Assembly (NCBI GenBank): GCA_020846025.1
Contig: JADLER010000066.1
Location: 1-39,254 of the forward strand
DNA: 39,254 bases
Reading direction: 5' to 3'
Source of the DNA: Bacteroidia bacterium
Lineage (GTDB): Bacteria > Bacteroidota > Bacteroidia > B-17B0 > Aurantibacillaceae
The translations under genes were made by a program, and so were the position numbers. The notes beneath the pieces are model-generated. The model made no database searches. It had not been told where the DNA came from and saw only the letters and a program-made list of their open reading frames with translations. Shown in pieces: positions 1 to 39,254 of the stretch (positions within the stretch are counted from its first letter, which is position 1; every line of letters begins with the position of its first letter).

Positions 1-188
1 ACATACCAACCCGTATCAAATGGTACGATTTTATATCCTGGTATAGCGTTATAAGGTGGTGTGGGTGTAAAAGTTTCAAAACTTCCGTTTATAACATGCT
101 CTGTACACTTTGTAAAGGCGGTTTTTACAAGCAAAAGGTTAAATAAAAACAGCCATAATTTAAGTTTAGAGTAAATGTTTTTTTTCAT
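1..188 (-). CDS. Secreted protein, N-terminal fragment (runs off the window)
   Basis: The reverse strand reads ATG at 188 and stays open to the window edge, giving 62 codons. The N-terminus is a classic export signal: a lysine-rich start (MKKN), a Leu/Phe-rich core and an Ala-Phe-Thr region, followed by a mature part containing NGSFE. An NGxFE segment just after the signal is frequent in Bacteroidota secreted multidomain or gliding-associated proteins; that link is family knowledge, not proof. A TACATTTG -7 element lies about 34 nt upstream of the start on the same strand. The function cannot be named because the body of the protein is outside the window. Confidence 0.7.
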   Translation of the reverse strand, partial: MKKNIYSKLKLWLFLFNLLLVKTAFTKCTEHVINGSFETFTPTPPYNAIPGYKIVPFDTGWY

Positions 189-221
189 ATTATTAAATTT
201 AATTAACAGTTTTATTTTACA

Positions 222-229
222 CAAATGTA
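222..229 (-). promoter_or_regulatory. Putative -7 element TACATTTG
   Basis: The reverse strand carries TACATTTG, matching the Bacteroidota -7 consensus TAnnTTTG, 34 nt before the start codon of the leftmost gene. No clear -33 TTG element was seen at the usual spacing, so this rests on the -7 box and its position. Confidence 0.4.
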
Positions 230-301
230 TAGAATAATACATAGATGTTAAATTAATGCAAAATATAATTTACATAAATTGTAAGTACTTGCTTTTTAAT
301 T

Positions 302-697
302 ATGAAGCAAGATTTGGGTCAAATACTAGAAAAAGGGGTTCGGTAAAGTGGTTATCCAATTAGTAAGCTGGCTAAAAAAATTGGTTATACCCGTCAACAT
401 ATTTACAACCTGTTTACACAACAACATATTAATATTGAGTTATTAATGGAGATTGGTAAAATAATAAATGTAGATTTTAAGCAAGATATCAAACTAATTA
501 AAAACCTTTCACAACCATATAAAATAACAGAACAGGTTTACGAAAATTATAAAGAAAAATACATCCACCTCCTTAAAGAATACAATACCTTACTAAAAGA
601 GCATCTCCAGCTTATAAAAGACTTATCGAAAAAACACCTCCAAAAAAACAAAAAATCACATTTGTTTATCATTTCAATTTATTTTTACTTCAAATAA
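302..697 (+). pseudogene. Small HTH regulator interrupted by an in-frame TAA
   Basis: Reading from ATG 302, the frame gives 14 residues ending GVR, a TAA at 344-346, then continues in the same frame to 697. Immediately after the stop comes SGYPISKLAKKIGYTRQHIY, a clear helix-turn-helix of the small Xre-like type with a K-L-A-K-K-I-G scan helix and a T-R-Q-H-I-Y recognition helix. The rest (from Met 446) is a Lys/Leu-rich coiled coil. The only ATG after the stop (446) lies beyond the HTH, so a restart would lose DNA binding. The simplest reading is a regulator inactivated by one nonsense change (AAA, CAA or GAA to TAA), or a sequencing error. The last ~15 residues (Ile/Phe/Tyr-rich) look unlike a normal end and may reflect a second lesion. 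Confidence 0.6.
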
Positions 698-730
698 AAA
701 AAGGTACATTTATAATTAGCAATACAATTT

Positions 731-738
731 TACTTTTG
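731..738 (+). promoter_or_regulatory. Putative -7 element TACTTTTG
   Basis: TACTTTTG matches TAnnTTTG and lies about 60 nt upstream of the GH92 start at 799, implying a leader of roughly 50 nt. No convincing -33 element was found. Confidence 0.4.
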
Positions 739-798
739 TTACTTCGTTTTAATCACAGATAAAAACACTATATTTAAACCGATTTAGCACACTGAACA

Positions 799-3714
799 AT
801 GATAAAAACAATATTATATTTTTTCGGTTTACTTCTATACACTAAAGTCGCATTAGCCCAATCACTAACATCTTATGTGAATCCATTTATTGGTACTGGT
901 GGCACTGGGCATACTTTTCCTGGAGCGGTTATGCCTTTTGGTATGGTGCAACTTAGTCCAGATACTCGCATTGACGGTAGCTGGGAAGGCTGTAGTGGTT
1001 ATCATTACAGTGATTCTGTTATTTATGGATTCTCGCACACACATCTCAGTGGTACTGGTGTAAGTGATTATGGTGATGTTTTAATAATGCCTACGCTGAA
1101 TAAAAACACCTTTAATAATAAAGCTTATGCTACACCATTTAATCATCGAAACGAAAAAGCAAGTGCAGGATATTACGAAGTAACATTAAACAACAACATA
1201 CAAGCACGGTTTACCACAACCCAGCGTGTGGGCATTCATCAATATCATTTTCCTAATAATTTAGATACTGTTTCTATTCTTATTGATTTATTACACCGCG
1301 ATGTAGTATTGGATAATCATTTACAAATAATAGATAGTGTTACTGTTTCGGGTTATCGCATTAGCGAGGCGTGGGCAAGAGAGCAATATGTGTATTTTGT
1401 AATGAAATTTAATAAACCCATTTTAGCCAGTAAAATTATAAAAGAAGGAATTACCAATAAAGCTCAGGTTGCAGGAGCGTATATACAATTTAAAAACAAC
1501 ACTCAAAGTCCATTACTTATTAAAGTTGGTATTTCTCAAACCAGCGAAGCGGGCGCTTTATTAAATTTAACCAGCGAAGCACCGCATTGGAATTTTAACA
1601 GTTATCGTCAACAGGCAGAAGAAGCGTGGAACAAAGAACTCTCCAAGATTAAAATAAAAAGCAACAACCAGCAACAACTCACCACATTTTATACGGCTTT
1701 ATACCATTGTTTCACACACCCTTCACTAGCAGGAGATATAGATGGTAAATACCGAGGAAGAGATTTAAAAGTACATCAAGCTAACGGTTTTACCCCTTAT
1801 ACTGTTTTCTCCTTGTGGGACACTTACCGAGGATTACATCCTTTGCTAAGTATAATTGATCAAAAAAGAACCGTTGATTTTATACAATCATTTATTCAAC
1901 AATACAAAGAAAGTGGCCGCCTACCGATGTGGGAATTATCAGCCAACGAAACAAATTGCATGATTGGTTTTCATAGTGTTTCGGTAATTACAGATGCTAT
2001 AACTAAAAACATTAAAGGTTTTAATATAGAAGAAGCTTATAACGCCATGCGTGCTGCCTCAAACTACACCAGTTGGAGTATTCCTACTTTTAATAAAAAC
2101 TTAGGATTACAAATTGACGACGAACACGAAAGCGTTTCTAAAACGCTTGAATACGCTTACGATAACTGGTGTATTGCACAAATAGCTAAAAAGCTAAATA
2201 AACCTGATGATTACAAAACACACATTGAACGTGCGCAAGCTTATAAAAATGTATTTGATAAAGAAACAGGATTTATGCGCCCTCGAAAAAATGGTAATTG
2301 GTTATCGCCTTTTGAACCGAGAGAAGTAAACAACCACTACACCGAAGCTAATAGCTGGCAATATACCTTTTATGTACCTCAAGATGTAGATGGCCTCATA
2401 CAACTTTTGGGAGATTCAAAAAAATTTGAAAACAAACTAGATGCTTTATTTAACGCAAGTAACAAAACCGTGGGTAGAGAACAAGTAGATATTACAGGAT
2501 TAATAGGGCAATACGCCCATGGCAACGAACCAAGTCATCACATGGCTTATTTATATAATTACGTAGGAAAACCAGAGAAAACGCAAGAAAAAATTTATAA
2601 AATACTAAATGAATTTTACCATAACCAACCCGATGGTCTTATTGGTAATGAAGATTGTGGACAAATGAGCGCTTGGTATATTTTAAGCGCTTTAGGGTTT
2701 TATCCTGTTTGTCCGGGTAACCCTGAATACACCATTGGCTCCCCACTATTTGATGAAGCAACTATTTATTTAGAAAATCAACACACGTTTACTATCCAAA
2801 AAAGAAATGCAGAAAATAAATTTCAGTACATACAAAACACTTATGTGAATGGTAAAATTAGCAATAGCACTGTTCTTCCACATCAAACCATAATGGCTGG
2901 CGGCAACCTAGAATTTGTTATGAGCAACAGTACACAAAACAATATGGTTTTTGGGAAATCAAAAGCACTTATGCCACATAGTAGTATCAACGAATCGCTT
3001 ATTGTACAAACTCCTATTATTGTTGCCCCAAGTAAGATAACTGAAAACAATCGCACAATTAGTATTTTTACTAATGAACCCAACGCTAAGGTGTATTACA
3101 CTACCAATAATACAGAACCAACTACTCAGTCTAAATTATACACCCAATCATTTACAAGTGATACAAGTGTAATTATTAAAGCAATGGCAGTAGTTAACAA
3201 CAAACAAAGCGCAACGAATATTGCGAAGCTTTATAAAAAACCAAATGATTGGAAAATAAAATTAGAAAGTGTGTATAATCCACAATACGATGCCGAAGGA
3301 GAAGATGGCATTATTGACGGCAAGCGTGGTACTACCAATTGGCGAAGTGGCGGTTGGCAAGGTTATCAGGGGCAAGATTTTGTGTGCGTAATTGATTTAA
3401 GAAAAGAAATGGATATACACTCCATAGTTTCTAATTACTTGCAAGACACCCGTTCGTGGATTATTTATCCTACACAGGTGGAATATTTGGTTTCTACAGA
3501 TGGCATAAATTTTAAATCCTATGGAATTATTAAAAACAACTTAACAGCTAATGATTACGAAGTACACACACAAGAGTTTAAAATTACACCTACCGAAACC
3601 ACAAAAGCACAATATATAAAAGTAAAAGCGCATAATTTTGGCAAACTAACCGAATGGCATTTAGGAAAAGGTGGCGAAGCGTTTATTTTTATTGATGAAA
3701 TAGAGGTAAAGTAA
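799..3714 (+). CDS. GH92 family alpha-mannosidase with chitobiase-C-like and F5/8C-like C-terminal domains
   Basis: This is a 971-residue exported glycoside hydrolase. Residues 1-20 form a signal peptide ending ALA-Q. The mature N-terminus has the GH92 signature (YVNPFIGTGGTGHTFPGA, then PFGMVQLSPDTR). The catalytic domain contains GNEPSHH at 575-581, with Glu577 in the position of the family's catalytic acid, and GNEDCGQMSAW from 616, holding the conserved base region. GH92 enzymes are Ca2+-dependent, inverting exo-alpha-mannosidases acting on N-glycan or yeast mannan chains; the exact linkage cannot be read from sequence. Residues ~750-810 resemble the chitobiase/hexosaminidase C-terminal fold (VYYTTNNTEPT), and ~830-970 a discoidin (F5/8 type C) carbohydrate-binding domain (TNWRSGGWQGYQG). 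No SusC/SusD genes lie beside it, so it is not in a visible polysaccharide utilisation locus. It has no T9SS tail. Confidence 0.93.
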   Translation: MIKTILYFFGLLLYTKVALAQSLTSYVNPFIGTGGTGHTFPGAVMPFGMVQLSPDTRIDGSWEGCSGYHYSDSVIYGFSHTHLSGTGVSDYGDVLIMPTLNKNTFNNKAYATPFNHRNEKASAGYYEVTLNNNIQARFTTTQRVGIHQYHFPNNLDTVSILIDLLHRDVVLDNHLQIIDSVTVSGYRISEAWAREQYVYFVMKFNKPILASKIIKEGITNKAQVAGAYIQFKNNTQSPLLIKVGISQTSEAGALLNLTSEAPHWNFNSYRQQAEEAWNKELSKIKIKSNNQQQLTTFYTALYHCFTHPSLAGDIDGKYRGRDLKVHQANGFTPYTVFSLWDTYRGLHPLLSIIDQKRTVDFIQSFIQQYKESGRLPMWELSANETNCMIGFHSVSVITDAITKNIKGFNIEEAYNAMRAASNYTSWSIPTFNKNLGLQIDDEHESVSKTLEYAYDNWCIAQIAKKLNKPDDYKTHIERAQAYKNVFDKETGFMRPRKNGNWLSPFEPREVNNHYTEANSWQYTFYVPQDVDGLIQLLGDSKKFENKLDALFNASNKTVGREQVDITGLIGQYAHGNEPSHHMAYLYNYVGKPEKTQEKIYKILNEFYHNQPDGLIGNEDCGQMSAWYILSALGFYPVCPGNPEYTIGSPLFDEATIYLENQHTFTIQKRNAENKFQYIQNTYVNGKISNSTVLPHQTIMAGGNLEFVMSNSTQNNMVFGKSKALMPHSSINESLIVQTPIIVAPSKITENNRTISIFTNEPNAKVYYTTNNTEPTTQSKLYTQSFTSDTSVIIKAMAVVNNKQSATNIAKLYKKPNDWKIKLESVYNPQYDAEGEDGIIDGKRGTTNWRSGGWQGYQGQDFVCVIDLRKEMDIHSIVSNYLQDTRSWIIYPTQVEYLVSTDGINFKSYGIIKNNLTANDYEVHTQEFKITPTETTKAQYIKVKAHNFGKLTEWHLGKGGEAFIFIDEIEVK

Positions 3715-3750
3715 ATTGCAAATTTCATAAAATTAGCTTTAATTAGAGCT

Positions 3751-4983
3751 ATGAAACAATTTTTATTACTTTTCTTATCGCTATCAATTTTAGGATTTTC
3801 ACAATCTACTATTAAATTAGGAACTTGGCGTGGCGTTTTATTACTTAATGCTGAAAAAAACATCGAATTACCTTTTAATTTTGAAGTACACACAAATAAA
3901 TTAAACCACATCCAACTTACCATAAAAAACGCCGATGAACGTATTTTGGTAGATGAAGTAACAGCCACTAAAGATTCATTAAATTTTAAAATGCCTGTGT
4001 TTGATTCTGAATTTAAAATTAAAATTATAAACGATACACTTTTAGTTGGGCACTGGATAAATAGAAATAAGATAGAAGAACAAGTTATTCCCTTTAAGGC
4101 ACAATATGGTATTCAGCATCGTTTTTTATTTGAAAACAAACCAGCAACCTTAAATTTTAATGGCAAATGGGAGGTAACATTTTATTCTAATCCTAACGAT
4201 ACCACAAAAGCAATTGGTGTGTTTACTCACCAACCTCATTCTTCCATTGTTTATGGTACATTTTTATCTGAGACAGGAGATTATAGATACTTAGAAGGGG
4301 TTGAATATAACAACAAATTATATTTAAGTTGTTTTGATGGCTCTCATGCTTATGTGTTTTTTGCAGAATATAACCAATCACAAATTACAAATGGCGAAGT
4401 ATATTCAGGTTTAAAGAACTATGTGAACTGGCACGGCGTAAAAAATCCGAAATTTGAACTAAGAGACCCCGAGAAATTAACTTATCTAAAAAATCCAAAC
4501 GATAAAATACATTTGGCGTTTAATAACCTAAACAATAAAAAGGTAAGTTTAGAAGATGAAAAATATAAAAACAAAGTGGTGATAATTCAAATAATGGGTA
4601 GTTGGTGCCCTAACTGCATGGATGAGAGTGCCTATTTAGCTGATGTTTATAAAAAATATAAACCAAGCGGTTTAGAAATTATTGCCTTAGCTTACGAAAG
4701 AACACCAGATATAGAAAGAGCAAAAAACAACTTAAAGCGCTTAATCAAACGATTTGACATTGGTTATGATATTTTATTAACTGGACTAACTGGTGGAAAA
4801 CAAGCTTCAGAAAGTTTACCATTCTTAAATGGTATTATGTCTTTCCCTACTACAATCTTTTTAGACAAAAACCATCAAGTAAAAAGTATTTATACAGGTT
4901 TTAGCGGCCCCGCAACCGGAGAGGCCTACCGTGCTTACACAACAAAAACCGAGAAACTTCTTAAAGAATTACTTGGACAATAA
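3751..4983 (+). CDS. Exported TlpA/redoxin-like thioredoxin-fold protein
   Basis: This 410-residue protein has an N-terminal signal (MKQFLLLFLSLSILGFSQ). Residues ~20-245 are a beta-rich domain I do not recognise; it is common ahead of redoxin domains in Bacteroidota. The C-terminal third is a TlpA-type thioredoxin fold with the redox motif WCPNC (Cys286, Cys289), followed by MDESAYL, a GLEIIALAYER strand and the cis-Pro region SFPTTIFLD. It probably acts as a periplasmic or envelope thiol-disulfide reductase. It begins 37 nt after the GH92 gene and may be co-transcribed; a near-consensus TAGCTTTA lies at 3734-3741. Its last 15 bases overlap the convergent gene on the other strand. The redox fold is clear; the substrate is unknown. 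Confidence 0.85.
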   Translation: MKQFLLLFLSLSILGFSQSTIKLGTWRGVLLLNAEKNIELPFNFEVHTNKLNHIQLTIKNADERILVDEVTATKDSLNFKMPVFDSEFKIKIINDTLLVGHWINRNKIEEQVIPFKAQYGIQHRFLFENKPATLNFNGKWEVTFYSNPNDTTKAIGVFTHQPHSSIVYGTFLSETGDYRYLEGVEYNNKLYLSCFDGSHAYVFFAEYNQSQITNGEVYSGLKNYVNWHGVKNPKFELRDPEKLTYLKNPNDKIHLAFNNLNNKKVSLEDEKYKNKVVIIQIMGSWCPNCMDESAYLADVYKKYKPSGLEIIALAYERTPDIERAKNNLKRLIKRFDIGYDILLTGLTGGKQASESLPFLNGIMSFPTTIFLDKNHQVKSIYTGFSGPATGEAYRAYTTKTEKLLKELLGQ

Positions 4984-6489
4984 ATTTTTTAATTTCACTG
5001 CCTCAAAAGTTTTTTTCTGAATTTTTGCATCAACCCAAATCAAGAAATTGAAATAATTTAAGCTGTTTTTTTCGTAAGGATTTTTCAAAACTTCTTCTAA
5101 CTGTAGTTTTAATTGTTTATATGCCTTAGTAGATATTTGTGCGTTACTTGTTTTAATTTGTTCTCTAATAAAACGAATAACAATAAATTCCAAAGCATAT
5201 AAACGTTTTTGTTTTCTTAAAAATGCTAAAGTAGTTTTAATTTTATAAGGTAAAATATCATAATTACCCAATTCAAAATGAATTAAAATACTTTTTACAA
5301 AAGCAAAACAATAAATATCCTCTCTATACCTCAACTTGTTATCTAAAATCTCATTTAAAACTAAATTAGATCTTTTAAAATTTCCCATTTCAAAATAAAT
5401 ATCCGAAACAGTAACTTTATATAGCTGCTCTTCGCTATCAGCAAATGATTGACCAACTAAAGTTCTTCTAAACTGCTCTATTGATTCAATGATTCTTAAT
5501 CCATTTTTATAGTCAGCATATTGCATACACATTCCCAATACAAAAATATAAAACACGCTTTTGGTTTTTATATCAAATAGATAGCGTCCCTGTAGGGCTT
5601 TCATCCCTTTTTGAATGGTTTGATAAATTTTATCTTTCTGATTTAATCGCTCATCAAAAAGCATCTTTCGTGTTAAAAAATTAAGATACAAATTTGGGTA
5701 AACATCAATTTGATGAGCATGTTTGTTCCATAAATTTTCGATTTGTAATGCAAACTGATAACATTGTTTAAAATCATTATTTGTGAAATAATAAATAGCA
5801 GCAGAAAATAAATGATAATAAGTCGTTAAAAAATTAGCTTGGGTTTTTATTGAACGTTTGTTTTTGTACTCTTTAAAAAGTGCGTTTAACTCCTGCATCT
5901 CGTCTTCTGCACGCAACATGCCTATTACCAAATGTTTGTTTCTTACATAATTGTGTAAATACTTTGCTTGTGCCTCTGCTTCTATGCGTAAAATAATTTT
6001 TTTTACTTCATTATTTTGATGTTGAATCTCAGTAAAAATTTCTTTCGACTGATTTTTATTCATTAAAAACACCATCTCCCAATCTGCAATTTCTAGCAAC
6101 TGTTTATTAAGTTGATACTTGTTCGATAAACGTTTTGCTTTTTTCAATGTGTTTAAAGCTTGTTCGTTTAACCCTTTATCACTTAGTATTTGCACCGAGT
6201 TAAGTAAGCTTTTAATTTTTTGTAGAGGTGTGTGTTTAAAATACACCTCTAACGACTCCAAAACATATTGGTATAAATAATTTTTAGCAACTGCAAACTG
6301 ATTATTAGAATAAAAAGGGAGTTCATCTCGAATAAGTGATTCGTTATACTCACGCTGACTATCTATTAACTCAAACAAGTGTTGATTCTGCGAATTGGTA
6401 TGAAATACAGAAAGTCGTTTTTTGACGTAACCCTTTTCGGCTTTACTCATTGATTTTATTAACTCAAACAAATCTTTAGATGGTGTCAT
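4969..6489 (-). CDS. Cytosolic all-helical hypothetical protein (TPR-like)
   Basis: This 506-residue protein has no signal peptide or membrane segment. It starts MTPSKDLFELIKSMSKAEKG and is almost entirely amphipathic helix, rich in Lys, Leu, Gln and aromatic residues, with loosely repeated helical pairs typical of TPR or solenoid folds. No catalytic motif is visible. The family appears familiar from Bacteroidota genomes, but I cannot name a function. It is convergent with the thioredoxin-fold gene, overlapping it by 15 nt at the 3' ends, and divergent from the GEVED gene. A scaffold or adaptor role would be inference only. Confidence 0.75.
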   Translation of the reverse strand: MTPSKDLFELIKSMSKAEKGYVKKRLSVFHTNSQNQHLFELIDSQREYNESLIRDELPFYSNNQFAVAKNYLYQYVLESLEVYFKHTPLQKIKSLLNSVQILSDKGLNEQALNTLKKAKRLSNKYQLNKQLLEIADWEMVFLMNKNQSKEIFTEIQHQNNEVKKIILRIEAEAQAKYLHNYVRNKHLVIGMLRAEDEMQELNALFKEYKNKRSIKTQANFLTTYYHLFSAAIYYFTNNDFKQCYQFALQIENLWNKHAHQIDVYPNLYLNFLTRKMLFDERLNQKDKIYQTIQKGMKALQGRYLFDIKTKSVFYIFVLGMCMQYADYKNGLRIIESIEQFRRTLVGQSFADSEEQLYKVTVSDIYFEMGNFKRSNLVLNEILDNKLRYREDIYCFAFVKSILIHFELGNYDILPYKIKTTLAFLRKQKRLYALEFIVIRFIREQIKTSNAQISTKAYKQLKLQLEEVLKNPYEKNSLNYFNFLIWVDAKIQKKTFEAVKLKNLLSK

Positions 6490-6587
6490 AATGTGTTTTC
6501 GAAACCTAATAATAAAGATATTTATAATTTAATAAAATACAAAAATTCAACAATTTTGTACCGTCAAACAATTATTATAAAAGTACC

Positions 6588-7433
6588 ATGAAAAAATCCA
6601 TTTATCTTTTCGCACTAAGTAGTTTATCTACTTTAACCCTCTTTTCACAAAGCACTAACCCATCACCATACTGCGCTGCTGGCTACGACGATGGTTTTAT
6701 GTCGGTTGATCACCATATTAGTAATGTTTCTATTGGAAGTTTAAGTAATAATAGTGGCTCAACGCAATATACAGGACAACATTATGTGTATTATAACAAC
6801 ATAAGCGCTCCTACACTTAGTAAAGGAAGCACTTATACATTAAGCGTTTCGCACGATGGCGGAAGTTCAATACATTTTTTAGCTGCTTATATTGATTTTA
6901 ATAACGATGGCGATTTTAGCGATGCGGGTGAACGCGTGTTACAAAAAACGATTAATGATGCTACTCAAATTCCTAATCCAGCCGTTGTAAGCGTAACTAT
7001 TCCTGCTAATGCAAGCATTGGAAATACACGTATGCGTGTGATGGTATTTGAAGATGACGAATATACTTGGGCAGAAAACAATACTAACGCAACACCTTGC
7101 ACCGCCGACGCATCTGGCTCTTTAGATTGGGGAGAAACAGAGGATTATATGATTAACATTACTGGAACAGTAACAGGAATAAATGAATTAAATCATCACA
7201 CAACAACTATTAAGGCTTATCCAGTACCTGTAACTGATAATCTAACCATTGAAACAAACGATCAACAAACCATACATAAAATCATCATACTAAATATCAA
7301 TGGACAGATTGTACAGGAATTTATAACCGATAAGCCCTCTCAATGCATTGATTTTTCAACTGTTCCCAATGGTTTATATACGATTGAGGTTTTCACAAAT
7401 CAATCCATTAGTCGGTTTAAAATTAGTAAATAA
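6588..7433 (+). CDS. Secreted GEVED-domain protein with T9SS type A sorting tail
   Basis: This 281-residue protein has a signal peptide (MKKSIYLFALSSLSTLTLFSQ). Residues ~25-195 form a GEVED domain, recognisable from YIDFNNDGDFSDAGERV, the VTIPANASIGNTRMRVMVF strand pair and the closing GETEDYMINI. The last ~75 residues are a T9SS sorting domain: KAYPVPVTDNLTIE, an NINGQIV beta-hairpin and a VPNGLYTIEV...FKISK end. Proteins of this build are exported by Sec, then secreted or surface-anchored by the type IX system, where the tail is removed. The role of the GEVED domain is not established; adhesion or binding is the usual guess. Confidence 0.85.
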   Translation: MKKSIYLFALSSLSTLTLFSQSTNPSPYCAAGYDDGFMSVDHHISNVSIGSLSNNSGSTQYTGQHYVYYNNISAPTLSKGSTYTLSVSHDGGSSIHFLAAYIDFNNDGDFSDAGERVLQKTINDATQIPNPAVVSVTIPANASIGNTRMRVMVFEDDEYTWAENNTNATPCTADASGSLDWGETEDYMINITGTVTGINELNHHTTTIKAYPVPVTDNLTIETNDQQTIHKIIILNINGQIVQEFITDKPSQCIDFSTVPNGLYTIEVFTNQSISRFKISK

Positions 7434-7452
7434 TTTTTCTAGGTATAATCCT

Positions 7453-7460
7453 TAACTTTG
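7453..7460 (+). promoter_or_regulatory. Putative -7 element TAACTTTG
   Basis: TAACTTTG fits TAnnTTTG exactly and ends 9 nt before the ATG of the SGNH-like gene in a 36-nt intergenic space, implying a very short leader. It suggests the gene can be transcribed separately from the GEVED gene. Confidence 0.35.
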
Positions 7461-7469
7461 TAAAAAAAC

Positions 7470-8504
7470 ATGAATTTAAAATCCATTATATATTTTGTTT
7501 TGTGCCTGCAACTTACCGTATTTATGCAAGCACAAAACAAAACTAAGCGCGTGTTGTTTATCGGTAACAGTTATACTTACGTTAATAATTTACCTCAACT
7601 AATTAAAGATATTGCCTTGGCTAATGGAGACACGTTATTGTTTGATAGCAACTGTTTAGGAGGTTATACTTTTAATAATCATTTTAACAATGCTACGAGT
7701 TTGGCAAAAATAAATGCACAAGCGTGGGATTATGTTGTGCTACAAGCACAAAGCCAAGAACCTTCGTTTCCGCCGGCACAAGTGGCTTCGCAAACATTGC
7801 CTTTTGCTATTAAACTAGATAGTGTCATTCAAAAAAATAATGATTGCACCGAAACAGTATTTTTTGAAACCTGGGGAAGAAAAAATGGTGATGCTTCAAA
7901 CTGTAGTTTTTACCCTCCACTTTGTACATACACAGGTATGCAAGACCGTTTGAAAGAATCATACAAACAATTTGCAGACACTTGTCATGCCCTGATGGCG
8001 CCCGCAGGAGAAGCTTGGCGAAAATCCATCACCTTAAACCCAACTTTAGAGTTATATAGTTCTGACCAAAGTCACCCAGCAATGGAAGGTTCTTACCTAA
8101 CAGCATGTGTGTTTTATGAAATATTATTTCAAAAAAGTGTACTCAGTAATACTTATACTGCAGGAGTTGCAAGTGCAACTGTTACTACCCTTCAACAAAT
8201 TGCACACGATGTAGTTAATGATAGTTTAACCGTATGGAATATTGGAAAATACACACCATGTGTAACAACCGGAATAAAAACAACATCATCAAAAATTGAT
8301 ATATTGCTTTATCCTAATCCGGCACAAAACACATTATATTGTACAACCAATACAGCTTATAAAATTTACGATGTGCTTGGAAACTTATGTTTACAAGGTA
8401 CTAAAAGCTCTACCATAAATATTGAAGCTTTAAAAAGTGGTGTTTATTTTGTGGTATTAGATAACTCTTTTTTATCTAAACCATTACGATTTGTAAAGGA
8501 ATAA
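7470..8504 (+). CDS. Secreted SGNH/GDSL-like hydrolase with T9SS sorting tail
   Basis: This 344-residue protein has a signal peptide (MNLKSIIYFVLCLQLTVFMQAQ). The mature part opens KRVLFIGNSYTYVNNLP, an SGNH-type block I with the Ser nucleophile in G-N-S-Y, of the variant seen in DUF4886-like proteins. A YVVLQAQSQEP strand follows. Near residue ~200, SDQSHPAMEGSYL has the D-x-x-H arrangement of block V. The likely activity is an esterase or deacetylase on a glycan or lipid. The last ~65 residues are a T9SS tail (LYPNPAQN ... VLGNLCLQGTK ... GVYFVVLDN), nearly identical at DNA level to the tail of the gene ending at 11284. Confidence 0.85.
   Translation: MNLKSIIYFVLCLQLTVFMQAQNKTKRVLFIGNSYTYVNNLPQLIKDIALANGDTLLFDSNCLGGYTFNNHFNNATSLAKINAQAWDYVVLQAQSQEPSFPPAQVASQTLPFAIKLDSVIQKNNDCTETVFFETWGRKNGDASNCSFYPPLCTYTGMQDRLKESYKQFADTCHALMAPAGEAWRKSITLNPTLELYSSDQSHPAMEGSYLTACVFYEILFQKSVLSNTYTAGVASATVTTLQQIAHDVVNDSLTVWNIGKYTPCVTTGIKTTSSKIDILLYPNPAQNTLYCTTNTAYKIYDVLGNLCLQGTKSSTINIEALKSGVYFVVLDNSFLSKPLRFVKE
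8307..8504 (+). repeat. Copy A of a 198-bp repeat encoding a T9SS tail
   Basis: These 198 bases align without gaps to 11087-11284, with 9 differences by hand comparison (about 95 % identity). The stretch covers the C-terminal sorting domain and stop codon of this gene, while the upstream coding parts are unrelated. Confidence 0.9.
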
Positions 8505-8601
8505 TAACTTGCAAATCTTTGGCACCTGATTAACAGAACGACTCATCCTTAATGTACTTGACAAAAAATCTACCGCATAATAATCAGAATTAAATAGCTT
8601 C

Positions 8602-8609
8602 TAGTTTTG
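8602..8609 (+). promoter_or_regulatory. Putative -7 element TAGTTTTG abutting a palindrome
   Basis: TAGTTTTG matches TAnnTTTG and is immediately followed at 8610 by an 18-bp perfect inverted repeat. Transcription from it would start inside the palindrome's left arm and run into the gene at 8672. Confidence 0.4.
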
Positions 8610-8647
8610 AATATTTCAATCAAATTTAAAAATTTGATTGAAATATT
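8610..8647. repeat. 18-bp perfect inverted repeat (operator, leader hairpin or terminator)
   Basis: The left arm 8610-8627 (aatatttcaatcaaattt) is the exact reverse complement of 8630-8647, with a 2-nt spacer. Three further T residues follow. It sits between the SGNH-like gene and the gene at 8672, ending 24 nt before that ATG. The position just after a -7 element allows an operator or a 5' leader hairpin; the hairpin-plus-T form also allows a terminator for the upstream gene. The sequence does not decide between these. Confidence 0.75.
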
Positions 8648-8671
8648 TTTAACTTATTAAAATCTAAATTT

Positions 8672-9229
8672 ATGCGTAAAGTAATTTTAATCTCAATCCT
8701 CATTCTCAATTATGTTGCCTTTTCACAATCATATAAAGGAACTTACTTCTATAAAACATACGAGGACTATTTAAATAAGAAGCCAATTTCAGGGCCTATG
8801 GTTAAACCAAACAGTTTAAAATCTAATATCGCAACTGGTACTTCTGTTGTGATTGTTGAAAATGGTAAAGAAGATAGAGTAAGTTGCGATAAATTGCCAC
8901 ATGATTTATTTTTATATTATGGTGGTTACATGGCAAAATTAATTAAGGTAGTAGGTAACACACCATATCGGGTTTTTACAATGGGTAAAATGAATTATTA
9001 TGCTGATTTATTTGATGAGCAGCGAAGATTTTATCAAATTGATAGCGGTACTGTACATAGATTTAAAAAAGGCGAATTGGAAGAATTTCTAAAAGATGCT
9101 AATTTGTTAGAAGAGTTTAAAAACACCTATCCAAAAAGAGAAAAGAAAGATGATGTAAACGGTTACTTTAATAAAGTGGTTAACCATGAAATTAATTTTA
9201 TTGATAAAATGAATCAAAAAAATAAATAA
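8672..9229 (+). CDS. Exported hypothetical protein
   Basis: This 185-residue protein has a signal peptide (MRKVILISILILNYVAFSQS). The mature part is mixed alpha/beta with KGTYFYKTYEDYLNKKPI near its start, a motif-like opening I have no functional assignment for, and a charged, helical C-terminus (KKGELEEFLKDANLLEEFK). There are no catalytic motifs, repeats or T9SS tail. It has its own -7 element and palindrome directly upstream and is followed after 33 nt by the Asp-box protein gene. The function is unknown. Confidence 0.7.
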   Translation: MRKVILISILILNYVAFSQSYKGTYFYKTYEDYLNKKPISGPMVKPNSLKSNIATGTSVVIVENGKEDRVSCDKLPHDLFLYYGGYMAKLIKVVGNTPYRVFTMGKMNYYADLFDEQRRFYQIDSGTVHRFKKGELEEFLKDANLLEEFKNTYPKREKKDDVNGYFNKVVNHEINFIDKMNQKNK

Positions 9230-9262
9230 TTATTTATCTTTAAGTATTATTTATTTTTTAGA

Positions 9263-11284
9263 ATGAAAAAATATTTACTTTTATTTCTGTTGGTTATTTT
9301 TATTAAAAATAATTCGTTTGCTCAGTGGCAACAAACAGGTGGTCCATATTGGGCAGAACCAGCATCAAGTTTTGCCAATTCCACAACTACACTGTATTGT
9401 GGAACACTTGGGTATGGTATATATAGCAGTAGTAATCTGTCTGGTAATTGGACCTATTTAAATCCATCAAGTTTACCAAACACTAGTTTAACCGGTTTCT
9501 TTATTGATGGTTCTTCGATGTATGCAGGGATAGATCTAGAAGGGTGTTACCTGTCTACAAATAACGGAACTTCTTGGGTTGCTAGAAACAATGGATTACC
9601 CAGCTTTACAACCATCAATAATTTTTGTAAACAAGGAACTAATATATTTATGTCTTCAAACTATGGATGTTATAAAACATCAAATAATGGATTAAACTGG
9701 GCATCTGTTCCATCATTTTCAAACCCCTGTACATGTGTGGCTTACTTAAATAATAAATTATTTTTATCACAAAGTAATGATAGCTTATATGTTTCAAGCG
9801 ATGGAGGCAACAATTGGTCGGCCTGTATGAGTTTACCCTTTGGATTAACCGTAACAGAGATGGATACGCTTAATGGTAATATTTATGCTGCCTCTAATTA
9901 TGGACTATTCTCATCAAATGACAATGGTGTTTCTTGGAATTTACTTAGTAATGGTATTCCAAGTGATATTAATTCAGTATGTAGTAATGGGGTTGTTGTA
10001 CTAGCAATATCTTTATCGACAGGGGTTTATACATCTACGGATGATGGCGCATCATGGACAAATCAAACAACTGGAATTTATAGTAATGAATTTTTCACTT
10101 CTAGTTCTTTTGGAAATCAGTTTATAATTGGAGCAGAAAACGGATTATACATTTCTTCAGACAATGGTTTAACATGGACCGTAAACAACCAAGTCTTAGC
10201 AAATACAAATATTTGGGGCTTGTTTTCTCATAACACTGATTTATTTGCTGGGGCTTATTACTATGGCGGACCTTATATTAGTCAAGATAATGGCACAAAC
10301 TGGAAACATTTAACTTTACCCACAGGGAACACACATGTTTTTTGTTATACAGCATCTTCATCTAAAATATTTGCTGGTACTGGAGGTATGGGGGTTTGTT
10401 ATTCTACAAATAACGGTACAACTTGGACAACTTGCAATACTGGTTTATACACCAATGAATATGTTTCCACACTTAACTTTAATGGAACATCTTTATTTGC
10501 GGGTACCATTCATGGTGTTTATACATCTATCAATAATGGGTTATCATGGCAAGCAAAAAACAATGGAATTGTTGGAGGATTAGATGTAAGGGCTTTCGAT
10601 TGTAAAGGTGATTCTTTAATTGTAAGTACCGGAGGAGGTTTATTTGTTTCTTCAAATAGTGGATTAAATTGGACTTCAGCCAATAATGGTGTTCCTGTAA
10701 CAAGTATGAGTTTTGGATTTAAGGGGCTTGCCTTCCATGGTAATTCAATCATAGCAGGAAGCACGTCTGGTGCTTATATTAGTAATGATTTAGGACAAAG
10801 TTGGAGCTTAATCAATAACGGATTAACAAATACAGATATTAATTGCGTTGAGGTATTTGGTTCTTTTGTTTTTGTAGGAACCAGTAATGGACAGGTTTTT
10901 TATACAATAGATGATGGATTGAATTGGTATCCGCTTTCGTTTGGATTACCTAATTTCTCTGTTCGTGCACTAGCCATTCACAACAACAAAGTATATGTAG
11001 GTACAGATGGTGGTGGTGTTTGGGTGATTGGTTTTCCAGTAATAACCAATATTACAAAAGAGAACAAAAACACTTCTCGTATTATACTTTATCCTAATCC
11101 GGCACAAAACACATTGTATTGTACAATCAATACAGCGTATAAAATTTACGATGTGCTTGGAAACTTATGTTTACAAGGCACTAAAAGCGCTACCATAAAT
11201 ATTGAAGCTTTAAAAAGTGGTGTTTATTTTGTGGTATTGGATAACTCTTCTTTATCTAAACCATTACAATTTGTAAAGGAGTAA
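9263..11284 (+). CDS. Secreted Asp-box (BNR) repeat propeller protein with T9SS sorting tail
   Basis: This 673-residue protein has a signal peptide (MKKYLLLFLLVIFIKNNSFAQ). About a dozen copies of an S-x-D/N-x-G-x-x-W motif (for example SSDGGNNW, TSTDDGASW, SSDNGLTW, TIDDGLNW) recur every ~40-50 residues, the hallmark of Asp-box/BNR blades in sialidase- and sortilin-like beta-propellers. No sialidase active-site Arg triad or FRIP motif is evident, so a binding or structural surface role is more likely than an enzyme. The final ~65 residues are a T9SS tail nearly identical in DNA to that of the SGNH-like gene. A near-consensus TATCTTTA lies upstream. Confidence 0.85.
   Translation: MKKYLLLFLLVIFIKNNSFAQWQQTGGPYWAEPASSFANSTTTLYCGTLGYGIYSSSNLSGNWTYLNPSSLPNTSLTGFFIDGSSMYAGIDLEGCYLSTNNGTSWVARNNGLPSFTTINNFCKQGTNIFMSSNYGCYKTSNNGLNWASVPSFSNPCTCVAYLNNKLFLSQSNDSLYVSSDGGNNWSACMSLPFGLTVTEMDTLNGNIYAASNYGLFSSNDNGVSWNLLSNGIPSDINSVCSNGVVVLAISLSTGVYTSTDDGASWTNQTTGIYSNEFFTSSSFGNQFIIGAENGLYISSDNGLTWTVNNQVLANTNIWGLFSHNTDLFAGAYYYGGPYISQDNGTNWKHLTLPTGNTHVFCYTASSSKIFAGTGGMGVCYSTNNGTTWTTCNTGLYTNEYVSTLNFNGTSLFAGTIHGVYTSINNGLSWQAKNNGIVGGLDVRAFDCKGDSLIVSTGGGLFVSSNSGLNWTSANNGVPVTSMSFGFKGLAFHGNSIIAGSTSGAYISNDLGQSWSLINNGLTNTDINCVEVFGSFVFVGTSNGQVFYTIDDGLNWYPLSFGLPNFSVRALAIHNNKVYVGTDGGGVWVIGFPVITNITKENKNTSRIILYPNPAQNTLYCTINTAYKIYDVLGNLCLQGTKSATINIEALKSGVYFVVLDNSSLSKPLQFVKE
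11087..11284 (+). repeat. Copy B of the 198-bp T9SS-tail repeat
   Basis: This is the gap-free partner of 8307-8504 with 9 substitutions, several silent or conservative. Identity begins at the YPNPAQN segment and ends at the stop codon (TAA in both copies, preceded by GGA/A or GGA/G), so the duplicated unit is exactly the sorting domain. Confidence 0.9.
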
Positions 11285-11285
11285 T

Positions 11286-11927
11286 TTATTTTTTACGCAC
11301 CATCATTAATCCATCACGTATGGGGAGTAATACATTTTCTACACGTTCGTCTTGCTGGACAAATTGATTAAATTGATGTAACGCTAATGTTTCTCTATCC
11401 ATTTCATTTTCTGGTATTGTAATTTTTCCACTCCACAATACATTATCGGCAATTATGAGTCCGCCAGATGGCATTTTATCTAATACTAATTGGTAATAAT
11501 GTAAGTAATTTTTTTTATCAGCATCTATAAACACTAAATCAATGGGTTGATTAATGGTTTTAATAAAGATTTTAGCGTCTGATACAACAAGTTCAATTTT
11601 AGATTTAAAGTTAGTTTGTTGAATAAACGATTTAGCAAAAGCTGATGTTTCTTCGTTTACATCAATACTAATTAATTTTCCATTTTCTTTTAATCCTTCA
11701 GCTAAACATAAGGCTGAGTATCCAGTATAAGTACCAATTTCAAGAATTAAATTAGGTTGATGTATTTTAGAAATTAAACTTAAAACACGACCTTGTAAAT
11801 GACCGCTCAACATACGCGGAGAAACAACTTTCAGATGCGTTTCTCTATTTAATCGAGCTAAAATGTCTGTTTCGGCTTTGGAGTGCTGATTACAATAATC
11901 GCTTAATTCTTTACTGATAAATTCCAT
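11286..11927 (-). CDS. Class I SAM-dependent O-methyltransferase (catechol/caffeoyl-CoA type)
   Basis: This 213-residue cytosolic protein is of the usual length for this family. SAM motif I is LEIGTYTGYSAL (Glu63 onward), with the acidic residue ending the second strand in LISIDVNEE. The metal-ligand pattern of the Mg2+-dependent catechol and caffeoyl-CoA O-methyltransferases is present: FIDADKKNY (Asp135) and ADNVLWSG (Asp161, Asn162). It should methylate a vicinal dihydroxy aromatic or related acceptor; the natural substrate in Bacteroidota is not known. It starts 1 nt downstream of rnhB on the same strand and is the last gene of a clpX-rnhB unit. Confidence 0.9.
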   Translation of the reverse strand: MEFISKELSDYCNQHSKAETDILARLNRETHLKVVSPRMLSGHLQGRVLSLISKIHQPNLILEIGTYTGYSALCLAEGLKENGKLISIDVNEETSAFAKSFIQQTNFKSKIELVVSDAKIFIKTINQPIDLVFIDADKKNYLHYYQLVLDKMPSGGLIIADNVLWSGKITIPENEMDRETLALHQFNQFVQQDERVENVLLPIRDGLMMVRKK

Positions 11928-11928
11928 G

Positions 11929-12528
11929 TTAAAATGTTAATTCTAATTGTGTAGGCAACAACTGAAACGTTAGTCGGTGTAATGGTGTTGAACCATGTAA
12001 TTTTATGGCTTCTCGATGTTTTTTTGTTGGATAGCCCATATTTTGTTCCCAAGCGTATTCAGGGTATTTTATGGCAGCTTCTTTCATAAAATCGTCTCTA
12101 TACGTTTTAGCTAAAATACTAGCTGCCGCTATGCTTAAAAATTTAGCATCACCCTTTACAATGCACTGATATTTAACCTGCTGATATGGCATAAACCTGT
12201 TGCCGTCAATTAAAAGTAATTCGGGTTTTTGTTTTAGCTTATCAATAGCCCTATGCATCGCTAAAAATGAAGCTTTTAAAATATTTATTTCGTCAATTTC
12301 AATATTGTCAACCACGCCAATGGCCCATGTTGTGGCTTGACTCTCAATTTCGGGGCGTAGCTCATACCTATCTTTATCGCTTAGTTTTTTGCTGTCGTCT
12401 AACCATTTGTTGCGATAATTTTTTGGTAAAATAACTGCTGCTGCATATACAGGTCCTGCTAAACAACCTCTTCCTGCCTCATCACAGCCTGCTTCTATGA
12501 GTTGTTTATCATAATAAGGTTTTAGCAT
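11929..12528 (-). CDS. rnhB: Ribonuclease HII
   Basis: This 199-residue enzyme cleaves RNA in RNA-DNA hybrids, including single ribonucleotides misincorporated in DNA. The family signature is at the N-terminus: [19 protein letters not shown], with catalytic Asp16 and Glu17. A further acidic residue is in LLLIDGNRF, and [17 protein letters not shown] matches the conserved A-S-I-x-A-K-x-x-R-D block; MGYPTKKH completes the family pattern. The length is normal. It follows clpX by 12 nt and precedes the O-methyltransferase by 1 nt on the minus strand, so it is almost certainly co-transcribed. Confidence 0.97.
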
Positions 12529-12540
12529 CTTGCTTTCGCA

Positions 12541-13782
12541 TTAAGCCACTTGTAATTGAGTAAGTTTAGCCGATTTCAATTTCTCAAGAGCATAATCTAG
12601 AGTAACTGTTATTGTTTTTGGCGATTTTTCTTCGCTAGGCACATCAAACATTAAATCAACCATAATAGATTCACAAATACCGCGTAAGCCTCTAGCACCC
12701 AATTTAAACTCAATAGCTTTATCTACAATTAAATTTAGCACCTCTTCTTCGAACTCTAATTTAATACCTTCCATTTTAAATAAATGTTTGTATTGTTTAA
12801 TGAGTGCGTTTTTAGGCTCTGTAAGAATTGAACGTAGTGCTACCTTATCAAGAGGTTTTAAATAGGTTAATACAGGTAAACGCCCTATTAACTCGGGAAT
12901 TAATCCAAATGATTTTAAATCTTGAGGAGAAACGTATTGCAATAAATTAGCTTTATCTACTTCTTCTTTTGCTACCGAAGCGGTATAACCCATGGCTTGT
13001 GTATTAAGTCGTTGAGCAATTTTTTTCTCAATTCCATCAAAGGCGCCACCACAAATAAATAAAATATTGCGTGTATTTACTTGAATCATTTTAGCATCTG
13101 GATGTTTTCTTCCTCCTTGAGGCGGAACATTAACTACAGAGCCTTCTAATAATTTAAGCATAGCTTGTTGCACGCCTTCTCCACTCACATCACGAGTAAT
13201 AGATGGGTTATCACTCTTACGAGCTATTTTATCAATTTCATCAATAAATACAATGCCTCTTTCGGCAGAAGGCACATCATAATCAGCAGCCTGTAATAAA
13301 CGAGTTAATACATTTTCTACATCCTCACCTACATAACCTGCCTCTGTTAAAACAGTAGCATCTGCAATACAAAACGGAACATTTAATAATTTAGCAATTG
13401 TTCGTGCTAATAATGTTTTTCCGGTACCTGTTTCTCCTACTAAAATAACATTTGATTTATCTATCTCAATATCTTCTTTTGTGTTACTTGCATGTGCTAC
13501 TCGCTTAAAATGATTGTAAACAGCAACACTCAATATCTTTTTAGCCTCATCTTGTCCAATGATGTATTCATCTAAATGTTTTTTTATGTGGTGCGGTTTT
13601 AATACATTAAGTGCTTGTTGCACTTGTTGTTGTCCTTTAGCACCAGACTCTTCATTCACAATTTTAAAAGCTTGTGAGATACAAGCATCACAAATATGGC
13701 CTGTAACACCTGCAATTAATATTTTTACATCTTTTTTATCTCGCCCACAAAATGAGCAAACAATTGGACCTGATTTAGCCAT
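12541..13782 (-). CDS. clpX: ATP-dependent Clp protease ATP-binding subunit ClpX
   Basis: This 413-residue AAA+ unfoldase feeds tagged proteins to ClpP. The N-terminal zinc-binding domain has Cys9, Cys12, Cys31 and Cys34. The AAA+ module has Walker A GETGTGKT, Walker [11 protein letters not shown], the pore-loop and GGAFDGIE segments, and a sensor-2 box [10 protein letters not shown]. It is complete and of normal length. It heads a minus-strand unit with rnhB (12 nt downstream) and the O-methyltransferase. A TATCTTTG -7 element lies 23 nt upstream. clpP is not adjacent in this window. Confidence 0.98.
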
Positions 13783-13804
13783 TTTCTACAACAAATTAAG
13801 ACTG

Positions 13805-13812
13805 CAAAGATA
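13805..13812 (-). promoter_or_regulatory. -7 element TATCTTTG for the clpX unit
   Basis: The reverse strand reads TATCTTTG, matching TAnnTTTG, 22-23 nt upstream of the clpX ATG. It lies within the 69-nt space after the GT-C-like gene, so the clpX unit probably has its own promoter. No TTG was found at the expected -33 spacing. Confidence 0.5.
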
Positions 13813-13851
13813 CTGAAAAAACCACTTGGTTTTGTTTTAAATTTAAAAAGA

Positions 13852-15321
13852 TTATTGTTGTACCAAAACAGTATTTGAAACTTTGTTTTCTAATAATTTA
13901 GGCAACTGTTGATGATTTTGCCATTCTTTATCAGTTAAAAAAATATATAAATAATCATCTGTAATATTTATGCCGTTTCTATGGGTGGGGACAAACCATT
14001 TTAAATCCCATATTATTCGATAAAAATTAGTACTAGGCTCAAATAACCAATTAACGCCTAATTGTACCTTTTTATTTGGTTGTTCTTGATGCCTTTGTTT
14101 TATTATTTGCATAACCTGCTTTGTACTCATATCATATTTCCAATCTTTAAAATAATGGAAAGGTAAATTAACACTTACATTAATAAATAATAAAATGGCA
14201 CCCAAAGCACTTAAAGCAACCGAAACAAAAGAAGCAGCGCGCTGATGTATATATGCCAATAAAGCACATAAATTTATCATAAACACTACATAATAAAATA
14301 TAGCAAACCGATGCAAATAATAATCGTTTCCAATAATATAGTGTTGTAATACACTTACCGAAACCATACCAAACAACAGTAAAGAACTAAAAAACGACAC
14401 CGTGTGTTGTATGGTTAAAAAAACAGTCTTTTTAAATAACATATATCCCGATATGATTAATCCTGTAATAAAAACTACTGTCGACATAATTTTTAATATC
14501 AATAATAACTCATCAGATACGGCCTGCTCATAAAACACATCGTAAATAATAGACCGAACAGTGTCAACCATAAAACCATCTTTACCTCCAAAATCAAGTA
14601 AAGTAATTCCTGTTAAACGCCGAATGGGTTCAAATAGAAAAACAACATAGCCTATAAAACAAAGAGTGCTTACTTTGTAGAAAGTAATTAGTTGTTGTTT
14701 TGTATAACTTTTTTTTACAAAATAATAATTAGTTAATACTATCAGATTTAAAACTACAAACGAAACAACAAAATAGTTAAGCATTGAAAAATTACTAAAG
14801 ATAGCCAACAACACAGCAATATGATGGTAAATAAGGTGTTTTGCTTTATAGGTTTCTAAATATAAACCGATAAAATATACACTAGTCATTAAAAAACTAA
14901 CAGATAATCCATAGCCTCGAGCCAATATAAAGAAATCAAGTAAATATGGATTTAATACCAATAATAAATAACCAGGTAATATTAGTCTTGGACAGATTTT
15001 AAACAACCACAACAACCCAAAAACACTATAAATAACAAATCCTAAAATAGAAGGCGAACGCAATGCCAATTCATATTTTCCAAATAACATCTCACTATAT
15101 TTCATTAAAAGAGTGTTTAAAATATGATTATTTAAATAAGGATGCTTAAAAGAAATAATGTCGAAAAATCCTTGATGGACATAGTGCGTATAAGTAAAAG
15201 CTTCATCATGTGTAAATGAAGTAATAGATGCTTTATAAATTAAAGCACATAAAACACTCATGGCTACTAATACAGTTAGTATAAAAACGAGAGGCTTATA
15301 TTTTAATAAACTCAACCACAT
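13852..15321 (-). CDS. Polytopic membrane protein, probable GT-C fold glycosyltransferase
   Basis: The protein has 489 residues from the ATG at 15321, with about ten hydrophobic segments across most of its length. The first periplasmic loop carries FTHDEAF (Asp39, Glu40) followed by HPYLNNHILNTLL and an ELALRSPS segment, the layout of PMT/ArnT-like GT-C enzymes that use polyprenyl-phosphate sugars. The C-terminus is a small soluble domain. The open frame extends upstream to a TTG at 15348, but the -7 element TACTTTTG at 15334-15341 lies between, so transcription would begin after that codon; I therefore choose ATG 15321. The donor and acceptor are unknown. It is a single gene, with clpX downstream having its own promoter. 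Confidence 0.75.
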   Translation of the reverse strand: MWLSLLKYKPLVFILTVLVAMSVLCALIYKASITSFTHDEAFTYTHYVHQGFFDIISFKHPYLNNHILNTLLMKYSEMLFGKYELALRSPSILGFVIYSVFGLLWLFKICPRLILPGYLLLVLNPYLLDFFILARGYGLSVSFLMTSVYFIGLYLETYKAKHLIYHHIAVLLAIFSNFSMLNYFVVSFVVLNLIVLTNYYFVKKSYTKQQLITFYKVSTLCFIGYVVFLFEPIRRLTGITLLDFGGKDGFMVDTVRSIIYDVFYEQAVSDELLLILKIMSTVVFITGLIISGYMLFKKTVFLTIQHTVSFFSSLLLFGMVSVSVLQHYIIGNDYYLHRFAIFYYVVFMINLCALLAYIHQRAASFVSVALSALGAILLFINVSVNLPFHYFKDWKYDMSTKQVMQIIKQRHQEQPNKKVQLGVNWLFEPSTNFYRIIWDLKWFVPTHRNGINITDDYLYIFLTDKEWQNHQQLPKLLENKVSNTVLVQQ

Positions 15322-15333
15322 AAGTAAAGTATT

Positions 15334-15341
15334 CAAAAGTA
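15334..15341 (-). promoter_or_regulatory. -7 element TACTTTTG for the GT-C-like gene
   Basis: The reverse strand reads TACTTTTG, 12 nt upstream of ATG 15321. Its position inside the longest open frame excludes the upstream TTG start and fixes a short leader. Confidence 0.45.
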
Positions 15342-15471
15342 AGAGCAATAAACTAAAAACAAAATGTTTTTTTGTTTGAAAAAAATGCTACAAATTATAG
15401 CACAGGTCTATTATTTTTTATTGTTCATTTGTGCTCAATATATTTTGTAGTTACTTATAATATTTTGTTGT

Positions 15472-17010
15472 ATGCTAGTTAAAACTTATGGAAGTGCGGT
15501 TCATGGAATTATGGCCACTTCAGTAACCGTAGAGGTTAATATTTCACAAGGAATTAATTTTTATTTAGTTGGTTTACCTGATAGTGCTGTAAAAGAAAGT
15601 CATCAACGTATTGATGCTGCTTTAAAAAATAATGGATTAAAAATCCCGGGCAAACAAATTACCATTAATATGGCGCCAGCAGACATCAGAAAAGAAGGAT
15701 CGTCTTATGATTTAACTATTGCGGTGGGCATATTAGCCGCCTCTGAACAAATTAAAAGTGATCGGGTATCAGATTATGTTATAATGGGTGAACTTTCATT
15801 AGATGGTGAACTTCGAGCCATAAAAGGTGTATTACCTATTGCAATTAAAGCAAAACAAGAGGGCTTTAAAGGATTAATTGTTCCTGAAGAAAATGCTCGA
15901 GAAGCTGCTGTGGTTGAAGGATTGGAAGTATATGGTGTTTCTAAAATTAAACAAGTAATAGATTTTTTTAATGATGAATTGGTATTGCAACAAACCACCA
16001 TTAACATTGAACAAGAATTTTTAAATAAGATAGATGATCTTGAGTTTGATTTTGCTGAAGTAAAGGGTCAAGAAAATATAAAAAGATCACTTGAGATTGC
16101 TGCAGCCGGAGGACATAATGTGATATTGATTGGTCCACCAGGTGCAGGAAAAACGATGCTTAGCAAACGAATGCCATCTATACTTCCGCCTCTTAGTATT
16201 GATGAAGCGCTTGAAACCACCAAAATTCATAGTGTGGCAGGAAAAACAAATAAAACCATGGGACTTATTACAACTCGTCCTTTTAGAAGCCCTCACCACA
16301 CCATAAGTGATGTGGCTTTGGTGGGAGGTGGCATGAATGCTCAACCTGGCGAAATATCTTTAGCTCATAATGGTGTTTTGTTTTTAGATGAATTACCTGA
16401 ATTTAAAAGAACTGCTTTAGAGGTTATGCGACAACCCTTAGAAGATCGTTTGGTAAGTATATCAAGAGCAAAATTTAGTGTTGAGTATCCCGCTAGTTTT
16501 ATGTTAATGGCAAGTATGAACCCTTGTCCTTGCGGATATTATAACCACCCCGAAAAAGATTGTGTATGTGCGCCTGGTGTTGTACAAAAATATTTAAATA
16601 AAATTTCAGGGCCGCTATTAGATAGAATTGATTTACACGTTGAAGTAACTCCCGTTCCGTTTAGCGAATTACACAAACCTCAAAACAACGAAACAAGCAA
16701 ACAAATAAGAGAGCGGGTTATTAAAGCTAGACAAATTCAAACACTACGATATAAAAATACAGATGGTATTTATTGTAACGCCCAAATGCGGAGTAAAGAT
16801 TTAAGACTATACTGTTACTTAAACGAAGCTGGAAGCACTTTGCTTAAAACCGCCATGGAACGATTAGGATTATCAGCAAGAGCTTATGATAGAATATTAA
16901 AAGTAGCGCGTACCATTGCCGATTTGGATAATTCGCAAAACATTGAAACAAATCATATAGCCGAAGCTATACAATATCGTAGCCTAGATAGAGATGGTTG
17001 GGCAGGTTAA
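15472..17010 (+). CDS. comM: ComM/YifB family Mg-chelatase-like AAA+ ATPase
   Basis: This 512-residue protein is of family-typical length. Residues ~1-170 form the Lon-protease-like ChlI domain (VKTYGSAVHGIMATSV at the start). The AAA+ core has Walker A GPPGAGKT (221-228) and Walker B VLFLDELPEF (Asp306, Glu307), followed by a cysteine-bearing insert CPCGYYNHPEKDCVC and the Mg-chelatase C-terminal helical domain (GLSARAYDRILKVARTIADL). In gamma-proteobacteria ComM is a hexameric helicase promoting branch migration during natural transformation; in Bacteroidota the role is inferred by homology. It stands alone, convergent with the propeller gene (26 nt apart). Confidence 0.93.
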   Translation: MLVKTYGSAVHGIMATSVTVEVNISQGINFYLVGLPDSAVKESHQRIDAALKNNGLKIPGKQITINMAPADIRKEGSSYDLTIAVGILAASEQIKSDRVSDYVIMGELSLDGELRAIKGVLPIAIKAKQEGFKGLIVPEENAREAAVVEGLEVYGVSKIKQVIDFFNDELVLQQTTINIEQEFLNKIDDLEFDFAEVKGQENIKRSLEIAAAGGHNVILIGPPGAGKTMLSKRMPSILPPLSIDEALETTKIHSVAGKTNKTMGLITTRPFRSPHHTISDVALVGGGMNAQPGEISLAHNGVLFLDELPEFKRTALEVMRQPLEDRLVSISRAKFSVEYPASFMLMASMNPCPCGYYNHPEKDCVCAPGVVQKYLNKISGPLLDRIDLHVEVTPVPFSELHKPQNNETSKQIRERVIKARQIQTLRYKNTDGIYCNAQMRSKDLRLYCYLNEAGSTLLKTAMERLGLSARAYDRILKVARTIADLDNSQNIETNHIAEAIQYRSLDRDGWAG

Positions 17011-17036
17011 TTTTAGTTTATAACCGTTCATCTAAT

Positions 17037-18512
17037 TTACTCGTGTTGTATATCTATTAATTGAGACATTTCAGAGCTATCCGATAATAATTTGATTGTA
17101 TATAAACCATTCTTAAAATTAGATACATTTATAACATGCTGATCTGTATTTTTTATTTTAGCCTGATATACTATTCTTCCTGAAATATCCATTAATATAA
17201 CTGTATGTAGGATATTTTCCCGACTCTGTATGTTTAATATAGTAGAAACTGGATTAGGATAAACTTGAACATTAAATAGTGTACTGTTTTCTTTTAAAGA
17301 ATTTATTGATGATAAATCATAAACTCTTGCAACACCAGCATCAACACCATTCCAAGGAGCACCCACTCCAATAGTATTTGCATCGGGCATACTTACCGAA
17401 TAACCAAACCACCCACCAGCAGAACTACCGTCAATATTTGTTCCTTTTTGCACCCAAGTACTCCCATTCCAATTATATACCTTAACACGACCCAAATTTA
17501 TATTATTAGTGTTATAGGGTGCGCCAACTACCATTGTATTTGCATCAAACATGCTTACCGAATAACCAAATTCATCATCAACAGCTTCTCCATCTAAATC
17601 AACTCCTTTTTGCACCCAAGCACTCCCATTCCATGTATAAACACGCACGTGACCAGCATTTGAGCCGTTTCCATCATTCCAATTCGCGCCTGCCGCAATT
17701 GTATTTGCATCAGGCATGCTTACTGAATAACCAAATTGATCATCTGCTTCTTCACCATTAATATCAATACCTTTTTGTATCCAAGAACTTCCACCCCATG
17801 TAAAAACCCTTACATGACCCGCATTTGACCCGCTTCCATCATTATTAATAGCACCAGCACAAATTGTATTTGCATCAGGCATACTTACCGAATAACCAAA
17901 TTTATCACCTGCTGCTTCACCATCAATATCAACACCTTTTTGCACCCAAGTACTACCGTTCCATGTAAAAACCCTTACATGACCAGCTCTTGAACCAGCG
18001 TCATCATTATATGTTGAACTTACAGCAATTGTATTTGCATCAGGCATACTTACCGCCCAGCCTGATTGATCTCCAGAAGCTTCTCCATCAATATCACTTC
18101 CTTTTTGCACCCAAGTACTACCGTTCCATGTATAAATGCGAGCATGTCCAGAACTTAATCCGTTTCCATCATTCAGATAAGCGCCAACAGCTAAAGTATT
18201 TGAATCGGGCATACACACTGAATTACCAGAATTATCACCAGCAGCCTCTCCATCAATATCATTTCCTTTCTGTACCCAAGTACTACCGTTCCATTTATAA
18301 ACACGCACATGTCCCGAAAACGAACCATTACCGCCGTTATTTCGTCCACCTACAGCAATTGTATTTATATCGGGCATACTTATGCACTCTCCAAATAAAT
18401 CTTCAGGATCTTCACCATTTATATCTGTACCTTTTTGAATTTGTGAGTAACCTACACTACTATTTAAAATTATAAATAGAAATAAATAAAAAATATTTGT
18501 ATTGTTTTTCAT
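17037..18512 (-). CDS. Secreted seven-repeat beta-propeller protein with T9SS sorting tail
   Basis: From ATG 18512 the protein has a standard signal peptide (MKNNTNIFYLFLFIILNSSVGYSQ). Seven consecutive repeats of about 55 residues follow, each of the form VQKGxDIDGEAAGDxFGYSVSMPDANTIAVGA ... GHVRVYTWNGSTW, then a ~75-residue T9SS tail (VQVYPNPVSTILNIQ ... NGLYTIKLL). Seven repeats match a seven-bladed propeller; the blade type resembles FG-GAP-like repeats, with no enzymatic motif. An in-frame ATG at 18539 would add nine residues, but the -7 element at 18537-18544 overlaps it, so the shorter start is preferred. It is likely secreted or surface-attached through the type IX system; its ligand is unknown. 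Confidence 0.88.
   Translation of the reverse strand: MKNNTNIFYLFLFIILNSSVGYSQIQKGTDINGEDPEDLFGECISMPDINTIAVGGRNNGGNGSFSGHVRVYKWNGSTWVQKGNDIDGEAAGDNSGNSVCMPDSNTLAVGAYLNDGNGLSSGHARIYTWNGSTWVQKGSDIDGEASGDQSGWAVSMPDANTIAVSSTYNDDAGSRAGHVRVFTWNGSTWVQKGVDIDGEAAGDKFGYSVSMPDANTICAGAINNDGSGSNAGHVRVFTWGGSSWIQKGIDINGEEADDQFGYSVSMPDANTIAAGANWNDGNGSNAGHVRVYTWNGSAWVQKGVDLDGEAVDDEFGYSVSMFDANTMVVGAPYNTNNINLGRVKVYNWNGSTWVQKGTNIDGSSAGGWFGYSVSMPDANTIGVGAPWNGVDAGVARVYDLSSINSLKENSTLFNVQVYPNPVSTILNIQSRENILHTVILMDISGRIVYQAKIKNTDQHVINVSNFKNGLYTIKLLSDSSEMSQLIDIQHE
17300..18440 (-). repeat. Seven tandem ~165-bp coding repeats
   Basis: Each unit encodes one ~55-residue propeller blade. The units share long near-identical stretches such as those encoding MPDANTIAVGA and WNGSTWVQKG. 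Units 2-5 are the most alike, whereas units 1, 6 and 7 diverge more. Boundaries are approximate. Confidence 0.85.
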
Positions 18513-18536
18513 TGCAACTTCATTTAATGTTTTAAT

Positions 18537-18544
18537 CAAATGTA
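18537..18544 (-). promoter_or_regulatory. -7 element TACATTTG for the propeller gene
   Basis: The reverse strand reads TACATTTG, 24 nt upstream of ATG 18512. It overlaps the alternative ATG at 18539, which would therefore not be in the transcript. Confidence 0.45.
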
Positions 18545-18623
18545 AATAAAATTATATCTATTAATAAGCTTTACTAAAAGATTAGATGCGCTAAAAAGTT
18601 TCAGCGTTTAATAATTTAACATC

Positions 18624-19178
18624 TTAACTTGCAATATCCTTTAAAATATATTTTAATTCGTTTAAAATCATTGCAGTTGCTCCCCAAACTATTTTACCAT
18701 TTGCATCAAAATACGGTGTTTGAATTTTTAATCCCTTGATAGGTTCTAAAGAGGTGTATTTAACGCTTTCTGGTAATAATAGTTTATCTAATTTCCATGA
18801 TATTAATGAAGCAACCTCTGTGTGATTAGGTTTAAAAATAGGTGCTTTAAGTAAATAAGCCACAAAGGGCGTAACAATAAATTTACTAACCAAGATTGTT
18901 AAAGCGCTCAACTCTCCAATAATAATAGGAGTTTCTATACAACCAGTTTCTTCAAAAAATTCACGTAAAGCAGTTGCATTCAAATCTTTATCTCCTATCT
19001 CTGCTTTTCCTCCCGGAAATGCAATTTGACCACTATGATGACCGTTATATTTAGAACGTTCAATTAATAAAATATTACATTGATTACGCTCATCAGGAAA
19101 TAATAATACTATTACTGCACTTTGTTTAAAGTGTTCTGTTTGAGTAATGGCTACTTTTTCTCGGTTTAAATGAGCCAT
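18624..19178 (-). CDS. Nudix hydrolase, CoA-pyrophosphatase-like, with a nonsense codon ahead of this start
   Basis: The 184 residues from ATG 19178 include a full Nudix box: FPGGKAEIGDKD ... ALREFFEETGC, with catalytic R72-E73 and E76-E77. The spacing and the GGKAEIGDKDLNATALRE form match the CoA-pyrophosphatase (NudL/YeaB-like) group, which hydrolyses CoA and its derivatives. The frame continues upstream in a way that looks ancestral: ATG 19253 encodes MFLSIIQELQV, then TAA at 19218-19220, then LQQPLPGEDVQFQ leading into this start. LQQPLPG is the usual N-terminal segment of the family, so the native gene was 18624-19253 and now carries one in-frame stop. The promoter box sits just before the upstream ATG. 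The shorter product keeps the catalytic box but lacks the first helix; whether it is made and active is unclear. Confidence 0.75.
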   Translation of the reverse strand: MAHLNREKVAITQTEHFKQSAVIVLLFPDERNQCNILLIERSKYNGHHSGQIAFPGGKAEIGDKDLNATALREFFEETGCIETPIIIGELSALTILVSKFIVTPFVAYLLKAPIFKPNHTEVASLISWKLDKLLLPESVKYTSLEPIKGLKIQTPYFDANGKIVWGATAMILNELKYILKDIAS

Positions 19179-19259
19179 TTGAAACTGAACATCTTCTCCA
19201 GGTAATGGTTGTTGTAATTAAACTTGTAATTCTTGTATTATTGATAAAAACATGTTAAA

Positions 19260-19267
19260 CAAAGATA
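19260..19267 (-). promoter_or_regulatory. -7 element TATCTTTG for the Nudix gene
   Basis: The reverse strand reads TATCTTTG, ending 6 nt before the upstream ATG at 19253. Transcription would begin almost at that codon, which supports 19253 as the original start. It is divergent from the ribBA -7 element 26 nt away. Confidence 0.5.
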
Positions 19268-19293
19268 ATAGATATTCATAAATTTAAATTCCG

Positions 19294-19301
19294 TAAATTT
19301 G
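19294..19301 (+). promoter_or_regulatory. Putative -7 element TAAATTTG for ribBA
   Basis: TAAATTTG matches TAnnTTTG and ends 18 nt before the ribBA ATG. It lies back to back with the Nudix promoter. No FMN riboswitch-like leader fits in the remaining space. Confidence 0.45.
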
Positions 19302-19319
19302 TGGCGCAAAATTTAAACC

Positions 19320-20525
19320 ATGAGCACAATACAATTAAACACTATTGAAGAGGCTATTGCTGATATTAAAGCAGGGAAAGTAATTATAGTGGTAGATGAT
19401 GAAGACCGAGAAAATGAAGGTGATTTTTTAACCGCAGCTAGAAACATAACGCCAGAGGTGGTTAATTTTATGGCTACACACGGCAGGGGTTTAATTTGTA
19501 CAGCTATTACCGAAGAGAAGGCAAAAGAACTAAAATTAGACTTAATGGTTTCGTCTAATACAGCTCTTCACGAGACCGCTTTTACGGTTTCGATTGACTT
19601 ACTTGGCCACGGTTGCACTACTGGAATTTCGGCACAAGATAGGGCAAAAACTATTCAAGCATTAATTAATCCTGAAATGAAAGCTGCTGATTTTGGCAGA
19701 CCAGGACATATATTTCCTTTAATTGCTAAAACAGGTGGTGTTTTACGAAGAACAGGACACACCGAAGCAACTATTGATTTTGCTAAACTGGCGGGCCTTG
19801 AACCATGTGGTGCTTTAGTGGAAATTATGAACGAGGATGGTACCATGGCGCGCCTACCTGATTTAATAAAAGTAGCTAAGCAATTTGATTTAAAAATTGT
19901 AAGTATAAAAGATTTAATTGCTTATCGTTTAGCTAAAGAAAGTATTGTTACTCGCCAAGTAGAGGTTAATATGCCTACTCAATTTGGAGATTTTAAATTA
20001 ATAGATTATAAAGTAGAAATAAACGGCGAAGAACATCTGGCTTTAGTAAAAGGCGAATGGCAACAAAACGAGCCAATATTAGTTCGTGTACATTCATCTT
20101 GCGTTACTGGTGATATTTTTGGTTCATGCCGATGTGATTGTGGTCCACAATTACATAAAGCCATGGAGATGATAGAAAAAGAAGGAAAAGGTGTTATTGT
20201 GTATATGAATCAAGAAGGAAGAGGAATTGGATTATTAAATAAATTAAAAGCATATAAACTTCAAGAAAAAGGATTAGATACAGTTGAGGCTAATATAGAA
20301 CTAGGCTTTAAACCCGACCAACGCGATTATGGTGTAGGTGCTCAAATTTTAAGAGACTTAGGGATTAGTAAAATGAAGTTAATGAGTAATAATCCTGTGA
20401 AAAGAGTAGGCTTAATTGGTTATGGTTTAGAGGTTGTAGAAAATGTGCCTATTATTATTCCTTCTAACCCGCATAACGAAAAGTATATGCAAACCAAAAA
20501 AGAAAAAATGGGACACCGTTTTTAA
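19320..20525 (+). CDS. ribBA: Bifunctional 3,4-dihydroxy-2-butanone-4-phosphate synthase / GTP cyclohydrolase II
   Basis: This 401-residue protein catalyses the two entry reactions of riboflavin synthesis: ribulose-5-phosphate to dihydroxybutanone phosphate, and GTP to the diaminopyrimidine. Residues 1-~200 are the RibB domain, with the acidic loop [11 protein letters not shown] (26-36) and [17 protein letters not shown]. Residues ~205-401 are the RibA domain, with the Zn ligands Cys261, Cys272 and Cys274 in [17 protein letters not shown], the [16 protein letters not shown] helix and the [19 protein letters not shown] end. Both halves look intact. It is followed after 11 nt by truB and probably co-transcribed; no other rib genes are near. 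Confidence 0.97.
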
Positions 20526-20536
20526 ACCCATACAAT

Positions 20537-21253
20537 ATGTCGTTTAATTTTCGCGAAGGAGAAATATTACTCATTAATAAGCCTTACACTTGGTCATCTT
20601 TTCAAGCTGTAAACAAATTAAAACACGGACTCAAAAAACACCCTTCATCATTATTAGACGGAAAATACGTTCATTTAAAGATTGGTCACGCTGGAACCCT
20701 CGACCCTTTAGCAACAGGACTATTAATTGTGTGTACGGGGAAAAAAACCAAAGAAATTTCTTCATTCCAAAACTTAAACAAAGAATACACAGGTACTTTT
20801 TATCTTGGCGCTACCACGCCCTGTTTTGATAAAGAAAAGGAGATTGATGCTCATTATCCAATTTCACATATCACCGAAGAGCTTATAATGAAAACAGCTC
20901 AAAAATTTATTGGTATTCAACAACAAACACCTCCTTTATATAGTGCTGTTTTAATAGATGGTACAAGAGCTTATGAATTTGCTCGTGAAGGAAAAGAAGT
21001 TGATTTAAAATCAAGAGAAATAGAAATTAAATCATTTGAAATAACAGAAATTAAACTACCTCATGTAAGTTTTAAAATTTCTTGTAGTAAAGGTACTTAT
21101 ATTCGTAGTATTGCTCGAGATTTTGGTAAAGCATTAAATAGCGGCGCTTATTTAACAGAATTATGCCGAACTAAAATTGGAGAATATTCATTAACACAAG
21201 CATATAGTCCACAAGCGTTTTTAGATAATGTAGCTTTAACACATTTGCAATAA
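20537..21253 (+). CDS. truB: tRNA pseudouridine(55) synthase TruB
   Basis: This 238-residue enzyme isomerises U55 in the T-loop of tRNAs. The catalytic Asp56 lies in GHAGTLDPLATGLL. Further family blocks are the KEYTGTFYLGATTPCFDKE strand pair, QQTPPLYSAVLIDGTRAYEFAR and CSKGTYIRSIARDFG. It is shorter than the ~300-residue proteobacterial form because the C-terminal PUA domain is absent, as is common in Bacteroidota. It is the second gene of the ribBA unit. A separate -7 element follows it, before the efflux genes. Confidence 0.96.
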   Translation: MSFNFREGEILLINKPYTWSSFQAVNKLKHGLKKHPSSLLDGKYVHLKIGHAGTLDPLATGLLIVCTGKKTKEISSFQNLNKEYTGTFYLGATTPCFDKEKEIDAHYPISHITEELIMKTAQKFIGIQQQTPPLYSAVLIDGTRAYEFAREGKEVDLKSREIEIKSFEITEIKLPHVSFKISCSKGTYIRSIARDFGKALNSGAYLTELCRTKIGEYSLTQAYSPQAFLDNVALTHLQ

Positions 21254-21303
21254 AATTATATCTTAAAAATTCAAAAAAAATCCAATTTGCAGATTTAATA
21301 TAA

Positions 21304-21311
21304 TACCTTTG
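21304..21311 (+). promoter_or_regulatory. Putative -7 element TACCTTTG for the efflux operon
   Basis: TACCTTTG matches TAnnTTTG, 7 nt before the ATG at 21319. A TTTG lies 14 nt upstream (21286-21289), shorter than the usual -33 to -7 spacing. It would drive the small membrane protein and the RND genes. Confidence 0.45.
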
Positions 21312-21318
21312 TGTCTAA

Positions 21319-21639
21319 ATGAATTTAAAAACAAATAATTATCTAATATTAAAATCATTTTTGATTGGTGTATTTGTTTTGGGGATTTTTTCATCTGTTG
21401 TTATACAATATATCCAATCACAAGAAACGTCTATTGTTATATTACTAAACAACGATGGAATAATTCAAAAAGATAATGGGGTCATCTCATACGAAATAGA
21501 AGAAACAGATTCTGCAATTAATTATATTGTTATACAGGTAATTCAACCTATCGAACAGTTAGATTTTGAAAATAAAAAATATAACCTTCCAATTATTTTA
21601 AACTCAAAAACCTCTCCGCCTCCTAAGCAAACTTGTTAA
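21319..21639 (+). CDS. Small single-pass membrane protein heading the RND operon
   Basis: This 106-residue protein has a short basic N-terminus, one hydrophobic segment (~residues 11-31, SFLIGVFVLGIFSSVVIQYI), then a polar, probably periplasmic part of about 75 residues with beta-like alternation (SIVILLNNDGII, NYIVIQVIQPI) and a proline-rich, Cys-ending tail (SPPPKQTC). I recognise no family. It has its own -7 element and lies 45-72 nt upstream of the membrane-fusion protein gene, so it may be an accessory or regulator of the pump; that is inference from position. An incorrectly positioned terminator-like pairing overlaps its end. Confidence 0.6.
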   Translation: MNLKTNNYLILKSFLIGVFVLGIFSSVVIQYIQSQETSIVILLNNDGIIQKDNGVISYEIEETDSAINYIVIQVIQPIEQLDFENKKYNLPIILNSKTSPPPKQTC

Positions 21640-21711
21640 TCCATTTTATTGGAGGTTTTTTAAAGTTTATCAAAGCACAATCTTGTGCGTTATTTTAAAA
21701 TTAATTTTATC

Positions 21712-22833
21712 GTGAAAACATCTTTAATTGCATTAAGCACTAGTATATTTTTTTTAACTGCCTGTAACAACACTAACACCACCATTAAGGAAAAAGAAAC
21801 TTTTCCCACTACAACCGTAATAAGTATTGATACTTCTATATTTCTTGATTACGTTTCTGAAATTCATGCCATTCAAAATGTAGAAGTAAGAGCTCGTGTG
21901 AGTGGTTATTTAGAAAAAATTCATATCGACGAAGGCGCCTCTGTGTCAGAAGGACAAATATTGTTTTCTATAAACAACAGAGAATACGCTGAAGAGTTAG
22001 CAAAAGCAAAAGCTTTATATAAAAGCGCTATTGCCGAAGTGGACGCTGCAACGCTCGAATTAAATAACGTACAAGAATTGGCAAATAAAAAAATAGTTTC
22101 AACTACAGAAGTAGCTTTGGCTAAAAATAAACTTGAAGCTCAAAAAGCTAAAATGGATGAAGCTTTCGCCCACCAAGCTTATGTACAAATTAAACTTAAT
22201 AATACTGAAATTAAAGCGCCTTTTACTGGCGTAATAAATAGAATACCTCACAAAATTGGAAGTTTAATTGAAGAAGGCACGCTTCTTACAAGTATTTCTC
22301 AAAATGATGAAGTGTTTGCTTATTTTGATGTTTCAGAAAAAGAATATCTCAATTATGCCAAAAATTTAAAATCAGATAGTACAACATCTAAATATGTTTC
22401 TCTAATCTTAGCAGATGGTAGCGAGCACGATCAAATAGGAGTTATTGAAACTGTAGAAGGCATTATTGATGAACAAACAGGGAATATTGCGTTTAGAGCA
22501 CGTTTTAAAAATCCAGGGAAAATTATAAAACATGGCGCAAGTGGTAGGGTTCGATTAAGTAAAAAATTTGAAGATGTAGTGATAATTCCACAAAAAGCAA
22601 CTTTTGAAATACAAGATAAATTGTATGTATATGTTGTTGATAAAAACAATAAAATACAAATTCGAAATATCGAGGCCCTTGCCAGATTACCACACTTATT
22701 CCTTATCAAAAAAGGCATACAAACCGGCGAACATATTTTATACGAAGGTATTCAGAATGTAAAAGTTGATATGGAAATTACTCCTCAAACAATTAATATG
22801 CGACAAATTATTAAAGAATTAGCCGGTAAATAA
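21712..22833 (+). CDS. RND efflux periplasmic adaptor (membrane fusion) lipoprotein
   Basis: From the GTG at 21712 the protein begins with a typical lipoprotein signal, LIALSTSIFFLTAC, with lipobox Cys18. A further in-frame GTG at 21685 would add nine residues; the shorter start gives the more standard signal. The mature part is an AcrA/MexA-type adaptor: a lipoyl half-motif (VRARVSGYLEKIHIDEGASVSEGQ), a coiled-coil hairpin (~residues 85-145), the second half-motif (IKAPFTGVINRIPHKIGSLIEEG), then beta-barrel and membrane-proximal domains. It links the inner-membrane pump to the outer-membrane channel. It is followed by the permease after 6 nt. Like other HAE1 systems it may export antibiotics, detergents or bile-like compounds; the substrate is not predictable. 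Confidence 0.9.
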   Translation: MKTSLIALSTSIFFLTACNNTNTTIKEKETFPTTTVISIDTSIFLDYVSEIHAIQNVEVRARVSGYLEKIHIDEGASVSEGQILFSINNREYAEELAKAKALYKSAIAEVDAATLELNNVQELANKKIVSTTEVALAKNKLEAQKAKMDEAFAHQAYVQIKLNNTEIKAPFTGVINRIPHKIGSLIEEGTLLTSISQNDEVFAYFDVSEKEYLNYAKNLKSDSTTSKYVSLILADGSEHDQIGVIETVEGIIDEQTGNIAFRARFKNPGKIIKHGASGRVRLSKKFEDVVIIPQKATFEIQDKLYVYVVDKNNKIQIRNIEALARLPHLFLIKKGIQTGEHILYEGIQNVKVDMEITPQTINMRQIIKELAGK

Positions 22834-22839
22834 AATATT

Positions 22840-25800
22840 ATGTTTAAAAAATTTATACAACGCCCCATACTTTCACTTGTAATTTCGTTGTTTATTACAT
22901 TATTAGGATTGTTGGCTGTTTTTCAATTACCAATAACTCAATATCCCGATATTGCACCTCCCGCAGTAAATGTAACTACTAAATATACAGGCGCAAATGC
23001 CGAAGTGTGTTCTAAAGCCGTTGTGATTCCTTTAGAAAGAGCTATTAATGGTGTTCCTGGAATGGATTACATGACCTCGGTTTCTGGAAATGATGGTACA
23101 AGTATTATACAAGTATATTTTAAAATAGGAACAAATCCTGATTTAGCAGCAGTAAACGTACAAAACCGTGTAGCTACCGTATTAGATGAGTTACCTGAAG
23201 AAGTTATAAAAGCGGGTGTATCTACTGAAAAAGAAGTTAATAGCATGTTGCTTTATTTAAACTTATTAAGTAGTGATACTACTATTGATGAAAAATTTAT
23301 TTACAACTTTGCTGATATAAATGTTTTAGCAGAGCTTAAGCGTATTGATGGGGTTGGTTTTGCTGATATTATGGGACAAAGAGAATATGCTATGCGCGTG
23401 TGGCTTAAACCTTCAAAACTAGATGCTTATGAAATATCAGCAGAAGAAATAGTTACTCAATTAAAGGCTCAAAATGTTGAAGCTGCTCCAGGTAAAATAG
23501 GTGAAAGTTCGGGTAGAAAATCACAATCATTACAATATGTTTTACGATACACCGGAAAATTAACACAAAAAGAACAATATGAAAACATCATCATAAAAAC
23601 AACTTCAACTGGTGAGATGTTACGTCTAAAAGACGTAGCAGATATCGAATTTGGTTCGTTAGATTATGATGTGCTTTCAAAAGAAAATGGTCAGCCTTCG
23701 GCAGCTATTGTCTTAAAACAAAGACCGGGATCAAATGCCAGCCAAGTTATTAAAAACATTAAAACTAAAATGGAATTTCTTAAAGAAACGTCTTTTCCTC
23801 CTGGAATGGATTACACTATCAGTTATGATGTTTCACGATTTTTAGATGCATCTATACACGAAGTAATTAAAACATTAATTGAAGCATTTTTATTAGTGGC
23901 ATTGGTTGTGTTTATCTTTCTTCAAGATTGGCGATCTACGCTTATTCCAGTTTTAGCTGTGCCTGTATCACTCATAGGTACTTTTGCGTTTATGCAATTA
24001 TTTGGTTTTTCTATTAACTTACTTACTTTATTTGCGCTTGTTTTAGCTATTGGAATCGTGGTGGATAATGCTATTGTGGTGGTAGAAGCTGTTCATTCCA
24101 AAATGGAAGAACATAATTCAGATCCAAAAACAGCCAGTATGCAAGCCATGGGAGAAATAGGCGGGGCAATCATTGCAATTACTTTAGTTATGTCTGCTGT
24201 TTTTATTCCTGTTGCGTTTTTAAGTGGGCCGGTAGGTGTATTCTACAGGCAATTTTCAATAACAATGGCTATTTCTATCATCATATCTGGTGTTAATGCC
24301 CTTACTCTTACTCCTGCATTGTGTGCTATTATTTTAAAAAACCCACACCATCACACTAAGCCTAATAATTTATTAAGCAAGTTTTTTGATAAGTTTAACT
24401 ATTATTACTTAACTATTTCTGAAAAATATAGAAATGTTTTAGGTTTATTTTTAAATAGGCGCACTGTTACCTTGGCTGTATTGGTAGTGTTTTGTGTTTT
24501 AACTTGGGGTGTTGCAAAAATATTACCTACTGGCTTCATTCCTTCAGAAGATCAAGGAACTATTTATGCAAATGTTACTACACCTGTTGGTGCTACTCTA
24601 GAAAGAACAGAAGCAGTGATGTTTGAAATAGATGAAGTTGCAAAAACTATCGAAGAAATTGAGTCAACATCTACACTAGCTGGTTTTAGTATGATGACAG
24701 ATGGTTCTGGGGCATCTTTTGGAATGAGCACAATTAGTTTAAAAGCTTGGAAAGATAGAAATAAAACAGCTGATGAAATTATTGCGCTTCTAGAAGAAAA
24801 AACAAAACATATTAAAGATGCCGAGATACAATTCTTTCCTCCACCCGCGGTTCCAGGGTTTGGTAATGCTAGTGGATTTGAACTACGCTTGTTAGATAAA
24901 ACGGGCTCAGGTAATCTGCAACAAACATACGATGTAACTCTAAAATTTATAGAAGAGGTAAAAAAGCGTAAAGAAATAAAAGACATTTTTACAAGCTTTA
25001 ATCCTACATTTCCACAATACTTGATTCATATTGATCAAGATATAGCTTCAAAAAAAGGTATATCGGTGGATAATGCCATGAGTAATTTACAAACACTAAT
25101 GGGGAGTTTTTATGCAACTAATTTTATTCGATTTGGACAAATGTATAAAGTAATGTTGCAAGCCGATCCAAAATATAGAGCACAACCAGAAGATATATTA
25201 AAATTGCGAGTTAAAAATAAAGATGGAGAAATGGTTCCGTATTCTTTATTCAGTAAAATAGAAAGAATATATGGTCCTGAACAACTAACTCGTTACAACA
25301 TGTACACTTCGGCAATGTTGAATGGAGAAGCGGCAGATGGATATAGTAGTGGTGATGCTATTAAGGCTATTGAAGAAGTGGCAAAAAACACATTACCTCG
25401 TGGTTATAGTTATGATTGGTCGGGAATGACGCGCGAAGAAATCGCATCAGGCAATCAGGTTATATTTATTTTTTCAATTTGTTTAATTTTTGTGTATTTA
25501 CTTTTATCGGCCCAATATGAAAGTTTCTTGTTGCCGCTTCCTGTTCTTTTGTCTTTGCCAGTAGGTATTTTTGGCTCCTTATTTTTATTATGGATTTTAG
25601 GATTAGAGAATAATATTTACGCACAAGTGGCCATGGTTATGCTTATTGGTTTATTAGGCAAAAACGCGATTTTAATTGTTGAATACGCTATAATAAAACA
25701 AAAACAAGGCTTAAGTTCTATTGAGGCGGCTAAAGAAGGCGCAATGGCTCGTTTAAGACCAATTTTAATGACCTCGTTTGCTTTTATTGCCGGGTTAATT

Positions 25801-25959
25801 CCTTTAATGATGGCTTCTGGAGCCGGCGCTATTGGAAATAAAACTATTGGAACAGCGGCAGCAGGCGGTATGTTATTTGGAACTGTTTTCGGAGTGCTCA
25901 TCATTCCTGGTCTCTATGTTATGTTTGCAAAAAACAAGCCTAAACATAAAAAACATTAA
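22840..25959 (+). CDS. RND multidrug efflux permease, HAE1/AcrB family
   Basis: This 1039-residue protein is full length, with twelve expected membrane helices and two large periplasmic loops. It starts FIQRPILSLVISLFITLLGL (helix 1), continues LPITQYPDIAPPAVNV, and has the repeat-swapped halves typical of AcrB. In helix 4 the motif reads GIVVDNAIVVVE, giving Asp409-Asn410 where AcrB has the Asp407-Asp408 proton relay. The helix-10 lysine is present (Lys941 in LLGKNAILIVEYA). The protein ends in a Lys/His-rich cytoplasmic tail. It should pump amphiphilic substrates using proton (or other cation) motive force with the adaptor and channel encoded on either side. Confidence 0.95.
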   Translation: MFKKFIQRPILSLVISLFITLLGLLAVFQLPITQYPDIAPPAVNVTTKYTGANAEVCSKAVVIPLERAINGVPGMDYMTSVSGNDGTSIIQVYFKIGTNPDLAAVNVQNRVATVLDELPEEVIKAGVSTEKEVNSMLLYLNLLSSDTTIDEKFIYNFADINVLAELKRIDGVGFADIMGQREYAMRVWLKPSKLDAYEISAEEIVTQLKAQNVEAAPGKIGESSGRKSQSLQYVLRYTGKLTQKEQYENIIIKTTSTGEMLRLKDVADIEFGSLDYDVLSKENGQPSAAIVLKQRPGSNASQVIKNIKTKMEFLKETSFPPGMDYTISYDVSRFLDASIHEVIKTLIEAFLLVALVVFIFLQDWRSTLIPVLAVPVSLIGTFAFMQLFGFSINLLTLFALVLAIGIVVDNAIVVVEAVHSKMEEHNSDPKTASMQAMGEIGGAIIAITLVMSAVFIPVAFLSGPVGVFYRQFSITMAISIIISGVNALTLTPALCAIILKNPHHHTKPNNLLSKFFDKFNYYYLTISEKYRNVLGLFLNRRTVTLAVLVVFCVLTWGVAKILPTGFIPSEDQGTIYANVTTPVGATLERTEAVMFEIDEVAKTIEEIESTSTLAGFSMMTDGSGASFGMSTISLKAWKDRNKTADEIIALLEEKTKHIKDAEIQFFPPPAVPGFGNASGFELRLLDKTGSGNLQQTYDVTLKFIEEVKKRKEIKDIFTSFNPTFPQYLIHIDQDIASKKGISVDNAMSNLQTLMGSFYATNFIRFGQMYKVMLQADPKYRAQPEDILKLRVKNKDGEMVPYSLFSKIERIYGPEQLTRYNMYTSAMLNGEAADGYSSGDAIKAIEEVAKNTLPRGYSYDWSGMTREEIASGNQVIFIFSICLIFVYLLLSAQYESFLLPLPVLLSLPVGIFGSLFLLWILGLENNIYAQVAMVMLIGLLGKNAILIVEYAIIKQKQGLSSIEAAKEGAMARLRPILMTSFAFIAGLIPLMMASGAGAIGNKTIGTAAAGGMLFGTVFGVLIIPGLYVMFAKNKPKHKKH

Positions 25960-25980
25960 TAACCTTTATAGTAATTAAAC

Positions 25981-27420
25981 ATGATTAAACTAAAAATATA
26001 TTTTTCATTCATTGGTATGCTTATTATTCTTTCGTCATGTAAAAGCACCCAATTACAAACAGAAACAGTTTACAATAAAATTCCAAAAACATTTCATTCG
26101 ACATCTGACTCAGTGTCTAAACCAATTATTAAATGGAAAGAATTTTATTTTGACCCTTATTTAATTGCTTTAATTGACAGTGCGCTTATACATAATTTTG
26201 ATTTAAAATTAGCCCTTCAAAAAATAGAAGTTTCAAAAGCAAATTTAAAATCTAATAAAGGTATTAGGTTGCCAGAATTGGGTGCAACGGTTTCTGCTAG
26301 TCAACGTAAGTTTGGTGATTATACAATGGATGGTGTTGGAAATTATGATTCTAATTTATCTCCCAACTTAAATGATAAACAAAAAATACCAAACCCCTAC
26401 CCCGACTATATGGTTGGATTTCAAACATCGTGGGAAATTGACTTGTGGGGAAAATTAAAAAATAAAAAGAAATCAGCAGCTAATCAATTTATTGCGTCTC
26501 AATACGGAAAAGATTTAATAATTACGCAATTAATAGCTGAAATTGCAAGTTCTTATTTTGAGTTACTTGCCTTAGATAAAGAAATACAAATTTTAAATGA
26601 TAATATAAATTTACAACAAGCCGCGTTAGAGCTTGTGATGGCACAAAAAGAAGTAGGTAGAGCGAATGAACTAGGCGTAAGCATGATGAAGGCTCAATTA
26701 TTAAACTCAAAAGTATTTCACACTAAGGTTGAGCAAGAAATTATAAATATCGAAAGTCATTTAAATTATTTATGTGGTATTTATCCTAAAACCATTTCGC
26801 GCGATACGGCATTTTTAGCTAAGAACATTCAAAAAATTATTGAAACGGGTGTGCCTAGCGATTTATTAAAAAACAGACCTGATATAAAACAAGCTGAATA
26901 CATTTTAAAATCTGCTAATGCCGATTTAAAATCTGCACAAGCGGCTTTTTACCCAACTTTAAATATTAATGCAAATTTAGGATTACAAGCGTTTAATTCA
27001 TTATTGTTACTAGAAACGCCTGCTTCCTTGGCTTATGGTGTTTTTGGTGGATTAACAGCGCCTTTACTAAATCGTAGAAAGATTAAAGCCGAATTAATGC
27101 TTAGTAAAGCTGAACAAAAACAAGCTTATATAAATTATGAAAAAACAATAAATACCGGCTTTAAAGAAGTTTTTGTTTCAGTAAATAACATAAAAAACAG
27201 TCAATCTATGTTATTATTAAAAAATGAAGAGTCTAACATTTTAAAAGAAAGTATCAGCACTGCACAAGATTTATTTAAAGCAGGTAGAGCTAATTACTTA
27301 GAAATTATAACGGCACAAAAAAACACACTGCAATCTCAAATAGAACTTATTGATTTATTTAAACGTCAAAACCTAGCGCTTATTAATCTTTATAAATCAA
27401 TTGGAGGGGGTTGGCAATAA
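25981..27420 (+). CDS. RND efflux outer-membrane channel lipoprotein (TolC/NodT family)
   Basis: This 479-residue protein has a lipoprotein signal peptide (LIILSSC, lipobox Cys20). It contains two OEP repeats forming the long alpha-barrel helices, with recognisable NodT-family segments: SALIHNFDLKLALQKIEV, VGFQTSWEIDLWGKLKNKKK, PSDLLKNRPDIKQAEYILKSANADLKSAQAAFYPTLNI and LFKAGRANYLEIITAQ. It forms the outer-membrane exit duct of the pump. It starts 21 nt after the permease and is the last gene of the operon. It converges with the small exported protein gene, 6 nt away. Confidence 0.95.
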   Translation: MIKLKIYFSFIGMLIILSSCKSTQLQTETVYNKIPKTFHSTSDSVSKPIIKWKEFYFDPYLIALIDSALIHNFDLKLALQKIEVSKANLKSNKGIRLPELGATVSASQRKFGDYTMDGVGNYDSNLSPNLNDKQKIPNPYPDYMVGFQTSWEIDLWGKLKNKKKSAANQFIASQYGKDLIITQLIAEIASSYFELLALDKEIQILNDNINLQQAALELVMAQKEVGRANELGVSMMKAQLLNSKVFHTKVEQEIINIESHLNYLCGIYPKTISRDTAFLAKNIQKIIETGVPSDLLKNRPDIKQAEYILKSANADLKSAQAAFYPTLNINANLGLQAFNSLLLLETPASLAYGVFGGLTAPLLNRRKIKAELMLSKAEQKQAYINYEKTINTGFKEVFVSVNNIKNSQSMLLLKNEESNILKESISTAQDLFKAGRANYLEIITAQKNTLQSQIELIDLFKRQNLALINLYKSIGGGWQ

Positions 27421-27426
27421 AATATA

Positions 27427-27870
27427 TTAGTCGTCTGTTGGCTCGGCTGCTTGTTGAAAACTCGCTTTTTTAGCTTTTACTTTTTTAGGCCAAAGTACAT
27501 TAATTAATTCGTTATGCACACTTACCAATGAACGACTCATTCCATTAATAATATCTACATCTTTATTTGAATTATTTTTCCAAGTGCGTGCTACTTCTTC
27601 ATAAGTACCATCTTCGCGAATAATATAACATTTAAGTAATTTACCTTTCAATACTTCTGCTTTTCCATTATAACAATTAGCTTTAGGTCCAACTCGTATG
27701 GTTATAATTACATCAGTATAAACGCCATCAGCCACTTCCTCGGCGCCTCTTTCTTCAAATCTAATAGCCCATTTATTATAACAATTTAATTCTCTTGGTT
27801 CTTCTTTTTGAGCTTTCACCGAAGTAAATGCACATAATACGACAACTGTATAAAGTAGTTTTTTCATCAT
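27427..27870 (-). CDS. Small exported hypothetical protein
   Basis: This 147-residue protein has a signal peptide (MMKKLLYTVVVLCAFTSVKAQ). The mature ~125 residues include three cysteines in CYNKW, NCYNG and KCYII contexts, alternating strands (VYTDVIITIRVGP) and a basic, then acidic end. Start choice between the two adjacent Mets is arbitrary. No family recognised. A near-consensus TATATTTA lies just upstream. It is convergent with the efflux operon and lies downstream of rpiB on the same strand (51 nt). Confidence 0.65.
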   Translation of the reverse strand: MMKKLLYTVVVLCAFTSVKAQKEEPRELNCYNKWAIRFEERGAEEVADGVYTDVIITIRVGPKANCYNGKAEVLKGKLLKCYIIREDGTYEEVARTWKNNSNKDVDIINGMSRSLVSVHNELINVLWPKKVKAKKASFQQAAEPTDD

Positions 27871-27921
27871 AACCTCTTGTTTTTTAGAAAGCTAAATATA
27901 CAAATTATCTTATTTAAAATA

Positions 27922-28350
27922 CTAGCAATCTATTTTTTTAATTCTATCAGTGTGTCTGCCGCCTTCAAATTGTTCGGTTAAAAAAGCGTCTATGCATTTT
28001 TGGGCTTCTTGAGTAGTAATATATCTTGCTGGTAGAGTTAAAATATTTGCATCATTGTGTTGGCGCGCTAGCGCCGAAATTTCAGCATTCCAGCATAAAG
28101 CAGCTCTAATACCGTTGTGTTTATTAGCACTCATATTTATTCCATTACCACTTCCACACATTAATATACCAAAATCAACTTCTTTATTTAATACAGCTAT
28201 TGCTACAGCATGTCCAAAATCTGGATAATCTGCTCTTTCAGAACTATAACAACCCTTATCTATTATTTCTATACCTTTAGATTTTAAATATGTTATTAAT
28301 TCTTCTTTTAATTCAAATCCAGCATGGTCGCTTCCTATAGCTATTTTCAT
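27922..28350 (-). CDS. rpiB: Ribose-5-phosphate isomerase B
   Basis: This 142-residue enzyme interconverts ribose-5-phosphate and ribulose-5-phosphate in the pentose phosphate pathway. It starts KIAIGSDHAGFELKEEL, has the catalytic Cys65 in MCGSGNGINMSANK, and continues with IRAALCW, SALARQHNDANIL and the C-terminal FEGGRHTDRI phosphate-binding segment. The length and motifs are those of the RpiB/LacAB family. The wide AT-rich gap lies upstream of its start, shared with the divergent nadA. Confidence 0.96.
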   Translation of the reverse strand: MKIAIGSDHAGFELKEELITYLKSKGIEIIDKGCYSSERADYPDFGHAVAIAVLNKEVDFGILMCGSGNGINMSANKHNGIRAALCWNAEISALARQHNDANILTLPARYITTQEAQKCIDAFLTEQFEGGRHTDRIKKIDC

Positions 28351-28863
28351 AATAAAATAATTTTAATTTACTTAATTTAATTTTGTTTAAAATTAATAAT
28401 CAACGTTAATTAACACTCAAAAATACAGTTATTGAAAATGAGTACTTTATACTATATGCGAATTAACAAAATAACTGTGTAAAATTAAATTTATGGTTAA
28501 TAAGTTTCGGTAATTATTTACTCAATTGTTAATAGCTATTTTCATTAATTAAATTCTTTAACTATCAAAATTTATTTTCAAGTATTATTTAGATTATATT
28601 ATTCATTTATTATCGTTTTATTAACCGTATTTTTTACTTCTACAATATATTTATATTAACTATCATTGATTAAAATCAGTTTGTTAATTATGATAGATAA
28701 TCTTTATTTTCAATAAATTAGTAATAAATAAAGCGTGTAATAATTGTTAATTAGATGTTATTATTATAAAAAGCAACCTATTAAAAATGTAATTTTACAC
28801 AGTATTAACAGCTTATAATATACTACCATAATTTTAAATTTAATTTTCTTTATATTATATATT
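28351..28863. other. 513-bp gene-free, extremely AT-rich intergenic region between rpiB and nadA
   Basis: No open frame of note, tRNA or known riboswitch is visible. A hand count gives about 82 G+C in 510 bases (16 %), far below the coding sequence. It contains a 13-bp inverted pair, actgtgtaaaatt at 28474-28486 and aattttacacagt at 28791-28803. A smaller pair, CTATCAT at 28660-28666 and ATGATAG at 28690-28696, flanks the self-complementary TGATTAAAATCA. It must hold the divergent promoters of rpiB and nadA, but no exact TAnnTTTG was found near either start. Confidence 0.6.
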
Positions 28864-29841
28864 ATGAATTTAGAAAAAGGATACATCGAAAAAAAAATTG
28901 ATCCGACTCTTGATTTATTCAAAGAGATTTCGCATCTTAAGAAAGAAAAGAATGCAATCATCTTAGCGCATTACTATCAAGATCCTGATATTCAGGATAT
29001 TGCAGACTTTATTGGAGATAGTTTAGGGCTTGCTCAACAGGCTGCAAAATCAAATGCTGATATCATTTTATTTGCCGGTGTTCATTTTATGGCTGAAACA
29101 GCTAAAATTTTAAAACCAAAAGCAAAAGTTTTAATTCCTGATTTGAATGCTGGATGTTCTTTAGCTGATTCTTGTCCTCCTCAAAAATTTTCTGATTTTA
29201 TTCAATCACATCCACATCATGTAGTATTAAGTTATATTAATTGTAGTGCTGATATAAAGGCATTAACTGATATTATTGTAACATCATCTAATGCTGTGCA
29301 AATAGTTGAATCTTTTCCAAAGGATCAAAAAATAATTTTTGCACCCGATAAAAATTTAGGTGCTTATATTAATAAGCTTACAGGAAGAAATATGATATTA
29401 TGGAATGGTAGTTGCGAAGTACATGAAATTTTTAGTTTAGAAAAATTAATTCAATTAAAAGCACAACACCCTAAAGCTATAACTTTAGCTCATCCAGAAT
29501 GCGAAGAAGCTATTTTACAACATGCAGATTTTATTGGTAGTACATCAGCTTTATTAAATTACAGTAAAAAATCAAATGATAAAGAATTTATTGTTTTAAC
29601 TGAACCTGGTATTATTTATCAAATGGAAAAAGCAAGTCCTGATAAAACTTTTATTCCGGCACCGCCTAATAATAATTGTGCTTGTAATAATTGTCCTTAT
29701 ATGAAACTAAATACATTAGAAAAAATTTATATTGCTTTAAAATATGAGCAACCAGAAATTTTAATGGATGAGGTTTTAATGCTAAAAGCTAAACAACCTA
29801 TAGATAAAATGCTTGAATTATCTGCAAAATTTGGACTTTAA
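28864..29841 (+). CDS. nadA: Quinolinate synthase NadA
   Basis: This 325-residue [4Fe-4S] enzyme condenses iminoaspartate and dihydroxyacetone phosphate to quinolinate in NAD synthesis. It contains [36 protein letters not shown] (Cys98), [12 protein letters not shown] (Cys184) and [18 protein letters not shown] (Cys277), the three cluster ligands in the expected spacing. The length is normal. nadB and nadC are not in the window, so the gene is unlinked from its usual partners. It is divergent from rpiB across the AT-rich gap and followed after 55 nt by the MORN-repeat gene. Confidence 0.96.
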
Positions 29842-29896
29842 ATAAATTATTATTTTTCATTTAAATATTCTAAATTAGTAGATTAATTATTTTTTA

Positions 29897-31618
29897 GTGA
29901 AGTTGTTCAAACACAATATGCTCTTATTTATTTCAAATTACTATGTAGTAATTTGCTGTTTCATTTTTTTAAATATAAATCTTATTTCTCAAACTATTAA
30001 TCCAAATGGATATAATATATTTTATTACGAAAATGGAGCTAAATCTTCAGAAGGAACTATGCGAGATGGAAAAGCAGATGGTTATTGGAAAAATTATTAT
30101 AAAAATGGAAATTTAAAAATAGAAGGAAATCGTAAAAATTTTCAATTAGATAGTATTTGGAAATTTTATAATGAAAAAGGTAAATTAACTAAATCTGTTA
30201 ATTACCAAGAAGGAAAAAAAAGTGGCTATACACTTAATTTCGATACTAATCAATTAGTTATAAGTAAAGAATTATTTGTAAATGATATTAAGCAAGGTAA
30301 TACTGTTACTTTTTATCAATCTGGTAAAACAAAATTAATAACACCTTATGTTAAAGGAAAACCAGATGGCTATGCTTATGAATATTCAGAAGATTCATTG
30401 ATTATTTCAATAATGAAATACCAAGGTGGAATTTTAGCAAGTGTTGAACGTATAAATAGAAAAGATGAAAATGGAAAAAAGCAAGGAGTTTGGAAAGAAT
30501 TTTATAACGATGGTAAATTAAAAGAAGAAAAAAAATATAATGATGGTGTTATAAATGGATATGTAAAAACTTTTGATATTAAAGGAAATTTAATTAATAC
30601 TCAAAAATTTAATAATGGTAAACAAGTTAAAAATGCTCCTGAATTAGCAAAATTAGATGTATTTAAAGATTATTACGAAGATGGAACCATGAAAGATGAA
30701 GGTGGTTATATTAACGATATACCTGTTGGTACGCATTATCATTATAAACAAAAATATGTATGTGATTCGTTGCCAGTATCAAGAGATGATACAAGTGATG
30801 TAATGATCAAAAAATATGTTTGCAGAAACCATCCAGTACCCGATTCAGCTATTATTTATGAAGAAGGTATAAAATTAGCTTATGGCGCTGTAGATAGTTT
30901 AAGAAATAAAATAGGAATTTGGACTGAATATCATAATTCTGGTGAATTTAGAGGTAAAGGTTTATATGCTAATGATAAACGTGTAGGCGAATGGATATTT
31001 TATTACCCAAATAAACAAATTGAACAAAAAGGAAAATATGATAAAAAAGGAAGGGCTCAAGGTGAATGGAAATGGTATTATGAAAATGGTGCTTTAATGC
31101 GCGATGGAATTTATATTGATAATAAAAGAGATGGTATAATGACTGAATATACCGAAGACGGTAAAATTATTACTAAAGGAGAATTTATTGAAGATTTACA
31201 AGAAGGGCTTTGGGTATATGAAACTCCAGAATATAAAGAAATAGGTAAATATGTAAATGATAAACCAGACAGCCTTTGGAAAAGCTACTACATGCCAAAA
31301 GAAAAATTAAGATTTGAAGGTAAATTTTTAAATGGCGATCCCGAAGGAAAACATGTGTGGTATTACGAAAATGGCAGAAAATGGATAGAAGGTTTTTATG
31401 TTGGTGGTATGAAACAAAACGATTGGAAATTTTATGATGAAAGAGGTGTAAATTATTTAACTATTTTTTATGAAAACGATATTGAAAGAAAATTTCAGGG
31501 TATTAAAATATTACCAACATACGAAGAAAGTTTAAGAGACTATTCACCTGTAAACCAAAAACCAGACAAAACTATTCTTTTAGATAATCCTAAAAATGAG
31601 AAAACAACCGAAGAATAA
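29897..31618 (+). CDS. Exported MORN-type repeat protein
   Basis: The 573 residues read from GTG 29897 (MKLFKHN); an in-frame ATG at 29918 is the alternative. The hydrophobic segment (FISNYYVVICCFIFLNINLIS) acts as a signal peptide or anchor. The rest is about 17 MORN_2-type repeats of ~23 residues with the pattern G-x-W-x-x-Y-Y-x-N-G-x-L-x-x-E-G-x-Y-x-x-G (for example GEWKWYYENGALMRDGIYIDNKRDG). A less regular insert lies at about residues 290-335. Some databases label such proteins YwqK-type antitoxins, but no toxin is present and the repeats only imply an extended beta surface. Its last 23 nt overlap the start of the PAS-kinase gene, so translation is probably coupled. Confidence 0.85.
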   Translation: MKLFKHNMLLFISNYYVVICCFIFLNINLISQTINPNGYNIFYYENGAKSSEGTMRDGKADGYWKNYYKNGNLKIEGNRKNFQLDSIWKFYNEKGKLTKSVNYQEGKKSGYTLNFDTNQLVISKELFVNDIKQGNTVTFYQSGKTKLITPYVKGKPDGYAYEYSEDSLIISIMKYQGGILASVERINRKDENGKKQGVWKEFYNDGKLKEEKKYNDGVINGYVKTFDIKGNLINTQKFNNGKQVKNAPELAKLDVFKDYYEDGTMKDEGGYINDIPVGTHYHYKQKYVCDSLPVSRDDTSDVMIKKYVCRNHPVPDSAIIYEEGIKLAYGAVDSLRNKIGIWTEYHNSGEFRGKGLYANDKRVGEWIFYYPNKQIEQKGKYDKKGRAQGEWKWYYENGALMRDGIYIDNKRDGIMTEYTEDGKIITKGEFIEDLQEGLWVYETPEYKEIGKYVNDKPDSLWKSYYMPKEKLRFEGKFLNGDPEGKHVWYYENGRKWIEGFYVGGMKQNDWKFYDERGVNYLTIFYENDIERKFQGIKILPTYEESLRDYSPVNQKPDKTILLDNPKNEKTTEE

Positions 31619-34600
31619 AAGTAATTCTTCAAAAAAAATAATACAGATACAAGATGATAATAAATCATTAATAGCTGTATTAGATACATTACCTATTGGG
31701 GTTGTTATTTTTTCAGTAACTAAAGGAACTATTTTATTTACCAATAAATTGGCTTTAAAAATTTTAAAACCTAACTCTAATTTTAAAAAGAAAATTACTG
31801 AACATACTATTTTTGAATTTCTTTTACCACAATATCATAAACGCATTAAAGAAAACAATAAACGTATTTTTAATGGCGAAGAATTTATTCCCTATGAACT
31901 AAAAATTAAAAACGCGAAAAATGAAATTATTGATTTAGAAATAAAATCTACGCCTCTAATTTTTAATGGACAAAATGCTATTCAAACTATTTTTAAGGAT
32001 GTTTCAGAAGTAGTTAAGTATAGAAATAAACTTATTGAATCAAACAATAAATTAGAACTTATTACTAAAAACGCCAACGATTTAATTTATTTTTATACTT
32101 ATCATCCTCAACCTAAATATTTATATATTAGTCCTAATGTAAAAGATATTTTAGGTTACGATCCAGATGAGTTTTATAAAAATCCGTTTTTATGCGCTTT
32201 TAATACACCCAATGAAAAGGAATTTACTAAGCTAGAAAAAAGTATAAGTAAACTTCAAAAATCAGGTAAATTAAAAAACACAACTCATATCTCACAATAT
32301 AAAACTAAGTCTGGTAAATTAATTTGGCTAGAAGACAATTACTCACCCATTTTTAATGAAAACGGAAAAATTGAATTTATACTTGGTATTAGCAGAGATA
32401 TTACAAAAGAGAAAATCATAAAATTAGAATTAGAACAAAAGTGGATTAATTATAAAAATTTAATTGATTCTTCACCCGTTGGAATTTATATTCATAAAGG
32501 TGTTTGCCTATACTGTAATGTTAAAGCTTTAGAAATAGTAGAAGCTAAAAATACTAAAGCTGTAATTGGTAAAAATGTAATTGAATTTATTGTTCCCGAA
32601 GAAAGAGAAATTGCTATTGAAAGAATTTCGAGTGCAATAAAAGGAACTGAACAAGTTACTAGAAATTATAAAATTAAAACATTAAAAGGTAATTATAAAA
32701 TTGTTGAGTTAAGAACAACACCATTTATGTTTAATGGCGAAACATGTGTACAAACAACCGCCATTGATGTAACGGCTCAACAACAATTATCAAAAGAGAT
32801 TATTAGAGCCGAATTAGCCGAAGAATCTAATAAATTATTAAAAAATGAAATTGCCACCAGAGAAAAAGCTGAAATAGAATTAATTAATCAATCAGCCAAA
32901 CTTCAAGCAATTTTTGAAAGTGGTAATCAATTAATTTGGACTGTAAATAAAGAATATTTATTTACTTCTTTTAATACCAATTTTGTAAATTCAATGTTTG
33001 AGTTATATAAAATTAAACCCGAACTATATAAATATTATAAACCACATCATACTAAAGAAGGATTAAAATACCATAAATGGTGGATTGAAAAATATGATAC
33101 AGTTTTTGAATCAGGAAAAGGAATAGAATTCACCACCGAACAAAAATCAAATAATGGAAAAATATATTATCGTCAAATATTTATTCAACCTATTTTAAAA
33201 AATAATAATGTAGTTGAACTATCTTGTATCTCTCATGACATTACTGAATTAACCTTCTTACAAAATGAGGCGATTAACCAAGCCTCAAAATTAAATTCAA
33301 TATTTGATAACTCCTCTCACTCAATATGGACTATAGACAGAGACTATAATTTAACTTCATTTAATAATCAATTTTCAAAATTATTTAAAAATCATTTAGG
33401 CAATCTTCCTTTATTAAACAAGGCTATACACGAACAAATACCCATTGAATTTAGAACAGAGTATAAAACTTATTGGTATAGTTTATATGACAAAGTATTT
33501 GCTGGCAATTCATTAAAATTTGAAACAAAAACCATTGATTTAAATGGTAATACATCATATATAGAAGTTTTTTTAAATCCAATAAAAAATGCTGTAGGTG
33601 AAATTCTCGAAATCGCCTGTTTATCTAGTGATATTACCGAACACAAGCTATTTGAACAACAAATAATTAACCAATCCGCTAAACTTAAAGCTATTTTCGA
33701 AAGCGGAAGCCAGCTCATGTGGACTATCACTAAAGATTTAAAAATAACATCTTTTAATCAAAATTATGCAGATGCTGTTTTTGATTTATACAATTATTAT
33801 CCTGAAATTGGTAAATCTATTCGTGGTAATCAAACAAAACCATATCAATCTATTTGGGATGAAAAATATCAAATAGCTTTTGAAGGTAAACCTGTTGAGT
33901 TTATTTCTGAACGGGTAAACCTAAGGGGTGAAAAAGTTATTCGTCAAATGTTATTACACCCAATAAAAGATAATCAAGGAAATGTGATAGAAGTAAGTGG
34001 TATTGGCTTTGATATTACCGAAAATAAGTTGAACGAAGATCGCATTTCTCAATCATTAAAAGAAAAAGAAGTGCTTTTAAAAGAAGTTCATCATCGTGTT
34101 AAAAACAATATGCAGGTAATTTCAAGTATTTTAAATTTACAATCCTCGTATGTTACCGATGTTTATGCTCTTAATTTATTAAAAGAGTGCCAAAACCGTA
34201 TAAAATCCATGTCTTTTATACACGAGAGTTTATATCAAAGTAAAAATTTTGAATTAGTTAATTTTACAGAGTATATATCTACTTTGGCCAAAAATTTGGT
34301 TCATTCATATACCCTAATCAATAAAAACATAAAATTAATTTTAACACTAGATAATTTAAGCTTAAACCTTGATTTATCTATACCTTGCGGACTTATTATT
34401 AATGAAATTATATCTAATTCATTAAAATATGCCTTTTCTCATAAAACAGATGGAATAATCTTTGTAACTTTGCGTGTTATAAATCAAAAAGTGTCTCTCG
34501 AGATAGGTGATAATGGAATAGGAATTCCTGAAAACTTTGATATTAAAAACTCATCGTCTCTCGGCTTACAATTAGTTGATACTTTGATTGAACAAATTGG

Positions 34601-34661
34601 TGGCTCTTATAATTTAATTAGGAAAAACGGTACTATTTTTAATATAGAATTTAATATATAA
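31596..34661 (+). CDS. Soluble six-PAS sensor histidine kinase (HisKA_2 type)
   Basis: This 1021-residue protein has no membrane segment. Six PAS domains can be followed, starting near residues 20, 145, 285, 430, 560 and 690. The last three share a lead-in of the form INQSAKLxAIFESGxQLxW and look like tandem duplicates. PAS-associated C-terminal boundaries read GISRDITKE, AIDVTAQ, SHDITEL, SSDITEH and GFDITEN. The kinase core begins LLKEVHHRVKNNMQVISSILNLQS, a HisKA_2 dimerisation helix with the phospho-His in HHRVKNN, followed by an HATPase with NEIISNSLKYAF (N box) and DNGIGIP (G1). It autophosphorylates and should signal to the LytTR regulator 3 nt downstream. The absence of membrane helices implies a cytosolic signal such as redox state, gas or a small ligand. 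No haem or flavin motif is evident. Confidence 0.92.
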   Translation: MRKQPKNKSNSSKKIIQIQDDNKSLIAVLDTLPIGVVIFSVTKGTILFTNKLALKILKPNSNFKKKITEHTIFEFLLPQYHKRIKENNKRIFNGEEFIPYELKIKNAKNEIIDLEIKSTPLIFNGQNAIQTIFKDVSEVVKYRNKLIESNNKLELITKNANDLIYFYTYHPQPKYLYISPNVKDILGYDPDEFYKNPFLCAFNTPNEKEFTKLEKSISKLQKSGKLKNTTHISQYKTKSGKLIWLEDNYSPIFNENGKIEFILGISRDITKEKIIKLELEQKWINYKNLIDSSPVGIYIHKGVCLYCNVKALEIVEAKNTKAVIGKNVIEFIVPEEREIAIERISSAIKGTEQVTRNYKIKTLKGNYKIVELRTTPFMFNGETCVQTTAIDVTAQQQLSKEIIRAELAEESNKLLKNEIATREKAEIELINQSAKLQAIFESGNQLIWTVNKEYLFTSFNTNFVNSMFELYKIKPELYKYYKPHHTKEGLKYHKWWIEKYDTVFESGKGIEFTTEQKSNNGKIYYRQIFIQPILKNNNVVELSCISHDITELTFLQNEAINQASKLNSIFDNSSHSIWTIDRDYNLTSFNNQFSKLFKNHLGNLPLLNKAIHEQIPIEFRTEYKTYWYSLYDKVFAGNSLKFETKTIDLNGNTSYIEVFLNPIKNAVGEILEIACLSSDITEHKLFEQQIINQSAKLKAIFESGSQLMWTITKDLKITSFNQNYADAVFDLYNYYPEIGKSIRGNQTKPYQSIWDEKYQIAFEGKPVEFISERVNLRGEKVIRQMLLHPIKDNQGNVIEVSGIGFDITENKLNEDRISQSLKEKEVLLKEVHHRVKNNMQVISSILNLQSSYVTDVYALNLLKECQNRIKSMSFIHESLYQSKNFELVNFTEYISTLAKNLVHSYTLINKNIKLILTLDNLSLNLDLSIPCGLIINEIISNSLKYAFSHKTDGIIFVTLRVINQKVSLEIGDNGIGIPENFDIKNSSSLGLQLVDTLIEQIGGSYNLIRKNGTIFNIEFNI

Positions 34662-34664
34662 TAA

Positions 34665-35438
34665 ATGGAAAACATCAGTAATAGTAACATAAATATTTAC
34701 ATCGTAGAAGATGAAAGTATTGTAGCTAAAGATATTCAAAACAGTTTAAAAAAATTAGGTTATAACGTGCTGGGCATTAGTAATAACGGTGCCGATGCTA
34801 TTAAAAATATAGTTGATTTAGAACCTAACATAGTTTTAATGGATATTATGATTAAAGGCCCTATGACCGGAATTGATGTGGCTGAAACAATTAAAAAAGA
34901 ATATAATATCCCAGTAATATTTTTAACAGCTTACGCTGATGAAAGCACCTTAGCAAAAGCAAAAATTACCGAACCTTATGGTTATATTTTAAAGCCTTTT
35001 AAAGAAATTGATTTACATTCTACTATTGAAATGGCTTTATATAAACATAAGAAAGATACCGAAGTTCAAAAAGAACGTGATTTCTTATATTCTTTAGTTG
35101 AAAATAAAGATGATGCATCAAAAGATATTTTATTTGTAAAATCTAATAGCCGTTTAGTAAAGGTTAATCTTAAAGACATTTTTTATGTTGAAGCGCTTAA
35201 AGATTATGTGGTATTAAACACACAATATACACGCTATACTATACACTCTACAATGAAAGACATTGAGAAAAAATTAGATAATGGTGATTTTATTCGCGTG
35301 CACCGTTCGTTTATAGTTAGAATAGATAAAATTCAAACTATCGAAAATCAAACAGTGGTGCTTGAAGAAAACAAAAAAGTTATTCCTATTGGCGGACTGT
35401 ATAGAGATGAATTATTAGCGCGTTTAAATATGATTTAA
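34665..35438 (+). CDS. LytTR-family response regulator
   Basis: This 257-residue protein has an N-terminal receiver domain (~1-125) with acidic Glu15/Asp16, phospho-acceptor Asp60 in IVLMDIMI, the FLTAYAD switch Thr and the ILKPF lysine. The C-terminal LytTR DNA-binding domain (~150-255) includes FVKSNSRLVKVNLKDIFYVEALKDYVVL and FIRVHRSFIVRIDKI. LytTR regulators bind DNA as dimers at imperfect direct repeats. It begins 3 nt after the kinase stop and is almost certainly its partner. Two small inverted repeats lie at and after its stop codon. Confidence 0.95.
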   Translation: MENISNSNINIYIVEDESIVAKDIQNSLKKLGYNVLGISNNGADAIKNIVDLEPNIVLMDIMIKGPMTGIDVAETIKKEYNIPVIFLTAYADESTLAKAKITEPYGYILKPFKEIDLHSTIEMALYKHKKDTEVQKERDFLYSLVENKDDASKDILFVKSNSRLVKVNLKDIFYVEALKDYVVLNTQYTRYTIHSTMKDIEKKLDNGDFIRVHRSFIVRIDKIQTIENQTVVLEENKKVIPIGGLYRDELLARLNMI

Positions 35439-35467
35439 TAAATCAAATTAATAACATTCTGTTATTA
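35431..35467. repeat. Two adjacent short inverted repeats between the response regulator and mnmG
   Basis: TGATTT-AAT-AAATCA at 35431-35445 overlaps the response-regulator stop. TAATAACA-TTC-TGTTATTA at 35449-35467 is a perfect 8-bp stem with a 3-nt loop. They may form leader or intercistronic hairpins; neither has a following T tract long enough to call a terminator confidently. Confidence 0.55.
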
Positions 35468-35495
35468 GTACTTTATATTTTATAAGTTCTTTAAA

Positions 35496-37400
35496 TTGAA
35501 TTTTCATTACGATATTATAGTAGTTGGTGCTGGTCATGCAGGTTGTGAGGCAGCAGCAGCAGCGGCAAACATGGGCTCAAAAGTGTTGCTTTTAACCATG
35601 AATATGCAAACCATTGCTCAAATGAGCTGTAATCCAGCCATGGGCGGCATTGCCAAAGGCCAAATTGTTCGTGAGATTGATGCCTTAGGAGGATATAGCG
35701 GAATAGTTTCTGATAAATCAGCAATACAGTTCAGAATGTTGAACAGAAGTAAAGGTCCGGCTATGTGGAGTCCTCGTACTCAAAACGACAGAATGTTATT
35801 TGCTGCTACCTGGAGAGAAATGCTAGAACAAACACCTAATGTTGATTTTTGGCAGGATATGTGTCGCCAATTAATCATCTCTAAAGATGGTAAACGGGTT
35901 GAGGGTGTTGTTACAGGAATGGGTATTGAGTTTAAAGCTAAAGCAGTTGTTTTAACCAACGGTACATTTTTAAATGGCTTAATCCATATTGGTGAGAAAC
36001 AATTAGGTGGTGGAAGAAGCGGAGAATCAGCGAGTTACGGAATAACTGAACAATTAGTATCACTTGGTTTTGAGAGTGGGCGAATGAAAACTGGAACACC
36101 ACCCCGTGTAGATGGTAGAACATTAGATTACTCTAAAATGGAGGTTCAAGAAGGAGACGAGGCTATTGATAAGTTTTCATATTTAGAAAACACCTCCCCT
36201 TTTTATGCGGATTCTAAAGGAGATAAATCAAAACTAAAAAAACAAATACCCTGTCATATTACTTATACTAATAAAGATGTTCATGAGGTACTAAAAACAG
36301 GTTTTGAAAAATCACCCATGTTTACGGGTAGAATTCAAGGCCTTGGACCAAGATATTGCCCAAGTATTGAGGATAAGATCAATCGCTTTTCTGAAAGAGA
36401 AAGACATCAAATTTTTGTAGAACCTGAGGGCTGGAATACTGTTGAAATTTATGTAAACGGGTTTTCTACATCCTTACCCGAAGAAGTTCAATATAAAGCC
36501 CTACAATTAATCCCAGGATTTGAAAAAGCTAAAATGTTTCGACCGGGTTATGCTATTGAGTATGATTATTTCCCCCCTACCCAATTAAATTTAACACTTG
36601 AAACTAGACTGGTTGAAAATTTATATTTTGCCGGACAAATTAATGGCACTACCGGTTATGAAGAAGCAGCTTGTCAAGGTCAGATGGCAGGAATAAACGC
36701 ACACCTTAAAATAAATGAGAAGGATCCTTTTGTGTTATTAAGACATCAAGCATATATAGGTGTTTTAATAGATGATTTAGTTACAAAAGGAACCGAAGAA
36801 CCTTACCGTATGTTTACATCTCGTTCCGAGTATCGCTTGTTGTTACGTCAGGATAATGCAGATATTCGTTTAACAGCTTTATCAAATCAAATAGGATTAG
36901 CATCAGAGCAAAGATATGTAGTGGTTCAAAATAAAATAAGACACGCACAACAAATCATACAGTATTTTAAAAATAATAGTGCCGAGCCAGAACAAGCAAA
37001 TCCATATTTAGATAGTATAAACTCTGCCCCTCTTACACAAAAGTGGCGTTATTTTAATGTGCTTTCTCGCCCCGATGTTTCAATCTTAGGTTTGGCTAAA
37101 GTTTGCCCCGATGTTTCAAATTTAATCAGTGAGTTTAGTGACGAAACAATACAGCAAGCAGAAATATTAATGAAATATGAAGGTTATATTGAACGCGAAA
37201 AAGAAAATGCCGATAGAATGATTAAGTTAGAGAATTTTAAACTAAAATCTGATTTTGATTATAAATCAATTCCTAGTTTGTCTTTAGAAGCTAGAGATAA
37301 ACTTTCTAAACTTAAACCAAGCACAATCGGTCAAGCTAGCCGAATTTCTGGAATTAACCCGGCAGATATTTCGGTTTTATTAGTACATTTGGGAAGATAA
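35496..37400 (+). CDS. mnmG: tRNA uridine-5-carboxymethylaminomethyl(34) synthesis enzyme MnmG (GidA)
   Basis: This 634-residue FAD enzyme, with MnmE, modifies the wobble uridine of several tRNAs. Family motifs are the FAD fold VVGAGHAGCEAAAAAANMG, MSCNPAMGGIAKG, IGEKQLGGGRSGESASYGI, FAGQINGTTGYEEAACQG and FTSRSEYRLLLRQDNADIRLT, with the C-terminal helical RNA-binding domain. The start is TTG 35496: the frame is closed upstream by a TAG before any ATG, and the first in-frame ATG would remove the Rossmann glycines. mnmG frequently lies near the chromosomal origin. A parS site begins 8 nt past its stop. Confidence 0.96.
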   Translation: MNFHYDIIVVGAGHAGCEAAAAAANMGSKVLLLTMNMQTIAQMSCNPAMGGIAKGQIVREIDALGGYSGIVSDKSAIQFRMLNRSKGPAMWSPRTQNDRMLFAATWREMLEQTPNVDFWQDMCRQLIISKDGKRVEGVVTGMGIEFKAKAVVLTNGTFLNGLIHIGEKQLGGGRSGESASYGITEQLVSLGFESGRMKTGTPPRVDGRTLDYSKMEVQEGDEAIDKFSYLENTSPFYADSKGDKSKLKKQIPCHITYTNKDVHEVLKTGFEKSPMFTGRIQGLGPRYCPSIEDKINRFSERERHQIFVEPEGWNTVEIYVNGFSTSLPEEVQYKALQLIPGFEKAKMFRPGYAIEYDYFPPTQLNLTLETRLVENLYFAGQINGTTGYEEAACQGQMAGINAHLKINEKDPFVLLRHQAYIGVLIDDLVTKGTEEPYRMFTSRSEYRLLLRQDNADIRLTALSNQIGLASEQRYVVVQNKIRHAQQIIQYFKNNSAEPEQANPYLDSINSAPLTQKWRYFNVLSRPDVSILGLAKVCPDVSNLISEFSDETIQQAEILMKYEGYIEREKENADRMIKLENFKLKSDFDYKSIPSLSLEARDKLSKLKPSTIGQASRISGINPADISVLLVHLGR

Positions 37401-37408
37401 TTAATAAA

Positions 37409-37424
37409 TGTTTCACGTGGAACG
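37409..37424. other. parS-like ParB-binding site 1
   Basis: The + strand reads tgtttcacgtggaacg, which matches 15 of 16 bases of the reverse complement of the bacterial parS consensus TGTTCCACGTGAAACA. It lies in the mnmG to methyltransferase intergenic space. Confidence 0.85.
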
Positions 37425-37456
37425 TTTAGTTACAAATAAATTATTTCGTTTTTAAT

Positions 37457-38341
37457 ATGTTATCAATTCATAACTGCATTGTGTGTGGCTCCACCCAATT
37501 CGAACCTTTTCTATCGTGTAAAGACTATACGGTTAGTCAAGAAGTTTTCCAATTAGTTTCTTGTAAATCTTGTGGATTTAAGTTTACCAATCCTCGACCT
37601 GAAGATGCCGTAATTGGAAATTATTATAAAGCCGAATCTTATGTGTCGCATACAAACACTAAAAAGGGATTAATTAATAAATTGTATCACAGTGTAAGAA
37701 ACTACACGCTTAAACAAAAAGTAAAACTAATTAACTCATATGTTTCACGTGGAACAATTTTAGATTACGGTTGTGGGACCGGCATGTTTTTAAAGGCTTG
37801 TGTAAATAATGGCTGGAGTGGGTTTGGAATGGAGCCAGATAACGAAGCCCGAGAAATAGCCAAGGGTAATTGTACAAACGTCTTTTCAGATAAATCACAA
37901 CTCCTATCAAATATAAGTGATATCAAATTTAATGCTATTACATTGTGGCATGTTTTAGAACATGTAACCGATATGAAGGATACTTTATCCTTTTTTAAAA
38001 ATAAGCTGTGTTCTAATGGTGTTTTAATTATTGCTGTTCCTAATCACTTGTCTTATGATGCAAAGCATTATCAAGCTTATTGGGCGGCTTATGATGTGCC
38101 CCGACATATTCATCATTTTGATATAAGTTCAATGACAGCATTATTAAAGAATTATGGATTTAAACTCATTGAGACGAAAGGAATGAAGTTTGATAGTTTT
38201 TATGTAAGCATGTTAAGCGAGAAGTATAAGACAGGAAAAATGAATCTTTTAAGAGCATTCTACACAGGGTTAATTTCTAATTTAAAGGCAAAAGATAGTA
38301 CCGAATACTCAAGTACTATTTATGTTTTCAAACATCAATAA
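37457..38341 (+). CDS. Class I SAM-dependent methyltransferase with N-terminal zinc ribbon
   Basis: This 294-residue cytosolic protein has a putative zinc ribbon at residues 7-39 with two CxxC pairs (Cys7/Cys10 and Cys36/Cys39: CIVC and CKSC), followed by GFKFTNPRP. A class I methyltransferase domain follows, with SAM motif I TILDYGCGTGMFLKAC (from ~100) and motif II-IV segments (FNAITLWHVLEHV). The HVLEH segment is typical of Methyltransf_23-type enzymes, often acting on sugars or polyketide-like acceptors; the substrate is unknown. Residues 95-100 (YVSRGT) are encoded by an exact parS sequence. The gene is followed by a third parS site and a terminator. Confidence 0.88.
   Translation: MLSIHNCIVCGSTQFEPFLSCKDYTVSQEVFQLVSCKSCGFKFTNPRPEDAVIGNYYKAESYVSHTNTKKGLINKLYHSVRNYTLKQKVKLINSYVSRGTILDYGCGTGMFLKACVNNGWSGFGMEPDNEAREIAKGNCTNVFSDKSQLLSNISDIKFNAITLWHVLEHVTDMKDTLSFFKNKLCSNGVLIIAVPNHLSYDAKHYQAYWAAYDVPRHIHHFDISSMTALLKNYGFKLIETKGMKFDSFYVSMLSEKYKTGKMNLLRAFYTGLISNLKAKDSTEYSSTIYVFKHQ
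37741..37756. other. Exact parS site 2, inside the methyltransferase coding sequence
   Basis: The sequence tgtttcacgtggaaca is the perfect reverse complement of the 16-bp parS consensus TGTTCCACGTGAAACA. It spans codons 95-100 of the methyltransferase gene. Confidence 0.93.
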
Positions 38342-38344
38342 AAA

Positions 38345-38360
38345 GGTTCCACGTGAAACT
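38345..38360. other. parS-like ParB-binding site 3
   Basis: The + strand reads ggttccacgtgaaact, matching 14 of 16 bases of TGTTCCACGTGAAACA; only the outer bases differ. It lies 3 nt beyond the methyltransferase stop codon and has the opposite orientation to sites 1 and 2. Confidence 0.8.
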
Positions 38361-38363
38361 ATT

Positions 38364-38393
38364 AAGTCATTTGATTTTTCAAATGGCTTTTTT
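38364..38393 (+). terminator. Rho-independent terminator after the methyltransferase gene
   Basis: AAGTCATTTG (38364-38373) pairs with CAAATGGCTT (38380-38389) through ten base pairs, one a G-U wobble, with a 6-nt loop, followed by a run of six T (38388-38393). It directly follows parS site 3 and should end the mnmG/methyltransferase transcripts. Confidence 0.75.
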
Positions 38394-38529
38394 ATTTATC
38401 TTTGATTGTATGATAAGAATTTGTAATAAGTATAATTTCTCTAAGTATATTTTAGCTCAAGATAAAATCATAATCTGTGTTTTTATTTTTGTTCGAATTT
38501 ATTTATACGTATTTGATTAAATAAAAGAT

Positions 38530-38537
38530 TATTTTTG
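38530..38537 (+). promoter_or_regulatory. Putative -7 element TATTTTTG
   Basis: TATTTTTG matches TAnnTTTG and lies 14 nt before the ATG at 38552, implying a short leader for the esterase-like gene. Confidence 0.4.
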
Positions 38538-38551
38538 GAACCGAAACTTAA

Positions 38552-39190
38552 ATGAATTCTATTATGAAAATTATAAAAATAACCATTGTTTTCCTGTTTT
38601 TGTTTAATCCTATGTTTTGTCAGCAAATCATGGATTCTGTTCCTAAGCACGAAACATTTACTGTTCAATCTGTAAATCTTAATGAACTAAGAACCATAAA
38701 TGTTTGGTTGCCCAAAGAGTATATAACTAGTCAAGATTCGTTTCCGGTAATGTATATGGCAGATGGAGGTATTATTGATGAGGATTTTCCTCATGTTGCA
38801 AATACAATAGCACAATTGATAGCGCAAAAACAAATACCTCCAATGATTTTGGTTGGAATACAAAACACTCAAAGGCGTCGTGATTTAACTGGACCAACTG
38901 AGGTTGAATCTGATAAAAAAATTGCACCAGTGGTTGGTGGCTCCAATCAATTTCGTTTATTTATAAAATCTGAGCTTTTTCTTGAAATTGAAAAACGGTA
39001 TAAAACTAATTCTAAAAAAGGAATTTTGGGAGAATCTCTGTCTGGATTATTTGTAATGGAAACCTTTTTAATGGAGCCAGAAATGTTTGATTATTATATT
39101 GCTTTTGATCCTTCGTTATGGTGGAATTGTATGCTTCCCTTTTTTTCGGACCATTCAAAAATAGAATTTTTTTTTGATTTCAAATATTAG
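38552..39190 (+). CDS. Exported esterase-like alpha/beta hydrolase, apparently truncated
   Basis: This 212-residue protein has a signal peptide (from MNSIMKIIK or the internal Met5, through FLFLFNPMFCQQ). The mature part resembles the putative esterase (IroE/YbbA-like Esterase D) family: RTINVWLPKEY, FPVMYMADGG, PPMILVGIQNTQRRRDL and a nucleophile elbow GESLSGLF with Ser162, then YYIAFDPSLWW. In this family another ~60-80 residues carrying the catalytic His normally follow the DPSLWW segment. Here the frame ends 23 residues later in a Phe-rich tail with no His of the expected motif. The gene is probably truncated by frameshift or by an insertion, or the sequence here is unreliable. The motif-based family call is good; activity is doubtful. 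Confidence 0.7.
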   Translation: MNSIMKIIKITIVFLFLFNPMFCQQIMDSVPKHETFTVQSVNLNELRTINVWLPKEYITSQDSFPVMYMADGGIIDEDFPHVANTIAQLIAQKQIPPMILVGIQNTQRRRDLTGPTEVESDKKIAPVVGGSNQFRLFIKSELFLEIEKRYKTNSKKGILGESLSGLFVMETFLMEPEMFDYYIAFDPSLWWNCMLPFFSDHSKIEFFFDFKY

Positions 39191-39254
39191 TGCTTAAAAA
39201 GTTATTTCCAACTTCAGGTCTTTTGGTCTTGGCAAGGGCCGACCAAGACCTTCG
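39191..39254. other. GC-rich palindromic end of the window
   Basis: The last 40 bases are about 57 % G+C, in contrast to the AT-rich surroundings. They contain ggtcttgg (39225-39232) and its perfect reverse complement ccaagacc (39243-39250) with a 10-nt loop. A second possible left arm, aggtctt at 39216-39222, pairs with aagacct at 39245-39251. It may be the edge of a repeat or an inserted element. Nothing more is visible before the window ends. Confidence 0.5.

What the first reader, a model, noticed from the sequence alone, without database searches (positions are those of the whole stretch)
37741..37756. Exact parS consensus embedded in a protein-coding sequence
The perfect parS sequence encodes Tyr-Val-Ser-Arg-Gly-Thr just before SAM motif I of the methyltransferase. 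The codons must satisfy both ParB binding and protein sequence, so synonymous positions here should be unusually conserved in relatives.
Basis: partly seen in the sequence, partly recalled or inferred. Interest (0 to 1): 0.6.

Follow-up and report, generated by a model that had tools for sequence, protein, structure and literature searches.

The report
Chromosome-segregation site inside a methyltransferase gene
A short DNA tag that bacteria use to pull copies of their chromosome apart sits inside a protein-coding gene, and for a whole bacterial family it has kept not only the synonymous codons but the amino acids frozen at that spot.

Summary
Window 37741-37756 is a parS site (TGTTTCACGTGGAACA; minus strand TGTTCCACGTGAAACA) covering the last base of codon 95 and codons 96-100 of a class I SAM methyltransferase gene next to mnmG. 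It is one of only three such sites in the 3.2-Mb genome, all within 951 bp, and the genome carries one parA-parB pair elsewhere. In 147 non-redundant orthologues, 60 of 76 from the same family keep the site at the same codons. Codons 96-99 had 0, 1, 1 and 0 synonymous changes, against a minimum of 14 and median of 22 in 65 other conserved 4/6-fold columns. I add that the DNA appears to dictate the peptide: none of 87 orthologues without the site has VSRG there. They have varied, often Lys-rich residues in a predicted loop before motif I. In a closed relative the cluster coincides with the GC-skew origin, 0.95 Mb from dnaA. Intragenic parS sites are already known (nine of ten in Pseudomonas aeruginosa). 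This is a real new member of a known kind, notable for a centromere overriding protein sequence. ParB binding was not tested.

The parts
37741..37756 (.). Intragenic parS site TGTTTCACGTGGAACA (third base of codon 95 plus codons 96-100 of the methyltransferase gene)
   Evidence: position conserved in 60 of 76 family orthologues; lowest-change 15-nt window of the gene
37409..37424 (.). parS site between mnmG and the methyltransferase gene, TGTTTCACGTGGAACG
   Evidence: a site in this gap recurs in most family loci (56 strict sites among 76 loci)
38345..38360 (.). parS site just after the methyltransferase stop codon, GGTTCCACGTGAAACT
   Evidence: recurs just after the stop in many family members
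37457..38341 (+). Class I SAM-dependent methyltransferase gene (Methyltransf_23, 294 aa) hosting the site; VSRGT lies in the predicted loop between helix 72-93 and strand 100-104
35496..37400 (+). mnmG (gidA), the syntenic neighbour; parS sites flank mnmG across sampled Bacteroidia

Best explanation
The 16-mer is a chromosomal parS (bacterial centromere) site, one of a cluster of three at the mnmG-methyltransferase locus, which lies at the replication origin (shown by GC skew in a relative). The host's single ParB (encoded elsewhere beside ParA) is expected to bind the palindrome as a dimer, load as a CTP-dependent clamp, spread over the locus and hand the origin region to ParA and SMC for segregation. 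Because this copy lies inside a gene, selection for ParB binding fixes all but the last of its bases. Codons 96-99 and the third base of codon 95 cannot vary even synonymously, and the encoded peptide V-S-R-G-T is itself a by-product of the DNA site, tolerated because it falls in a variable loop before SAM motif I. Shown here: sequence, clustering, position-specific conservation, peptide covariation with the site, origin coincidence in a relative, and ParB-type specificity residues. Inferred: actual ParB binding, spreading and a segregation role.
For: Only three sites in the genome, within 951 bp. 57 of 60 relatives carry the motif, in clusters wherever several sites are listed. 60 of 76 family orthologues keep the internal site at the same codons, 51 with an exact 14-mer. 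Synonymous changes 0/1/1/0 against a minimum of 14 and median of 22 elsewhere; the lowest 15-nt window of the gene is exactly the site, 13 changes against a median of 167. Among 38 representatives under 75% aa identity, base 1 of the 16-mer is always T although codon 95 encodes Y, H, N or F, whereas base 16 is free. 0 of 87 orthologues without the site encode VSRG. Divergent versions change amino acids but keep the outer arms: VPHGT = GTTCCACATGGAAC, VPCGT = GTTCCATGTGGAAC. One lineage that lost the site has a new one 64 nt downstream in another reading phase, and two distantly related lineages carry a parS at codons 26-30 (GTT TCA CGT GAA ACA). ParA and ParB genes are adjacent; ParB has Arg and Gly at the positions equivalent to R173 and G201 that contact parS, not Noc's Gln and Arg (PMC7383237). 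In the single-contig relative G060 the GC-skew origin fits 925-975 kb and the parS cluster is at 953-954 kb.
Against: No ParB-binding or segregation data exist for this organism. The neighbouring sites deviate from the full 16-mer by 2-3 bases. Some family members lack the internal site, so it is dispensable when other sites are near. The split into bearers and non-bearers is defined by the site itself, so peptide conservation among bearers is partly built in. The non-circular points are the absence of VSRG with other codons and the codon-level contrast with other columns.
Confidence: 0.93

Rival explanations
1. The conservation is a protein-level constraint: VSRGT is needed by the methyltransferase and the codons are merely preferred ones.
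For: G99 and T100 precede motif I, and Gly99 is also common in orthologues without the site.
Against: TCA and CGT are minority codons (15% each); all four codons together have probability about 0.004, yet 52 of 53 VSRG orthologues use them. Motif I residues, conserved in the protein, change codons freely (20-27 synonymous changes at G105, G107 and G109). Orthologues without the site use other residues. The site's palindrome also occurs in adjacent non-coding DNA.
Confidence: 0.02
2. The conserved stretch is another DNA or RNA element (transcription-factor operator, RNA structure, translational pause), or its main role is ParB-mediated silencing of the methyltransferase rather than segregation.
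For: Sites flank and sit inside the same gene. In P. aeruginosa ParB represses genes next to intergenic parS3 and parS4 (PMC5521831).
Against: The motif equals the known parS consensus, coincides with the GC-skew origin, and recurs at different places around mnmG in relatives, including in other reading phases, so it is not an RNA or codon signal of one gene. In P. aeruginosa genes next to intragenic parS1 and parS2 were not upregulated without ParB.
Confidence: 0.04
3. Chance match in AT-rich DNA.
For: None beyond the shortness of the motif.
Against: 3 matches against 0.22 expected in the window; all three genome-wide sites fall in 951 bp; conserved across genera.
Confidence: 0.01

Closest known systems
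Chromosomal parS of the ParABS system (Bacillus subtilis/Caulobacter type, TGTTNCACGTGAAACA)
   Same: Same 16-bp palindrome, clustered near the origin; one ParA-ParB pair with parS-type specificity residues
   Different: The parA-parB pair is not beside the parS cluster, and dnaA is 0.95 Mb from the cluster in G060
Intragenic parS sites of Pseudomonas aeruginosa (nine of ten within coding sequences) and Corynebacterium glutamicum parS1 in trpCF
   Same: parS embedded in an ordinary protein-coding gene (PMC4368675; PMC7083940)
   Different: Here the embedded position is conserved across several genera and is shown to constrain both codons and residues; I found no such analysis in the papers searched, but Livny et al. 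2007, the main parS survey, was not held

Membership tests
Chromosomal parS site | Matches the 16-bp palindromic consensus | tested here: met
   1 mismatch to the strict form, exact to the degenerate form on the minus strand
Chromosomal parS site | Rare in the genome and clustered | tested here: met
   3 sites within 951 bp, none elsewhere at that stringency
Chromosomal parS site | Near the replication origin | tested here: met
   In relative G060 the GC-skew origin fits 925-975 kb and the parS cluster is at 953-954 kb; 0 of 2000 permutations. Not testable in the fragmented own genome
Chromosomal parS site | Host encodes ParA and a parS-type ParB | tested here: met
   Adjacent genes on contig C29; Arg and Gly at the positions equivalent to 173 and 201
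Chromosomal parS site | Evolutionarily conserved as DNA | tested here: met
Chromosomal parS site | Bound by ParB in vivo or in vitro | not testable with these tools
   Needs ChIP-seq, footprinting or binding kinetics
Chromosomal parS site | Required for segregation | not testable with these tools
   Needs genetics in a cultured relative

The most novel reading that the evidence does not exclude
A centromere site gained inside a gene has dictated the amino-acid sequence of an enzyme across a whole bacterial family: the DNA site, not protein function, fixed a five-residue loop, and amino-acid replacements within it follow the ParB-tolerated positions of the motif.
Probability: 0.7. Interest if true: 0.6.

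Novelty: new member of a known kind. Interest (0 to 1): 0.48.

Why it matters
It is a clean natural example of one DNA stretch serving two codes, with DNA binding winning over both codon choice and amino-acid choice. The conserved footprint (bases 1-15 nearly fixed, base 16 free) gives an evolutionary readout of ParB specificity in Bacteroidota, a phylum for which I found little ParABS work, and marks the origin where dnaA does not. It also warns that residue conservation in an enzyme can reflect DNA-level rather than protein-level selection.

Tried and rejected
Livny et al. 2007 was not held. Paper searches for parS in Bacteroidetes/Flavobacterium and for intragenic parS with codon constraint gave no prior description of this case. 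A first alignment call failed because one orthologue, L080, has a stop codon in the matched stretch. I considered that the divergent parS cores in Tenacibaculum/Polaribacter might track ParB changes, but the residues equivalent to 173 and 201 are unchanged. I first took the Tenacibaculum sites for intragenic (in mnmG); they lie in short frames, apparently intergenic.

Full report
Observation. Window 37741-37756 reads TGTTTCACGTGGAACA and lies in frame inside ORF 37457-38341. That ORF is a 294-aa SAM-dependent methyltransferase (Methyltransf_23, E = 3.9e-26) downstream of mnmG (35496-37400). On the minus strand it reads TGTTCCACGTGAAACA, one base from TGTTTCACGTGAAACA. Two sister sites lie at 37409-37424, after the mnmG stop, and at 38345-38360, after the methyltransferase stop. 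The window holds 3 matches with up to 3 mismatches against 0.22 expected. GTTNCACGTGNAAC occurs only at these three places in the genome.

I collected orthologues by protein search in named genomes and in 87 genomes of the same family, took further loci, and codon-aligned 147 non-redundant genes. Of 76 from the same family, 60 keep GTTTCACGTGGAAC with at most two mismatches at the same codons, 51 exactly. Bearers share on average 61% amino acids, and only 46% of codons are the same where the amino acid is the same, so synonymous sites are well scrambled. At codons 96-99 the same-codon fractions are 1.00, 0.96, 0.96 and 1.00; the best other conserved column with 3-fold or higher degeneracy reaches 0.62. 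On a protein tree built without codons 95-100, synonymous changes at codons 96-99 number 0, 1, 1 and 0; in 65 other conserved 4- or 6-fold columns the minimum is 14 and the median 22. The least-changing 15-nt window of the whole gene is exactly the site (13 changes; median 167; best non-overlapping window 62).

The footprint. Among 38 representatives under 75% amino-acid identity, bases 1-4, 6 and 10-15 of the 16-mer are invariant, base 5 is T/C (one G), bases 7-9 vary in one or two sequences, and base 16 is free. Base 1 stays T although codon 95 encodes Tyr, His, Asn or Phe. Constraint therefore follows the DNA site, not codon boundaries.

The peptide follows the DNA. None of 87 orthologues without the site has VSRG there. 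They carry varied, often Lys-rich residues (LKSGK, TEAKN, PQKGK). Of 53 genes with VSRG, 52 use GTT TCA CGT GGA, although codon usage predicts about 0.4%. Where the peptide deviates, the palindrome's outer arms usually stay: VPHGT = GTTCCACATGGAAC, VPCGT = GTTCCATGTGGAAC, VPRGT = GTTCCTCGTGGAAC. One family member that lost the site (L161) has GTTCCACGTGGAAC 64 nt further on in another reading phase, and two distantly related genes (L050, L178) have a different in-frame parS at codons 26-30 encoding VSRET. A structure model (mean pLDDT 90.7) puts residues 94-99 in the loop between helix 72-93 and strand 100-104, which explains tolerance. Caution: bearers are defined by the site, so VSRG conservation within bearers is partly circular; the absence of VSRG with other codons is not.

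System context. The genome has one ParB, directly after a ParA gene, on another contig. Aligned to solved ParB and Noc chains it has Arg and Gly at the positions equivalent to R173 and G201 that contact parS, where Noc has Gln and Arg (PMC7383237). In the single-contig relative G060, sixty 20-kb samples place the negative-to-positive GC-skew switch at 925-975 kb (none of 2000 permutations as strong). Its three parS sites are at 953-954 kb, its dnaA is at 0.4 kb and its parB at 2.68 Mb. That the origin need not lie at dnaA was noted for gut bacteria (PMC10197239). In other sampled Bacteroidia the sites mostly flank mnmG, so the mnmG locus looks like an old parS locus into which, in this family, one site became fixed within the neighbouring gene (inference).

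Known or new. Intragenic parS sites are known: nine of ten in P. aeruginosa (PMC4368675) and one in C. glutamicum trpCF (PMC7083940). What I did not find in the searchable literature is a demonstration that such a site is position-fixed across genera and fixes the residues. The main survey (Livny et al. 2007) was not available, so priority cannot be claimed. ParB binding and a segregation role are inferred, not shown.

Noticed in passing
L082 upstream of the methyltransferase gene (Tenacibaculum adriaticum; genome handle G110:C1:469306-471606): Eight clustered parS-like sites with a non-palindromic core, six of them GTTTCACGAGGAAC, all in one orientation. Other Tenacibaculum use GTTCCATGTGGAAC and Polaribacter GTTCCTCGTGGAAC/GTTCCACGAGGAAC, while ParB keeps Arg and Gly at the positions equivalent to 173 and 201.
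   Followed up: partly
G060 (single contig): parS 953-954 kb, dnaA 0.4 kb, parB 2.68 Mb: The GC-skew origin coincides with parS/mnmG, not with dnaA, which is 0.95 Mb away; a record rotated to start at dnaA mis-marks the origin in this family.
   Followed up: partly
L050 and L178, methyltransferase codons 26-30: Two distantly related orthologues carry an in-frame GTTTCACGTGAAAC at the same, different place in the gene (VSRET); a congener of L178 (L180) lacks it, suggesting independent gains.
   Followed up: partly
L161, methyltransferase offset 348: A lineage that lost the conserved site has GTTCCACGTGGAAC 64 nt downstream in another reading phase, which looks like turnover or replacement of the site.
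   Followed up: partly
G000 contigs C91 and C65: Two DnaA-family matches over the cut-off in the window's own assembly, with 6.4% estimated contamination; one may be a contaminant.
   Followed up: no
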